Shown piece by piece: positions 1-64,000 of a DNA stretch of 64,000 nt (position 1 is the first letter of the stretch; each line of letters begins with the position of its first letter). The stretch covers positions 1 through 64,000 of the forward strand of contig NZ_JAFWFN010000025.1 in NCBI RefSeq assembly GCF_017515565.1, written 5' to 3'. The notes below the pieces were generated by a model. It was given only the letters and a program-made list of their open reading frames with translations, was not told where the DNA came from and did not search any database. Position numbers and translations under genes: made by a program. Source of the stretch: Halomonas sp. GTDB taxonomy: Bacteria > Pseudomonadota > Gammaproteobacteria > Pseudomonadales > Halomonadaceae.

Positions 1-19
1 GAGAGTCTTCAAGCGCCAT
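1..19 (-). CDS. gatC: GatC N-terminus (partial): Asp/Glu-tRNA amidotransferase subunit C
   Basis: Only the first six codons lie in the window. Read on the minus strand from an ATG at 17-19 they give Met-Ala-Leu-Glu-Asp-Ser, a plausible GatC N-terminus. An AGGA-type ribosome binding site lies about 10 bases upstream. In Pseudomonas-type genomes gatCAB is divergent from mreB, exactly this geometry, and that context is the main support. GatC is the small subunit that stabilises the GatA-GatB transamidosome. The 19 bases alone prove nothing about function. Confidence 0.45.
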
Positions 20-236
20 GATCGAGATTTCCTCGCAAATGTGATGGAACATATTCCGCGTTCAGCGGTATACATACGGTCATCTTAAATTCGTCTTGTG
101 TTGCAGACGTAGAAAATAGCCGCAAAAGGTACCACATATTGGCCCTTTCGGGCAGTGTTAGGCGAGACTCGCGCTTGCTGCCAAGGGGTTGCGGTGATAC
201 CGTTTGCATCCGCACAGGGTTCCCGGTCTGCACTAG

Positions 237-1286
<1,050 letters not shown>

Positions 1287-1309
1287 TTAGAGCGGTTTAT
1301 CGCGGGGGA

Positions 1310-2251
1310 TTGCCTATTAAACCGCTGTTTTCGCACGGGCCGTTGCCGGGTTACCGGCTGTTTTTCTGCGTGTTGGCAGCAAGCGTTTTAATGTTTGTTG
1401 ACCAGCGATTTACGCGTATGGAAGATGTTCGCGCCCAAATGACTATGATTGTTGCCCCTATTCAGTGGGTAGTTAGCGTGCCTAGCGATCTACTGAACTG
1501 GGGGGCACTTGCTCTTTCCGATCAGCAAGCGTTGGTGGATGAAAATCGCCGCTTACGTGAGCAGATTCTGACGCTTTCTCACCGCGGTCAGCGTTTAGCT
1601 AGCTTAACCGCTGAAAATGCTGAGCTGCGTAGCCTGCTACAGGCCGCAGAGCGACATGAAATCCCCTACATGACCGCCGAACTACTCTCCCTGGATAACG
1701 ATCCTTTTAGCCACCAGATGGTAGTTGACCGCGGGCATCGCAATGGTGCCTATGTTGGCCAGCCCGTCATTGACGCATTTGGTCTAGTGGGGCAGGTGAC
1801 GGCCGTATCGGCATACTCCAGTCGCGTCCTCTTACTCGCAGATGCAAGTCATGCGCTTCCTGTTCAGGTGAATCGGAATGGGCTGCGCTTTATCGTGCAG
1901 GGTACCGGACGTTATGGCAGCGTTAGCGTCCTGCATGTGCCTGATACTGCCGATATTCGTGAGGGTGATTTGCTTACTACCTCTGGGTTGGCCGAGCGTT
2001 TTCCGCCCGGCTATCCGGTAGCGAGAGTAACCGAGGTGTATCATGACCCCGGCCAGCCATTTGCCCAGGTAACCGCTGAACCCTCCGCCCAGCTGCAGCG
2101 TTCGCGGCACTTTCTGCTGCTCTTCCCGCCACCGCCCGAGGAGTTAGGTGATGCGGATTGGGATGAGGACATGGATATTTCAGCCAGTGCGATCCACGCG
2201 GCGCAGCGCCTTGGGCTACCCAATCAACCAGTGACTCAGGAGGTGCCCTAA
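1310..2251 (+). CDS. mreC: MreC cell-shape protein
   Basis: Bitopic inner-membrane protein linking MreB filaments to periplasmic wall enzymes. The 313-residue product has one membrane segment near residues 17-35, then a coiled-coil-like stretch around residues 75-115 rich in Glu, Leu and Arg, then the beta-rich periplasmic domain (VVDRGHRNGAYVGQPV and VLLLADASHALPVQV are typical). Translation appears to start at a TTG at 1310 with a GGGGGA ribosome binding site just upstream; no ATG lies in frame near it. It sits 23 bases after mreB and overlaps mreD by one base. Confidence 0.94.
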   Translation: MPIKPLFSHGPLPGYRLFFCVLAASVLMFVDQRFTRMEDVRAQMTMIVAPIQWVVSVPSDLLNWGALALSDQQALVDENRRLREQILTLSHRGQRLASLTAENAELRSLLQAAERHEIPYMTAELLSLDNDPFSHQMVVDRGHRNGAYVGQPVIDAFGLVGQVTAVSAYSSRVLLLADASHALPVQVNRNGLRFIVQGTGRYGSVSVLHVPDTADIREGDLLTTSGLAERFPPGYPVARVTEVYHDPGQPFAQVTAEPSAQLQRSRHFLLLFPPPPEELGDADWDEDMDISASAIHAAQRLGLPNQPVTQEVP

Positions 2252-2739
2252 TGGCACGAGCACCCGTGGTGCCACTGGTAGTGGTGTGGTTGAGCTTTTT
2301 ACTGGCGCTGTGTTTGCAAGTAATGCCTCTGGCTGATGGTTGGCAGGTATATCGACCCGAGTGGATTGGCCTCATGCTGGTCTACTGGTGTATGCGGGCG
2401 CCTAGTCGGGTAGGGGTGTTTCACGGTTTTGTGATTGGTATTTTGATGGATCTAATTGAGGGAACATCGCTTGGCCAACATGCGGTCATACTTTCGCTGT
2501 TGGCATTTTTATGTGCGTTGGTTTACCCGCGCTTTCGTACCTACTCCTTAGTTCAGCAAGCGGTATTAGTGCTGGTTTTATTGGGCATTGTGCAGTTGAT
2601 TGAGCAGTGGTTGCGCACGCTAACGGGTGATTTTTCGATCCACTTATCCTTCTTGATACCCTCTATAATTAGTGCGTTGCTATGGCCATGGCTTGCGACC
2701 ATGCTACGCGCATTGGAGCGACGCCTAGCAGGTGCCTGA
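2251..2739 (+). CDS. mreD: MreD rod-shape membrane protein
   Basis: Small polytopic inner-membrane partner of MreC. The 162-residue product is strongly hydrophobic with about five predicted membrane segments and contains the family-typical MRAPSRVGVFHGFVIGILMD region near residues 48-68. Its ATG shares one base with the mreC TAA stop (TAATG), so translation is probably coupled. It is the last gene of mreBCD; a possible folded RNA element follows its stop. Confidence 0.93.
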   Translation: MARAPVVPLVVVWLSFLLALCLQVMPLADGWQVYRPEWIGLMLVYWCMRAPSRVGVFHGFVIGILMDLIEGTSLGQHAVILSLLAFLCALVYPRFRTYSLVQQAVLVLVLLGIVQLIEQWLRTLTGDFSIHLSFLIPSIISALLWPWLATMLRALERRLAGA

Positions 2740-2782
2740 TACAGGCGTTGTGTAATGATGAGTATCAGGTGTTTACACGCCT
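2735..2782 (+). other. Interlocking inverted repeats between mreD and maf
   Basis: Two pairs of complementary arms interleave. CCTGATAC (2735-2742) pairs with GTATCAGG (2762-2769). AGGCG-TTG-TGTAA (2743-2755, three-base bulge) pairs with TTACACGCCT (2773-2782). The order 5'A-5'B-3'A-3'B is that of an H-type pseudoknot or of two mutually exclusive hairpins. There is no T tract, so it is not a standard terminator. Function unknown. Confidence 0.45.
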
Positions 2783-2821
2783 ATATGCCGGTGCGAACTA
2801 ACCGCACACTGAGAGGCTCTG

Positions 2822-3454
2822 ATGAGTAAACCGCTGCGATTAGACGCTACCACAGCAACGCGTAAAGAGCCGGTGCTATGCCTTGCCTCTGCGTCACCAA
2901 GGCGCAAAGCGCTACTGGCCTCCATCGGTGTTCCCGTGAGTGTGTTGCCCAGTGACGTAGATGAAACGCCTTTAGTTGGCGAGATGGCTAGTGCTTATGT
3001 TGAGAGGCTGGCGATTGCCAAAGCACAAGCGGCAGTGCCGCAAACCAAGTTGCCGGTGTTAGGGGCGGATACGGCGGTTGTGATTGATGGCACCATATTG
3101 GGCAAGCCTCGCGACGAACAAGACGCCGCCGCGATGCTCTCAGCCCTTTCTGGGCGAACCCATCAGGTGCTAACGGCGGTCGCGGTGGTGGGGCCCCAGG
3201 GTGTACTCTCTTGCTGTGTCACCACGCAAGTGAAGATGCGTGTAATCGATCAGGATGAAATAGCTTGCTACTGGCAAACCGGCGAGCCAGTTGATAAGGC
3301 CGGTGGCTATGCGATTCAAGGCCTAGCGGCGGTGTTTGTTGAGCAAATTCACGGTAGTCACTCCGCCGTCGTGGGGCTGCCGCTATTCGAAACAACGCGC
3401 TTGTTGCGCCAGCAAGGGGTGCCTATATGGGCGGGGCGTTATCGACGTACGTGA
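2822..3454 (+). CDS. maf: Maf-family nucleoside triphosphate pyrophosphatase (YhdE type)
   Basis: Maf/Ham1-fold pyrophosphatase that hydrolyses nucleoside triphosphates (dTTP/UTP for the YhdE branch) to monophosphates and pyrophosphate. The signature [12 protein letters not shown] is near residue 21, followed by DVDETP and LGADTAV, and KAGGYAIQG near residue 160. At 210 residues it is slightly longer than E. coli YhdE because of an N-terminal extension of about 17 residues. The ATG has a GAGAGG ribosome binding site. The mreBCD-maf-rng order is conserved and ties it to shape and division genes. Confidence 0.93.
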
Positions 3455-3511
3455 CCGCTGTCTCACCGCCTGCTGTGCTGGCAAGGATTATGACCCAATA
3501 AGGAATTTTGC

Positions 3512-4975
3512 ATGAGCGGTGAAGTTCTCATCAATTTAACGCCAATGGAGACCCGCGTTGCGCTGGTAGAAAATGGCGTGCTACAAGAGGCGCTAATTGA
3601 GCGCTCCCGCCGGCGCGGCATCGTAGGTAATATCTACAAAGGTAAAGTAGTGCGTGTACTGCCTGGTATGCAGGCTGCCTTTGTTGATATTGGCTTAGAG
3701 CGCGCAGCATTCATCCATGCTCATGAAGTGATGCCGCCGGGTACGCCCAGTGATGAACAGCAAACGATTGGTCAGTTACTCCATGAGGGGCAGGCGCTGG
3801 TGGTGCAGGTCACCAAAGACCCGATTGGCAGCAAAGGTGCGCGACTGACAACGCACCTTTCAATTCCTTCACGCTACCTTGTTTACATGCCTGACTCGCC
3901 GCACCATGGCGTCTCCCAGCGTATTGAGGATGATCGCGAGCGGGAGCGGCTTAAAGCCTTGCTGGATAAGGGTATAGAAGAGCAAACAATTGATGTGACC
4001 GGTGGTTTTATCGTCCGCACGGCGGCTGAAGGTGTGGGCGCAGAAGAGCTGGCAGGGGATATGTATTTTCTGCTACGCATTTGGCGCAAGGTAAGTGAGC
4101 GCAAAATCACGGCAGTGCCGCCTAGCGTCATCTACGATGACCTACCGCTCTTTATGCGCACGTTACGCGATGTGATGCGTGATGATATTGAAAAAGTGCG
4201 TATCGATTCCCGGGAAAACTTTGTCAAACTCGTTGAGTTCGCCGAAGAGTTTATGCCCGAGGCGGTGGATCGTATTGAGTACTATCCCGGCGAGCGCCCT
4301 ATTTTTGATCTTTACAGCGTTGAGGATGAAATTCAAAAAGCGTTAGGGCGCAAAGTGCAGCTAAAGTCGGGCGGCTATTTAGTGATTGATCCCACTGAGG
4401 CCATGACCACCATTGATGTGAATACCGGGGGCTATGTTGGTCACCGTAATCTCGAAGAAACCATTTTTAAAACCAATCTTGAAGCGGCCACGGCGATAGC
4501 GCGCCAGCTGCGGCTGCGCAACTTGGGCGGTATTATCATTATCGACTTTATCGATATGATAGATGTTGAGCATCAACGTCAGGTGCTGCGCGTGTTGGAA
4601 AAAGCTCTGGAGCGGGATCACGCTAAAACCAAGTGTACTGGGGTAACCGAGCTTGGCTTAGTTCAGTTGACCCGCAAGCGGACTCGCGAAAGCTTGGAGC
4701 AGACATTGTGCGAAGCGTGTCCTACGTGTAGCGGACGCGGTACATTGAAAACACCCGAAACTGTTTGCTATGAAATTTTTCGTGAAATACTGCGCGAAGA
4801 GCGAGCTTACAGCGCTGAGACGTATATGGTACTCGCATCCCAGCCAGTGGTAGACCGCTTGTTGGATGAAGAGTCCGCAGCGGTGGCTGACCTGGAAAGC
4901 TTTATTAACAAAACGATCCGTTTTCAGGTTGAGCAGCACTACTCCCAAGAACAGTACGACATTGTGCTGATGTAA
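3512..4975 (+). CDS. rng: Ribonuclease G
   Basis: Endoribonuclease of the RNase E/G family that matures the 5' end of 16S rRNA and cleaves some mRNAs. The 487 residues match E. coli RNase G (489). An S1 RNA-binding domain occupies roughly residues 35-130, with KGKVVRVLPGMQAAFVDIG at its start. The catalytic region contains the metal-ligand aspartates in TTIDVNTGGYVG and IIIDFIDM, followed by the zinc-link cysteines in CEACPTCSGRG near residue 405. The ATG has an AAGGAA site. Its TAA overlaps the yhdP ATG (TAATG). Confidence 0.96.
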   Translation: MSGEVLINLTPMETRVALVENGVLQEALIERSRRRGIVGNIYKGKVVRVLPGMQAAFVDIGLERAAFIHAHEVMPPGTPSDEQQTIGQLLHEGQALVVQVTKDPIGSKGARLTTHLSIPSRYLVYMPDSPHHGVSQRIEDDRERERLKALLDKGIEEQTIDVTGGFIVRTAAEGVGAEELAGDMYFLLRIWRKVSERKITAVPPSVIYDDLPLFMRTLRDVMRDDIEKVRIDSRENFVKLVEFAEEFMPEAVDRIEYYPGERPIFDLYSVEDEIQKALGRKVQLKSGGYLVIDPTEAMTTIDVNTGGYVGHRNLEETIFKTNLEAATAIARQLRLRNLGGIIIIDFIDMIDVEHQRQVLRVLEKALERDHAKTKCTGVTELGLVQLTRKRTRESLEQTLCEACPTCSGRGTLKTPETVCYEIFREILREERAYSAETYMVLASQPVVDRLLDEESAAVADLESFINKTIRFQVEQHYSQEQYDIVLM

Positions 4976-7900
4976 TGATAGCGCTACGTTCGTGGGTGCG
5001 GTGGTCTCTGATTGTGTTTGCATGGCTGCTTGGCATGCTGGCCATACTGCTTTTGGTAGTGAGGCTGCTGATTAGCCAGGTAGGGGCGCTAACGCCCAAA
5101 ATTGAAGCGCTCCTTGAAGCGCGCATCGGCGTGCCGGTGACGATTGATCATCTCTCTCTCTCCCTTGAGCGCAACGATCTATTTCTGCGTTTAGAGGGCT
5201 TACAGGCAGTAACGCCGCAAGGGCAACGGCTGCTCTCCCTTGGAGAGGCCCACCTGCGGCTTGATAGCTGGGCCTCGCTCCTAAGTATTGCCCCCATTTT
5301 TAACGATGCCCGTATTACTGGGGCTGAGTTTCATCTTTACCAGCAGCAAGACGCTGCTTGGGGCTGGCCAAACCCTGCCGAGCTACCCGAATTTATAGCG
5401 CCAGAGCCTACGCTGGATTTAGCCAAAATTGATAAGTGGGCAGGCATTATCCTGCGCCAGCGCTTGTGGGTGGATAACACACGCGTTGTGCTGCATGGAG
5501 AGGAAGATGAGGTGGCCATGCACGCGCCTACCTTACTGCTTAACGGTGATGAGCGGCGCACACGGCTTGAGGGGGTAGTGAACATTCTAGAAACCCCCGA
5601 CCTGCGCGATGAAGAGGCTCTTCCTGCGCTGAATATGCAGGTGGAAATGCAGCCAGGGCAGCGAGGGTTTAGCGACTTCTCGGCGGCGCTTCAGCTCGAT
5701 ATGCAGCTTGATCACTTGCTGTCGTTAGCGGCGGTATTTCGGCCGGACTATATGCCCCACCTAGAACAGGCTGGGGGCGAAGTTAAGCTGTGGGGGCGGT
5801 GGCATAGCGGTCGGCTCGATGAAGCGCGCCTGGCGGTGGATATCCCCGAGCTTACTCTGCGCCATGAAATTCAATACGCGGTATTACAAGATATTCAGGC
5901 AACGGGCCTTTGGCAGCGTGATGGTGAGGGCGGCAAAGCGTGGCTAAGCGCCGATGCTGACAGCGTTGAGTGGGCGCGCCCTGCTGGTATTAGTGATGGC
6001 CCGGCGCTACCGAACCACTGGTATTTGTCCCATCAGGCTGATTTTTGGGAGCTGCGCACAAGCGCTTTTGAGCTCTCCTCACTGACCGCCTGGCGCGAGT
6101 ACGTATTGCTACCCGAATCAGTAACCCGGGTGCTGCAAACCCTTTCCCCCAGTGGCCAGGTTCAAGGGCTAAGCGTTGGTCAGCATGAGGGGCGCTGGGG
6201 TGTTGATGCGGCGCTGACCAATGTTGCCGTTTTGCCCTGGCAGCAGGCGCCCGGCGGCGGCCCGCTAGATGCCTGGGTACAGGCCCGGGATTTTCGCGGC
6301 CGAGTGACCTTCAGTAGCGCGGGAGAGAGTTCGCTACATTTTCCTGGGTTATTTATTGCCCCCATGCAGCTTAGCCATGCCCAAGGCGTGGTGGAGTGGG
6401 TCTATGATGGCCCCAATACAATGATTAGTGGTCGTGAGTTAGCCGTTCAGTGGGATGGTGCAGAGGTTAGCGGTGGCTTTGGGTTAATTAGGGGTAAAGA
6501 GAGTGGTCAATTTGGTTTAAATATCGACTTTGCCAACGTCGATGCTGTGGAATACCCCTTGTCTCACTGGCTACCCATCTACGCGTTTGAACCCGGAATG
6601 CGCGAATGGCTGCTCAACGATATCGGTGGCTACGTGCCCAACGGGTCGCTTCAGCTAAGCCTGCCCTTAGCTATCGAGCAAACAACCGATGAACTCTCTG
6701 CGACGCTGGCTCTGTCGGTAACCCAGGGGCATATGCCTATCGCGCAAGATTGGCCACGGCTAGAACAAGTGGAGGGGCGGTTGACCTGGAAAGAGCAGGT
6801 GCTTGAAGCCCACATTGAGTATGCCGAGAGCCACGGTGTGCAGGCCTCTGAAGGTGAGTTGATAATGGCCGATGAGCAGCTAATGCTCTCTGGGCAATTA
6901 AAGAGCGATGGCCAATCGCTACTTGAGTTTCTCCAGGCTATTCCGAATGTAGATATGTCGCTGCTTGACGATGTGCGTGCTGAAGGACACGTAGAGGGAG
7001 ATATTGCCCTGTCGTTGCCGCTTAATGCGCCTGACACCTTGCAGGTGGAAATCAATGCCCGCCCGCAGTTTTCAAGCATCGCCTACCAGCCCCTTGAATT
7101 ACCCTTAACCAATGTCGAGGGTGCGCTGACCTGGCAGCAGCATGGCGAAAACTATGGTTTGTCAGGTAATGCCAGCGGTCGGCTGCTAGGTGGCCGCATT
7201 GTGGCGGATATTAATAGCCAGCAAGACCGGATCGACTTACGTGGCGATGTTAATACCGCGGCGCTGTTCCGCTTGGCAGACATACCTGCTGAGCAGGCTC
7301 GCCAAGTATTTGAAGGCAGCGCTGAGTGGCGTGGTCAGGTTCGCCTTGAGCCGACGCCTAGGGTGACCCTCGAAAGCCGTTGGTTGGGCGTGGTGAGCCA
7401 CTTACCTGAACCCTTCGCTAAAACCGCTGAGCAGCCCTGGCCATGGCGCTTCACGGCTGATATAGAGAGCGGACGGGTGGAAACCCAGCTAGCCGAACTT
7501 ATTCATGCGCGTGGCCAACAGTTAGCAAATGGCGAATTAGCCGGCGAGCTGGCGTTGGGGGCTGCGTCGTTGCCGCAAGGCTGGCTGCGCCAGCCAGGCA
7601 TTAACGTCGTTGCCGAACTACCTGAAATAGACCCAGTAGCATGGCATGCAGCGGTTGCGCCGCTCATGCAAAGCCAGTCGCCGGTAGGTATTGAATACGA
7701 AGAGAGCGAAGCACCTGTTTCGCTAAGGGTAAGTACTCCTTGTTTACGCTACCGCAGCGAATGCTTTGGTGAAATTAACGTGTCGGGCGATATCCATGGA
7801 CAGCAGATGGGAATGCTGCTCAGTGGTGACTTAATCTCGGGTCGGGTTGAGTATCGACCCAAGACCGCGCGGCCTCTGGACATAATGATTACGTCGCTGG

Positions 7901-8835
7901 AGGCCGAGCGACTGCTCGACATGCCCTCCAAAGAGCATAGTAGTAGTGCAGCTTCTCCCGCCTCATGGGTAGAGGCAGTGGAAACCCGGTACTCAACGCC
8001 GGCATCCATTCCTTCATGGCTGGCCGAACTGCCCAGTGGTCGGTTACGACTTGCAGAAATCAGCTTGGGTGGAGGTCGGTTTGGCCCTCTAACGGCCTAT
8101 TGGCAAACCGATGATCGACGCTTTTCGCTGTCACCTGTAGGGTTGACCCTGGGCCAGCTTTCGGCTCGGGGCGAACTATTTTGGGAAGGCAGTGCGGAGA
8201 ACAGTCAAACTCGGGCCGATATTTCAATCCTGGGGGGGGATGTGGGCACTGCCCTAGAGCGGCTTGGCCAGCCGGTGGCGATGCGTAGCCGTTCAACGGA
8301 CATTAACGCTGAGCTAGCATGGCCTGGCGCACCCTGGCAGCTTGACTTGAGCCGGGCGGGCGGCGAGATTGATATCGATATCCGTGATGGCCGTTTTGTG
8401 ACGTTAGAGTCCGCGCCCGCAAGGTTGGTTGGGCTGCTTAATTTTGACAATATATTGCGCCGATTACGTCTAGATTTTTCTGATGTCACGGGTCAAGGCA
8501 CCGCATTTGATAGAGTATATGGCACAGCAGATGTGGCTGGTGGGAAGTTAATGATGCGCGGGCCGTTGCATATTGAAGCCCCGGCAGCCTCAATGACGCT
8601 TACCGGCAACATCAACCTAGCGCAGCGTGAACTCGATCAGCGTTTAGGCGTCACACTGCCAGTTAGCCAGAGTTTACCCATCGCGGCCATTGCCGTGGGC
8701 GCCCCCATTGTAGGGGGTGCCTTATTCCTCGCCGACCAACTGTTTGGCGATGCGTTTGATCGAGCGACGACTATTCACTATCGCGTGCGGGGTCCCTGGA
8801 CTTCGCCGCAGGTTACCTTAGAAGGCCCTCAATGA
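4975..8835 (+). CDS. yhdP: YhdP-family AsmA-like envelope lipid-transport protein
   Basis: Very large (1286 residues) inner-membrane-anchored protein. One hydrophobic segment near residues 10-35 precedes a long beta-rich periplasmic body ending in a short AsmA-like C-terminal domain ([20 protein letters not shown]). The length and the position after rng match YhdP, which in E. coli works with TamB and YdbH to move phospholipid toward the outer membrane and to maintain permeability. That function is family knowledge; nothing catalytic is visible. It overlaps rng by one base and tldD by four, so expression is probably coupled. Confidence 0.9.
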
Positions 8836-10286
8836 CCGCACTTAAAAGCGATTTAGACACCGCTGTTTCCATTCTGTTAACGCCGAGTGGTCTTGACCTA
8901 GATGCGCTGGACACAGGGCTTGGCTATGCCATGGGGGCAGGCATTGACTACGCCGATCTCTATTTTCAGCGCACCTGGCAAGAGGGATGGGTGTTGGAAG
9001 ATGGCGAGGTAAAAGAAGCCAGCTACAACATTGATGGTGGGGTGGGAGTACGTTCGCTAGCAGGCGAAAAAACCGGCTTTGCCTACTCAAACCAGATCAC
9101 CGCCGATGCGCTGGTGGACACTGGCCGCACGGCGGCGGGTATTGTGCGTAGCGGCAAGCAGCTGACTGGGCAGGCGGTAAGGCCTGTTTCTGTAGCGCCC
9201 TTTTACGCGGGCATTGACCCATTGGCAGGCCTCACTGCAGAAGACAAGGTTGCGCTACTGAAAGAGGCCGACCGCGTGGCGCGTGCGGCTGACCCCTGCA
9301 TTAGCCAAGTAAGCGCTTCACTGTCTGGCACCTACGAAGTAGTGCTGGTGCGTGCCAGCGATGGCACCTTAGCAGCAGATATCCGCCCGCTAGTGCGTTT
9401 TAATGTCAGCGTTATTGCCTTTAAAAATGGCCGTCGCGAACGCGGCAGTGCAGGAGGTGGTGGGCGTTATTCCATGGCAAGGCTGCGAGATGAGGGCGTT
9501 GCCGCGCGTTATGCCAAAGAGGCGGTGCGCCAAGCCCTGGTAAATTTAGATGCGGTGGACGCGCCTGCAGGGCAAATGCCGGTAGTACTCGGCGCAGGTT
9601 GGCCAGGCATCTTGCTACACGAAGCGGTCGGCCATGGCTTGGAGGGCGACTTTAACCGCAAAGGTAGCTCGGCGTTTGCCGGGCGAATGGGTCAGCGTGT
9701 GGCTGCCAAAGGCGTGACTATTGTCGATGATGCTACGCTATCGGATGGGCGTGGATCGCTCAGCGTTGATGATGAAGGAACGCCTGGGCAAAATACGCCG
9801 CTCATCGAAGACGGTATTTTAACTGGTTATATGCAGGACAAACTCAACGCCCGTTTAATGAACATGGCGCCTACTGGCAATGCGCGGCGCGAGTCGTTTG
9901 CCCACCTGCCGATGCCGCGGATGATCAATACCGTCATGTTAGCTGGTCAGGATGAGCCGAGCGATATTATTAAAAGCGTTAAGCGCGGTATCTATGCGGT
10001 GAGTTTTGGTGGCGGGCAGGTGGATATTACGTCGGGCAAGTTTGTATTTTCTGCCAGCGAAGCCTATCTCATCGAAGATGGCAAAATCACGGCACCTGTA
10101 AAAGGCGCTACCCTCATCGGTAATGGGCCAGAAGCCATGGGGCGGGTCTCTATGATTGGCCATGATGCGGAAATGGACACAGGTATTGGGGTGTGTGGCA
10201 AAGAGGGGCAGGGCGTGCCGGTTGGCGTTGGTCAGCCCACCTTGAAGCTAGATGAACTGACCGTTGGTGGCACCCAGTCGTCTTAA
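8832..10286 (+). CDS. tldD: TldD metalloprotease subunit
   Basis: Forms the TldD-TldE (PmbA) heterodimeric zinc protease, known in E. coli to process microcin B17 and degrade the antitoxin CcdA by digesting unfolded chains. The zinc-binding HExxxH motif is visible as [13 protein letters not shown] near residue 260; the partner PmbA lacks it. The 484-residue length is typical. It overlaps yhdP by four bases (ATGA). The partner gene pmbA lies about 630 bp downstream, with darP inserted on the opposite strand. Confidence 0.95.
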
Positions 10287-10293
10287 CCCAAAC

Positions 10294-10815
10294 TTAGAGC
10301 GCCAAAGTCTCGCGTAGGTGCTTGAACAGCTTGCGCGAGCTGGTTGGTGGCTTGTTTTGTTCGCGCTCTTTTCGTGCATTGCGCACTAGCTGGCGCAATG
10401 TCTGGCGATCGCCGTCAGGGTACTCGGCAAGAAATAAGTCAACACCGTCATCGCCTTCGTCGATCAAACGGTCACGCCATTTCTCAAGGCGATGAAAGGC
10501 ATGGTCACGCTGCTCTTTCTCTTGTTCAATGCCGTCAAATACCCCTTGGATAGCGACGAGGTCCTCTTTGCGAATAAGTTTTCCCACGTACTGCATGTGG
10601 CGTCGACGCCCTTCATGGGAGCGGATGCGGGAGGTTTCCTCAATGGCTCGCAGCATGTCATCAGAGAGCGGAAAGCGCGCCAGTTCTGCGGGTCTCATGG
10701 CAATAAGTGTTTCGCCAAGTGCCTGTAACGCATGCATTTCTCGTTTTAGCTGAGATTTACTCGGGCGTTCTTCCTGTTCATCACTATCGAAGGGTTCGGG
10801 GCGTTGCTTAGGCAT
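10294..10815 (-). CDS. darP: DarP (YjgA) ribosome biogenesis factor
   Basis: Small, highly charged protein of the YjgA/DUF615 family. In E. coli it binds late 50S precursors and helps mature the peptidyl-transferase region. The product has an acidic N-terminus (PFDSDEQEERPSKSQLKRE) followed by long charged helices, as in the family. I chose the ATG at 10815 (173 residues) over an in-frame GTG four codons upstream because a GTGAG ribosome binding site lies at suitable spacing. It is convergent with tldD (7 bases apart) and divergent from pmbA, the usual placement. Confidence 0.93.
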   Translation of the reverse strand: MPKQRPEPFDSDEQEERPSKSQLKREMHALQALGETLIAMRPAELARFPLSDDMLRAIEETSRIRSHEGRRRHMQYVGKLIRKEDLVAIQGVFDGIEQEKEQRDHAFHRLEKWRDRLIDEGDDGVDLFLAEYPDGDRQTLRQLVRNARKEREQNKPPTSSRKLFKHLRETLAL

Positions 10816-10912
10816 ACTAGAACTCACTGATCAGATTCGTTTGCAGCATTATATCAGCTGCGACAACAACATTGATTCGCCAATGCGATTCTGGCGAAAA
10901 GGAGGCCACAAC

Positions 10913-12253
10913 ATGGCACAGGCATTTGACGCAACCTCACAGCAGGCGCTGTTAACCACGCGTGCAGAAGAAGCGTTGGCGCTGGCAAAACAGCTCGGTG
11001 CAGATGCAGCCGAAGTAGGTGCAAGCGTCGACCAAGGCGTGGGCATCAGCGTGCGCTTAGGTGAAGTAGAAACCGTCGAGCTTTCACGGGATCAGGGGAT
11101 TGCCGTTACTCTCTATGTGGGTCAACGTAAGGGCAGCGCCTCTTCGTCCGATGCAAGCAGTGCCTCTATTAAAGCGACGGTGGAAAAGGCCTTGGCGATT
11201 GCCCGCTATACAGGGGAAGACCCTGCTGCAGGCTTGGCAGATGCTGCCCTGATGGCATCGCATTTGCCCGATTTAAAAGTGCATTACCCTTGGCCGTTAA
11301 CCACCGATGAGGCTATTGAGATAGCCTTGGCCTGCGAGCAGGCTGGCCGCAGCGTGGCGGGGATTCACCAGTCGGAGGGGGCATCGCTCTCTAGTGGTGA
11401 AGGCGTGCGTGTCTATGCCAATAGCCACGGTTTTTTGGGGACGCAAAAGGGCAGCAGTCACTCGCTTTCCTGCATGCTAATCGCCCAAGATGAAAATGGC
11501 ATGCAGCGGGACTATGACTATACCTCGGCGCGTAATCCGAGCGAGCTTCGTGGCCCTGAAAGCGTAGGACAAGAGGCTGCTGCTCGGACACTTAGACGCT
11601 TAGGCGCGAAGCGCCCACCGACAGGTACTTTCCCCGTGCTTTTTGATCCCACGCTTGCCAGTGGGCTAATTGGCCACCTTATGGGCGCGTTAGCGGGCGG
11701 TGCGCTCTATCGTCAGGCCTCTTTTTTATGCGACCGATTAGGAACGCCACTTTTTCCCAGCTGGTTTAGCCTAGAAGAGCGGCCGATGGAAGTGGGGGCA
11801 ACCGCAAGCTCTCCCTTCGATGGTGAAGGCGTGCAAACGCGCAATAACCGCTTTATCGATCAGGGTAATATCGCAAGCTACATGCTCTCATCCTATAGCG
11901 CTCGCCGTTTAGGGATGCAAACCACGGCTAATGCTGGCGGTGCGCGCAATATTCGATTGCTAAACCCTGCCGCGAGCCGGGATGCACTGCTTAAAGAGAT
12001 GGGCCGCGGGATTTGGGTAACCGAGCTAATGGGGCAGGGCGTTAATGGTGTTACTGGTGACTATTCAAGAGGGGCCGCGGGTTTTTGGGTTGAAAATGGG
12101 AAAGTGCAGTACCCTATTGAAGAGTTCACCATCGCTGGGAATCTCAACACCATGTTTGCGGGCTTGGTCGGTGTTGCTGATGACATAGATACCCGTGGCA
12201 GTATTCACACCGGCAGTTGGTTAATTGATGCCATGACGGTCGCAGGCAGCTAG
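10913..12253 (+). CDS. pmbA: PmbA (TldE), partner of TldD
   Basis: Second subunit of the TldD-TldE protease. It has the same fold as TldD but no HExxxH zinc motif, consistent with a non-catalytic partner role. The reading frame is open further upstream, but the ATG at 10913 has a near-perfect AAGGAGG site at 10899-10905 and gives 446 residues, close to E. coli PmbA (450). Conserved features include GASVDQGVGISVRLGEVE near the start and the glycine-rich ANAGGARN segment. The gene is divergent from darP. Confidence 0.95.
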   Translation: MAQAFDATSQQALLTTRAEEALALAKQLGADAAEVGASVDQGVGISVRLGEVETVELSRDQGIAVTLYVGQRKGSASSSDASSASIKATVEKALAIARYTGEDPAAGLADAALMASHLPDLKVHYPWPLTTDEAIEIALACEQAGRSVAGIHQSEGASLSSGEGVRVYANSHGFLGTQKGSSHSLSCMLIAQDENGMQRDYDYTSARNPSELRGPESVGQEAAARTLRRLGAKRPPTGTFPVLFDPTLASGLIGHLMGALAGGALYRQASFLCDRLGTPLFPSWFSLEERPMEVGATASSPFDGEGVQTRNNRFIDQGNIASYMLSSYSARRLGMQTTANAGGARNIRLLNPAASRDALLKEMGRGIWVTELMGQGVNGVTGDYSRGAAGFWVENGKVQYPIEEFTIAGNLNTMFAGLVGVADDIDTRGSIHTGSWLIDAMTVAGS

Positions 12254-12296
12254 CAACTAATTTTGTGGGGGTAGAGCGGCTAGCTGAACAGCGTCG

Positions 12297-12566
12297 TTAT
12301 TGATCCTCATCAAATCGTGCATCGAACAGGCTTTGGATAGCCTCCAACGCCTGTTCAGCGTCATCGCCCTCTGCGATAACCTTTAACTCGGTGCCGCAGG
12401 GGGCTGCTAGCATCAGTAGCGACATAATATTAGCCGCGTCGGCCTTTTGCTGTTGCTTGTAAACGTAGATGTTGGCTGAAAACTGTTGACCGCATTTGAC
12501 CAGTTTAGTCGCCGCTCGCGCGTGTAGGCCGCGCTGGTTGGTAAGGGTTAAATTTCGTTCTGGCAC
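12297..12566 (-). CDS. npr: NPr, HPr-like phosphocarrier of the nitrogen PTS
   Basis: HPr-fold protein that passes phosphate from EI-Ntr (PtsP) to EIIA-Ntr (PtsN). The phosphorylatable histidine is in NQRGLHARAATKLV, followed by the conserved segment MSLLMLAAPCGTELKV. The frame is open upstream into rapZ, but homology begins at a GTG at 12566 with an AAGGA site, giving 89 residues, the normal size. It is the last gene of the rpoN-hpf-ptsN-rapZ-npr group. PtsP is not encoded in this window. Confidence 0.92.
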   Translation of the reverse strand: MPERNLTLTNQRGLHARAATKLVKCGQQFSANIYVYKQQQKADAANIMSLLMLAAPCGTELKVIAEGDDAEQALEAIQSLFDARFDEDQ

Positions 12567-12627
12567 CCTGGTTCCTTTTTGCCGAGTGGTGTCGTCTTGT
12601 TGGATAAGTGCATCTAAGGTATTGAAA

Positions 12628-13545
12628 CTAATCAGGTTCGACTGGTGCTGAAGGTGATAGTTGCGCCGGTTGTTCACTGAGGGTGTACTGAAGTCCCAGT
12701 TCTCGATGCCTTAGCTGCACTTCCCCTATGTGTTTTACGAGCCGTTGCGCGAGTTCCTCCACCATGTAAACAGAGCGGTGTTGGCCACCGGTACAACCGA
12801 TTGCAATGGTCATATAACTTCTCTGGCTGTTTTGGTAAGCCGGCAACCACTTCTCTAACCAGCTGTAAATGTCGTTGCTCATCGCATCGACAATGGGGTA
12901 GCCGCTGAGAAATGCCACAATGTTAGCGTCTCTGCCAGTGTACTGACGTAGCGTCGGATCCCAATAGGGGTTCGGTAAACAGCGCACATCAAACACAATA
13001 TCGGCATCTAGGGGTACGCCCCGCTTGTAGCCAAATGATTCAAAGGTGAGGGTTAGCTGGTCGCTATACTGATGGGCGACTTGATCGGTAATTCGGCGAC
13101 GTAAGTCGTGCACCGAAAGCCGTGAAGTGTCGATCATGAGATCGGCAAGGTCGCGTATCTCAAGCAGCGTTTCTTCTTCTTTATCAATGGCTTCTTCCAG
13201 CGTCATGTCGCTATCGCGGGTTAACGGATGGCGACGACGTGTAGCGGAGTAGCGCTCTAATAAAATTCTTGCATCGGTGGTCAGGTAAATTACCTGGAAA
13301 CGAATCTGCCGCTGATGGAGCTCTTCAAGTAGCGTTGGCAGCCGCTCAAGGGCTGCTGGCAGGTTACGGGCATCAATACTTACCGCTAGATGGGTACGCC
13401 CACCCTGAACACGCAGCTCATCTACTAAAGAGCCAAGCAGCATGGCGGGTAAGTTGTCGATGGCGTAGTAGCCAAGATCTTCTAACGCTTGTAAGGCGAT
13501 AGATTTACCGGACCCAGAACGGCCGCTAATGATCACCAATTGCAT
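12628..13545 (-). CDS. rapZ: RapZ RNase adapter / nucleotide-binding protein
   Basis: In enterobacteria RapZ binds the sRNA GlmZ and presents it to RNase E, tuning glucosamine-6-phosphate synthesis for the cell envelope. The 305-residue product has an N-terminal P-loop (SGRSGSGKS, residues 7-15) and a C-terminal domain with IAIGCTGGQHRSVY, the conserved RNA-binding part. Whether a GlmZ-type sRNA exists here cannot be seen, so the exact target is inference. It sits between ptsN and npr, the standard order, with a 77-base gap to ptsN. Confidence 0.94.
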   Translation of the reverse strand: MQLVIISGRSGSGKSIALQALEDLGYYAIDNLPAMLLGSLVDELRVQGGRTHLAVSIDARNLPAALERLPTLLEELHQRQIRFQVIYLTTDARILLERYSATRRRHPLTRDSDMTLEEAIDKEEETLLEIRDLADLMIDTSRLSVHDLRRRITDQVAHQYSDQLTLTFESFGYKRGVPLDADIVFDVRCLPNPYWDPTLRQYTGRDANIVAFLSGYPIVDAMSNDIYSWLEKWLPAYQNSQRSYMTIAIGCTGGQHRSVYMVEELAQRLVKHIGEVQLRHRELGLQYTLSEQPAQLSPSAPVEPD

Positions 13546-13622
13546 AGAGTTTCTCTTGGGCTGCCAATAAATAAATAAGGCTTAAAATGAAGAAAGGCAG
13601 CGGCTAGCGTCGAGGTAGACGC

Positions 13623-14093
13623 TTAGTGCGCCGATTTTTCACGGATTTTAGAGGTGATAAGCTCAAGAAGTTCGCGCTGGCTAGCACTTTTGCGCAGCTG
13701 CTGGCGCGTATCAGCCTCGTTCATGATGGTGGCAACTTGCCCAAGTAATGCTAGATGTGTGTCGTCAGCCTCTTCCGGCACTAACAAGACAAACACCAAA
13801 TCGACAGGGTCGCCATCAATGGCATCGAAATCGACTGGCTCGGCAAGCTTTAAAAAGCCGGCAATAGGGGCGATGCAGTGGGGGCTTCGAGCATGGGGAA
13901 TGGCAACGCCATTACCTATCCCAGTGCTACCCAGGCGTTCGCGGCCAATTAAACGGCTAAAGACTTCCTGGCTATCCAGGCTAGGGGTGTTTTGGGCAAT
14001 AAAGGTGCTGAAAAATTCCAGCACCCTTTTTTTGCTGCCCCCGGGCACGTCGTAAAGCACGCGCTCCGGGGGGAGTATGGTTTCCAACGTCAT
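13623..14093 (-). CDS. ptsN: PtsN, EIIA-Ntr regulatory phosphoprotein
   Basis: Final phospho-acceptor of the nitrogen PTS; it regulates potassium transport and other processes rather than sugar uptake. The active-site histidine is in GIGNGVAIPHARSP. I place the start at the ATG at 14093 (156 residues), where homology to Pseudomonas PtsN begins (MTLETILPPERV). An in-frame GTG at 14108 would overlap the hpf stop and has an AAGG site, so it remains possible. The gene starts just after hpf and is probably co-transcribed with it. Confidence 0.93.
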   Translation of the reverse strand: MTLETILPPERVLYDVPGGSKKRVLEFFSTFIAQNTPSLDSQEVFSRLIGRERLGSTGIGNGVAIPHARSPHCIAPIAGFLKLAEPVDFDAIDGDPVDLVFVLLVPEEADDTHLALLGQVATIMNEADTRQQLRKSASQRELLELITSKIREKSAH

Positions 14094-14097
14094 TGAA

Positions 14098-14406
14098 TTA
14101 ACGCACACCAGCGCCTTGGGCGCGAGCTTGTGCTTTTTCCTTGTGTTTAACGAGTTGACGATCGATCTTATCCGCTAAAGCATCAATAGCTGCGTACATG
14201 TCATTGTCTAATGCTTCGGCGTGAAGATCAGCCCCTGCTGCGTGCAGTGTGCAGGCAGCTTGCTGTCGCTCTTTTTCAACAGATAAGGTCACTTGTACTG
14301 TCGTAATGTTGTCGTAATGGCGCTCAACGCGCGCTAGTTTTTCATTTACGTAGTCACGCAAGGCGTCAGTCAGATCTACATGATGACCAGTGATATTTAC
14401 TTGCAT
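14098..14406 (-). CDS. hpf: Hibernation promoting factor (short HPF)
   Basis: Ribosome-associated protein that binds the 30S subunit at the mRNA/tRNA sites and promotes 100S dimers in stationary phase. The ATG at 14406 has an AAGGAG site and starts MQVNITGHHVDLTDALRDYV, typical of HPF; codons upstream in the same frame are not conserved. At 102 residues it is the short form, lacking the C-terminal dimerisation domain of long HPF. Its place between rpoN and ptsN is the usual one. Confidence 0.95.
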   Translation of the reverse strand: MQVNITGHHVDLTDALRDYVNEKLARVERHYDNITTVQVTLSVEKERQQAACTLHAAGADLHAEALDNDMYAAIDALADKIDRQLVKHKEKAQARAQGAGVR

Positions 14407-14493
14407 TGACGTGCTCCTTATCCATGGGACTGTACTTCGATTGTAACCCTTTTTACGCTGTTGCAAAGCCCTATAGCGGTGTTTCCTTGTTCA

Positions 14494-15903
14494 CTAACGT
14501 AAACGGCGCCGTTCACTTGAAGAGGGAATGCCCATTGACTCTCGATATTTGGCGACTGTGCGCCTTGCAACACTAATTCCGCCTGCTTCCAAGAGCGTCA
14601 CCAAACGGCTGTCGGAAAGCGGTTTACCCGGTGGCTCATCTTGAACCAGCTTCTTAATCCGCGCGCGGATAGCGGTGCTGGAGTGGCTGTCGCCACCATC
14701 TTGGCCGCTGACCTGGCTGGAAAAGAAATACTTGAGTTCAAATACACCGCGGGGCGTATGAATATACTTTTGAGTGGTCACCCGGGAGATGGTGGACTCA
14801 TGCATCTCCACGGCTTCGGCTATGTCCGCTAAAATTAACGGTTTCATCGCCTCTTCGCCATGCTCTAAAAAGCCAATCTGGCGCGCGATAATTTCGCGAC
14901 CCACCCGCAGCAGCGTGTCATTTCGGCTTGAAAGGCTTTTAATCAGCCAGCGGGCTTCTTGAAGGTGCTCTTTAAGAAACTGGTTGTCTTGGCTTTTATC
15001 AGCACGCTTTATCAAACTTGCGTAGTCAGGCTGAATGCGTAGCCGCGGCAACGCTTCCGGATTAAGTTCCAGGTGCCAGCCTTCATTATCGTGCCGCACG
15101 ACCAAATCTGGGGTTATATAGCTATCATCGCTGTCGCCATAGGCACTGCCGGGGCGCGGGTCAAGGCTGCGAATGAGGCGAATAACATCATCGAGCTGTT
15201 CATCATCCAGGCTCAAGCGTCGTTTAAGCAGCCTTATATCGTCTTTGCCGAGCGCTTCAAGAAATTGACGCACCAGCCGTTTGGCAGGTACTAGAAGCGG
15301 CGTCTCCTCAGGGAGCGTGGCTAGCTGAAGCATTAGACACTCGCGTAAGTCCCGAGCGAAGACCCCGGTGGGCTCAAACTGCTGCAAGCGCAACAGGGTG
15401 TTCTCTACTTCACGCTGGCTTAGGCCATCCAGGCCCTGAGCTTTTAAGCCTTCACGGATATCGTTAAGCGGCTGAGTGATGTAGCCATTGGCATCCAGAG
15501 CATCGATCAAGCTTTCGGCAATGGCGTGCTCACGCAGCGTGAAGTCGGTCATGGCAAGTTGCCAAAGCAGGTGACCGTGCAGGCTCTGTCCTGCTGCCTG
15601 GCGCTCAAAATCAGGCCCTTCGCTGCTACCGCCCGTGCTGCCCATATCTTGGTAGGTGTCGGACCAGTCACTATCCACAGAAAGCTCACTAGGAATGCTT
15701 TCGGCCCATTCTGCTTCCGGCGTCTCGGTGACCGCTTGCTCGCCAAATTCATCCTCTTGTTCCAGCATAGGGTTAGCATCGAGCGCTTGCTGAATTTCTT
15801 GACGCAGGTCGAGTGTTGAGAGCTGGAGCAGCGCAATTGCCTGCTGCAGCTGAGGTGTCATGGTCAGCTGTGTGCCGATACGCAGTTGAAGAGAAGCTTT
15901 CAT
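14494..15903 (-). CDS. rpoN: RNA polymerase sigma-54 factor
   Basis: Sigma factor for -24/-12 promoters that need AAA+ activators (nitrogen, motility and other regulons). The N-terminal glutamine-rich activator-contact region is clear (QLTMTPQLQQAIALLQLS), followed by an acidic linker of about residues 50-110, the core-binding domain, the helix-turn-helix, and the RpoN box near the C-terminus (ARRTVAKYRE). I chose the ATG at 15903 (469 residues), where homology begins; an ATG two codons upstream is also in frame. It follows lptB after about 110 bases. Confidence 0.96.
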   Translation of the reverse strand: MKASLQLRIGTQLTMTPQLQQAIALLQLSTLDLRQEIQQALDANPMLEQEDEFGEQAVTETPEAEWAESIPSELSVDSDWSDTYQDMGSTGGSSEGPDFERQAAGQSLHGHLLWQLAMTDFTLREHAIAESLIDALDANGYITQPLNDIREGLKAQGLDGLSQREVENTLLRLQQFEPTGVFARDLRECLMLQLATLPEETPLLVPAKRLVRQFLEALGKDDIRLLKRRLSLDDEQLDDVIRLIRSLDPRPGSAYGDSDDSYITPDLVVRHDNEGWHLELNPEALPRLRIQPDYASLIKRADKSQDNQFLKEHLQEARWLIKSLSSRNDTLLRVGREIIARQIGFLEHGEEAMKPLILADIAEAVEMHESTISRVTTQKYIHTPRGVFELKYFFSSQVSGQDGGDSHSSTAIRARIKKLVQDEPPGKPLSDSRLVTLLEAGGISVARRTVAKYRESMGIPSSSERRRLR

Positions 15904-16014
15904 GACCATCTGAGAACCACTCGTTAATCAGAAAGCTCCACCCTAGTGCGAGTTATCCTCAGGTGCAAGTGCAATAAGCATGCCATTAAAAGTAATTAGT
16001 CGGTAGGCACCTGT

Positions 16015-16782
16015 TTATAGGCGGAAATCAGCTCCGAGATAGACGTCGCGCACCTTCTGGTTATCGAGAATAGACTGTGGGTCGCCGCTAGCAATGATTT
16101 GGCCATCGCCGACGATATAGGCGATATCACAGATATCGAGCGTGTCTCGTACGTTATGGTCGGTGATGAGTACGCCGATATGCCGCTGTTTGAGCGCGCG
16201 TATAATCGTTTTGATATCACCCACTGAAATAGGGTCTACGCCCGCGAACGGTTCATCTAGCAGAATAAACGCAGGCTCGGTTGCCAATGAGCGGGCAATT
16301 TCAACGCGCCGACGCTCGCCGCCAGATAGGCTCATGCCCGGGTTGTCGCGGATATGGGTAATGTGGAAGTCTTCAAGTAGCGACTCTAGACGCTGTTCAC
16401 GGGCGCTACGGTCAAGCTCCTTTCGAGTTTCAAGTATTGCCATGATGTTGTCGGCGACCGAAAGCTTACGAAAAATAGAGGCTTCCTGGGGCAAGTAGCC
16501 AATGCCTGCGATGGCCCGTTCATGCATGGGTGCGCGGGTGAGATCTAGATCATCAATTCCTACGTTGCCTGCGTCAGACTTAACCAACCCAACGATCATA
16601 TAAAAAGAGGTGGTTTTACCCGCACCGTTCGGGCCGAGTAGCCCCACAACGCTGCCTTGAGTAATCTCTAGGTTAATATCTTTCACCACCCGGCGACGCT
16701 TATAGCTTTTAGCCAGGTGATGAGCATAGAGCGTTTTTACCGGAGCAGTTTCGTTAGTTGCCATGGGGCTGGGGGTTGTCAC
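16015..16782 (-). CDS. lptB: LptB, ATPase of the LPS export ABC transporter
   Basis: Cytoplasmic ATPase that powers LptB2FG extraction of LPS from the inner membrane. Walker A is GPNGAGKTT, the ABC signature [15 protein letters not shown], and Walker B FILLDEPF with the following H-loop [12 protein letters not shown] at 16782 has a strong AGGGAG site; an ATG six codons later is an alternative. The extra N-terminal residues are a little unusual. The kdsD-kdsC-lptC-lptA-lptB order is the canonical LPS export operon. Confidence 0.96.
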
Positions 16783-16793
16783 AAATGAACTCC

Positions 16794-17285
16794 CTATTGC
16801 GCGGGCTGTAGGGTCATGCGAATACGCTGTGATTCGCTTCCGTCGACATCTGAGCGGGCCTGCACGACCTCTCGGTCAATGAAGTACTCTAAACGCCCCC
16901 CTTGGAAACGGTCGCCTCGCTGGGTAAGTTCTGCCTGATCGATGAGCTCAACCCGGCGTTCAGCTACATGATAGATAATACGACGTGCCCAGCCTTCCAT
17001 GGGTGTCGTTTCACCATCTAGCTGGTTGCGTAGGTAAGCACGCTCACCCGTGGCGGTCGCACGGGCAAGTTCGCCAGCATCATTACGCTGAATTTCGACA
17101 CGCTCCCCGCGTAGCTGCATCTCACCCTGGCGAATATTAACATTGCCGCTATAGACTGCCGTGCCAGCGCGCTGATCAAGATCTAAGCGGTCAGCTTCAA
17201 CTTCAACCGGCGCTTGAGTTGCTTGGGCAGCCGCTGAGAGCGGCACCGCTAGGGCTAAAAGCGCGGTGCAGATTAAAACCTTCAT
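16794..17285 (-). CDS. lptA: LptA periplasmic LPS bridge protein
   Basis: Periplasmic beta-jellyroll protein that bridges LptC and LptD and carries LPS across the periplasm. A clear signal peptide ends near residue 20 ([11 protein letters not shown]). The OstA domain follows, with [19 protein letters not shown] and the repeated strand pattern. The 163-residue length is in the normal range. It is packed closely between lptC (8 bases) and lptB (11 bases). Confidence 0.94.
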
Positions 17286-17293
17286 AGCGACTC

Positions 17294-17866
17294 CTAAGGC
17301 GTCTGGGTGGCGGGCGGGTGGATGCCGCGCACATTATCGGTTAAACGAACCTGATTAGTGTCAAGCCACACATCCATGCGCGAAGCGCTGATCCGCTGGG
17401 GTGGTTGCTGCAGCAGTACCGGCACTTCGCTCCATGCATGGCGTGTCATGCCGTTATAGTGTAATAACTCCGTATCCAACTGCCAGCCTTCATCCGGTGC
17501 CAGTAGCCTGGCTGCGCCGGTTAATGTCAATGCGTGTGTGTCCGTATTGAGCGTGCCTGCGTTGGCGGTGGCTAGCCACTCTCGCTGTTCACCATCAAAT
17601 AGCGTTACTCGGGGTGAGGTGGCTTGCGTCATGGCCCGCTGGGGGGTGTGGACTAAATAGGGCGTGACCAGCGACTGTTGAATAGTCCCAGTTTCGCCAA
17701 ACAGGGTGATTTCGGCGTTTTCTAACACATGGCCAGGCTCTTCGGCTTGAGCGTCAGGGTCTGGGGTGATGTCTTGCGGGCCTCGGGGGTCTATCCACAC
17801 CAGCAGCGTGCCCAGGGCAACCACAACCCCGGTTAGCCAGACGCGCTTTTTAACCCGCCGAGTCAT
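17294..17866 (-). CDS. lptC: LptC inner-membrane LPS transport protein
   Basis: Bitopic inner-membrane protein that receives LPS from LptB2FG and hands it to LptA. A membrane segment is at about residues 8-24 (VWLTGVVVALGTLLVWI), followed by the periplasmic jellyroll of the LptC family. The 190 residues agree with the family. The ATG overlaps the kdsC stop by one base. Sequence conservation in this family is low, so the call rests on hydropathy, size and position between kdsC and lptA. Confidence 0.92.
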   Translation of the reverse strand: MTRRVKKRVWLTGVVVALGTLLVWIDPRGPQDITPDPDAQAEEPGHVLENAEITLFGETGTIQQSLVTPYLVHTPQRAMTQATSPRVTLFDGEQREWLATANAGTLNTDTHALTLTGAARLLAPDEGWQLDTELLHYNGMTRHAWSEVPVLLQQPPQRISASRMDVWLDTNQVRLTDNVRGIHPPATQTP

Positions 17867-18408
17867 TACGAATGCCTGTGCAGATAGGTGTCCATTACGG
17901 CATCCCAGTGGCCTTGGGACATGAGCAGCGTATCGCAGATCTCACGAACCGCGCCGTGACCACCAAGGCGGTCGGTGATCCAATCCGCGTGGGTATGCAT
18001 GTAGTCGGGTGCATTGGGAACGGTAATGCCCACTCCTGAGCGCTTAATAGGCGCCAAATCCGGTAAGTCGTCGCCGCAGTAGGCAACTTGCTCTAAAGTG
18101 ATGTCAAGGCGCTTGCAAAGGTCCTTGAGTGTGGCGAGTTTGTCTTCACAGCCTTGATGAACATGGGTAATGCCCAGTGACGCTGCGCGTTGACTGACCA
18201 TGGTAGAGTCTCGGCCGGTAATCAGCGCCACATGAATACCAACGCGTTTTAAAAGCTTTAAGCCGTGGCCGTCCTGGGTGTGAAACGCCTTAATCTCAAT
18301 GCCATCCGCTTGGAAGTAGAGGCGACCATCTGTCAATATGCCGTCGACATCAAGGGCTAGTAAACGTACACGGCGAATGCGATCAAGTAGAGCATCTGGT
18401 AGGGCCAT
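17866..18408 (-). CDS. kdsC: KDO 8-phosphate phosphatase
   Basis: HAD-superfamily phosphatase that removes phosphate from KDO-8-P in the synthesis of the LPS inner-core sugar KDO. The catalytic HAD motif I is LALDVDGILTDGRL near residue 15, motif II is in HVALITGRDS, and the metal-binding motif III is YCGDDLPDL. The 180-residue length is typical. It lies between kdsD and lptC in the LPS operon. Confidence 0.95.
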   Translation of the reverse strand: MALPDALLDRIRRVRLLALDVDGILTDGRLYFQADGIEIKAFHTQDGHGLKLLKRVGIHVALITGRDSTMVSQRAASLGITHVHQGCEDKLATLKDLCKRLDITLEQVAYCGDDLPDLAPIKRSGVGITVPNAPDYMHTHADWITDRLGGHGAVREICDTLLMSQGHWDAVMDTYLHRHS

Positions 18409-18437
18409 AGAGCCTCCTTATAAGTGTTTGATAGTTT

Positions 18438-19424
18438 TTAGATAACGCCGCTGACCAAAAGGTCATGCATATGTAAAGCGCCGATAGGTCGCTGCTGTTC
18501 ATCGACCACGGCAAGGGCAGTAATACGGCTATCCTCCATGATCCGGACAGCTTCTGCAGCAAGCACATCAGGCCCAATGCGTTTTCCAGGCCGTGTCATG
18601 ACATCATCGACACACACCTCTCGCAGGTCATGAAATTGATCGAGGGTGCGGCGTAGGTCGCCATCGGTAAACACGCCGGCTAAGCGCCCATCGCTATCGA
18701 CGACACAGGTGAAGCCAAGGCCTTGCCGGGTGATTTCCAACAGGGCATCCCGAAGCGGGCTACCCAGCGCAACTTGGGGAAGGCGAGCGCCGTCATGCAT
18801 GACGTCTTTTACACGCAGTAGCAAACGTTTGCCTAAGCTGCCGCCAGGGTGAGAGAGGGCAAAGTCTTCAGCGGTGAAGCCGCGGGCTTCTAAAAGCGCG
18901 ACGGCAAGTGCATCCCCTAGAGCAAGCGCTGCGGTGGTCGAGCTGGTAGGCGCAAGGTCGAGCGGGCAGGCTTCACGCTCAACACCGCTGTCCAGGTGGG
19001 CGTCAGCATGTTTAGCCAGCGTCGAGCCGGGGCGGCCGGTCATGCTCACCAGGGGTGTGCCGAGCCTTTTAAGCAGCGGTAGAAGTGCGGTTACTTCGGC
19101 CGTTTCGCCAGAGTTCGATAGCGCTAATACCACATCGGCCCGGGTGATCATGCCAAGGTCGCCGTGGCTAGCTTCCCCTGGGTGGACAAAAAAAGCAGGT
19201 GTTCCGGTGCTGGCAAGGGTAGCGGCTAGCTTGCCAGCAATGTGACCAGATTTACCCATGCCGGTGACCACTACCCGGCCCTGGCAGGCAAGAATCAATT
19301 GGCAGGCATGATCGAAGCCTTCGTCAAGCTTCGCCTGCAGGCCCCCAATAGCGGCTTGCTCAATTTGCAGGGTGCGCAGCGCACTTTCACGCAGCTGCCT
19401 GGGTGTAGAGGGTGGCTGGCGCAT
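18438..19424 (-). CDS. kdsD: Arabinose 5-phosphate isomerase
   Basis: Converts ribulose 5-phosphate to arabinose 5-phosphate, the first step of KDO synthesis. An N-terminal SIS sugar-isomerase domain (GMGKSGHIAGKLAATL; SNSGETAEV) is followed by two CBS domains from about residue 205. I chose the ATG at 19424, which gives exactly 328 residues, the length of E. coli KdsD; a TTG nine codons upstream has no ribosome binding site. It is the first gene of the kdsD-kdsC-lptCAB run. An unusual inverted-repeat element lies upstream. Confidence 0.94.
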   Translation of the reverse strand: MRQPPSTPRQLRESALRTLQIEQAAIGGLQAKLDEGFDHACQLILACQGRVVVTGMGKSGHIAGKLAATLASTGTPAFFVHPGEASHGDLGMITRADVVLALSNSGETAEVTALLPLLKRLGTPLVSMTGRPGSTLAKHADAHLDSGVEREACPLDLAPTSSTTAALALGDALAVALLEARGFTAEDFALSHPGGSLGKRLLLRVKDVMHDGARLPQVALGSPLRDALLEITRQGLGFTCVVDSDGRLAGVFTDGDLRRTLDQFHDLREVCVDDVMTRPGKRIGPDVLAAEAVRIMEDSRITALAVVDEQQRPIGALHMHDLLVSGVI

Positions 19425-19473
19425 GATGTTGATAGTCTCGTTAGCGTTCAAAAATGAATAGACAAGAATAACA

Positions 19474-19566
19474 TCTCGTTGCGCCTTATAGGTAAAGCGC
19501 TTCGTCGCTTAGCTGCTTAAAAAAGCAGGAGGTGCCAGTGCCATACCCTGAGGTAGCGCAACGAGA
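19474..19566. repeat. Cloverleaf-like inverted-repeat element between kdsD and mlaF
   Basis: An 11-base perfect inverted repeat (TCTCGTTGCGC at 19474-19484; GCGCAACGAGA at 19556-19566) encloses three smaller hairpins in tandem: AAGCG/CGCTT (19495-19499, 19506-19510), CTGCTT/AAGCAG with an AAAA loop (19513-19518, 19523-19528), and TACC/GGTA with a CTGA loop (19544-19547, 19552-19555). As RNA from either strand it would fold as a four-way junction. It could be a leader of kdsD or mlaF, an independent small RNA, or a dispersed palindromic repeat. It is not a tRNA. The gap 19425-19710 has no other clear content. Confidence 0.55.
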
Positions 19567-19710
19567 GGTGCTGTTACTGCGCGCTGTTAGTAAAGATAGT
19601 GTTAGGATACGATGTTCGATAATATTTAGAAAACACTGTTTCTTTAACGGTGGATTTTACACTATGCGGTGCGCGGTGATCCTATACTAACCCGCTACGG
19701 CGAGGCGACA

Positions 19711-20550
19711 ATGAAGGTCAATCAGCCTATGACAGATGTTCCCTTCATAGAAATTGAAGATTTGTACTTCTCTCGGGGAGATCTCGATATTTTCCGGGGG
19801 ATAAACATGACGATCCTGCGGGGGAAGGTAACGGCTATCATGGGGCCAAGCGGCACGGGTAAAACAACGCTGCTTAAGCTTATTGGCGGCCAGTTGACGC
19901 CAGACCAGGGTCGAATTTTGATCGATGGTCAGGATGTCCATCGTTTGTCACGCAAGGCCCTGTTTGCGCTGCGTAAGCGGATGGGCATGCTATTTCAAAG
20001 TGGTGCGCTTTTTTCTGACCTTGATGTGTTTGAAAACGTTGCGTTTCCGCTGCGGGTTCATACGGACTTACCTGATGCGATGATTCGCGATCTTGTGCTG
20101 CTCAAGCTTCAGGCCGTTGGGCTTCGCGGCGCCCGTCAGCTAACGCCGGCAGAGCTTTCGGGCGGTATGGCGCGGCGAGTGGCGCTGGCGCGGGCGGTTG
20201 CGCTAGACCCAGAGCTGATCCTCTATGATGAACCGTTTGTTGGACAAGACCCCATTTCCATGGGTGTTTTGGTGCAGCTAATCAAGCGGCTAAATCAGGC
20301 GTTAGCGCTTACGTCGGTGGTGGTTTCTCACGATATAAAAGAGACGCTGAGCATTGCCGATTACCTATACTTGATTGCCGATGGTCAGGTCGTTGCCCAT
20401 GGCACTCCTAAAACGTTGGATACTAACCAGGATCCGCGAGTTAGTCAGTTTATTCACGGCGAACCCGATGGGCCTGTGCCATTTCATTATCCCGCTGAGA
20501 GTTTCTATCGCGATATTCTTGGGCAAGCTTCGGTCACAAGGGCAGGATAA
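19711..20550 (+). CDS. mlaF: MlaF, ATPase of the Mla phospholipid ABC transporter
   Basis: Cytoplasmic ATPase of the MlaFEDB complex, which moves phospholipid between the inner membrane and periplasmic MlaC to keep outer-membrane lipid asymmetry. Walker A is GPSGTGKTT, the signature LSGGMARRVALARAV, and Walker B LILYDEPF. I chose the ATG at 19711 (279 residues), preceded by a GAGGCG site; the frame is open upstream to a GTG at 19669, and an ATG six codons downstream is also possible. The mlaE ATG follows directly after the stop. Confidence 0.95.
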   Translation: MKVNQPMTDVPFIEIEDLYFSRGDLDIFRGINMTILRGKVTAIMGPSGTGKTTLLKLIGGQLTPDQGRILIDGQDVHRLSRKALFALRKRMGMLFQSGALFSDLDVFENVAFPLRVHTDLPDAMIRDLVLLKLQAVGLRGARQLTPAELSGGMARRVALARAVALDPELILYDEPFVGQDPISMGVLVQLIKRLNQALALTSVVVSHDIKETLSIADYLYLIADGQVVAHGTPKTLDTNQDPRVSQFIHGEPDGPVPFHYPAESFYRDILGQASVTRAG

Positions 20551-21351
20551 ATGCAGTCAAAACTCAAGCAAGGCACCGCTCATATTGCCCGTTTAGGCCG
20601 TAAAGGGTGTGATGCTATGGAAGCGCTGGGCCGAGCGGGCGTTTTTCTAGCGCAGTCTGCTGTGGGCATCCCGTCCCGGGAGGGGTGGGGGCTATGGCTA
20701 AAGCAAGTGCATTTCGTCGGAGTGCTATCGCTTGCCATTGTACTGGTGTCGGGTCTGTTTATCGGTATGGTGCTGGCGCTACAGGGCTATACCATCCTGG
20801 TCGATTTTGGTGCTGAACAGGCGTTAGGGCAGATGGTGGCGCTTTCGCTATTACGTGAGTTAGCGCCTGTAGTCGCTGCATTGCTGTTTGCTGGGCGGGC
20901 TGGGTCTGCATTGACGGCTGAAATAGGGCTGATGAAAGCAACCGAGCAGTTGACCAGTATGGAAATGATCGGCGTCGACCCACTGCGCCGGGTTGTGGCG
21001 CCGCGGCTCTGGGCGGGTTTTGTAGCGCTGCCCATTCTCACCGTAGGGTTTAGCGTGGTGGGGATTTGGGGTGGCTATTTAGTAGGGGTTGAATGGCTGG
21101 GCGTCTTTGAAGGCTCATACTGGGGCAATATGCAGGCCAGCGTGTCATTTATAAATGACATTGGTAACGGCATGATCAAAAGTATGGTTTTTGCCGTGGT
21201 CGTGACCTGGATTGCGGTGTTCCAAGGTTATGATCTTATACCTACTTCTGAAGGTATTTCCCGTGCCACCACGCGCACCGTTGTATATTCATCGCTAGCC
21301 GTCTTGGGGCTTGATTTTGTACTAACCGCCGTCATGTTCGGCGGCCTTTAA
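20551..21351 (+). CDS. mlaE: MlaE, permease of the Mla phospholipid transporter
   Basis: Inner-membrane permease subunit. The 266 residues contain about five hydrophobic segments and the family-typical region [20 protein letters not shown] followed by [21 protein letters not shown]. It begins immediately after mlaF and ends 16 bases before mlaD, so the genes form one operon. Confidence 0.95.
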
Positions 21352-21367
21352 TGGGTGGAGCAGTTTC

Positions 21368-21832
21368 ATGAAGCGCACTAAAACCATGGAGTTGGGCGTT
21401 GGCCTCTTTATGCTGGCGGGTATTTTGGGGCTCGTGTTTCTGGGCTTGCGAGTCAGCGGGCTAACGCTTTCAGCTCCTTCCGAGACATTTCGGCTTGAGG
21501 CTAACTTTTCCAACATAGGTGGCTTGAGGCCGCGTGCCCGCGTCACCATGGCGGGTGTAACCGTTGGACGGGTTGAAGCTATTGAGCTGGATACTGAGTG
21601 GTATGACGCTCGCGTTGTGTTAAGCCTAAATAGCGATTTGGAAGGCCAGCTATCCCGGGATACTACGGCAGCCATACTGACCGCAGGCCTGTTAGGTGAG
21701 CAGTATATAGGGCTAAGTGTTGGGGGTGATCCTGATGTTTTGCAAGACGGTGACACTATCCGCGATACCCAGTCCGCATTGGTATTAGAAGAACTAATCC
21801 AGCAATTTATATCCAATATGGTTAGCAACTAA
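21368..21832 (+). CDS. mlaD: MlaD, MCE-domain subunit of the Mla transporter
   Basis: Inner-membrane-anchored MCE protein that forms the hexameric ring through which phospholipids pass between MlaE and MlaC. One membrane segment lies near residues 9-29, then the MCE domain (FSNIGGLRPRARVTMAGVTVG, about residues 45-67, and LTAGLLGEQYIGL near residue 105). The 154-residue length is normal for the short MlaD type. A 67-base gap separates it from mlaC. Confidence 0.94.
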   Translation: MKRTKTMELGVGLFMLAGILGLVFLGLRVSGLTLSAPSETFRLEANFSNIGGLRPRARVTMAGVTVGRVEAIELDTEWYDARVVLSLNSDLEGQLSRDTTAAILTAGLLGEQYIGLSVGGDPDVLQDGDTIRDTQSALVLEELIQQFISNMVSN

Positions 21833-21899
21833 CGGCTTAAGGCGACCCGTTAGACACAGCCTGGACATACGACACTTAGAATGACGAGGTGAAGAGATA

Positions 21900-22559
21900 A
21901 TGCAATATACCGACAAAGTAACTGCCCGCTGGCTGTTTGCCGTTGTAATGGCGGTGGTAATGTTGTTACCAATGAGTGTCCAGGCGCAGACCCAAACGCC
22001 TGAAGCGCTTGTTCGTGAAAATGTCAGCGCTTTCATGGCTGAGCTTGAAGGGAGAGAAGAGTACTTCGCGAATAATCTTGATGAGCTAAAGGCCTTAGTT
22101 AACGACAGCCTTGATGAAGTGGCAGACTTTCGCTATATCGGCGCCAGCGTAATGGGGAGCTATTTCCGCAACGCGACGCCAGAGCAGCGCAGCCGATTCG
22201 CTAACGTCTTTCGTCAAACGCTGATCGATACCTATACTCGTGGGTTAGTAACCTTTGATTATGATGAACTTCGTGTGCTGGATAATCAGCGTGGTCAGCG
22301 CCATGAAGATCAGGCCAGTGTCGATATGGAAGTTGTGGCTAATAACGGTCAGGTTTACCCGGTAAGCTACAGCCTGCGGCTTTCCGATAGTGAGTGGCGT
22401 GTGGTGAACGTGATCGTTAATGGTATTAATCTGGGTTTAACGTTCCGTAATCAGTTTGATCAAGCCATGCGCGAAAATAATCGCGACTACGATGCGGTTA
22501 TTCGTGGCTGGTCCCCTGAGATTGGGGTTGACGAGCTAGAGCAGGGGGGCGATGCGTGA
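21900..22559 (+). CDS. mlaC: MlaC periplasmic phospholipid-binding protein
   Basis: Soluble periplasmic carrier that shuttles phospholipid between the outer-membrane MlaA complex (not in this window) and MlaFEDB. An N-terminal signal peptide (hydrophobic LFAVVMAVVMLLPM, cleavage near VQAQ) is followed by a Tol-Tol-Ttg2 family domain with RYIGASVMGSYFRNATPEQRS. The 219-residue length is typical. Its stop overlaps the mlaB start by four bases (GTGA). Confidence 0.94.
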   Translation: MQYTDKVTARWLFAVVMAVVMLLPMSVQAQTQTPEALVRENVSAFMAELEGREEYFANNLDELKALVNDSLDEVADFRYIGASVMGSYFRNATPEQRSRFANVFRQTLIDTYTRGLVTFDYDELRVLDNQRGQRHEDQASVDMEVVANNGQVYPVSYSLRLSDSEWRVVNVIVNGINLGLTFRNQFDQAMRENNRDYDAVIRGWSPEIGVDELEQGGDA

Positions 22560-22894
22560 CGCTGCTACTGTCACAGCCCAGCGTTTCCCTTGAAGCCCAA
22601 GGGCGAACGCTTAAGGTAAGTGGAGATGTAGATGTAAGCGCAGCGGCCGAGTTGGCCGCTGCGGGCGTGAAATGGCTGAAATCCTGTGGCCTGAATGAAG
22701 CGGCCTTTGATTTTACAGCTGTTTCAACGGCCAGCAGTGTGGCGATCAGCGTTCTCTTTGAGTGGATGCGAACCTGTAGCAGTCAAAAAATTGTCATCGA
22801 ATCCATTGTTCTGTCGGCACCTCTGATGCGGCTCGCATCGCTAGCAGAGCTTGATGAGCTGATTGCACACCCAAGTGCTGCGCTAAGCGCATAG
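22556..22894 (+). CDS. mlaB: MlaB, STAS-domain regulator of the Mla transporter
   Basis: Cytoplasmic STAS-domain protein that binds MlaF and is needed for transporter assembly. It starts at a GTG overlapping the mlaC stop by four bases. The 112 residues show the STAS pattern: LKVSGDVDVSAAAEL near residue 19 and FDFTAVSTASSVAISVLFEWMR near the middle, with the conserved Ser-Ser before the helix. Sequence conservation is modest, so the call also relies on its position after mlaC. Confidence 0.9.
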   Translation: MTLLLSQPSVSLEAQGRTLKVSGDVDVSAAAELAAAGVKWLKSCGLNEAAFDFTAVSTASSVAISVLFEWMRTCSSQKIVIESIVLSAPLMRLASLAELDELIAHPSAALSA

Positions 22895-22980
22895 ACCAAC
22901 ATCGCCAAGCGTGCTGCTTTTCTTTATCATGTTTGCCTATTTCCAACTATCCAAATGGCCCCCAAGGAGTTTCCTGTCCT

Positions 22981-24506
<1,526 letters not shown>

Positions 24507-24534
24507 GCCATGCTACTAACCACTGGCCGACACA

Positions 24535-25188
24535 ATGAGCAAGCAACTAATTTTAGCCCTTTCAAAAGGGCGTATTCTGGACGAAACGCTGCCGCTTTTA
24601 GCGGATGCGGGCATTACACCCGCAGAAGATTTAAGTAAAAGTCGTAAGCTGTTGTTCGATACCAACCTGCCTGATGTGAAGCTAGTGGTTATTCGCGCAA
24701 CGGATGTACCTACCTATGTTCAACTTGGTGCGGCCGATTTAGGGATTGCAGGTAAGGACGTGCTGTTAGAGCACGGCGCAGAAGGGCTTTATGAGCCTCT
24801 GGACCTCGAGATTGCGCGGTGCAAGTTGATGACCGCTGGCGTAACGGGTCAGCCTCCAGCCCATGCCCGCCGCCGAGTAGCCACCAAGTTTGTTAACGTG
24901 GCGCGCCGTTACTACGCGCAGCAGGGTATACAGGCAGAAGTCATCAAACTTTACGGCGCGATGGAATTAGCCCCGTTAATGAACCTGGCCGATGAAATCG
25001 TCGATATTGTCGATACGGGAAACACCCTGCGTGCTAATGGTATGGAGCCCCGTGAACTGATTGCCCATATCAGCACACGCCTGGTTGTTAATAAAGCGTC
25101 CATGACTATGAAGCATGACCGAATTAAGCCATTGCTGGCCCGTTTGGACAGTGCGGTTAAGCAGCGCCAGACGCAGTTGACTGAATGA
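24535..25188 (+). CDS. hisG: ATP phosphoribosyltransferase, short form (HisG-S)
   Basis: Catalyses the first step of histidine synthesis, joining ATP and PRPP. At 217 residues it is the short type that lacks the C-terminal ACT-like regulatory domain; this type needs the HisZ regulatory subunit, which is not encoded in the window. Conserved segments include [28 protein letters not shown], and the PRPP loop region [17 protein letters not shown]. It lies in the murA-hisG-hisD order common in pseudomonads. Confidence 0.95.
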
Positions 25189-25201
25189 CGCGAGGTTCTC
25201 C

Positions 25202-26518
25202 ATGAGCGATAAGTCCATAGCCACAATAGCCCGCCTCTCAACGGCTGATACGGCGTTCCATCAACGCCTTGACGCCCTGTTGGACTGGGAGGGCGTGTCT
25301 GATAAAGCAGTGCAGGCGCGGGTTGAGGAGATATTGGCCGATGTTAAACAGCGCGGGGACGCGGCTGTTATTGAGGCAACGAACCGTTTTGATCGAATGG
25401 ATGTGCAGCATATCGATCAGCTCCGGCTTTCTGCTGAACAGCTAAAAGCAGCCTTTGATGGGCTACCAAATCATCAGCGCGACGCGCTAGCTGTTGCCGC
25501 TGAGCGAATCAAGCGCTATCACGAGCGTCAAAAGCCCAGCTCCTGGCAGTATGAAGAGGCCGATGGCACTGTACTGGGTCAAAAAGTAACGCCCCTTGAT
25601 CGTGCGGGTATTTATGTGCCTGGCGGTAAAGCGGCTTACCCTTCCTCGGTATTAATGAATGCTATTCCCGCTCATGTGGCGGGAGTACGTGAAATTGTTA
25701 TGGTAGTGCCAACCCCTGGCGGCGTGTTGAATAATCTGGTGTTGGCAGCTGCTCACCTAGCGGGTGTAGATTACGTTTTCACTATTGGTGGGGCTCAGGC
25801 GGTGGCTGCCCTCGCTTATGGTACTCAAAGTGTCCCGCGGGTTGATAAGATTGTTGGCCCTGGCAATATCTATGTTGCAACGGCCAAACGGGCAGTCTTT
25901 GGTCAAGTAGGCATTGATATGATTGCAGGGCCTTCGGAAATCATGGTGGTTTCTGATGGCAAGACCGATCCTGAGTGGCTGGCGATGGACCTTTTCTCCC
26001 AAGCGGAGCACGATGAAGATGCTCAGTCGATACTGGTGAGCTGGGATGCCGATCATCTCGATGCCGTAGAAGCCGCTATCGAACGCCTCCTGCCCACGCT
26101 TGAAAGAGAGGATATCGTACGGGCGTCGCTAAGCCGCCGCGGCGCGCTGGTTCTTTGCCAAGATCAAGCCGAAGCAGTGGAGATGATTAACCGTATCGCG
26201 CCGGAACACCTTGAGCTGTCAGTGGCATCGCCGGAAGCTTGGCTTGATGATATTCGTCATGCCGGGGCGATTTTCATGGGTCGCTATACCGCAGAAGCCT
26301 TGGGCGATTACTGTGCTGGCCCTAATCACGTGCTGCCTACTTCAGGCACCGCGCGTTTTTCATCGCCACTGGGTGTTTACGATTTCCAAAAGCGCTCTTC
26401 AATTATTCACTGTTCTGCCGAGGGAGCATCGGAGCTGGGTAAGGTGGCATCGGTGTTGGCAAGGGGTGAGTCACTGACCGCTCATGCGCGGTCAGCGGAG
26501 TATCGCATTCTGGAGTGA
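25202..26518 (+). CDS. hisD: Histidinol dehydrogenase
   Basis: Zinc enzyme that makes the last two NAD-dependent oxidations of histidinol to histidine. The 438-residue chain carries the family signature around [22 protein letters not shown] and zinc-ligand segments in [10 protein letters not shown] and near [18 protein letters not shown]. The start ATG has a GAGGTTCTCC-type site and lies 13 bases after hisG, so the two are co-transcribed. hisC does not follow here; the next gene is on the opposite strand. Confidence 0.96.
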
Positions 26519-26535
26519 TCGCTATAAATAGTAAT

Positions 26536-26564
26536 GCCAGAGCTGGCTTAAGAGCCGCTCTGGC
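26536..26564. terminator. Hairpin at the hisD / algW convergent end
   Basis: GCCAGAGC (26536-26543) pairs with GCTCTGGC (26557-26564), with a smaller inner GGCT/AGCC helix. It covers the stop codon of the minus-strand protease gene and follows the hisD stop by 17 bases. It lacks a strong T tract in either direction, so it may be only a weak or Rho-assisted terminator. Confidence 0.45.
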
Positions 26565-27792
26565 GCTCGCTTAGCGTTGCGTTATCAGGTACTGGGCGCT
26601 CGCCTACTTCCAGTGTCATTTCCATACGCTCACCGCTACGGACGATGGTCAGTGGTAACGAGGTTCCAGGCGGAATTGAGGCAATATCGCTCATAGTCGC
26701 GCGTGCATCGAGTATCGCCTGACCATCAATCGACAGCAGTACGTCCCCTGGCTGTAAACCCGCTTTTGCTGCAGGCCCCTCATTCACTACCCCTGCTACG
26801 ATTACCCCCTGAGGTGTTCGTAAGCCAAACGACGCCGCAAGCTCCCGTGATAGGGCTTGTGCTTCAATACCCAGCCAGCCGCGAATAACACGTCCTTGCG
26901 TTACTAGCTCATTGAGAATGCTGTGGGCTAGGTTGGCTGGGATGGCAAAGCCTATCCCTTGGGACCCCCCGGAACGTGAAAAGATGGCCGTATTAATGCC
27001 TACTAAAGCGCCGTCGGGGTTCACCAGGGCACCACCTGAATTTCCAGGGTTAATGGCTGCATCGGTTTGAATAAAATCTTCGTAGGCATTTAGCCCAAGA
27101 TGGCTTCGTCCAGTGGCACTAATAATGCCCATTGTGACGGTTTGGCCGACGCCAAAGGGGTTGCCGATGGCTAGCGCGACATCACCCACGGCGACATCTT
27201 CAGAGTTGGTCAGCTCAATAACAGGCAAGTTGTCGAGGTCAATACGCAGCACCGCCAGATCGCTCTCTGGATCGGTGCCGACGACTTCAGCTAGCGTTTC
27301 GCGGCCATCGCGTAGGGCAACTTGAATTTGGTCGGCACCACTAATGACGTGATGGTTTGTCAGCACATAGCCATCTTGGCTGACGATGACGCCAGAGCCA
27401 AGGCTCGACAGCATACGTTGGTGAGTCGTTGCGTCGTCTCCACTGAAAAACTGCTGAAAGAAGGGGTCCGACATTAGCGGGTGCTGATCGCGCTCTACTA
27501 TACGTGATGAATAGATATTAACGACCGCAGGGGCCGCTTGATTCACGGCGTTGGAGTAGCTGGCTGGCCCCTGGTTGCGAGTCAGTGGTTCGGCTTGGCG
27601 TATTTCTGGAGGTGGCCGATTTGCTGGTTGTTCGCTACTGGTGGAAACCAGCGAAGGCTGCGTCTCAACAGAAGCGGGCGGTGTCTGCTGAAAGGGGTTG
27701 GGCAGTCTTTCAGGAAAGGCAAACAGCAAAAGAGCAGCAAGTAGCAGCCCGGTTATAATTGGCCATAAATAGGGCAGCACAAAACGGTGCAT
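26548..27792 (-). CDS. algW: AlgW/DegS-type periplasmic serine protease
   Basis: Membrane-anchored HtrA-family protease that senses misfolded outer-membrane proteins through its PDZ domain and makes the first cut in the anti-sigma factor (RseA/MucA). One N-terminal membrane segment is near residues 5-26. The trypsin-like domain shows the histidine in VLTNHHVISGA, the aspartate in ESDLAVLRID, and the serine in AAINPGNSGGALV. A single PDZ domain with GWLGIEAQ and GPAAKAGLQPGDVLLSIDG ends the 414-residue chain. A GAGGAA site precedes the ATG. Its place beside hisD matches Pseudomonas algW. Confidence 0.92.
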   Translation of the reverse strand: MHRFVLPYLWPIITGLLLAALLLFAFPERLPNPFQQTPPASVETQPSLVSTSSEQPANRPPPEIRQAEPLTRNQGPASYSNAVNQAAPAVVNIYSSRIVERDQHPLMSDPFFQQFFSGDDATTHQRMLSSLGSGVIVSQDGYVLTNHHVISGADQIQVALRDGRETLAEVVGTDPESDLAVLRIDLDNLPVIELTNSEDVAVGDVALAIGNPFGVGQTVTMGIISATGRSHLGLNAYEDFIQTDAAINPGNSGGALVNPDGALVGINTAIFSRSGGSQGIGFAIPANLAHSILNELVTQGRVIRGWLGIEAQALSRELAASFGLRTPQGVIVAGVVNEGPAAKAGLQPGDVLLSIDGQAILDARATMSDIASIPPGTSLPLTIVRSGERMEMTLEVGERPVPDNATLSERQSGS

Positions 27793-27930
27793 GCGTAAAT
27801 TCCTCAGCGGGTGGCAGTCTTAACGGTCGCGAGGTTCGCGTAAGCGCGAAGCGAGTTTTACAATGCACGTATGGTAACACTTTATTGCTTAGTTCCTTAG
27901 GGTACCCAATAAATCAGTCAAGGAGTCAGC

Positions 27931-28692
27931 GTGATCCATCGCGACCAACTAGTAGCAGCGTGCGACCATCAGTTGCGGGCTTCACAATTTAAAGATTATA
28001 CCGTTAATGGTCTTCAGGTTCAGGGGCGGGCAACGATTAAACGCGTGATGTCGGGGGTTACTGCCTGCCAATCACTTTTGGATGAGGCGGTGGCTTGGCA
28101 AGCTGACTTGGTATTGGTGCACCATGGCTACTTTTGGAAGAATGAGCCAGTTGCTATTACAGGCATGAAGCAGAGGCGAATAAAAACGCTGTTAGAGAAT
28201 GAGATTAATTTATTAGCGTACCACCTGCCGCTTGATGCTCATGCGGAGCTTGGGAATAACGCAGAATTAGCCAGGCGTTTGGGTTGGAAAGTAGAGGGGT
28301 GCCTGGATGGTGAGCTAGGGGAGGGCTTGTTATGGTCGGGCCGGGTGGCTGAGCCTCAATCTCTCAGCGAGCTGGCGCAGCAGATAGCTGGCGTGCTTGG
28401 GCGTACCCCGTTAGTTATTGAAGCGCCGGAAGTGGGGGGTGTGGATAAGATCGCGTGGTGCACAGGTGGAGCGCAGGACATGATTTCCGCTGCCTGCGAA
28501 GCGGGTGCTCATGTATTTATTTCAGGGGAAATATCAGAGCGCACAACTCACCTAGCTCGGGAAATGGGTATTCACTACATTGCCGCGGGGCACCATGCTA
28601 CCGAGCGTTATGGAGTACAAGCGCTAGGCGAGTGGTTGGCAGCTGAGTATGGTGTGGAGCATCGCTTTGTGGATATTGATAACCCGGCATAG
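27931..28692 (+). CDS. Nif3-like dinuclear metal-centre protein (YbgI family)
   Basis: Member of the Nif3/YbgI family, a widely conserved toroidal protein with a dinuclear metal site; its biochemical role is not firmly known. Conserved segments include LVLVHHGYFWKNEP (metal-binding histidines), AYHLPLDAHAELGNN, and near the C-terminus AGHHATERYGVQALG. The GTG start has an AAGGAG site. The 253-residue length matches the family. It is divergent from algW across a gap of about 140 bases; this neighbour pair is also seen in Pseudomonas. Confidence 0.92.
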   Translation: MIHRDQLVAACDHQLRASQFKDYTVNGLQVQGRATIKRVMSGVTACQSLLDEAVAWQADLVLVHHGYFWKNEPVAITGMKQRRIKTLLENEINLLAYHLPLDAHAELGNNAELARRLGWKVEGCLDGELGEGLLWSGRVAEPQSLSELAQQIAGVLGRTPLVIEAPEVGGVDKIAWCTGGAQDMISAACEAGAHVFISGEISERTTHLAREMGIHYIAAGHHATERYGVQALGEWLAAEYGVEHRFVDIDNPA

Positions 28693-28736
28693 CAAGTTGT
28701 TTTGGGACGTTTAGTTTTTTGAGGGCTGAGCATGAA

Positions 28737-28768
28737 AGCGGCGGTATCAGTAAGCTGATACCGCCGCT
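28737..28768. terminator. Long perfect hairpin between nif3-like gene and zapG
   Basis: A 14-base perfect stem, AGCGGCGGTATCAG (28737-28750) with CTGATACCGCCGCT (28755-28768) around a TAAG loop. It lies between two convergent genes and probably ends transcription from both sides, although neither side has a long T run. Confidence 0.55.
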
Positions 28769-28807
28769 GATTAGTTTAAATATATTTCGTAAATAATGCT
28801 TAAGTGA

Positions 28808-29263
28808 CTAGTAGCGAGGCGGCTGTGGCGGTGTAAGGTCTTGTTCATTAGTACTCTCTTTTAGGCCAAAGTCTTCAGACAGGGTGCCACTTTTACCATC
28901 CGCGTAGTCTCTAGGCATGTCGAGCGTTTCATCCATGCCTGAGAGGCTCTGAATTGGCGTACCTGTTGCCAATGTTTTGGCGGCTGCTTTGTCTAGCTTC
29001 CATTGAGTGGCCTCGTTTTCAAGCTGCTGTTCTAGCAGGTCGGCTTCGGCGCGAATGTTTTCAAGACGCTGGCGAACGTCCAGGCTTAGTCCGCCCATGG
29101 CTTTTTTAAGTTCGGCTATGTGGTGTTCACGTTCTAGTAGCGTTTGCTGAAGCATTGAGGTTTGGCGTTGGCCTTTGCTAAACAGGCGATAGCACACCAT
29201 GCCGATAATAAAACCGATGATGATGCCAATGATCGCAAAGGTAAATGGCGAGCTTGCTTCCAC
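28808..29263 (-). CDS. zapG: ZapG (YhcB/DUF1043) envelope and division protein
   Basis: Inner-membrane protein with one N-terminal membrane helix (FAIIGIIIGFIIGMVCY, about residues 8-24) followed by a long charged coiled-coil-forming region and a Pro-rich tail (DLTPPQPPRY). E. coli YhcB/ZapG interacts with division and elongation proteins. I chose a GTG at 29263 with a GGGAGAA site (151 residues); the frame is open 22 codons upstream, but that part has no ribosome binding site or conservation. It is divergent from zapE. Confidence 0.88.
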   Translation of the reverse strand: MEASSPFTFAIIGIIIGFIIGMVCYRLFSKGQRQTSMLQQTLLEREHHIAELKKAMGGLSLDVRQRLENIRAEADLLEQQLENEATQWKLDKAAAKTLATGTPIQSLSGMDETLDMPRDYADGKSGTLSEDFGLKESTNEQDLTPPQPPRY

Positions 29264-29395
29264 GATGTTCTCCCTGAAAGTTGAGTTGCGCCACCAAAGG
29301 CGTGTGCCGGTGGTGCACCAACGAAACAAAGCCCATTATAGGCGTCTGCGTGGCGGTTAGGTCAATCTGCTCATGCGCTTAGCGATCGAGCAGCG

Positions 29396-29401
29396 TATAA
29401 T
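29396..29401 (+). promoter_or_regulatory. Candidate -10 box upstream of zapE
   Basis: A perfect TATAAT lies 80 bases before the zapE ATG. No good -35 hexamer is found 16-18 bases upstream, so activity is uncertain. Two imperfect direct repeats lie just downstream. Confidence 0.35.
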
Positions 29402-29423
29402 TAGCCTCTTTTCGTAGGGTAGG

Positions 29424-29460
29424 GCATGGGCTTCGCTAGAGGTGCATGGGCTACGCTAAG
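29424..29460. repeat. Tandem imperfect 17-bp direct repeats upstream of zapE
   Basis: GCATGGGCTTCGCTAGA (29424-29440) and GCATGGGCTACGCTAAG (29444-29460) match at 14 of 17 positions and are spaced exactly 20 bases apart, about two helical turns. They sit between a TATAAT and the zapE start and could bind a regulator. They may equally be a chance local duplication. Confidence 0.45.
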
Positions 29461-29480
29461 CGCTGAGGGAGGCAAATTAG

Positions 29481-30662
29481 ATGCCATCATCATCTGCACA
29501 GCAGGTATCGGGTCAGGCTCAGCGGCAAACGCCGATGGAACGTTATCGCGCTGATTTAGTGCGCGACGACTTCCAATACGATCCAGCACAAGAGGCCGCC
29601 GTTAAGCACCTGCAAAGGCTTTACGATGAGCTGGTAGCTGCACCCGCCGCCGCACCCAAGGCGATGGTGGCAAATAAAGGCTTTAAGGCCAAAATGGCTG
29701 GGTTGATGGGTAAGAAAAAATCACCTGGCGAGCCGCTATTGCCGGCAGTGCGGGGGATCTATTTTTGGGGGGGAGTGGGGCGTGGAAAAACCTATTTAGT
29801 CGATACGTTTTATGAAGCGCTGCCTTTTCCCGATAAAATGCGCACTCACTTTCACCGCTTTATGCAACGGGTGCACAACGAGCTCACTCATTATAAAGGT
29901 GAAAAAAATCCATTAACGCTAATAGCGGGTAAGTTTGCTACCGAGGCTCGGGTTATCTGTTTTGATGAGTTTTTCGTTAAAGATATTACCGATGCCATGA
30001 TTCTGGCCACGCTGCTTGAGGCGTTATTTGAGCGTGGCGTTGTGCTAGTTGCCACTTCCAACATTGTACCGGACGAGCTCTACAAAGATGGTTTGCAACG
30101 TGCGCGCTTCATACCTGCCATTGAGCTTGTGAACCGGCACTGTGATGTCGTCAATGTGGATTCGGGGGTGGATTATCGTTTGCGAGCACTTGAGCGCGCT
30201 GAAATTTTTCATGCGCCCCTTGACGCTGCGGCGGAGCAAGAGCTGGCGCGCAGTTTTCGTGAAATTTCAGGGCATGTTGGGGAAGAGGGCGCGCCATTAG
30301 AAGTAAATCACCGTGTTCTGAAAACGCGCCGACTGCATGATGATGTGGCATGGTTTGAATTTGCTGAGCTATGCGATGGCCCACGTAGTCAAAATGACTA
30401 TATTGAGTTGGCGCGTGAGTTTCATACGGTTTTAGTCTCCAACGTGATTCAGATGAATGCCAAAACTGATGATCAGGCGCGCCGCTTCATTAATATGGTT
30501 GATGAGTTTTACGACCGAGGCGTTAAGCTTTTAATGTCGGCGGAAGTGCCTGTGGAAATGCTATATACCGATGGCAAATTAACCTTTGAATTTCAGCGTA
30601 CGCTTTCACGCCTTCAAGAAATGCAGTCCCACGAATATCTTGCCTTGGCTCACAAGCCCTAG
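29481..30662 (+). CDS. zapE: ZapE, AFG1-like ATPase
   Basis: AAA-type ATPase of the AFG1/LACE1 family; in E. coli ZapE acts on the Z-ring under low oxygen or heat. Walker A is WGGVGRGKT near residue 95 and Walker B is VICFDEFFV near residue 155; the C-terminal LMSAEVPVEMLYTDG is family-typical. The 393 residues are slightly longer than E. coli ZapE (375), with a Ser/Gln-rich N-terminal extension. An ATG at codon 19 is an alternative start. Confidence 0.92.
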   Translation: MPSSSAQQVSGQAQRQTPMERYRADLVRDDFQYDPAQEAAVKHLQRLYDELVAAPAAAPKAMVANKGFKAKMAGLMGKKKSPGEPLLPAVRGIYFWGGVGRGKTYLVDTFYEALPFPDKMRTHFHRFMQRVHNELTHYKGEKNPLTLIAGKFATEARVICFDEFFVKDITDAMILATLLEALFERGVVLVATSNIVPDELYKDGLQRARFIPAIELVNRHCDVVNVDSGVDYRLRALERAEIFHAPLDAAAEQELARSFREISGHVGEEGAPLEVNHRVLKTRRLHDDVAWFEFAELCDGPRSQNDYIELAREFHTVLVSNVIQMNAKTDDQARRFINMVDEFYDRGVKLLMSAEVPVEMLYTDGKLTFEFQRTLSRLQEMQSHEYLALAHKP

Positions 30663-30745
30663 AAGGTCAGTGGTTTCAGGGGGTGTCGATGTTGGTTAAG
30701 CGCTGCTCAGTAGCGAGAAAAGTCCGATAAAAGTAGCGGTGGTAC

Positions 30746-30774
30746 TTAACTTGGTGGAAGCCATGTTGTAGAAT
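30746..30774 (+). promoter_or_regulatory. Promoter of rplM-rpsI
   Basis: TTAACT (30746-30751) and TAGAAT (30769-30774) are separated by exactly 17 bases, a good sigma-70 layout (four of six and five of six matches). Transcription would start near 30781 and leave a leader of about 105 bases before the rplM ATG. Confidence 0.55.
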
Positions 30775-30780
30775 GCCGCC

Positions 30781-30886
30781 TCGCTACATGTTGCCAGCGT
30801 TAGTTGGCAACCAAAAAAAATAGGGATGGTGCTCCACCGCCTAGCGGTGTTTGTCACCCAACACACTTAATCTGGTGATTTCATCC
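30781..30886 (+). promoter_or_regulatory. Structured leader of the rplM-rpsI mRNA
   Basis: The predicted leader contains two hairpins: GTTGCCA/TGGCAAC (30790-30796, 30805-30811) followed by an A-rich stretch, and CACCGC/GCGGTG (30835-30840, 30844-30849). In E. coli L13 represses its own operon through the mRNA leader, so this may be the target here. That function is inferred; I do not recognise the E. coli element by sequence. Confidence 0.4.
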
Positions 30887-31315
30887 ATGAAGACGTTCAG
30901 TGCTAAGCCGCAGTCCGTCCAGCGCGACTGGTATGTTGTCGACGCTACGGACAAAACGCTCGGTCGTCTGGCAACCGAGATTGCTCGCCGCTTGCGTGGC
31001 AAGCATAAGCCCGAATTTACCCCTCACGTTGATACTGGCGATTATATCGTCGTTATCAATGCCGAGAAAGTCCAAGTGACCGGCAACAAGGCGAAGGCTA
31101 AAACCTACTACCGCCACACTGGTTACCCGGGCGGCCTGCGTTCCATGACGTTTGACAAAATGCTTGATCATGCGCCTGAGCGTATCATTGAGTTTGCTGT
31201 TAAAGGCATGTTGCCGAAAGGCCCGTTAGGTCGTGCCACGTACTCCAAGTTAAAAGTGTACGCCGGTGCCGAGCATCCGCATGCTGCCCAACAGCCGCTT
31301 GAACTGAACATCTGA
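30887..31315 (+). CDS. rplM: 50S ribosomal protein L13
   Basis: Large-subunit protein that binds 23S rRNA early in assembly. The ATG at 30887 gives [20 protein letters not shown] and 142 residues, identical in length to E. coli L13; codons upstream in frame are not conserved. Signature regions [17 protein letters not shown] and the C-terminal [17 protein letters not shown] are clear. rpsI follows after 13 bases in the standard operon. Confidence 0.98.
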
Positions 31316-31328
31316 GGAAATCTTCGCC

Positions 31329-31718
31329 ATGACACAGCAGTATTACGGTACCGGGCGCCGCAAGACTTCCACCGCTCGCGTGTTTATGAAGCCGGGCTCT
31401 GGCAAAATTACTGTCAACAGCCAGGATCTCGATCTTTATTTCGGTCGCGTTACAGGTCGCATGGTTGTGCGCCAGCCGCTTGAGTTGACCGAAACACTCA
31501 ATCAGTTTGACATTGTTGTCACGGTTGCAGGTGGCGGTAACTCCTCGCAAGCGGGTGCTATCCGTCACGGTATTACACGTGCACTGATGAACTACAATGA
31601 AGACCTGCGTCCCTCGTTGCGTGCCGCTGGCTACGTAACCCGTGACGCGCGTCAAGTTGAGCGTAAGAAAGTCGGCCTGCGTAAAGCACGTCGTCGTCCG
31701 CAGTTCTCTAAGCGTTAA
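31329..31718 (+). CDS. rpsI: 30S ribosomal protein S9
   Basis: Small-subunit protein whose C-terminal tail reaches the P-site tRNA. The 129 residues begin [18 protein letters not shown] and end in the basic tail [12 protein letters not shown], with the invariant final Ser-Lys-Arg. [19 protein letters not shown] is the central signature. It is the second gene of the rplM-rpsI operon, which ends at a strong terminator just downstream. Confidence 0.98.
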
Positions 31719-31737
31719 TTTCACGCTATGCGGCAAA

Positions 31738-31768
31738 AACGCCCAGGTCGACGACCTGGGCGTTTTTT
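31738..31768 (+). terminator. Rho-independent terminator of rplM-rpsI
   Basis: AACGCCCAGGT and ACCTGGGCGTT form an 11-base GC-rich stem around a CGACG loop, followed by six T residues. It starts 20 bases after the rpsI stop. A clear intrinsic terminator. Confidence 0.92.
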
Positions 31769-31824
31769 ATTGAAAAAACATAATATTAGAAAGCTCCTAC
31801 CACCATAGTCACGGGTGGTTGTTC

Positions 31825-31853
31825 TTGTGTCTAGCGCTTTGTTTTTTTAACAT
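31825..31853 (+). promoter_or_regulatory. Candidate promoter of petABC
   Basis: TTGTGT (31825-31830) and TAACAT (31848-31853) are separated by 17 bases. The match is moderate (three and four of six). A start near 31860 would place the following CGTCGCAA/TTGCGACG hairpin in the 5' leader of petA. Confidence 0.35.
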
Positions 31854-31873
31854 AGAGCGTATTTGATATTCGT

Positions 31874-31896
31874 CGTCGCAAGACGCCTTTGCGACG
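31874..31896 (+). promoter_or_regulatory. Hairpin in the petA leader
   Basis: CGTCGCAA (31874-31881) pairs with TTGCGACG (31889-31896) around a seven-base loop, 30 bases before the petA ATG. There is no T tract, and the ribosome binding site (GGGAG) lies downstream of the stem. A regulatory or mRNA-stability role is possible. Confidence 0.4.
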
Positions 31897-31926
31897 GAAC
31901 GGGTAAGCTGATGGGAGAAACCAGAA

Positions 31927-32517
31927 ATGGCAGATAACGGCGTAAACAAAGGTCGGCGCCGTTTCCTCGTGGGCGCCACCTCCGTTGTTGGGGCGGTGGG
32001 CGCTGTCGGGGTTGCGGTCCCCTTTGTGGCTTCATGGCAGCCTAGTGCCAGAGCGTTGGCGGCCGGTGCGCCGGTTCGAGCTAATTTTTCTAAGCTCGAA
32101 CCGGGGCAGCGTGTCACCATCGAATGGCGTGGGCGTCCGGTGTGGATCATTAACCGAACGCCTGAAATGAATGCGCGTACTGAAAGCTTGGATCCAGGTC
32201 GTCTTGCCGACCCAGATTCCAGCGAGCAGCAGCAGCCTAGCTATATTACGGGCCCGCTGCGCTCTATACGTCCTGAGGTGGGGGTAATGGTGGGTGTCTG
32301 TACTCACTTAGGCTGTTCTCCACTATATCGTCCGGAGCCCGAGGCAGCGGTAACGGATAACTGGCCGGGTGGTTTCTTCTGTCCATGCCACGGGTCCTAT
32401 TTCGATCTGGCTGGTCGTGTATTCCGCAACGTACCTGCGCCTACCAACCTTGAGGTGCCGCCCTATCGTTTTGAGGGCGAGGACATCATAGTGGGTGAAG
32501 ATGAGGAGGCTGCCTAA
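31927..32517 (+). CDS. petA: Rieske iron-sulfur subunit of cytochrome bc1
   Basis: The 2Fe-2S subunit of ubiquinol:cytochrome c reductase, which moves electrons from ubiquinol to cytochrome c1. A twin-arginine-type N-terminus (KGRRRFLVGA, then a long hydrophobic segment, residues 15-38) anchors it. The cluster motifs are CTHLGC and CPCHGSYFD. The 196 residues are normal. The start has a GGGAGAAACC site. Its TAA overlaps the petB ATG (TAATG). Confidence 0.96.
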   Translation: MADNGVNKGRRRFLVGATSVVGAVGAVGVAVPFVASWQPSARALAAGAPVRANFSKLEPGQRVTIEWRGRPVWIINRTPEMNARTESLDPGRLADPDSSEQQQPSYITGPLRSIRPEVGVMVGVCTHLGCSPLYRPEPEAAVTDNWPGGFFCPCHGSYFDLAGRVFRNVPAPTNLEVPPYRFEGEDIIVGEDEEAA

Positions 32518-33776
32518 TGGGTAATCCAAATAAAGCCAAAGCTGAAAGTGGCATCATGCGCTGGATTGATGACCGCTTTCCAGCGACTCAGATGATGCAG
32601 GAACACCTGACGCAGTATTACGCCCCGAAGAACTTCAACTTCTTCTATATTTTTGGCGTACTAGCGCTGTTGGTCTTGGTAAATCAAATTTTGACGGGCG
32701 TATGGCTTACCATGAGCTACAACCCGTCTGCCGAGGGCGCTTTCAGCTCTGTTGAATACATTATGCGGGACGTAGAGTATGGCTGGCTCATCCGCTACAT
32801 GCACTCAACGGGTGCCTCTGCTTTCTTTGTCGTCATCTATCTGCATATGTTCCGTGCTTTACTGTACGGATCCTATAAAGCACCCCGTGAATTGGTGTGG
32901 ATCTTCGGTATGACCATCTATCTTCTGCTCATGGCAGAAGCGTTTATGGGCTACCTGCTGCCATGGGGTCAGATGTCTTACTGGGGGGCGCAGGTTATTA
33001 TTTCCTTGTTTGCCACTATCCCTGGTATCGGCCCTGAGCTTGCCCAGTGGATTCGCGGTGACTTCCTGATCTCAGGCATTACGCTTAACCGCTTCTTTGC
33101 GCTGCACGTAGTCGCGCTGCCCATCGTTATTCTGGCGCTGGTTGTGCTGCACATCATTGCGTTGCACGAAGTGGGCTCGAATAACCCTGATGGCGTCGAT
33201 ATCAAAGCCAAAAAAGATGAGGCGGGTAAACCGCTGGATGGTATTCCTTTCCACCCCTACTACACGGTGAAGGATCTTGTCGGTATTGCGGTGTTCTTGT
33301 TTGTGTTTGCTGTAGTGTTGTTCTACTTCCCTGAAGGGGGTGGTTACTTCCTAGAGCGGCCTAACTTTGAGCCTGCCAATCCGATGGTAACGCCTGACCA
33401 CATTGCACCTGTATGGTACTTCACGCCGTTCTACGCCATCTTGCGGGCGATTACCTTTGACTTCCTGGGTCTACGCGCTGAGTTCTTAGGTGTGTTAGCA
33501 ATGGGTGGTGCGATTGCTATCCTGTTTGTGCTGCCTTGGCTTGATCGAAGCCCGGTTAGGTCTATGCGGTATAAGGGCTGGTTATCACGTATCGCCATTA
33601 CCGTTTTTGCCATCAGCTTCGTGATTTTAGGGGTTCTAGGTGCGATTCCTACAACGCCGATGCGTACCTTGGTTGCACAGATCTGTACGGTGCTCTACTT
33701 CGCCTTCTTCATCCTGATGCCGATTTACACCAGCATGGAGAAGACTAAACCCGTTCCAGAAAGGGTGACTGGCTAA
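32517..33776 (+). CDS. petB: Cytochrome b of the bc1 complex
   Basis: Membrane subunit carrying both b hemes and the two quinone sites. The 419 residues are a full-length fused cytochrome b with about eight to nine membrane helices. Heme-ligand histidines lie in RYMHSTGASAFFVVIYLHMF and in LHVVALPIVILALVVLHII. The usual PEWY motif of the Qo site is PVWY here (IAPVWYFTPF), a variant known in beta- and gammaproteobacteria. It overlaps petA and petC by one base each. Confidence 0.97.
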   Translation: MGNPNKAKAESGIMRWIDDRFPATQMMQEHLTQYYAPKNFNFFYIFGVLALLVLVNQILTGVWLTMSYNPSAEGAFSSVEYIMRDVEYGWLIRYMHSTGASAFFVVIYLHMFRALLYGSYKAPRELVWIFGMTIYLLLMAEAFMGYLLPWGQMSYWGAQVIISLFATIPGIGPELAQWIRGDFLISGITLNRFFALHVVALPIVILALVVLHIIALHEVGSNNPDGVDIKAKKDEAGKPLDGIPFHPYYTVKDLVGIAVFLFVFAVVLFYFPEGGGYFLERPNFEPANPMVTPDHIAPVWYFTPFYAILRAITFDFLGLRAEFLGVLAMGGAIAILFVLPWLDRSPVRSMRYKGWLSRIAITVFAISFVILGVLGAIPTTPMRTLVAQICTVLYFAFFILMPIYTSMEKTKPVPERVTG

Positions 33777-34543
33777 TGAAAAAGCAACTATTCGTACTGC
33801 TCTTCGCGTTGTTGCCTTTTACGGCCATTGCAGCGCCGCTTCCGGAGCAGCCCTTCTCTATGACGCCTGATCTGCAGGATAAAGAGTCGCTTCAGCGTGG
33901 GATGCAGATGTATGTGAACTACTGCATGGGCTGTCACTCGCTTGAACATCAGCGTTTCTCTCGTGCGGCTGCAGATCTTGAGATGCCTCAAGAGCTGGTA
34001 GAAGAGAATCTGATTTTCTCCAGCGGTTTGGCCTTCAATGATCAAATGCATATTGCTATGCAGTCGGGTGAATCCGAGGGCTGGTTTGGCGTTGCGCCGC
34101 CAGATCTTACGTTGTTTAACCGTCTGCGGGGTTCAGACTATATCTACTCCTACTTGCTGACCTTCTACCGTGATCCTGGACAGCCGCTGGGTGTTAATAA
34201 TATGGTGCTTGAAGCGTCAGCGATGCCCAACGTGCTGGAGCCGCTGCAGGGCGTGCAGGAGATGGTTTGCTCTGAAACGGATCAGCCCGTACGCGGTCAG
34301 TCGCCAGATCCTTTGTCAGGTAAATATCAGTCCTGTGATGTGCTGCAGGTAACTCAGCCAGGCTCCATGGAGCCTGCTGAATTTGAGGAAGCGGTTTATG
34401 ATCTAACCAACTTCCTTGTCTACGTTGGTGAGCCTTCTAAGCTGAAAGCTCAGGCGCTGGCACCTAAAGTACTCATCTTTATCTTTATTTTTGGTGTGAT
34501 TGCTTACTTGCTCAAGCGTGAGTACTGGCGAGATGTCCACTAA
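33776..34543 (+). CDS. petC: Cytochrome c1 of the bc1 complex
   Basis: Heme c subunit that passes electrons to soluble cytochrome c. A signal peptide (residues 1-20, FALLPFTAIAAP) is followed by the CXXCH heme site YCMGCHSLEHQRFSR near residue 50. A C-terminal membrane anchor is visible (VLIFIFIFGVIAYLLKREYW). The 255-residue length is normal. It is separate from petB, not fused as in some alphaproteobacteria. A strong terminator follows. Confidence 0.96.
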   Translation: MKKQLFVLLFALLPFTAIAAPLPEQPFSMTPDLQDKESLQRGMQMYVNYCMGCHSLEHQRFSRAAADLEMPQELVEENLIFSSGLAFNDQMHIAMQSGESEGWFGVAPPDLTLFNRLRGSDYIYSYLLTFYRDPGQPLGVNNMVLEASAMPNVLEPLQGVQEMVCSETDQPVRGQSPDPLSGKYQSCDVLQVTQPGSMEPAEFEEAVYDLTNFLVYVGEPSKLKAQALAPKVLIFIFIFGVIAYLLKREYWRDVH

Positions 34544-34568
34544 TTAGTAGCGTTAAGATAGGCAGGCA

Positions 34569-34596
34569 GGCGCACGGCGAAAGCCGTGCGCCTTTT
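34569..34596 (+). terminator. Rho-independent terminator of petABC
   Basis: GGCGCACGGC and GCCGTGCGCC form a 10-base perfect stem with a stable GAAA tetraloop, followed by TTTTGTTTG. It begins 25 bases after the petC stop. Confidence 0.93.
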
Positions 34597-34654
34597 GTTT
34601 GTCTGTTCAATGGTTATACGCAGCAGGCTATCTTCCCCTAAGGTAGGGCTGGCG

Positions 34655-34663
34655 TGTTATTAT
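34655..34663 (+). promoter_or_regulatory. Candidate extended -10 promoter of sspA
   Basis: TGTTATTAT combines a TGn extension with a five-of-six TATTAT -10 box, about 30 bases before the sspA ATG. No -35 hexamer is seen. It would give a short leader carrying the GAGGA ribosome binding site. Confidence 0.35.
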
Positions 34664-34693
34664 TCTAGATTGTTTTGATGCGAGGATGCTTTC

Positions 34694-35320
34694 ATGGGTG
34701 TTGTGGCCAAGCGGTCGTCAATGATCTTTTACTCAGGTAGTGATGATCATTTCAGTCATCGTGTACGCATTGTTCTGGCTGAAAAGGGGGTAGCTGTCGA
34801 TATCGTTGAAGTTATTGACGGGCAGTCACCCGAAGAGTTGGCAGACCTCAATCCGTACAACAGTGTGCCTACACTGTTAGATCGTGACTTGGTGCTGTAT
34901 GAGTCTAAAGTCATGATGGAGTACTTGGATGAGCGCTTTCCACATCCTCCTCTGCTGCCTGTCTATCCGGTGGCGCGTGCTCAAAGTCGCCTTTGGATGC
35001 ATCGTATTGAGCGTGAGTGGTGCCCGATGCTGGAGCAGATTCGTAGTGGTGGGAAAAAAGAGGCTGACAAAGCACGTAAAGAACTCCGCGAAAGCCTGAT
35101 TGGTATATCGCCGATTTTTGAAGATATGCCCTTCTTTATGAGCGAAGAGTTTACCTTGGTAGACTGCTGTCTTGCGCCCATTTTATGGCGTTTGCCGGAG
35201 CTGAATATCGAGCTGCCTGAAAAGCAGGTGAAGCCACTTTTGAGCTATATGTCGCGAGTGTTTGAGCGTGAAGCGTTTAAGGCCTCTTTAAATGAGCGTG
35301 AAAAAGAGATGCGCGCTTGA
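34694..35320 (+). CDS. sspA: Stringent starvation protein A
   Basis: Glutathione-S-transferase-fold protein that binds RNA polymerase during starvation; it has no GST activity in E. coli. The 208 residues begin MGVVAKRSS, then the thioredoxin-like half with [15 protein letters not shown] and [33 protein letters not shown]-type spacing (about residues 50-80), then an all-helical C-terminal half. A GAGGA site precedes the ATG. The petABC-sspA-sspB order is common in gammaproteobacteria. Confidence 0.95.
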
Positions 35321-35381
35321 ATCCATATAACCCCTCCGCTTAGCTAGTGGTGGGGGTTACTTGTTAGGAGGTGGGAGTCTT

Positions 35382-35885
35382 ATGAAATCGAGCCGTCCCT
35401 ATCTCGCCCGTGCCCTTTATGAGTGGCTGCTGGATAATGAGCTGACGCCTTATTTCGTTGTTGATGCAACACAGCCGGGGGTCGAAGTCCCACGGCAGTT
35501 TGTGCAAAACGGCCAGATAGTACTCAATGCAGCGCCAACGGCGGTGCGTGATCTATTTATGGAAAACCAGGCGATTGGTTTTAACGCGCGTTTTGGCGGG
35601 CAGCCCATGCAGGTAATGATTCCTATACCTGCGTTAATTGCCATTTATGCCCGTGAAAATGGTGCAGGCATGGTGTTTGGCCATGAGCCTGAGTTGGGCT
35701 CATCGGAATTCGATGATATCGATCTTGAGAATGCCGAGCTTGATGGCGAAGAGTCGGGCGAGAGCGCTAAAACTGCTAAGCCTGAGCTCACTGTCACCGA
35801 ATCTTTTTCTGAGAAAGAGAGCGGCAAGCCGGATTCAAAGAAAGATAAGTCTAAGAAAAAGCCTACTCTGCGAGTGGTGAAGTAG
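35382..35885 (+). CDS. sspB: SspB, ClpXP adaptor
   Basis: Binds ssrA-tagged and some other proteins and delivers them to ClpXP. The ATG at 35382 (167 residues) has a GGAG site; the upstream in-frame start lacks support. The peptide-binding domain covers about residues 1-110 (FNARFGGQPMQVMIPIPALIAIYARENG-type segment). An acidic, low-complexity linker follows. The chain ends in PTLRVVK, the ClpX-docking XB motif, nearly identical to the E. coli C-terminus. Confidence 0.95.
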   Translation: MKSSRPYLARALYEWLLDNELTPYFVVDATQPGVEVPRQFVQNGQIVLNAAPTAVRDLFMENQAIGFNARFGGQPMQVMIPIPALIAIYARENGAGMVFGHEPELGSSEFDDIDLENAELDGEESGESAKTAKPELTVTESFSEKESGKPDSKKDKSKKKPTLRVVK

Positions 35886-35927
35886 CGCCCTGTTAGCTAA
35901 CTGTCTGCAAAGAGTGGTTATTGCTAA

Positions 35928-35968
35928 TAAAAAAGCCTCACACGGGTTCACCGTGTGAGGCTTTTTTT
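35928..35968. terminator. Bidirectional terminator between sspB and dolP
   Basis: GCCTCACACGG (35935-35945) and CCGTGTGAGGC (35951-35961) form an 11-base perfect stem around GTTCA. It is flanked by seven A residues upstream and seven T residues downstream, so it can end transcription from both convergent genes. Confidence 0.94.
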
Positions 35969-35988
35969 GGCAATGCCGATAGCCTGAA

Positions 35989-36561
35989 TCAATCAATATA
36001 ATCGAATACTTTGACGATTCGCTGAATCCCGCCTACTGAGGAGGCTGCATTTACGATGCGGTCAGCTTCTTCACGAGACACCATGCCCATTAAGTAAACG
36101 CTTGCGTTTTCTGTGGTCACTTTCAATTTAGATGAGTCGATGCGGTCGTTAGTCGCTAGTTGGCTGATAACATTCGTTGTTAACCAGGTATCAGTTAAGC
36201 GCTGACTGGCGGGAAGGCGTGCCGCAATGGCAAGCTCGTTATGGACCTCGTTGACGCCCCTAAGTGAGCTGACAACGTTGCCTGCCTTTGAGCGAAGTTC
36301 CTCGCTAGGAACTTGGCCAACCAGCAGTAAAGAGCCGTTATAGCTGTGCGCGCGAATACGAGCGTCGCCAAGCCGTGCGTCAGCGCGAGCAAGCGCGCGT
36401 TCGGCTTCGCGCTCAATAGTTGCGTCTACCGCTTCAACATCATTACTGCGTTGGCCATAGTTGGCAGGGTTTGACGCCGTGTTGTTGGCGCAGCCGCTGA
36501 GTACTACAGCGCTGCACAGGGCAGCCAAAATAAGTTTTCGAGAAGAGAAACCCAGGGCCAT
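35989..36561 (-). CDS. dolP: DolP (YraP), dual-BON-domain lipoprotein
   Basis: Outer-membrane lipoprotein that in E. coli localises to division sites and supports envelope integrity and the BAM complex. A lipoprotein signal ends in the lipobox VVLSGC near residue 23. Two BON domains follow, roughly residues 50-115 (ARIRAHSYNGSLLLVGQV) and 125-190 (LKVTTENASVYLMGMVSREEAD). The 190-residue size is close to E. coli DolP (191). It follows diaA in the conserved lpoA-yraN-diaA-dolP order. Confidence 0.95.
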   Translation of the reverse strand: MALGFSSRKLILAALCSAVVLSGCANNTASNPANYGQRSNDVEAVDATIEREAERALARADARLGDARIRAHSYNGSLLLVGQVPSEELRSKAGNVVSSLRGVNEVHNELAIAARLPASQRLTDTWLTTNVISQLATNDRIDSSKLKVTTENASVYLMGMVSREEADRIVNAASSVGGIQRIVKVFDYID

Positions 36562-36605
36562 GGTGGTGATTCCTATAAAAGAGGTAAGTAGGCACGTGTA
36601 GCTGC

Positions 36606-37208
<603 letters not shown>

Positions 37209-37221
37209 CTAGTTAAAAGAG

Positions 37222-37593
37222 TCAGTAAGCGTCGAAGGCTGCTTTTTCCCAGTGAAACTCAAGGGAGGGCGGCGTGCCAACGATCGCTAGAATATCAAAG
37301 CGGCAAGGGCTAGAAACAGCGTATCGAGCAATATACAAACTGGCTGCGCGGATCAATCGCTGCCGCTTTTGTGCATTAACTGTTTCTAAGGGGTGGCCGT
37401 AGCGGGTTGTGGTTCGGTGTTTGACTTCAACGAAGACTAGAATGTCTTGATCCATCATCACCAGATCCAGTTCGCCACCTTTAACATGATGGTTACTGGC
37501 AACCAGTCTTAACCCATGTTGTTGCAGCCATTGAGCAGCAAGTTGCTCAATGGCTGCGCCGCGGAATCGGGCTGTGCGAGCGTTATTCGTCAT
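37222..37593 (-). CDS. yraN: YraN (UPF0102) nuclease-fold protein
   Basis: Small protein of the UPF0102 family with a restriction-endonuclease-like fold. The 123 residues contain the PD-(D/E)XK-like pattern GGELDLVMMDQDILVFVEVKHR, where E-x-D and E-x-K fit the catalytic residues. The function is not established. It overlaps the 3' end of lpoA by 11 bases, so it is translated from the same mRNA, and diaA follows after 22 bases. Confidence 0.92.
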   Translation of the reverse strand: MTNNARTARFRGAAIEQLAAQWLQQHGLRLVASNHHVKGGELDLVMMDQDILVFVEVKHRTTTRYGHPLETVNAQKRQRLIRAASLYIARYAVSSPCRFDILAIVGTPPSLEFHWEKAAFDAY

Positions 37594-39088
37594 TTCCCAT
37601 CAGGCCGGGAATCAAAATCGGCGAAGGTGTGCCGTTCTGGAATTTCGCCCAGGGTAGCTCGCGGTAGATGCGGCCATCATCGGCGAGGCGGAGCGTGCCA
37701 GTACTGCCACGCAGCCCTTCAAGGGATGAAAGGTCCGATAGGCGTGTGGCAAGTTCAAGGGCATCAACGCCCATCGCCATCAGGCGAAAAGAAGAAGCAT
37801 CGGTTTCATCGCGAAGACGCTGATAGGTGCTGTAGAAGGGTAGGACTTCCTCGCCGCCAACGGCTGCGTCAGGAATTTGCCAAGGAATATCCATAAACAT
37901 CACATCGTTAAGGTCTTGATCCAGGCGTGTTTGCCGACGTCCTTCATGCAGGTGCGATGTTGCATAAATAGGTAGGTTTGGCGCGTAGTAGTAATCCATT
38001 GTGGGAGGTACTTGCCGTGCGTAGTCAGGTAGCGCTAATAAAAACAGTGCATCAATGTTGCCAAGGCGTGCGCGCTCACCGCTCACATTAAGTGCAGTTT
38101 GGACAGCGTTAGAAACAGAGCTGCTGGGGTTGTAGCGTACTGCGTTAGTTACTTCGCCCCCTTGACGGTGGTACTCGTTCCAAAAGGCTTCTCCTACACG
38201 TCGACCCCAGTCGTTGTCAGGCACCATAACGGACATTTGGCGGTGGCCGTCTTGATAAGCGCGTCGAGCGGCTTGGCGTGCTTCATCTTCAGCGGATAAA
38301 CCGTATTGGAGCAGGCGGCTGGCACGGTTGCGATCGCTGTTACCATAGTTCAGCGCTAGCGTGGGCATGGGTACGCTGTCGCGCTGCTCAAGCTGGGTAA
38401 CCTGGTCTTTGTCGAGCGGGCCAATGACCAGCTGTGCATTCAATTGCGCGGCACGGCTATAAATCTCATCCAGCGAGTATTGGGAGGTATCTAAAAAGCT
38501 AAGCTGCACACCGTTACCACGAATCTCGTTATGGTTACGCATAGCAGTGGCTATCGTCGAGGCAACACTGCTTAGTGGGCCAGATTCCGGCAGCGCGACG
38601 AGAATACGCTGGATGTTGGCACCTTCAAGCTCGGGTATTGAAACAGCCGAAACACCCGGTTGATCAAGTGCTTCTCTTGCCCATTGCTGGCGTTCAGCAA
38701 GTGTTTCTTGCTGATTGGCCTGCATCGGCAGCTCATCATCAAGCACCTGAGTTGCACGTAGCACTGCGCGAGGGTTGTCTAAGCCGCGGGCAAGTTCAGA
38801 GTAAAGCATTGCCCAGCGAACCCGATCTGTATCGGAAAGCAGGCTTTCATCAATCGAATCCGCCGCTTCAAACGCGTTTTCGCGCTGCCCCTGCTGGGCA
38901 AGAATATTCGCTGCTTCTAAGCGTGTTTGTGCCGCTTGTTCAGGAGCTTGCTGTTCAGCTTGGCTAAGTAAGCGGTTAGCATCCTGGTCGGGTACTCGAT
39001 CTACCACGCTGGGCGGCTGCATGGCACACCCTGTGATGAGAAGTGCCATGAAGGCAGTGGCGAGTAAGCCACGTAATGACTGTTTCAT
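37583..39088 (-). CDS. lpoA: LpoA, outer-membrane lipoprotein activator of PBP1a
   Basis: Outer-membrane lipoprotein that reaches through the periplasm to activate the class A synthase PBP1a. I chose the ATG at 39088 with a GGAAGGA site; it gives a lipoprotein signal MKQSLRGLLATAFMALLITGC. A TPR-like helical N-terminal half (about residues 30-230, Gln/Glu/Ala rich) is followed by a periplasmic-binding-protein-like half (ILVALPESGPLSSVASTI onward). The 501-residue length is shorter than E. coli LpoA (678), mainly through a shorter linker, as in pseudomonads. Confidence 0.92.
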   Translation of the reverse strand: MKQSLRGLLATAFMALLITGCAMQPPSVVDRVPDQDANRLLSQAEQQAPEQAAQTRLEAANILAQQGQRENAFEAADSIDESLLSDTDRVRWAMLYSELARGLDNPRAVLRATQVLDDELPMQANQQETLAERQQWAREALDQPGVSAVSIPELEGANIQRILVALPESGPLSSVASTIATAMRNHNEIRGNGVQLSFLDTSQYSLDEIYSRAAQLNAQLVIGPLDKDQVTQLEQRDSVPMPTLALNYGNSDRNRASRLLQYGLSAEDEARQAARRAYQDGHRQMSVMVPDNDWGRRVGEAFWNEYHRQGGEVTNAVRYNPSSSVSNAVQTALNVSGERARLGNIDALFLLALPDYARQVPPTMDYYYAPNLPIYATSHLHEGRRQTRLDQDLNDVMFMDIPWQIPDAAVGGEEVLPFYSTYQRLRDETDASSFRLMAMGVDALELATRLSDLSSLEGLRGSTGTLRLADDGRIYRELPWAKFQNGTPSPILIPGLMGNDE

Positions 39089-39201
39089 GTATCCTTCCTT
39101 AGTTTCCATTTGCGCTGTCGCCGCTCAGCGAGCAGGTGAATAAGCCATTGCATCAGCATAGCGCACCGGCAGGGCAAGCCATTAACAAATCGGGAGTCAC
39201 G

Positions 39202-40059
39202 ATGACACACCAAGATCCGGGTACATTGTACGTGGTTGCTACCCCAATTGGGAATTTGGAAGACTTAACGCCACGAGCTGCCCGGGTATTAGCGCAGGTA
39301 TCGCGGGTTGCCGCTGAGGACACACGGCATAGCGGGCGCTTGCTAGCCCATCTTGGGGTTAATAAACCAATGCTGTCACTGCATGATCATAATGAGGCGC
39401 GGCGAGTAGATACGCTGGATGCCTACCTTCAGGCAGGCGAGGATATTGCGCTGATCAGTGATGCAGGTACGCCGTTAATTAGCGACCCAGGTTTTGTGTT
39501 GGTAAGAGAGCTACGCGCACGAGGGCGCAAAATAGTGCCGTTGCCTGGTGCGTGTGCCCTGGTTACCGCGCTATCGGGAGCGGGCTTACCCACTGATCGG
39601 TTCACGTTTGGTGGTTTTTTGCCCGCTAAGCCTGGGGCGCGCCGTCAGGCATTAGAGCGGTGGGAGGCCCGGGAAGAGACGCTGGTGTTTTACGAGTCGC
39701 CTCACCGTATCTTGCACACGCTAGAAGCGTTGCGAGAGCAAATGCCTGCGCGAAACGTCGTGCTGGCCAGGGAGCTAACCAAAACATTTGAAACATTTCT
39801 GCACGGCTCACCTGAAGAGTTGATTCACTGTTTGACGGATGATCCTAATCAGGCAAGGGGAGAGTTTGTGGTGATTATCTCCGGAGCACCCGCGGTGGCG
39901 CTGGGTGATCATCAAGCGATTCATGCAGATGAGTTGCTCAAATCACTGTTGGCGGAAGGGGTAGGAGTTAAGCAGGGAGCGGCGGTTGCAGCCAGAATGT
40001 TAGGTGGGCGTAAGCAAGAGTGGTATGCCAGATTGCAAGCAATTAAAGGTGAGCATTGA
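39202..40059 (+). CDS. rsmI: RsmI, 16S rRNA 2'-O-methyltransferase (C1402)
   Basis: Tetrapyrrole-methylase-fold enzyme that 2'-O-methylates C1402 of 16S rRNA with SAM. The ATG at 39202 has a GGGAG site and gives 285 residues; upstream in-frame codons are not conserved. Motifs: LYVVATPIGNLEDLTPRA at the start, AEDTRHSGRLL, and ISDAGTPLISDPGF. RsmH, which methylates the same nucleotide's base (N4), is encoded just downstream after rnpB. The rsmI stop lies inside the candidate rnpB promoter. Confidence 0.96.
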   Translation: MTHQDPGTLYVVATPIGNLEDLTPRAARVLAQVSRVAAEDTRHSGRLLAHLGVNKPMLSLHDHNEARRVDTLDAYLQAGEDIALISDAGTPLISDPGFVLVRELRARGRKIVPLPGACALVTALSGAGLPTDRFTFGGFLPAKPGARRQALERWEAREETLVFYESPHRILHTLEALREQMPARNVVLARELTKTFETFLHGSPEELIHCLTDDPNQARGEFVVIISGAPAVALGDHQAIHADELLKSLLAEGVGVKQGAAVAARMLGGRKQEWYARLQAIKGEH

Positions 40060-40084
40060 GGCAGACGCATGGCGCTGGTATGCT
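40056..40084 (+). promoter_or_regulatory. Promoter of rnpB
   Basis: TTGAGG (40056-40061) and TATGCT (40079-40084) are spaced 17 bases apart. The expected start, seven bases after the -10 box, falls at 40092, the predicted 5' end of the RNA. The -35 box overlaps the rsmI stop codon. Confidence 0.7.
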
Positions 40085-40091
40085 TGCCGCC

Positions 40092-40460
<369 letters not shown>

Positions 40461-40471
40461 CATTTCCATTA

Positions 40472-40504
40472 AAGGGTGTGCTCAGCACACCCTCCCAAAT
40501 TTTG
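40472..40504 (+). terminator. Probable rnpB terminator
   Basis: AGGGTGTG and CACACCCT form a stem around CTCAG shortly after the RNA 3' end, followed by CCCAAATTTT. The T tract is displaced by several bases, so it is not a textbook terminator. Read-through into rsmH is possible. Confidence 0.5.
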
Positions 40505-40516
40505 TGTGAGAGTAAC

Positions 40517-41473
40517 ATGCCTTCTCCTGACGCTGACCAGGTCGCTCCTAGCTTTCGCCATACCAGCGTGTTGTTAGAAGGGGCAGTTGATGCGCTAGTC
40601 CACGACCCCGACGGTATCTATATAGATGGCACTTTTGGTCGCGGTGGGCACTCTCGCGTTATTCTTTCGCGGTTAAGCGAGCAGGGGCGCTTAATGGCCA
40701 TGGATCGTGATCCCCAGGCCATTGCTGCTGCCGCTGATATTGATGATTCCCGCTTTCAAATCACCCAGCGTGAGTTTTCGCGTTTGGCTGAGTTTGCCCA
40801 AGAACAAGGGCTGCACGGCAAGTTGTCGGGCGTACTGCTGGATGTGGGGGTCTCATCGCCGCAACTGGATGATCCGGAACGTGGTTTCAGCTTTATGCGC
40901 AACGGCCCGCTGGATATGCGCATGGACCCTACCAAAGGGCAGAGTGCCGCTGAGTTTTTAGCCCGTGCCCGCGAAGCCGATATAGCCCATGTCTTTAAAA
41001 CGTTTGGCGAAGAGCGCTACGCCAAACGTTTAGCCCGTGCGGTGGTTACGCGCCGGAGCGAAACGCCGTTTACCCACACCGTGGATTTAGCTGAGGTGCT
41101 TAAAACCGCCCATCCAGCCTGGGAAAAGGGCCGGCATCCTGCGACCAAAGCGTTTCAAGGCCTGCGTATTTATCTAAACGGCGAGTTAGAACAGCTTGAT
41201 GCGGCCCTTGATGCGGCGCTTGAAGCGCTAGCTCCTGGCGGACACTTGGTAGTGATTAGTTTTCACTCTTTAGAAGATCGTCGGGTTAAGCGGTTTATTC
41301 GCCACCATGTGCGGGGAGATACTCATTTGCCCCGAGGAGTCCCCATTCGCGATGACCAGTTAAATCGCCGTCTTGAGGCGCTAGGCAAAGGCGTAAGGCC
41401 AAGTGATGCTGAGGTGGATGCTAATCCTCGAGCACGTAGCGCTGTGATGCGAGCCGCCCGCAAACGAATGTGA
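40517..41473 (+). CDS. rsmH: RsmH (MraW), 16S rRNA N4-methyltransferase (C1402)
   Basis: SAM-dependent enzyme that methylates N4 of C1402 in 16S rRNA; the first gene of this division/cell-wall cluster. The ATG at 40517 gives 318 residues (E. coli 313). The SAM-binding motif is [11 protein letters not shown], and [21 protein letters not shown] is the family signature. No mraZ precedes it, unlike E. coli and Pseudomonas. It overlaps or abuts ftsL at its 3' end. Confidence 0.97.
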
Positions 41474-41487
41474 TCACGGATGAATTC

Positions 41488-41823
41488 ATGAGCATGGATC
41501 GGATTCAGCATTGGGTCTCAACGTTACGCACTGAATGGCCATTCAAGCTGCGTATGCGCTTGTGGCCACTTGTTATCGGCGTGCTGTTCTTATGCTGCAT
41601 GGCGACAGGGTTGGCTGTCGTTGCTACCACACACATGACGAGGGTTCAGTTTGCTCAACTTCAACAGCTGGAGCAGGAAAAAAACCAGCTGCAAACGGAG
41701 TGGGGGCAGCTGTTGCTTGAAGAGGGCGCTTGGTCAACTCCAGCGCGGATCGAACAAATTGCCACGGAACGGCTAGATATGCGTATTCCCGATGTAAATG
41801 ATGTCGAGGTCATCCGGCCATGA
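41488..41823 (+). CDS. ftsL: FtsL division protein
   Basis: Small bitopic septal protein that forms the FtsQLB complex and helps activate FtsWI. One membrane segment is near residues 25-47 (PLVIGVLFLCCMATGLAVVA), followed by a leucine-zipper-like periplasmic helix (QLQQLEQEKNQLQTEW). I placed the start at the ATG at 41488 (111 residues) after a GGAT site; a GTG at 41470 overlapping the rsmH stop is also in frame. It overlaps ftsI by four bases. Confidence 0.9.
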   Translation: MSMDRIQHWVSTLRTEWPFKLRMRLWPLVIGVLFLCCMATGLAVVATTHMTRVQFAQLQQLEQEKNQLQTEWGQLLLEEGAWSTPARIEQIATERLDMRIPDVNDVEVIRP

Positions 41824-43526
41824 ATCGGCAGCGGCGGGGTGGGATGTCCCGGCAACTGCCGGTTGCGCCTCCACTGGCTGGCGGGCGCTTTCTATTTATA
41901 TTGATTATCGTGATTTTGGCGTCGAGTATCCTGATCGGGCGAATCACGCTCCTGCAAGTTATCGACCGTCCTTTTCTTCAGAGTCAGGGGGATGCACGCA
42001 CCCTGCGCCATGAGGCAATTCCTTCCCACCGGGGTATGATTACCGACCGCAACGGCGAGCCCTTGGCTATCTCGACGCCCGTCGTCACGCTCTGGGCTAA
42101 CCCCCAAGAACTTCCCAGTGATGGCATTCAGCGCTTTATGCTGGCCCAAGCGCTAGGGTGGACGCCGGATGACTTTGAGTCTCGGGTAGCACGATTTAGC
42201 AGCCGAGAGTTTATGTATCTGCGTCGCCAAATGACGCCAGAAGCGGCACAGCGCATTCTTGATCTGCGAACGCCAGGGGTTTATCCCCAACGTGAATATA
42301 AGCGCTACTACCCCGCCGGCGAAGTGGCCGCTCAAGTGTTGGGTGTTACCAATGTAGATGACGTTGGTCAGGAGGGTTTAGAGCTTGCCTATCAGCCTTA
42401 TTTAGCTGGGCATCCTGGTCAGCGTCGTGTGATAAAAGACCGGCGAGGGCGGCTGGTGCGTGAGCTTGGGGTGATTCGTGACGCCCAGCCAGGTGGTGAG
42501 CTAACGCTCGCGATTGATCAGCGCATCCAGTATATGGCGTATCGTGAGTTGCGTGCTGCTGTAGCCGAACATGAGGCGGACGGTGGTGTGCTGGTGATGC
42601 TTGATGCCCGCACAGGTGAAGTGTTGGCGATGGCGAATTTGCCTTCTTACAACCCTAACAATCGGGCAGGACTAGACCCCCGAGGTTTGCGGAACCAAGC
42701 GTTAGTAGACGTGTTCGAACCCGGCTCGGTTATGAAGCCGCTAGCGATGGCGGCTATTCTGGAAAGCGGCCTAGTTGACCGAGATGTGGTCGTTGATACC
42801 TCGCCGGGTTGGATGCGAATCGACCAGTTTACCATCCGCGATTTTCGTAACTACGGCGACTTGGATTTGGCTGGGATTTTAGAGAAATCGTCCAATATTG
42901 GTATGTCTCGTTTGGCGCTGCAAATGAGCGATACGGCCATTTGGGAAAAATATAATCAGCTAGGCTTGGGGCAAAGCCCCGGTACGGGCTTTCCAGGCGA
43001 GTCGACGGGAAGCTTGCCCGCGCCGGTTCGTTGGTCGCGTAGCGAGCGGGCCGCATTATCCTATGGCTACGGTCTTTCGACATCAGCACTACAGCTAGCC
43101 AGCGCCTATACCGCCTTGGCGAATGGTGGAGAGCGTTTGCCGCCTTCATTGTTAAGGCTGTCAGAGCCTCCCCAAGGAATTCCTGCTATCTCACCTAGTG
43201 TTGCTAATGACCTTTTAGACCTTTTAGAGACGTCGGTAGGTGCCTACTCGGGCGGCCGTCGCGCACGGGTTGAAGGGTATCGTGTGGGCGGCAAAACCGG
43301 CACGGTGCGTAAAACGGGTCAGCAGGGCTATATTGCCGATGCCTATCGCAGTGTTTTTGCAGGCATTGCGCCTATCTCAGACCCGCGTATTGTTACCGTG
43401 GTTATGATCGATCATCCCAAGGCAGGTGATTTTTACGGTGGTGCGGTGGCTGCGCCGGTATTTTCAAGTGTAACGGGCAATGCGTTGCGGTTACTGGACG
43501 TACCGCCTGATCATGAGGTCGAATAG
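41820..43526 (+). CDS. ftsI: FtsI (PBP3), septal peptidoglycan transpeptidase
   Basis: Class B penicillin-binding protein that crosslinks septal peptidoglycan with FtsW. A membrane anchor lies near residues 22-45 (GRFLFILIIVILASSILI). A pedestal domain precedes the transpeptidase domain with SVMK (in EPGSVMKPLAMAA), SSN (in EKSSNIGMSR) and KTG (in GGKTGTVRKTG). The 568 residues are normal. The ATG overlaps the ftsL stop, and murE follows after 16 bases with a strong site. Confidence 0.96.
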   Translation: MNRQRRGGMSRQLPVAPPLAGGRFLFILIIVILASSILIGRITLLQVIDRPFLQSQGDARTLRHEAIPSHRGMITDRNGEPLAISTPVVTLWANPQELPSDGIQRFMLAQALGWTPDDFESRVARFSSREFMYLRRQMTPEAAQRILDLRTPGVYPQREYKRYYPAGEVAAQVLGVTNVDDVGQEGLELAYQPYLAGHPGQRRVIKDRRGRLVRELGVIRDAQPGGELTLAIDQRIQYMAYRELRAAVAEHEADGGVLVMLDARTGEVLAMANLPSYNPNNRAGLDPRGLRNQALVDVFEPGSVMKPLAMAAILESGLVDRDVVVDTSPGWMRIDQFTIRDFRNYGDLDLAGILEKSSNIGMSRLALQMSDTAIWEKYNQLGLGQSPGTGFPGESTGSLPAPVRWSRSERAALSYGYGLSTSALQLASAYTALANGGERLPPSLLRLSEPPQGIPAISPSVANDLLDLLETSVGAYSGGRRARVEGYRVGGKTGTVRKTGQQGYIADAYRSVFAGIAPISDPRIVTVVMIDHPKAGDFYGGAVAAPVFSSVTGNALRLLDVPPDHEVE

Positions 43527-43542
43527 TGTTGAAGGAGATTGC

Positions 43543-45057
43543 ATGACGTTGCGCCCAAACAATTTATGGCGGGCATTAAAACAGGTGTGGCCGAGTGCCG
43601 TACTGCCTGACATAGAGGCACGATTGCCTAAAAAATTTCATTTAATAACGGATTCCCGAAAGCTGGAAGCCGGTGATGTGTTTGTGGCAGTGCCGGGAAG
43701 CCAGCAGGATGGTCGAGCATTTATTGAGCATGCGCTTGAGTCCGGCGCATCGCTAGTATTGGCGCACACCAAGCAGAGCAGCGTCACCTTAGAGGGTCGC
43801 GTGCTCTACTTGCCGCATCTCTCTTTGCGCCTTGGTGAGTTAGGCAAGGCACTGTTTGAAGTGCCTAACGATTTACAAGTCATTGCGGTGACTGGCACTA
43901 ACGGTAAAAGCTCGGCAACTCATTATATTGCTGCCTTGAGCGAATTGTTAAACACGCCCGCAGGGGTTATCGGCACTTTAGGGGTGGGTCGCCCTGGACA
44001 ATTAGCAGAGAGCGGGCTTACGACGCCTGGTCCTTTGGCGCTACAACACACCTTAGGTGAGTTAGCTAGGCAAGGGGCGAAGCGCGTTGCGCTTGAAGCT
44101 TCCTCCCATGCATTGGATCAATATCGATTAGAGGCGGTTGATGTTGATGTAGGCGTTTTTACCAATCTAACCCGCGATCACCTGGATTATCACGGCAGTA
44201 TGGCAGCGTATGCCGCAGCCAAAGCCAAGCTTTTTCGCCGCGCCGAACTAACGCTTGCCGTGGTAAACGCAGATGATCCTTTAGCACGCCTGATGCTAGC
44301 AGGGTGCGAGAGTAACGTGCGTGTGCTGGCTGTGGGACGTGATGAGGCGGTGACGCTACGTGTACTTGATTGGCATCCCCATGAGCAGGGGCAGCAAGCG
44401 CTCATTGCTACGCCTGAGGGTGAAAAGGCTCTTGATCTCAGTCTCATGGGGCGCTTCAACTTAGACAACGTGCTGCTGGCAATTGCTGTGCTCTATGGCT
44501 TAGGGGAGTCGCTTGATCGTTTGTTTGAAGTGGCGTCAACGCTCGCGCCAGTACCAGGGCGAATGGAACTCTATCGAGCAGCCAGCGGGCCAAGTGTTGT
44601 GGTCGACTATGCCCACACCCCCGATGCCCTTCACAATGCACTGGACGCACTTAAAGCGCACCTAGGCGGAAGCGAAGGCAAGTTGTGGTGTCTTTTTGGC
44701 TGCGGCGGCGATCGTGATACGGGCAAGCGTGCTGAAATGGCCGCGGTTGCCGAGCGCATCGCAGATCATATTGTAATCACCGACGATAATCCCCGCTTTG
44801 AGTCTGCCGAGGAAATTCGCCGCCAAATTATTATGGGTCTCCAGCCGGATACCCCTTTTACCGAGCAAGGTGATCGCCGCGCAGCTATTGACCATGTGAT
44901 TCAGCAGGCAGGCCCGCAGGATGTGGTGCTGTTAGCAGGCAAAGGCCACGAGGCTTATCAGGAAGTAGCGGGAGTTCGCCATGCTTACCAAGATAAAGAG
45001 CAGGTGCTAAAAGCTTTAGCGTTAAAAGATTTAGCGCCCAAAGGTGCTGGGCAGTGA
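43543..45057 (+). CDS. murE: MurE, UDP-MurNAc-dipeptide:meso-DAP ligase
   Basis: Cytoplasmic ligase that adds the third amino acid of the stem peptide. The ATP loop is GTNGKSS, and the DNPR motif (ITDDNPRFESAEEI) marks meso-diaminopimelate as the substrate. I chose the ATG at 43543, which has a GAAGGAG site and gives 504 residues; an upstream in-frame start lies inside ftsI. It overlaps murF by four bases (GTGA). Confidence 0.96.
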   Translation: MTLRPNNLWRALKQVWPSAVLPDIEARLPKKFHLITDSRKLEAGDVFVAVPGSQQDGRAFIEHALESGASLVLAHTKQSSVTLEGRVLYLPHLSLRLGELGKALFEVPNDLQVIAVTGTNGKSSATHYIAALSELLNTPAGVIGTLGVGRPGQLAESGLTTPGPLALQHTLGELARQGAKRVALEASSHALDQYRLEAVDVDVGVFTNLTRDHLDYHGSMAAYAAAKAKLFRRAELTLAVVNADDPLARLMLAGCESNVRVLAVGRDEAVTLRVLDWHPHEQGQQALIATPEGEKALDLSLMGRFNLDNVLLAIAVLYGLGESLDRLFEVASTLAPVPGRMELYRAASGPSVVVDYAHTPDALHNALDALKAHLGGSEGKLWCLFGCGGDRDTGKRAEMAAVAERIADHIVITDDNPRFESAEEIRRQIIMGLQPDTPFTEQGDRRAAIDHVIQQAGPQDVVLLAGKGHEAYQEVAGVRHAYQDKEQVLKALALKDLAPKGAGQ

Positions 45058-46403
45058 GTTGGACGCTGGGGGATGTTGCGGCGGCACTCAATCTTTTACC
45101 GCCATCGTTGCCCGAGCTACCGTTAACCGCGGTGGTGACGGATACTCGCCAGATCGTGCCGGGCTGTTTGTTTGTCGCACTCAAAGGGCCACGTTTTGAC
45201 GGTCATGAGTTTCTTGAGCAAGCGTACGCGCAGGGCGCGGCGGCCGCGCTAGTAGAACAAACGACGAGTAACGCTTTACCGCAATTAGTGTGTGCTGATA
45301 CCCGCTTGGGGCTAGGTCTGCTGGCGCGGGCATGGCGTCATCGCTATAAGCTGCCTATCGTCGCGGTGACGGGTAACAGTGGTAAAACGACCGTCAAAGA
45401 GATGGCCGCTGCTCTGTTAGCACCTCTGGGCGAAGTGCTGGCAACAGAGGGCAACTTAAATAACGATTTTGGTGTGCCGTTGACGCTATTGCGGCTTACC
45501 CCGGCCCACCAGGCGGCGGTTGTGGAGCTTGGGGCGAACCATCTAGGTGAAATTGCCTGGACCAGCCAGCTAACGGCGCCTGATGTTGCCATTATTACCA
45601 ATGTGACCGGAGCGCATGTAGGCGAATTTGGCGGTATGGGCCAGATTGCCCAGGCGAAAAGTGAAGTTTTATCGGGCTTAAGCGCCAACGGCGTGGCAGT
45701 GCTCAATAGAGAAGATCGCTATTTCGCTTTTTGGTCAGCTTGTGCTGCCCCGCGCCGAGTTATCAGCTACGGCTGGGACAGTCAGGCAGATGTGTATGCC
45801 GATGCCCTTTCCTGTGACCCACAGGGACGGTATGCTTTCACGCTTGTTTATCAAGGGCAGGCGCTTGGTAATGTCTGTTTGCCGCTGATGGGTAAACACA
45901 ATGTTAGCAATGCCCTAGCTGCCGCTGCTGCGGCACTTATGGTTGGCGTGGCGCCAGAAAAAGTGGTGTTGGGCCTGTCGCACTTGCCCTGCCTGCCAGG
46001 GCGCTTAAGCCGTGTGCCGGGTTTACGCAACGCCACGCTTCTAGATGACACGTACAACGCCAACCCAGGTGCGGTGAAAGCGGCATTAGAGACGCTGGCA
46101 AGCTTTCCTGCTCCGCGTTGGTGTGCTCTGGGGGCGATGGGGGAGCTTGGGCAGGCGTCTGAAACACTGCATGCTGAGATTGGCCGTTTTGCTGCCTCGC
46201 TTGGCATCGAAACGCTGCTGACGTACGGCGATGCCGCGCGCTCAGCCAGTAACGCCTTTGGTCGCGGGCTGCATTTTGACGACCACGAGACGCTTGTGCG
46301 TCATATTATTAATACGTTGCCGCCTGACACCACGCTGCTGGTGAAAGGGTCGCGGAGCGCGGGCATGGAAAATGTCATCGCCGCGCTGCGTTCGGATAAA
46401 TAA
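45054..46403 (+). CDS. murF: MurF, D-Ala-D-Ala adding ligase
   Basis: Adds D-alanyl-D-alanine to UDP-MurNAc-tripeptide, completing the pentapeptide. The ATP loop is GNSGKTTVKEM; LDDTYNANPGAVKAALETL is a MurF signature. The GTG start overlaps the murE stop by four bases. The 449-residue length is typical. mraY follows after 14 bases. Confidence 0.96.
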   Translation: MSWTLGDVAAALNLLPPSLPELPLTAVVTDTRQIVPGCLFVALKGPRFDGHEFLEQAYAQGAAAALVEQTTSNALPQLVCADTRLGLGLLARAWRHRYKLPIVAVTGNSGKTTVKEMAAALLAPLGEVLATEGNLNNDFGVPLTLLRLTPAHQAAVVELGANHLGEIAWTSQLTAPDVAIITNVTGAHVGEFGGMGQIAQAKSEVLSGLSANGVAVLNREDRYFAFWSACAAPRRVISYGWDSQADVYADALSCDPQGRYAFTLVYQGQALGNVCLPLMGKHNVSNALAAAAAALMVGVAPEKVVLGLSHLPCLPGRLSRVPGLRNATLLDDTYNANPGAVKAALETLASFPAPRWCALGAMGELGQASETLHAEIGRFAASLGIETLLTYGDAARSASNAFGRGLHFDDHETLVRHIINTLPPDTTLLVKGSRSAGMENVIAALRSDK

Positions 46404-46417
46404 GGTAAACGCCGTTC

Positions 46418-47500
46418 ATGTTACTTCACCTGGCGAATTTTTTAGCCCAATATCAAACTGCTTTTCAGGTTTTTAACTACCTTACGTTACGCGTTATTTT
46501 GGCCGCATTGACTTCCTTGATGCTTTGCTTATGGCTAGGGCCGTGGGTCATTCGACGATTAGTAGAAGGTCAGATCGGGCAAGCGGTTCGCGATGATGGT
46601 CCACAGTCGCATCTTTCTAAGGCAGGTACGCCCACCATGGGCGGTGCCATGATTTTGCTTGCTATCGCGATCAGCACACTAATGTGGGGAGATTTAACCA
46701 ACCATTATGTTTGGGTGGTATTGGCAGTAACCCTGGGATTCGGTGCGATTGGTTGGGTGGACGACTACCGTAAAGTGGTTGAGAAAAACCCCAGAGGCCT
46801 TCCTGCGCGGTGGAAATATTTTTGGCAATCGGTAGTTGGCTTAGGCGCTGCTATCGTGCTTTACGTCACGGCGTCAACGCCAGTGGAAACCAGTCTGTTA
46901 GTGCCCCTATTTAAAGATGTTGCCCTACCTCTGGGTGTGTTCTACATCGTGCTGACCTACTTTGTAATTGTGGGTAGCTCTAATGCAGTTAACCTGACAG
47001 ACGGCCTAGATGGCCTGGCCATTATGCCAACCGTGCTGGTGGCCATGGGGCTTGCCGTGTTTGCCTATGCCAGTGGTAATGCGGTATTTGCCAACTATCT
47101 TCATATTCCCTTTATTAACGGCACCGGTGAGCTGGCAATATTTTGTGCCACTATCGCAGGCGCAGGGTTAGGGTTCTTATGGTTTAACACCTATCCCGCC
47201 CAAGTATTTATGGGGGATGTTGGTGCACTAGCCCTTGGCGCAGCGTTGGGTGTCGTGGCGGTAATTGTTCGCCAAGAAATCATCTTGTTTATTATGGGTG
47301 GGATTTTTGTACTGGAAACGGTATCGGTCATTCTCCAGGTTGCTTCTTATAAAATGACGGGCAGGCGTATTTTCCGCATGGCGCCGCTGCATCACCACTA
47401 TGAGCTTAAAGGTTGGCCAGAACCTCGGGTTATTGTGCGCTTCTGGATTATCACCGTTGTGCTGGTACTGCTCGGTTTAGCCACGCTGAAAGTCCGTTGA
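46418..47500 (+). CDS. mraY: MraY, phospho-MurNAc-pentapeptide translocase
   Basis: Inner-membrane enzyme that transfers phospho-MurNAc-pentapeptide to undecaprenyl phosphate, making lipid I. The 360 residues (as in E. coli) form about ten membrane segments. The conserved substrate and Mg loops [42 protein letters not shown] and [14 protein letters not shown] are all present. Confidence 0.97.
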
Positions 47501-47554
47501 TGAGTCGAGTAGCAACAGAGCGCTAATGGCGTGATGTGTAAAGGAGCCAGATCA

Positions 47555-48934
47555 ATGGTGCAAGTAGCACATGGAATGACCGTCGTGGTTGGCCTGGGAA
47601 TATCAGGGCGGGCTATCTGCCGCCATCTGGTGCGAAACAATACCCCGTTTATGGTGGCCGATACCCGTAAAACCCCACCGGGGTTGGATGACTTTTATGC
47701 TGCTCATCCAGGCATCACAGTGCACTGCGGCCCTTTAACCGCTATCGATTTTACTCATGTCCGTGAAGTAGTAATCAGCCCTGGGGTAGACCCCCGCACA
47801 CCTGGCCTTGAGGGGTTGTTGGCCCGCCGTAACGTAGCTACCGGTGAGCCAGTGTTGGTAGGTGAGATCGCCCTTTTTACCCGGGCTGTTAATGCCCCAA
47901 TCGCCGCGATTACTGGCTCTAATGCGAAATCTACGGTTACCACGCTGCTAGGCGAGATGGCGGCCTCCTCGGGTGTATATGCAGCGGTTGGAGGTAATTT
48001 AGGAACGCCTGCTCTGGACTTGTTGGCTGAACACCCTGATGCCGATCTCTATATTTTGGAGCTTTCCAGCTTTCAGTTGGAAACCACGCCCTATCTAGGC
48101 GCTGCCTCAGCAGCCTTTTTAAATATTTGTGAAGACCATTTGGATCGCCACGGTGATATGGCGGGCTATCAGGCCGCAAAACAGCGGATATTCTTAGGTG
48201 CGCAGCACGCCATTATCAATGCCGATGACCCCCTTACTTGGCCACAAGATGAAGTTGCAAGCCTTGAGCGCTTCACCTCAGCGCCACCGAAAGGAGATGA
48301 GTGGGGGTTAGTAAATATGGAGGGGCACGTCGTGCTCGTTCATGGGGATGAGCCATGGGTGCGCGCCGATGCACTAAAAGTTGCAGGTCAGCATAACTAT
48401 ATGAATGCTTTGGCCGCGTTGGCAATGGGCAGAGCGCTTGGCTTTAGCAAGCAGTCAATGTGTGAAGCGCTTTGTGCATTTAAAGGGTTAGCCCATCGCA
48501 GTGAGGTCGTGGCTGACATTAACGGGGTGACGTGGGTAAACGATTCAAAAGGCACGAACGTAGGCGCTACCCTTGCTGCGATCAACGGCATTAGCGCGAC
48601 GCTGACAGGAAAGCTGATTTTATTAGCGGGCGGTGTTGGCAAAGGCGCAGATTTTACACCACTGGCAGCGCCGCTAGCAGGGTGTTCCAGGGCGGTATTA
48701 CTGTTTGGTGAAGATGCGCCACGTTTATCTGCTGCGCTCTCTGCCTCTAATAACGTTCATCAGGTTAATAATTTGTTTCAGGCTATGGAGGCTGCTTGGC
48801 AATTAGCTCAGCCAGGCGATTGCGTGTTGCTTTCCCCCGCCTGTGCAAGTCTTGATCAATTTGCCAACTACCAGGAACGAGGCGATGCGTTTCGGAGCTG
48901 GCTAGTAGGCAAGCAGGTTGAGGTGAGTCCATGA
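47555..48934 (+). CDS. murD: MurD, UDP-MurNAc-L-Ala:D-Glu ligase
   Basis: Adds D-glutamate to UDP-MurNAc-L-alanine. The ATG at 47555 has an AAAGGAG site and gives 459 residues; the frame is open eight codons upstream without support. The ATP loop reads GSNAKSTVTTLLGE in place of the more usual GTNGKST. The N-terminal Rossmann motif VVVGLGISGRAICRHL and the VNDSKGTNVGAT segment are typical. It overlaps ftsW by four bases. Confidence 0.96.
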   Translation: MVQVAHGMTVVVGLGISGRAICRHLVRNNTPFMVADTRKTPPGLDDFYAAHPGITVHCGPLTAIDFTHVREVVISPGVDPRTPGLEGLLARRNVATGEPVLVGEIALFTRAVNAPIAAITGSNAKSTVTTLLGEMAASSGVYAAVGGNLGTPALDLLAEHPDADLYILELSSFQLETTPYLGAASAAFLNICEDHLDRHGDMAGYQAAKQRIFLGAQHAIINADDPLTWPQDEVASLERFTSAPPKGDEWGLVNMEGHVVLVHGDEPWVRADALKVAGQHNYMNALAALAMGRALGFSKQSMCEALCAFKGLAHRSEVVADINGVTWVNDSKGTNVGATLAAINGISATLTGKLILLAGGVGKGADFTPLAAPLAGCSRAVLLFGEDAPRLSAALSASNNVHQVNNLFQAMEAAWQLAQPGDCVLLSPACASLDQFANYQERGDAFRSWLVGKQVEVSP

Positions 48935-50112
48935 GTCGGCTAGAGCGTCTGCGTGAAGCGCTAACCACGCGTCACTACCCCTGCGATATTTGGCTAATAA
49001 TATCGGTCATTGGGCTGGCGGGGCTGGGGTGGGTCATGGTTAGCTCTGCTTCCATAGGCTTATTGGAAAACAGCTATTACTACTCTCGCCAGCACGGTAT
49101 TTTCTTAGTGATATCCATACTGGCATGCCTTGTTATGATCAGCGTGCCGCTGGAAGTTTGGCGCCAAAATGCGGCGCTACTATTGCTAGCCAGTATTTTT
49201 ATGCTTGTTTTGGTGCTTATTATCGGCCAAGAGGTCAATGGCAGTAAGCGCTGGATTTCATTGCCTGGGCCGCTGCCAAGCTTACAGGTTTCCGAGTTTG
49301 CCAAACTGGGTTTGATTTTTTATATGGCGGCGTTCATGTCGCACTTTACCTATGAACTTCGTCAGCGCGCTTTTAGTATGTGGCGCCCGTTAGCCGTCTT
49401 GGCAATACCGGCGGGGCTGCTGTTTTTGGCGCCTGACTTTGGTGGCATGGTGGTTTACACCGTCTGTGTTATTGGCATGCTAATGATGAGCGGCGCATCG
49501 CTGACACTGTTGTTGGGCAGTGGCGGTGTATTGGCATCAGGCGCTGTCATGATGGTGGTGATGGAGCCTTATCGTTTAGCCCGCTGGACAAGTTTTTTAG
49601 ACCCCTGGGCCGACCAGTTTGCCACTGGGTATCAGCTAACTCAGGCGCTAATTGCGTTTGGTCGAGGGCATGTTACCGGGACGGGTTTAGGTAATAGCGT
49701 TCAAAAGCTTCACTATTTGCCAGAAGCGCATACCGACTTTATTTTTGCCGTAGTCGCAGAAGAGTTGGGCATGATTGGTGCCATTATCGTTGTGCTACTG
49801 TTTACGGTCTTTATTACTCGGACGATGTGGATTGCACGCCGAGCAGAGCTGGCAGGTCATATGTTCGGTGCCTATGTTAGCTATGGCATCGGTTTTATTA
49901 TTGCTGCGCAAGCCTTTATTAACATGGCGGTGAGCGCTGGGTTACTACCCACCAAAGGCTTAACGCTTCCGCTGATTAGCTATGGCGGTTCAAGTTTATT
50001 GGTCACCGGCCTGATGGTGGGGTTGTTGCTTAGAGTGGATGCGGAAACACGTCATCGACCGCGCCGTACACCTACGCCTTACAGGCCTCGTCATGAACCA
50101 CGGTTATCGTAA
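48931..50112 (+). CDS. ftsW: FtsW, septal peptidoglycan polymerase
   Basis: SEDS-family glycosyltransferase that polymerises lipid II at the septum together with FtsI. The 393 residues contain about ten hydrophobic segments. Family signatures include NGSKRWISLPGPLPSLQVSEFAKL, APDFGGMVV, and the catalytic-loop/periplasmic region YLPEAHTDFIFAVVAEELG; the end carries ISYGGSSLLVTGLMVGLLL. The C-terminal tail is Pro/Arg rich. It overlaps the murD stop (ATGA). Confidence 0.96.
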   Translation: MSRLERLREALTTRHYPCDIWLIISVIGLAGLGWVMVSSASIGLLENSYYYSRQHGIFLVISILACLVMISVPLEVWRQNAALLLLASIFMLVLVLIIGQEVNGSKRWISLPGPLPSLQVSEFAKLGLIFYMAAFMSHFTYELRQRAFSMWRPLAVLAIPAGLLFLAPDFGGMVVYTVCVIGMLMMSGASLTLLLGSGGVLASGAVMMVVMEPYRLARWTSFLDPWADQFATGYQLTQALIAFGRGHVTGTGLGNSVQKLHYLPEAHTDFIFAVVAEELGMIGAIIVVLLFTVFITRTMWIARRAELAGHMFGAYVSYGIGFIIAAQAFINMAVSAGLLPTKGLTLPLISYGGSSLLVTGLMVGLLLRVDAETRHRPRRTPTPYRPRHEPRLS

Positions 50113-50130
50113 TTATTTAAGGAGTGGTGT

Positions 50131-51228
50131 GTGACAACGAATTCACGTCGGCGCATTTTAATTATGGCTGGGGGAACCGGTGGCCACGTTATCCCCGCGC
50201 TCTCATTGGCTCGCGCATTACAAGCCCATGATGTTGACGTTGAGTGGTTAGGTAGCCCCAGAGGCATTGAGAACCGCCTGGTTCCCGAAGCGGGCATTCG
50301 GCTGCACACGATTGCGATTAGCGGGTTGCGTGGTAACGGGGCAAGTGGTTGGCTAAAAGCACCGCTTAACCTCTCCCGGGCTGTATTGCAGGCACGCCGT
50401 GTAATAAATACCTTTAAGCCCCATGTGGTGGTTGGATTGGGCGGTTTTGCTAGCGGACCCGGCGGGCTTGCTGCAAGGTTGTCTCGCGTTCCGTTAGTGA
50501 TTCATGAGCAAAATGCTGTCGCCGGTTTGACCAATCGGGTTCTTTCCCGCTTGGCAACGCGCACCTACGCGGCTTTCCCTGAGGCGTTTGGGCCCCGTGC
50601 TGAGGTGATTGGCAACCCGGTGCGGGAGGATATTGCTGCCATAGGAGAGCAACCACGCGATGTTGCCACCATGAGTGCCCGGCCGCTTCGTTTACTTGTG
50701 GTCGGTGGGTCGCTGGGTGCCGTGGCGCTAAATGAGCGATTGCCGCCGGCATTGGCTGCGATGGCGCCAGAGTTGCGCCCAAACGTGCGACATCAAGCGG
50801 GTAAAGAGCGCGATGAGCTTACGTCGCAAGCGTACGCCGAGCAGGGCGTCGTGGCAGAAGTAAGTCCGTTTATTGATGATATGGCAACTGCCTATGAGTG
50901 GGCTGACCTTGTGGTCTGTCGAGCAGGTGCGCTCACGGTTGCAGAGCTTGCCGCGTCTGCAAAACCTGCCCTTTTAGTGCCGTTTCCTTTTGCTGTTGAC
51001 GATCACCAGCGTGTCAATGCAGAGGTTTTGGTGAAGGCGGGGGCTGCCGTTTGTGTTGTGCAGGCAGACCTCACGCCAGAGCGCTTAACTGACTATTTAA
51101 ATGAATTATTAACCCCAGACAGGTTAGCAGAGATGGCCTCCAAAGCCCGTCAGGCGGCCTATTTGGATGCCACTCAGCGCTTAACAGATGGCTGTTTGTC
51201 GTTAGTAAATCAAGGAGAAACTGCGTGA
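50131..51228 (+). CDS. murG: MurG, lipid II synthase
   Basis: Peripheral membrane GlcNAc transferase that converts lipid I to lipid II. The GTG start has a TAAGGAG site. The GT-B motifs are [14 protein letters not shown] at the N-terminus, [29 protein letters not shown], and the donor-site region [23 protein letters not shown]. The 365 residues are normal. It overlaps murC by four bases (GTGA). Confidence 0.96.
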
Positions 51229-52694
51229 CCGATTTAGTTAAGAGTACGTCTTTACGAGATGTTCGCCCAAGCGGTCCAGGTATGCGCCGCATTAAACGGC
51301 TGCATTTTGTGGGCATCGGTGGCGCAGGCATGTGTGGTATTGCAGAAGTGTTGGCAAACCAAGGGTATAGCGTCAGCGGCAGTGATATGAAAGCGTCTAC
51401 TGTGGTAGAGCGCTTGCGCCAGTGCGGCGTGTGTGTGGCTATTGGGCATGCCGAAGAGAATGTCCAAGGTGCTGACGTTGTTGTGGTGTCTAGCGCAGTT
51501 GACGAAACCAATCCGGAAATCCGCTGGGCCCATGAGCACCGTGTGCCGGTGGTTCGCCGTGCAGAGATGCTGGCTGAGCTTATGCGCTTTCGTCATGGTA
51601 TTGCTGTGGCGGGCACTCATGGAAAAACCACCACCACGAGCCTTACCGCCACGCTGCTGGCGGAAGGCGGCTTAGACCCAACCTTCGTTATTGGCGGAAA
51701 GCTCACCAGTGCGGGGGCTAATGCGCGCCTGGGAGAGGGAGATTACCTGGTCGCTGAAGCCGATGAATCAGACGCGTCGTTTTTACACCTGCAGCCGATG
51801 GTGTCGATTGTTACCAATATCGATGCTGATCACATGGCTACTTATGGCGGCGACTTTGAGCGGCTGAAAAACACCTTTATCGAGTTTTTGCACAACTTGC
51901 CATTTTATGGGCTAGCTGTGCTCTGCATAGATGACCCGCATGTGCGCGGCCTGCTTGAACGGGTGAAGCGACAGTTTGTGACCTACGGATTTGATAGCGA
52001 TGCTGATTACCGCATTGTTGATTTTAGCCAGCAGGCCGGTGAAGTGTCATTTACCGCCTTGCGGCCGGGTGGCGCGGCACCACTAGCTATTCGGTTGGCC
52101 ATGCCAGGTCGGCATAACGCATTAAACGCCATGGCGGCCATTGTGGTAGCCACGGATGCGGGTGTTAGCGATGAGGCTATTTTGCGTGGCCTCGCCAGTT
52201 TTGCCGGGGTGGGTAGGCGCTTTCAAGTCCATGGCCATTTTCCGACGCCTAAAAGCACCGGTGAAGTCATGCTGGTAGATGACTATGGCCACCATCCCCG
52301 TGAAGTGGATATGGTTATTCAGGCTGTTCGCGCTGGCTGGCCGAAGCGTCGCTTGGTCATGCTGTACCAGCCACATCGCTATAGCCGTACCCGCGATCTC
52401 TATGAAGATTTTGTTAGGGTGCTCTCGCAAGTGGACACCCTTATTTTGCTGGACGTGTATAGCGCTGGTGAAGCGGTAATCCCTGGAGCAGAAGGTCGCA
52501 CATTAGCAGGCTCTATCCGCCAGCGTGGCGATGTTGACCCGCTTTTTGTAGAGCACAAGCAAGAGCTTCCTGCGTTGCTGGGCAATGTATTGCGTCCGGA
52601 CGATATTTTAATTACCCAAGGGGCTGGCGACGTGGGCGGCATATCGCTGCGTTTAGCGCAGGCCAAACTGGTGTTGGACGAGGTTGAGCTATGA
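51225..52694 (+). CDS. murC: MurC, UDP-MurNAc:L-Ala ligase
   Basis: Adds the first stem-peptide residue, L-alanine, to UDP-MurNAc. The Rossmann motif [17 protein letters not shown] is near residue 27, the ATP loop is [11 protein letters not shown], and [11 protein letters not shown]-type sequence ([12 protein letters not shown]) marks the ligase family. The 489 residues are normal. A GTG start with CAAGGAG overlaps the murG stop, and its own stop overlaps ddlB by four bases. Confidence 0.96.
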
Positions 52695-53632
52695 GTGCCC
52701 AAGTATCCCAGGCGGATCGCTTAGCGCGGGTGGTTGTGGTCTATGGTGGACGGTCCGCCGAGCGTGAAGTGTCGCTTAAAAGCGGTGCCGCTATTTTGGA
52801 TGCCTTGCAGCGGCAAGGTGTTCAGGCGGTGGGCTATGACCTGCGAGAAAATGGCTTAGTTGGACTTGAACAGTTGGCCCCCACAGCTGTATTCGTTGCT
52901 CTGCACGGTCGTGGTGGCGAGGATGGTTCTTTCCAGGGAGCGCTGGAGCTTTTAAATATTCCCTACACTGGCAGCGGCGTTTTAGCCTCCGCTCTGGGTA
53001 TGGATAAACAGCGCACCAAGCAAGTGTGGCAAGCGGTGGGCTTGCCAACGCCAGAAAGCATTATGTTGAAGGCTGAGTCAAATTGGGCGTCGGTGGTTAC
53101 CCAGTTAGGGCTGCCGATGATGGTAAAGCCCGTCCACGAAGGCTCTACGCTGGGCATCAGCATCGTTAAAAGCCAAGAAGACTTAGAGTCAGCCTACCAT
53201 GCTGCAGCCAAGTACGATGCCCGCGTCATGGCGGAGCGGTTTATTGTCGGTGAAGAGTACACCGTTGCACTGCTGGGTGATGAAGTGCTCCCCGCGATAC
53301 GCGTCGAGGTGCCGGGAGGTTTTTATGATTACGAAGCTAAATACATTACTAATACCACACAGTATCACCTTCCTTGTGGTTTAGAAGCCCGGGATGAACA
53401 AGCGTTAGCATCGCTTTGCCAGCAGGCATTTGCCGCCATTGGTGGAGAGGGCTGGGGACGTGTCGATGTTATGAGGGATGCGGATGGCAAATTCTGGCTA
53501 ATCGAAGTCAATACCGTGCCAGGGATGACTGACCATAGTTTGGTACCCCAGGCGGCTGCCCATGCCGGGATTGGTTTTGATCAGTTGGTCATGCAGATAC
53601 TGCAGACTGCTGGCAAACAGAGCTCATCATGA
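52691..53632 (+). CDS. ddlB: D-alanine--D-alanine ligase B
   Basis: ATP-grasp enzyme that joins two D-alanines for the pentapeptide. N-terminal [41 protein letters not shown], the ATP-binding [16 protein letters not shown], and the Mg-binding [18 protein letters not shown] regions are all visible. The 313 residues match E. coli DdlB (306). The start overlaps the murC stop (ATGA), and ftsQ follows after 10 bases. Confidence 0.96.
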
Positions 53633-53642
53633 AGATAGCCTT

Positions 53643-54356
53643 ATGAAAAGGCGTAATGCGTGGTTAGGCATCATTCTGCTGGCGCTTTTATTAGGCGCTG
53701 GCAGTCGCGCGCTTTGGCTTTGGCTAGATCGCCCCATTGAGCGGGTCTCGATTCGTGGGGAGTGGGACTATGTCAGTGCTGATTACTTACGCACCCAGTT
53801 AGCGCCGCTTGTTCAAAATTCTACATGTCTGTCCGCGGATTTGGGCGATCTTCGCAGTCGTGCGCTCGCCATTGGCTGGTTAAACGAAGTGCGTATTTCC
53901 CGAGAATGGCCCAATGCGTTGGTTTTTGAACTGGTTGAACAAGTGCCGGTGGCTCGCTGGAACGACGATTTTTTACTTAACCCTCAAGGGGAACCCTTTG
54001 CGTTTGCCCCGCTGACAGCTCCTCCAGGGCTGCCCGATCTTGCGGGCCCGGCAGGCAGCAGTGAAGAGGTGCTTACTTTTTATCATCGCCTAACCCCGCA
54101 TTTTGCGAATTTATCACTATCGATGGCGCAACTACGTTTAGAGCCACGAGGAGCGTGGCGATTACAGTTAGATAATGGGGCGTGGGTGATGCTGGGCAGG
54201 CGTCAACACGAAGTACGCCTAGCGCGCTTATCTGCCTCTTGGCAGCGGGAGTTATCCCAGCTTAGCGAACATATTCGTTATATCGACCTGCGTTATCCTA
54301 ATGGCGTAGCTGTTGCTTGGCATGGCGAAAGCGATTTTGAAGATAATGTAGAGTAA
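53643..54356 (+). CDS. ftsQ: FtsQ division protein
   Basis: Bitopic septal protein; the POTRA domain contacts FtsB, FtsL and FtsW-FtsI. A membrane anchor is near residues 8-25 (GIILLALLLGAGSRALWLWL), followed by the POTRA domain (IERVSIRGEWDYVSADYLR) and the FtsQ beta domain with WPNALVFELVEQVPVARWNDD. I chose the ATG at 53643 (237 residues), since the frame upstream lies inside ddlB. Unlike E. coli, where ftsQ and ftsA overlap, 312 bases separate the two here. Confidence 0.94.
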   Translation: MKRRNAWLGIILLALLLGAGSRALWLWLDRPIERVSIRGEWDYVSADYLRTQLAPLVQNSTCLSADLGDLRSRALAIGWLNEVRISREWPNALVFELVEQVPVARWNDDFLLNPQGEPFAFAPLTAPPGLPDLAGPAGSSEEVLTFYHRLTPHFANLSLSMAQLRLEPRGAWRLQLDNGAWVMLGRRQHEVRLARLSASWQRELSQLSEHIRYIDLRYPNGVAVAWHGESDFEDNVE

Positions 54357-54668
54357 TGGGCTGTCTAAAATGTGCAAAAAGCAGGTAAATGTGAGCGGTT
54401 ACCAACGCTGAAACTCACTGATAGGGTTTTAATTACCCGTTAAGCCCATTATCGTGGGCATGGACTAGTCGTATTGCGACTATTGTTTCTATACTATGTC
54501 CCTATCGGTAATTTTGTGGGTTTTATTTACTCCTTTTGGCTTTTTAGCTGCATTTTATCGATAAACTTTAACAATGTTTTGGTTGACGCCCATTGGAATT
54601 TTTGCCGAGCTAGCGTCATCCATTAATACGACGACTTTTAAAATTACGATAAGGAGATTTTCCGACTC
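54357..54668 (+). promoter_or_regulatory. 312-bp AT-rich, structured gap between ftsQ and ftsA
   Basis: No coding sequence is seen. CTGATAGGG (54418-54426) can pair with CCCTATCGG (54500-54508), one G-U pair, enclosing hairpins GCCCA/TGGGC (54444-54448, 54455-54459) and TAGTCG/CGACTA (54466-54471, 54477-54482). A TATACT -10-like box lies at 54490-54495 and a TTGACG -35-like box at 54583-54588, but neither has a well-spaced partner. The region ends in the AAGGAG ribosome binding site of ftsA. It probably holds a promoter for ftsA-ftsZ, and perhaps a leader RNA element. Confidence 0.45.
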
Positions 54669-55958
54669 ATGGCAGGCTCACCCAACGCATCCAATATGGT
54701 TGTCGGGCTGGACATTGGAACGTCCAAGGTCGTCGCGATAGTCGGTCAACCCACTGATGATGGCGGGATCGAAATTGCGGGAATCGGTTCTCATCCATCG
54801 CGTGGCATGAAACGCGGCGTGGTCATTAATATTGAATCAACTGTCCAGTCCATTCAACGAGCCGTTGAAGAAGCTGAGTTGATGGCTGGCTGCGATATTC
54901 ATTCTGTTTATGTTGGCGTTGCCGGTAGCCATATTAGCTCGATGAACTCGGATGGCGTGGTAGCCATCAAAGAACGTGAAGTAACGCCATCGGATATTGA
55001 TCGTGTGATTGACTCGGCCCGTGCCAGGGCTGTCTCGGAAGGGCAGCGGGTATTACATGTTCTGCCTCAAGAATTCTCAATCGATGCCCAAGGTGGCATC
55101 CGTGAACCACTTGGAATGTCGGGCGTTCGGCTAGAAGCGCAGGTGCATCTTGTCACTGCTGCATTAAATGCAGTGCAAAACATTGAAAAATGTGTTCGCC
55201 GCTGTGGGCTGGATGTTGATGCTATTATTCTTGAGCAGCTTGCATCCAGTATGGCAGTACTCACTGAAGATGAGCGCGAGCTGGGCGTTTGCATGGTCGA
55301 TATTGGCGGTGGTACCACTGATATGGCTATATTTACCGAAGGGGCAATTCGCCATACTGCCGTAATTCCCATTGCCGGTGATCAAGTCACTAATGACATC
55401 GCAATGGCGCTGCGTACGCCCACCCAGCATGCTGAAGAGATTAAAGTAAAATACGCCTGCGCGCTGACTCACCTCGCCGCAAGTGATGAAATGATTAAAG
55501 TACCCAGTGTAGGGGATCGTCCATCGCGAGATTTATCACGCCAGGCGTTAGCCGAAGTGGTAGAGCCGCGCTACGAAGAACTCTTTACACTGGTAGGAGA
55601 TGAATTACGCCGTAGTGGCTATGAAGACATGGTGGCCGCTGGTGTTGTGCTTACCGGCGGTACCTCGCGCATGGAAGGCGTTAGCGAACTAGCAGAAGAG
55701 ATTTTTCATATGCCGGTTCGCATTGCCTGCCCGCAAAATGTGAGGGGGTTGGCGGACGTGGTGCGTAATCCTATTTATGCAACGGGCGTTGGCTTGCTGC
55801 ATTATGCCTTGCAGGAAATGCGCCATGGGCAAGGCCTAGAAAGCCATGGGGGAGTCGTTGCCGCGCATAAAGGGCGTAACGAGCTTGCCCGGCGTGATAG
55901 CAAGGAAGGCAATCCAGCGCTGGCGAAAATTAAAGGCTGGTTCAAAGGAAATTTCTGA
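54669..55958 (+). CDS. ftsA: FtsA, actin-like Z-ring membrane anchor
   Basis: Tethers FtsZ to the membrane and recruits later division proteins. The actin-fold motifs are [16 protein letters not shown] near residue 11, [20 protein letters not shown] near residue 205, and [13 protein letters not shown] near residue 330; the 1C subdomain lies between. The C-terminal amphipathic membrane helix ([10 protein letters not shown]) is intact. The 429 residues are close to E. coli (420). ftsZ follows after 34 bases. Confidence 0.96.
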
Positions 55959-55992
55959 CAGGGCCGCAAGCGCGGTTCAGGAGACGGGGCTT

Positions 55993-57168
55993 ATGTTCGA
56001 ATTGGTAGATAACGCACCCTCGAGCAGTGCGGTCATCAAAGTGGTCGGCGTTGGCGGCGGCGGCGGTAATGCTGTCAACCACATGGTCGAGAACAACATC
56101 GAAGGCGTAGAGTTTATTTGCGCCAATACCGATGCCCAGGCGCTTAAACGCGTATCCGCAAAAACGGTTTTGCAGCTTGGTAGTGAAATAACCAAAGGGT
56201 TAGGCGCTGGCGCCAATCCAGAGGTTGGGCGTCAAGCTGCCATGGAAGATCGAGACCGAATTGCTGAGCTGTTAAATGGCGCTGATATGGTGTTCATTAC
56301 CGCTGGCATGGGCGGTGGTACAGGTACTGGTGGAGCACCAGTCGTTGCTCAGGTGGCCAAAGAACTGGGCATTTTGACGGTGGCTGTGGTGACCCGCCCC
56401 TTCCCGTTTGAAGGGCCTAAGCGAATGCGCGCGGCAGAAGAGGGCATGAAAGAGATCTCCGAGCACGTGGACTCGCTGATCACTATTCCTAACGAAAAGC
56501 TACTTTCAGTGCTTGGTAAAAATGCCACGCTGCTTACCGCGTTTAGTGCCGCCAACGATGTGTTACTAGGCGCGGTACAAGGTATAGCCGAACTGATTAC
56601 AAGTCCGGGTATCATCAACGTCGACTTTGCTGACGTGCGCACTGTTATGTCTGAAATGGGCATGGCTATGATGGGTACCGGCGGTGCGACCGGTGAAAAC
56701 CGTGCGCGTGAAGCCGCGGAAAAAGCGATCCGTAGCCCGTTGCTGGAAGATATCGACCTACACGGCGCTCGCGGCATCCTGGTAAATATTACTGCGGGCC
56801 CTGACTTGTCGATTGGTGAGTTCAACGATGTAGGTGCTACCGTTCAAGAGTTTGCCTCACAGGAAGCCACTATCGTCGTTGGGACCTCCATTGATATGGA
56901 AATGACTGATGAGCTGCGGGTAACGGTTGTTGCAGCTGGCTTGGATGGCAGCAAGGCGAAGACGGCCACGCGTGAGCCTGCACGTCGATCAGCAGCAGAG
57001 TCATCTGATTATCGCAAGCTCCAGCAGCCAACCGTTATGCGTCAGCAGGCGACGGCTCGCGCCGAAGCACCTGCACCGGCTGCTAAGCCCCGGCCAGAAA
57101 AGCGTCGCGCCTCAGAGGCAGACGATTATCTGGATATCCCTGCTTTTTTGCGCCGCCAGGCGGATTAA
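55993..57168 (+). CDS. ftsZ: FtsZ, tubulin-like division ring protein
   Basis: GTPase that forms the Z-ring. I chose the ATG at 55993 with a GGAG site (391 residues); the frame upstream overlaps ftsA. The N-terminus has [17 protein letters not shown], the tubulin signature [15 protein letters not shown] follows, and the T7 loop region [11 protein letters not shown] is present. A Pro/Ala-rich linker (about residues 318-375) leads to the conserved C-terminal peptide [13 protein letters not shown], which binds FtsA and ZipA. Confidence 0.97.
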
Positions 57169-57192
57169 GCTGCACTGCGTGTATCGCTTGGT

Positions 57193-57283
57193 ACAGCAAA
57201 CGAGAGTTTTATTGGTTAAAGCGCTTGTTTGCTGTTAAAGTGAACACTGTTTGATAACTTTTTCCTTTTGCGGTGTTTGCTGT
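57193..57283. promoter_or_regulatory. Three copies of the 9-mer ACAGCAAAC/GTTTGCTGT upstream of lpxC
   Basis: ACAGCAAAC is at 57193-57201; its reverse complement GTTTGCTGT is at 57227-57235 and again at 57275-57283. The last two extend to GTTTGCTGTT. A GTTAAAG heptamer also occurs twice (57215-57221, 57234-57240). The first pair could form a hairpin with a 25-base loop. All lie between ftsZ and the lpxC start, so they may be operator sites controlling lpxC or an ftsZ 3'-end structure. No strong sigma-70 promoter was recognised here. Confidence 0.5.
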
Positions 57284-57327
57284 TTCTTGAGCCGATCACC
57301 GCCGTCATCAGAGCTCGACCACTGCCC

Positions 57328-58239
57328 ATGATCAGACAACGCACACTACAAAACGTCATCCGAGCCACTGGAGTGGGTCTGCACTCTGGCAAAAAAGTCC
57401 ACTTGGCTTTGCGTCCGGCGCCGGTAAATACGGGTATTGTGTTCGTCAGAACCGATTTAGATCCTGCGGTGCATGTGCCCGCTCGTGCAGAGCTGGTTGA
57501 AGATACAACGATGTGCACAGCGCTTTCTAACGAAGGTGTAAAAGTGGCAACGGTTGAACACCTAATGTCAGCTTTCGCGGGATTGGGTATCGACAACGCA
57601 TATGTAGATGTCAGTGCTCCTGAAGTGCCTATTATGGACGGCAGTGCTAGTCCGTTTGTTTTTTTGATCCAATCAGCAGGTATTCTTGAGCAGGATGCGG
57701 CTAAGAAATTTATCCGCATTAAGCGTCGCGTCGCGGTGAGCGATGGCGATAAAGAGGCTGTATTTCTGCCGCATCAGGGCTTCAAAGTTGCGTTTGCCAT
57801 CGACTTTGACCACCCCGTATTTGATCAGCAAAAGCAAACTGCGCTTATTGATTTCTCGACGACTTCGTTCGTTAAAGAAGTCTCCCGCGCGCGTACTTTT
57901 GGCTTTATGCGCGATTTAGAGTTTTTGCGCTCTAATAATCTAGCGCTCGGCGGCAGTCTTGATAATGCTATTGTGGTTGACGACTACCGTATCGTCAATG
58001 AAGGCGGGCTACGCTATGAAGATGAGTTCGTCAAACATAAGGTGCTTGACGCTATTGGCGACCTTTACCAGCTAGGTTATAGCCTGATCGGTGAGTTCCG
58101 TGGCATAAAGTCGGGTCACGCGCTTAATAACCAGCTTTGCCGTGAGCTAATGGCGCAGCCTGATGCCTATGAGATCGTGACGTTCGAAGGAGAGAAAGCT
58201 GTTGCGCCTATCTCCTACGCGGCTCCTGCCATGGCATAG
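57328..58239 (+). CDS. lpxC: LpxC, UDP-3-O-acyl-GlcNAc deacetylase
   Basis: Zinc enzyme for the committed step of lipid A synthesis. I chose the ATG at 57328 (303 residues; E. coli 305), where homology begins with [11 protein letters not shown], although the ribosome binding site is weak; an upstream in-frame ATG is at 57268. Zinc-ligand segments are [14 protein letters not shown] and [24 protein letters not shown] is also typical. It follows ftsZ, as in E. coli, and ends at a hairpin terminator. Confidence 0.96.
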
Positions 58240-58294
58240 TAAATCGTGTGAAACGCCTGGCTGGTTGAAAAACCTGATTTGTGCCCCATCATAT

Positions 58295-58322
58295 AAAGCA
58301 CCGCTTAGGCGGTGCTTTATGC
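58295..58322. terminator. Terminator between lpxC and dciA-like gene
   Basis: AAAGCACCGC (58295-58304) and GCGGTGCTTT (58309-58318) form a 10-base perfect stem around TTAG, then TTTATG. The A/T flanks allow it to work in both directions between convergent genes. Confidence 0.8.
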
Positions 58323-58338
58323 ATTTTGGGTATGCATT

Positions 58339-58812
58339 TTAGTTTTCAGTTTCAGAGTGGTGTGGGGCGTGGGATGCTAGGCGCTCTAGTGCCTTTTTGA
58401 GCGCTGGGTTGTCGGTATCTTTAGCGCACTCAGCCAAGGTTTTTCCAGCGTTGCTAGAAAGCGATCTAGTATAGCGCTTGGGGCTCTCCACTGGTCGTAC
58501 AGGGCGCACTTTTAAGGTAAAAGCGCTGACGCTTTCAAACCCTGGTAACTGATGGAGCAGGGTAAGTAGGTGCCGTTGCTCGTAGCGAAGCCACGTTAGC
58601 CAGCTGGCTTGGCCGCTAATAAGTGTTAAGCGCCCATCACGAAACCCGCCTACGAAAATATGCTCACGCATTTCTTCGGGTAGGTGAGCGCGTAAGTGCC
58701 GCTGTGCTTGGTCAATTAAGCGAGACTGACGCATTAGTTGCCCAACATCGCCAGACTTAGACAGCAGTTGGGTGATGGGCTGTGCGTGAGATCGCTTAAC
58801 CTTTATACTCAT
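58339..58812 (-). CDS. DciA-like (DUF721) protein
   Basis: The 157 residues match the DUF721 pattern: an N-terminal helical part, then beta-rich KH-like sequence (HIFVGGFRDGRLTLISGQASWLTWLRYEQ) and a Lys/Arg-rich tail. DUF721 proteins include DciA, which loads or operates the replicative helicase DnaB in bacteria lacking DnaC; that role is family knowledge. In Pseudomonas a DUF721 gene also lies between lpxC and secA. It is convergent with lpxC and divergent from the small exported protein next to secA. A weak start context leaves the exact N-terminus open. Confidence 0.82.
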   Translation of the reverse strand: MSIKVKRSHAQPITQLLSKSGDVGQLMRQSRLIDQAQRHLRAHLPEEMREHIFVGGFRDGRLTLISGQASWLTWLRYEQRHLLTLLHQLPGFESVSAFTLKVRPVRPVESPKRYTRSLSSNAGKTLAECAKDTDNPALKKALERLASHAPHHSETEN

Positions 58813-58883
58813 ACGCTTAATTCCCGTGATCTCTTAATTTAAACCGTTGGCAGCCCAAAGTGGGCGACCATCAATAGTCTACT

Positions 58884-58900
58884 TGATCGAGCGCCGATCA
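58884..58900. repeat. Inverted repeat in the dciA-like / secA-leader divergent region
   Basis: TGATCG (58884-58889) and CGATCA (58895-58900) flank AGCGC. It lies in the 123-bp gap between two divergent genes and contains two GATC sites. It could be an operator or a Dam-sensitive site. I cannot define a promoter around it. Confidence 0.35.
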
Positions 58901-58935
58901 GAAGAGCCTAACACGCCCAGGAGCTAGCCCACAGC

Positions 58936-59304
58936 ATGTCGTTAACGCCAGATATCTTAACCGCTTCGCCACGGCGGCAGCGCCGACATGGCCTAGCGCG
59001 CTGGTGGTTGGCTGGGCTTCTGGTAAGTTGCTTGTTGCCTGCAAGTTTACACTCGGCAGATGCGTTTCGCGGCAGTGAGCGTAGCGTTAGTATCTGCTTT
59101 TGGGTGCCAGCTATTTTACGCGCACAGTCCAAGTGGATTGCCAAAAAGCGTCGTGCGCTGCGCTACTGGGCTAGCACCCTTACTCGCCAGTTAACACGAC
59201 TACCTGCCCGCACTCGTTTATTACCGGTGGTGAAGCGTCGTCTAGTGGCGGCTAAAGATGTGCTTACCCAGCGCGGCCCTCCTGCTTTATTTTTCCTACG
59301 TTAG
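58936..59304 (+). CDS. Small exported basic protein upstream of secA (SecM-like candidate)
   Basis: I do not recognise a named family. The 122 residues start with a long basic N-region (residues 12-22, six Arg or His), a hydrophobic core (WWLAGLLVSCLLPASL, residues 23-38) and an AxA-type cleavage site after Ala43, so it should enter the Sec pathway. The mature part is very basic, with no Asp or Glu after residue 48 except one Asp near residue 108, and ends RGPPALFFLR. The Arg-Gly-Pro-Pro (113-116) resembles proline-rich ribosome-arrest motifs such as RAGP and RAPP. Its position 69 bases before secA is that of E. coli secM. An AGGAG site lies 12 bases before the ATG. Arrest activity is inferred. 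Confidence 0.7.
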   Translation: MSLTPDILTASPRRQRRHGLARWWLAGLLVSCLLPASLHSADAFRGSERSVSICFWVPAILRAQSKWIAKKRRALRYWASTLTRQLTRLPARTRLLPVVKRRLVAAKDVLTQRGPPALFFLR

Positions 59305-59331
59305 AACTAATTTATTTGCCTTATATAAAAA

Positions 59332-59354
59332 GGGCGCCTGGGTGTAGGGCGCTC
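59332..59354 (+). promoter_or_regulatory. Hairpin in the secA leader
   Basis: GGGCGCC (59332-59338) pairs with GGCGCTC (59348-59354), including one G-U pair, around a nine-base loop. It lies between the small exported gene and secA, 11 bases before the weak GGAA ribosome binding site at 59365-59368. The stem itself does not cover the ribosome binding site, so any control would need a larger fold. Confidence 0.4.
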
Positions 59355-59373
59355 ATGATGATTTGGAACTTTC

Positions 59374-62106
59374 ATGATTAATAATTTGTTACGTAAAGTA
59401 GTTGGCTCCAAAAACGATCGCGAAGTAAAGCGCATGCATAAAAATGTGCTTAATGTGAATAAGTTAGAAGCAGAGCTGGAAGGGTTAAGCGATGCCGATC
59501 TGCAGGGTAAAACGGCGCTTCTGCGTCAACGGCTAAGCGATGGTGAAACGCTCGACAGCCTGCTGCCTGAGGCCTTTGCGGTAGTGCGCGAAGCGAGCAA
59601 GCGGGTAATGGGCATGCGTCATTTTGATGTGCAAATGGTCGGTGGTTTGACGCTGCACCGCGGGCGCATTGCGGAAATGAAAACCGGCGAGGGTAAAACG
59701 CTGGTAGCGACCCTGGCGGTTTATTTAAACGCACTACCTGAGAAGGGTGTGCACGTTGTTACCGTGAATGATTATCTGGCGCGCCGGGATGCTGAGTGGA
59801 TGCGTCCGTTGTATGAGTTTTTGGGCCTCTCCATCGGCGTGATTTTTGCGGGTCAAAGTGGTGAAGAGAAACGCCATGCCTACCAGTGTGACATCACCTA
59901 CGGCACCAACAACGAGTTTGGTTTTGATTACCTGCGCGACAATATGGCGTTCGCGCTTGAGGATAAAGTACAGCGCGGCCTGCATTACGCCATTGTCGAT
60001 GAGGTTGATTCAATTCTCATAGATGAAGCGCGTACACCACTGATCATTTCTGGCGCGGTCGATGAAAATACCGACCTTTATGGCGTCGTAAACCGTCTTG
60101 CCCAGCAATTGGAAAAAGGCGAGGTCTTAGAAGATGAAGAGGCCACTGTAACTGGCGATTTTCTGTTAGATGAGAAGCAGAAACAGGTTGAGCTCACCGA
60201 GCAGGGCCATAACAAAGTAGAAGCCTTGATGCGCGCTGAGGGGTTGCTGGGTGAAGAGGACTCACTTTACGCTGCGCAAAATCTTAATCTTCTACAGCAC
60301 ATGCACTCTGCCCTAAGGGCTCGCCACCTTTATCACCCCGACGTTGATTATATTGTCGCTGAAGACCAAGTTGTTATTGTCGATGAGCATACCGGTCGCA
60401 CAATGCCGGGCCGCCGCTGGTCTGAGGGGCTTCACCAGGCCGTTGAAGCCAAAGAGGGCGTTACCGTTCAGCGCGAAAGCCAAACGCTTGCATCCACTAC
60501 CTTTCAGAACTATTTCCGCCTTTATGAAAAACTGGCGGGTATGACGGGTACGGCCGATACAGAAGCCTTTGAGTTTCGTCAGATATATGGCCTAGACGTG
60601 ATAGTGATTCCGACTAATCGTGTGCTAGCTCGTAAAGATCTGAATGACCTTGTCTTTCTTAGTGCGGAAGAGAAGTACGAAGCCATTATTAAGGATGTTA
60701 AAGCCGAAACAGAAGCCGGTCGGCCCGTGCTGGTAGGTACCGCTTCAATTGAAACCTCTGAGTTTCTTGCCCGCTTAATGCGCGAGGCGGGGCTGAAATT
60801 TAATGTCTTGAACGCCAAGCAGCACCAGAGCGAAGCGGAAATCATTGCCCAGGCAGGGCGTCCAGGGGCGATTACTATCGCCACCAACATGGCCGGGCGT
60901 GGTACCGATATTATGTTGGGGGGTAACTGGGAAGCAGAGGCAGCGAAGCTGCAAAACCCTACCCAGGAACAAATTGACGCCTTAAAAGCTGAGTGGCAAA
61001 AGCGCCATGATGGCGTTTTACAAGCGGGCGGTTTGCACGTAGTAGGTTCCGAGCGTCACGAATCACGCCGCATTGACAACCAGCTGCGTGGCCGTGCCGG
61101 TCGTCAGGGTGACCCAGGCTCCACACGTTTCTTCCTCTCCTTGGAAGATAGCCTGATGCGGCTGTTTGGCTCTGACCGAGTCAAGCGGTTGATGCAGGCG
61201 CTAGGCTTAGAACGGGGCGAAGCCATTGAGCATAAAATGGTTTCCAACGCCGTTGAGCGTGCTCAGAAAAAGGTGGAAGGGCATAACTTTGATATTCGTA
61301 AGCAGCTGCTTGAATACGATGATGTGGCCAACGACCAGCGTCGTGTCATATATGATCAGCGTAATGAAGTTCTGGCGTCTGAAGATATCTCTGATGCAGT
61401 GCTGGGTATTCGTGAAGAGGTCATGGAAGAAGCGATCAGCGATTTTGTGCCGCCGCAAAGTTTGGTGGAGCAGTGGGATCTGCCGGGTTTAGAAGCGCAC
61501 CTGAAGACAGAGTTTAATCTTGATGCAGCGGTGGTGCAGTGGTCAGCAGAAGATGAGCGACTCAGTGAAGAGAAGCTCCGTGAGCGCCTCCAAACCATGC
61601 ACCGCGAAGCTTATGAAGCAAAAGTTGAGGCAGCAGGCGCTGCGTTGATTCGTCGCTTTGAGAAGCAGGTGATGCTGCAGGTGCTGGATACTCGCTGGAA
61701 AGAGCATCTTCAGTCGATGGATCATCTGCGCCGTGGTATCCACCTGCGCGGCTACGCTCAGAAGAATCCTAAGCAGGAGTACAAGCGTGAATCGTTTGAG
61801 CTGTTCCAAAATCTGCTAACCAACATAAAAGCAGACGTCACGCGCATTCTAAGCCATGTACAGGTTCGCCAGCCTGAAGAGGTTGATGCCCTAGAGCAGA
61901 AGCGCCGTGAAGAGTTAGCCCGTGAAAAAGCTACCGCGGACAGCCGACACGACGAGCCCGCAACGCAAAATAGCGAGGGCGCTCAGGAGCTACCTGGCGC
62001 TGACGGCCGCCCGCTGCGTCGGGAAGGGCCCAAAGTGGGTCGCAACGACCCATGTAGCTGTGGTTCAGGCAAAAAATATAAGCAGTGCTGCGGTAAGTTA
62101 AGCTAA
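59374..62106 (+). CDS. secA: SecA preprotein translocase ATPase
   Basis: Motor ATPase that drives proteins through SecYEG. The 910 residues (E. coli 901) contain Walker [14 protein letters not shown] near residue 105, the DEVDS Walker B ([19 protein letters not shown]), the helicase motif [16 protein letters not shown], and [13 protein letters not shown]. The preprotein-binding domain and helical scaffold follow. The C-terminal zinc SecB-binding tail is intact ([19 protein letters not shown]). The ribosome binding site is weak (GGAA), which would suit control by the upstream small gene. argJ follows after 38 bases. Confidence 0.97.
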
Positions 62107-62144
62107 TCGCTCAGCTCTCTTGAGCTAATGTGAAGGAGAAAATT

Positions 62145-63374
62145 ATGGCGGTGGGAAAAGTTCCCTTTCCTGAGCTACCCCCTATAAAGGGGGTACGCCT
62201 AGGCACTGCAATGGCGGGTATTAAGAAACCGAATCGCCGTGACGCGGTGGTGATTGAGCTGCCTGAGTCCGCCACTGTCGCTGGGGTTTTTACTCGAAAT
62301 GCATTCTGTGCAGCACCCGTAGCGGTGGCTAAAGCACATATAGCGCGCTGTTTAAGTGAAGGCATAGCGCCACGTTACTGGCTAATCAATACCGGTAACG
62401 CCAATGCTGGAACGGGTGAAGCGGGCTTGCAGGATGCCTATGCAAGCTGCGCCGCCTTAGCATCGCAGCTGGGTGTGGCAGAAAGCCAAGTACTGCCTTT
62501 CTCAACAGGGGTGATTGGTGAGCCGCTGCCCATGGAGCGTTTATTGGCAGGTTTGCCAGATGCTGTCAGTTCACTCGCTGATTCCAGCCTCGCATGGCAG
62601 CACGCAGGGGAGGGGATACTAACCACGGACACCCGTGCGAAAGGCGCTACGGTGACTGTGGCCATTGGTCAACAGCAGGTTACGATTAACGGTATTACCA
62701 AAGGCTCCGGCATGATTAAGCCTAATATGGCTACCATGCTGGGCTTTGTGGTCACCGATGCTGCTATAGAGCAAACGCTTCTCGAAACACTGCTGCGCGA
62801 AACTGTTGATCGTTCGTTTAACTGTATTACCGTCGATAGCGATACGTCGACCAATGATGCCTGCATGCTGGCGGCGACAGGCAGCGGTGCGCGTATCGAA
62901 AGCGATGAGCACATTGCGGTATTTCGTAACGCGCTACAGCGTGTGATGACTGAGCTTGCCCAGGCAATTATTCGTGATGGGGAAGGGGCGACAAAGTTCA
63001 TCACACTGCAGGTTAACGGTGCTGCGACCCGTCAAGAAGCACTGGACGTGGCGTTTACCGTTGCGCACTCACCGTTGGTCAAAACCGCGTTGTATGCCTC
63101 TGATGCTAACTGGGGGCGCATTTTGGCCGCAGTAGGCCGGGCGCCCATTGAAGCGTTTGATGTTAATCGCGTTGTAATTGACCTTGATGACGTGCGGTTG
63201 GTTGAGAGCGGTGGTCGTGCGACCAGCTACACAGAAGCAGCAGGTAGTGCGGTGATGGCGCAGGAGGAAATTACTATCCGGATCAACTTAGGGCGGGGAG
63301 AAGAGAGTGCCACGGTATGGACCTCCGACCTTTCTCATGAGTATGTGACCATCAACGCAGATTACCGCAGCTAG
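62145..63374 (+). CDS. argJ: ArgJ, bifunctional ornithine acetyltransferase / N-acetylglutamate synthase
   Basis: Transfers acetyl from N-acetylornithine to glutamate in the cyclic arginine pathway. ArgJ self-cleaves at a conserved Ala-Thr bond; the motif KGSGMIKPNMATMLGF contains it, with Thr the nucleophile of the beta chain. The ATG at 62145 has a GAAGGAG site and gives 409 residues; a start five codons upstream overlaps this site. The secA-argJ-nudix order matches Pseudomonas. The monofunctional or bifunctional type cannot be told from sequence by eye. Confidence 0.95.
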   Translation: MAVGKVPFPELPPIKGVRLGTAMAGIKKPNRRDAVVIELPESATVAGVFTRNAFCAAPVAVAKAHIARCLSEGIAPRYWLINTGNANAGTGEAGLQDAYASCAALASQLGVAESQVLPFSTGVIGEPLPMERLLAGLPDAVSSLADSSLAWQHAGEGILTTDTRAKGATVTVAIGQQQVTINGITKGSGMIKPNMATMLGFVVTDAAIEQTLLETLLRETVDRSFNCITVDSDTSTNDACMLAATGSGARIESDEHIAVFRNALQRVMTELAQAIIRDGEGATKFITLQVNGAATRQEALDVAFTVAHSPLVKTALYASDANWGRILAAVGRAPIEAFDVNRVVIDLDDVRLVESGGRATSYTEAAGSAVMAQEEITIRINLGRGEESATVWTSDLSHEYVTINADYRS

Positions 63375-63406
63375 CCTCAGTAGTAGGGGGCTAATGCAGC
63401 GATACA

Positions 63407-63432
63407 GCGCCGTCTTTAATGAGGGCGGCGCG
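63407..63432 (+). other. Hairpin between argJ and the Nudix gene
   Basis: GCGCCGTC (63407-63414) pairs with GGCGGCGC (63425-63432), including one G-U pair, around ten bases. No T tract follows. It lies about 20 bases upstream of the Nudix-ThiE start and could be a weak terminator or leader structure. Confidence 0.35.
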
Positions 63433-63452
63433 CACAAAGTGGATAAGACGTA

Positions 63453-64000
63453 ATGAGTGTAATGGTAAAACGACGAGTTCATGTCGCGGCGGCTGCAATG
63501 ATCAGCGCCGATCAAAAGCAAGTGTTAATAGCGCGTCGGCCTTCAAACGTCGACCACGGCGGCCTGTGGGAATTTCCCGGCGGCAAGCTGGCGCCCTATG
63601 AAACGGGGCTGGAAGGGCTTAAGCGTGAGCTACATGAAGAGCTAGGCGTTGAAATTGTACGCGCTCGGCCGCTGATTCGTATTCATCACGAGTATCCTGA
63701 TAAGCATATCCTGCTAGATGTTTGGCAGGTTCAGGAGTTTGCCGGCGAACCCTTTGGGCGCGAAGGTCAGGCGGTGCGCTGGGTGCCCATGGAAGAGTTG
63801 GCTAACTACCCCTTCCCTGCGGCTAATCTGCCGATTTTACGGGCGGTCATGCTGCCCACCGACTATTTAATTACCGGTGAAGAGGCAGATGAAGAGCGCT
63901 TTGAGGCGCTTTTAGAGCGTGCGCTACGAGAAGATGGCATACGCCTTGTTCAGCTGCGTGCCAAGGGGCTAGATAAAGCCGCTTACCTCGCACGGGCAGA
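63453..64000 (+). CDS. Nudix hydrolase / ThiE-like fusion protein (5' part only)
   Basis: Runs off the window after about 182 codons. The first 130 residues are a MutT-like Nudix domain with a complete Nudix box: GKLAPYETGLEGLKRELHEELGV fits Gx5Ex7REUxEExGU (shown here as pattern; residues about 44-66). From about residue 135 the sequence YLITGEEADEERFEALLERA and IRLVQLRAKGLDKAAYLARA resembles the start of a thiamine-phosphate synthase (ThiE) domain, where QLR is conserved. Such MutT-ThiE fusions occur in Pseudomonas and Halomonas next to argJ. The product may clean oxidised nucleotides; the role of the ThiE part is not known. Confidence 0.85.
   Translation, partial: MSVMVKRRVHVAAAAMISADQKQVLIARRPSNVDHGGLWEFPGGKLAPYETGLEGLKRELHEELGVEIVRARPLIRIHHEYPDKHILLDVWQVQEFAGEPFGREGQAVRWVPMEELANYPFPAANLPILRAVMLPTDYLITGEEADEERFEALLERALREDGIRLVQLRAKGLDKAAYLARA

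Follow-up and report, generated by a model that had tools for sequence, protein, structure and literature searches.

A secA leader ORF of Halomonas predicted to encode an export-sensing RGPP arrest peptide

The locus upstream of secA

In the window (the whole 64,000-nucleotide stretch of Halomonas sp. DNA that was analysed), secA is preceded by an ORF of 122 codons whose product ends in RGPPALFFLR and which stops 69 bases short of the secA ATG (Table 1). Further 5' lie genes that we take to be ftsZ and lpxC, followed by dciA. An earlier note on this DNA had described this frame, its C-terminus, RGPP at codons 113–116 and the distance to secA, and all of these coordinates were reproduced. Its other observations hold as well: the ribosome binding site that it had reported is an AGGAG 12 bases from the ATG, the weak site of secA consists of GGA only, and the Sec-type signal has a basic N-region, a hydrophobic core WWLAGLLVSCLLPASL and, judged by eye, ADA at residues 41–43. 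The 122-codon frame is a real gene and almost certainly encodes a SecM-like arrest peptide. Initiation at the ORF may be lowered by the 12-base gap between AGGAG and ATG. GGAG occurs within 16 bases 5' of the chosen start at 79 of 81 loci, where starts were chosen with the help of GGAG, and in several divergent genera the ORF start lacks it. The window protein has no match in Pfam or NCBIfam, and neither a promoter before the ORF nor a terminator matching a simple consensus was found between 58750 and 59450.

Table 1. Coordinates of genes and of known, predicted or possible features around the ORF in the window
Feature	Coordinates	Strand	Remarks
ftsZ (presumed)	55846–57168		5' of the ORF; name by recognition
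lpxC (presumed)	57268–58239		5' of the ORF; name by recognition
dciA	58339–58812	opposite	5' of the ORF; Pfam DciA, E 3e-8
SD-like AGGAG of the ORF	58919..58923	+	12 bases 5' of ATG (long spacing)
Predicted arrest-peptide ORF	58936..59304	+	122 aa; ATG 58936, stop codon ends 59304
Signal sequence, residues 1–43	58936..59064	+	core ARWWLAGLLVSCLLP hardly varies; cleavage site judged by eye
Conserved basic middle block, residues 45–71	59068..59148	+	R45, E48, R49, C54, P58, R62, A63, S65, A69
Putative arrest block AAKDVLTQRGPP, residues 105–116	59248..59283	+	conservation
RGPP codons 113–116	59272..59283	+	predicted P-site codon 59278–59280, A-site codon 59281–59283
Unconserved tail, residues 117–122	59284..59301	+	alignment
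Possible hairpin	59332..59354	+	arms GGGCGCC / GGGCGCTC; predicted only
Possible hairpin TCATGA...TCATGA	59353..59377	+	secA SD in loop, start codon in 3' arm
Weak SD of secA, GGA (in TTGGAA)	59365..59367	+	sequence
secA	59374..62106	+	presumed regulated gene; named by recognition

Conservation of the protein

The ORF was read at 111 loci, comprising at least 80 from a scan of genome contigs (all titled Halomonas, Vreelandella or Halovibrio), 30 from as many chosen genomes in 18 genera of the family, and the window's own copy. As the earlier note had expected of an export sensor, it lies directly 5' of secA at all 111, and frameshifts in relatives, which that note would have counted against its proposal, are rare: the frame is intact and carries R[AG]PP at 109 of the 111, the window included. 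These 109 frames give 108 distinct proteins, 105 with RGPP and three with RAPP. The two exceptions, L041 and L252, were left out of this set. L041 comes from a frameshifted assembly, in which the RGPP-coding stretch sits in another frame; the ORF is frameshifted in both L041 and L276 (Halomonas olivaria TYRC17 / genome G223; assembly 86% complete). In L252 (genome G024) RGPP is present and the frame runs into secA without a stop codon, giving a natural in-frame join of the ORF to secA (frame 1408–3300 of that locus). Since four other examined genomes of the same genus have separate short frames, this join could stem from an isolated indel or from faulty assembly.

Among the 108 proteins, the motif arginine stands at residue 103–129, the tail beyond the motif has 1–14 residues and the distance to secA is 15–210 bases (median 70). 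The C-terminal RGPP and the signal, which the earlier note had singled out, are indeed the most conserved parts. By eye and conservation, the signal consists of a basic N-region, a 16-residue core and an AxA-like end. Never changing are L29, C32, L33 and P35 in the signal and R113, P115 and P116 in the motif, with G114 kept in 97% and D108 in 94%; these last two, together with W23 to L28, P58, R62 and A63, are the further positions kept in more than 90%. By contrast with the signal and RGPP, no residue between 79 and 103 exceeds 42%. At conserved places, the third letters of fourfold codons vary by 0.7–1.9 bits (1.66–1.86 at R113 to P116), and at each of the four RGPP positions every synonymous codon of its residue is in use, so selection acts on the protein. 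The middle block follows the pattern R..ER.V..C...PA..RA.S...A and, because it lies about 42–68 residues before the arrest motif, would probably be outside the tunnel at arrest.

The spacer from the CLLP of the signal to R113 measures 71–78 residues in all 108 proteins. This is unusual because in published secA and secDF uORFs the distance between signal and motif mostly varies widely (PMC10987492, section 12), bearing in mind that less variation is to be expected within a single family of related genomes than in a mixed group.

Distribution and origin

A match was found in 257 of 275 genomes of the family, in 20 of its 24 genera, and within these 20 genera in 257 of 259 genomes. The 18 genomes that do not match consist of 16 in the other four genera and two incomplete genomes of the window's own genus that also yielded no secA. 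In an order-wide draw of 390 genomes there were 28 matches, namely 18 halomonads and 10 weak ones (E 0.001–0.01). For 145 genomes of the order a position of secA was obtained, and in 110 of these the DNA upstream of it was read; with 12 of the 16 non-carrying halomonads, this gave 122 regions. Six of them come from carriers and 12 from the non-carrying halomonads; the other 104 represent 40 further families, one of these 104 being only 215 bases long. When a RAPP-like motif was sought in the last 40 residues of ORFs of at least 40 codons ending no more than 450 bases from secA, all 116 regions that lack the gene were negative, and hence also the 104 from the 40 other families.

A different gene occupies this place in the 12 non-carrying halomonads that were read. 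In the non-carrying genome G157 the ORF before secA encodes an M23 peptidase (PF01551, E 8e-33), and tblastn found relatives of it 5' of secA on the same strand in 12/12 non-carrying halomonads and in 79 of the 104 regions from other families, versus 0/6 carriers. The window's own genome has matches to the M23 protein in three places, none of them at secA; the best is 47% identical over residues 190–300, and another is 28% identical over 72–309 and has an internal stop. On a SecA tree built from 48 N-terminal parts of 400 residues (root not fixed), a branch with support 100/99, recovered in 100% of 200 bootstrap trees, separates the 29 carriers from the rest. Because the sampled carriers form one group, one origin suffices, and the distribution would be explained by a single gain that coincided, at least roughly, with the disappearance of the M23 gene from that place, in either order of events. 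A single origin would then go together with displacement of the M23 peptidase gene and hardly any later loss.

Relation to SecM and to published arrest peptides

The obvious comparison is E. coli SecM, which likewise lies between lpxC and secA, has a Sec signal and carries an Arg-small-X-Pro sequence near its C-terminus. The distance from P-site codon to secA is also comparable, being 82 bases in E. coli SecM versus 96 for the predicted P-site codon of the window. In the window, however, dciA stands on the other strand between lpxC and the ORF, and the arrest sequences differ (FxxxxWIxxxxGIRAGP in E. coli SecM, AAxDVLTxRGPP in the window family). Homology to SecM was rejected, profile comparison giving a probability of 0.5%. 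None of 63 members matched the Pfam SecM models (PF06558 / PF10818) at E <= 1, E. coli SecM itself matching PF06558 at 4e-58 as a control. The earlier note had read the protein as a divergent export sensor of the SecM type; these results suggest that the window family is probably an independent analogue, SecM-like in its presumed function, and not a divergent SecM. A SecM-like sensor would thus seem to have been invented a second time, independently, in SecM's gene neighbourhood. PF10818 (SecM_small) presumably stands for short SecMs and, if so, shares with the window family a short spacer from signal to arrest site; it was not among the Pfam families matched by alignment members. A median spacer of 71 is given for short SecMs in PMC10987492. 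Two other candidate affiliations were discarded: descent from a known domain, for which Pfam matches were scattered and weak (commonest DUF4328 in 8/63 members, best E 0.004), and a Tat signal, the twin arginines having no constant place in the sequence. The best match among PDB chains had E 3.2.

Closer parallels are found among RAPP arrest peptides. ApdA and ApdP, which precede secDF2 in actinobacteria and Alphaproteobacteria (PMC10987492, introduction), have R-small-P-P at the arrest site, as does the window ORF at its predicted one. Moreover, RAPP-like secA uORFs from a subset of the GTDB order Pseudomonadales have been described as uA_RQH_Pseudomonadales (Fujiwara et al. 2024, PMC10987492), and the representative of this group, which carries R109GPP, causes arrest in vitro on ribosomes of both E. 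coli and B. subtilis, with fAP > 0.9 (section 7 of that paper). Four properties that characterize RAPP-like (RQH) members are also those of the window family, which is a small protein without annotated function encoded before secA (111/111), with an N-terminal secretion signal or TM segment (by eye and conservation), a conserved C-terminal RAPP-like motif (RGPP in 105 and RAPP in 3 of 108) and a spacer longer than 30 residues (108/108). Both groups are secA uORFs of the same GTDB order with an N-terminal signal and RGPP, an arginine at 109 as in the published representative is found in 6 of the 108 halomonad proteins, and we know of no difference between the two. GTDB has moved most Oceanospirillales to Pseudomonadales, and the emended order lists Halomonadaceae (PMC7498684; see also PMC12903922).

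Since such a uORF was seen in none of the other sampled families of the order, the halomonad family is very probably identical with the published group and would then already be catalogued. In one family of the sampled order, six genomes match OprF at E 1e-77 or better and thus look like pseudomonads. Halomonas is not named in the main text of PMC10987492, and since our searches found no paper joining 'arrest peptide' with Halomonas, or secA with Halomonas and SecM, we infer the identity of the two groups. The earlier note's suggestion of a new member is to be corrected in that the kind, and very probably the family, is already in print. What the present analysis adds is a near-complete distribution, an apparent single origin with M23 displacement, the tight spacing between signal and motif, and support for a switch arm in leaders of the Halomonas type.

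Expected arrest at RGPP and proposed release by export

RGPP is a published arrest motif (PMC12992588, PMC10987492) and, among the RAPP-like motifs tried, generally gave the most robust arrest; it is also the tetrapeptide with the lowest mean frequency across 10 major bacterial groups (PMC12992588). In the window's own genome, CGNGGNCCNCC, the DNA word that encodes RGPP, was counted 47 times in any frame versus 240 for the reversed word, about one fifth as often. On ribosomes arrested by RAPP peptides, Pro-tRNA enters the A site and formation of the peptide bond is blocked (PMC10951233), and in toeprints of RQH members the third motif residue was in the P site in all cases (PMC10987492, section 9), by analogy with which the P and A sites in Table 1 were placed. 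Taken together, published RAPP/RGPP arrest and the avoidance of RGPP make a stall with Pro115 in the P site the expected outcome, and by analogy with these relatives the peptide very likely stalls its own ribosome at RGPP.

Arrest would thus occur with Pro115 in the P site and Pro-tRNA for residue 116 in the A site, a chemistry borrowed from published relatives. The peptide would be a monitoring substrate of Sec: fast export of the nascent chain would pull the stalled ribosome free, while under slow export the ribosome would stay on the leader and more ribosomes would start on secA. Since the C-terminal motif is known to jam ribosomes, a sensor raising SecA when export is slow is the most likely reading, and we consider it likely that the ORF is an export sensor for secA, release by export and control of secA being modelled on analogous systems. 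The proposal of the earlier note, an RGPP export sensor of secA, is hence supported by the conservation of RGPP and signal, the constant adjacency to secA and published RGPP arrest. For the explanation as a whole, a Sec-exported RGPP arrest peptide whose stalling on slow export favours translation of secA, our confidence is likewise good. Halomonas is a production host, so control of SecA in this genus would be of practical use.

The ORF might instead encode a small exported envelope protein with a function of its own, RGPP and the adjacency to secA being incidental. The invariant Cys32 would fit such a protein, as would the conserved middle block at residues 45–71, probably too far from the arrest site to lie in the tunnel. 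However, what is kept is the signal, the spacing and RGPP, whereas residues 79–103 and the tail are poorly kept; RGPP is a motif that bacterial proteomes (PMC12992588) and the window's own genome avoid, and the ORF precedes secA at every locus read. An envelope function is therefore improbable.

Leader RNA and the secA start

In Halomonas-type leaders, pairing is possible between TGCGTGGGCA, which lies about 7–17 bases beyond the start of the predicted P-site codon, and TGCCACACGCA, just 5' of the secA SD. The pairing arm is kept despite indels that shift the frame of the tail (L058 versus L061, L060 versus L070, and L063 versus L069, the last with one arm letter changed), and changed arm letters that still pair are seen only in a wider set (L312, L315, L317 and L318). 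In permutation tests, in which relatedness of the leaders inflates the result, none of 2000 permutations paired as well as the cognate arms of 44 Halomonas-type leaders for either 3' segment, and 15/2000 and 0/2000 were as good for 28 leaders of other genera. By a second score based on the helix, the corresponding figures were 0/2000 for Halomonas-type leaders, 40/2000 for other genera (24 leaders) and 167/2000 for the window's clade. These groups follow the rank order of the search list and are approximate clades only; L311 and one leader with an N were also left out of the leader tests. A control segment (P+24..44, 41 Halomonas leaders) was equalled by only 8 of 2000 permutations, so that relatedness or an inner hairpin contributes to the arm signal.

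In the 20 closest Halomonas leaders, 96% of cells in the outer helix pair versus 12–61.5% when the arms are slid; no outer-helix pair has changed on both sides in these leaders, and column shuffles reach the outer-helix scores in 500/500. The permutation results support the view that in Halomonas-type leaders the RNA past the motif coevolves with that next to the secA start, which a stall-operated switch would need. The coevolving arm would be evolutionary evidence, in one clade, that the position of the ribosome in the leader matters to secA.

The window's own clade gave no such signal in the arm-permutation test, 408/2000 and 1945/2000 permutations being as good for its 50 leaders. The window leader is no more stable than shuffles (z +0.61), and stalling brings no rise in the computed exposure of its secA SD (0.89 free, 0.76 stalled). 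The possible TCATGA hairpin pairs in 78% of cells (six positions, 44 clade leaders) versus 12–52% when slid, with changes on one side only, and of 36 segment pairs scanned in the clade, one reached z -3.3, uncorrected for the number of tests. For the window's own leader, we give even odds to unmasking of the SD by the stall. A general rise in SD exposure on stalling across the 108 leaders was rejected as weak: the mean unpaired value was 0.476 free versus 0.536 stalled, the shift exceeded 0.1 upwards in 30 leaders and downwards in 11, and the mean duplex z against shuffled arms was only -0.24.

The negative arm test in the window's clade, together with the closeness of the ORF to secA and the weak secA SD, would also suit a leader ORF that merely couples translation or keeps the secA RNA open, with no arrest of the nascent chain. 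Coupling alone, however, needs no conservation of amino acids at RGPP and in the signal, and sits badly with a distance to secA that ranges from 15 to 210 bases, which makes this reading still less probable than an envelope function.

Least probable of all is a stall that senses something other than bulk Sec export, such as lipoprotein maturation or membrane-targeting time: the spacer is narrow beside the widely varying published uORFs and the signal contains a lipobox-like L-V-[GS]-C (L29 and C32 in 108/108, G or S at 31 in 106/108), but the strict lipobox pattern fits only 10/108, the core before the Cys is short, and a proline and an AxA-like site follow as in an ordinary signal. In a related reading, which we find doubtful, the halomonad peptide would be a timed sensor of one targeting step and not of bulk export, and the RNA just past the arrest codons would serve as a switch arm that is kept across reading frames. 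If true, arrest would be linked to delivery to the membrane, either lipoprotein-type or strictly timed, through the narrow distance of 71–78 residues between the invariant signal core with its LV[GS]C and RGPP.

Matches to known RNA families

Rfam STnc50 at 59286–59365 (E 0.0005–0.002, below cut-off) was taken as chance; the model was found neither in E. coli secM nor, at E 0.5, in ten relatives, and a different stretch gave a match to a snoRNA family at E 0.005. The Rfam Xoo8 sRNA model has no match in the window between 56900 and 57600. In two other loci it matches about 1.5–1.7 kb 5' of the ORF, presumably near lpxC (L056 1300–1498 and L053 1254–1452; E down to 3e-11, below cut-off), and weaker matches were seen in four others of the ten loci searched.
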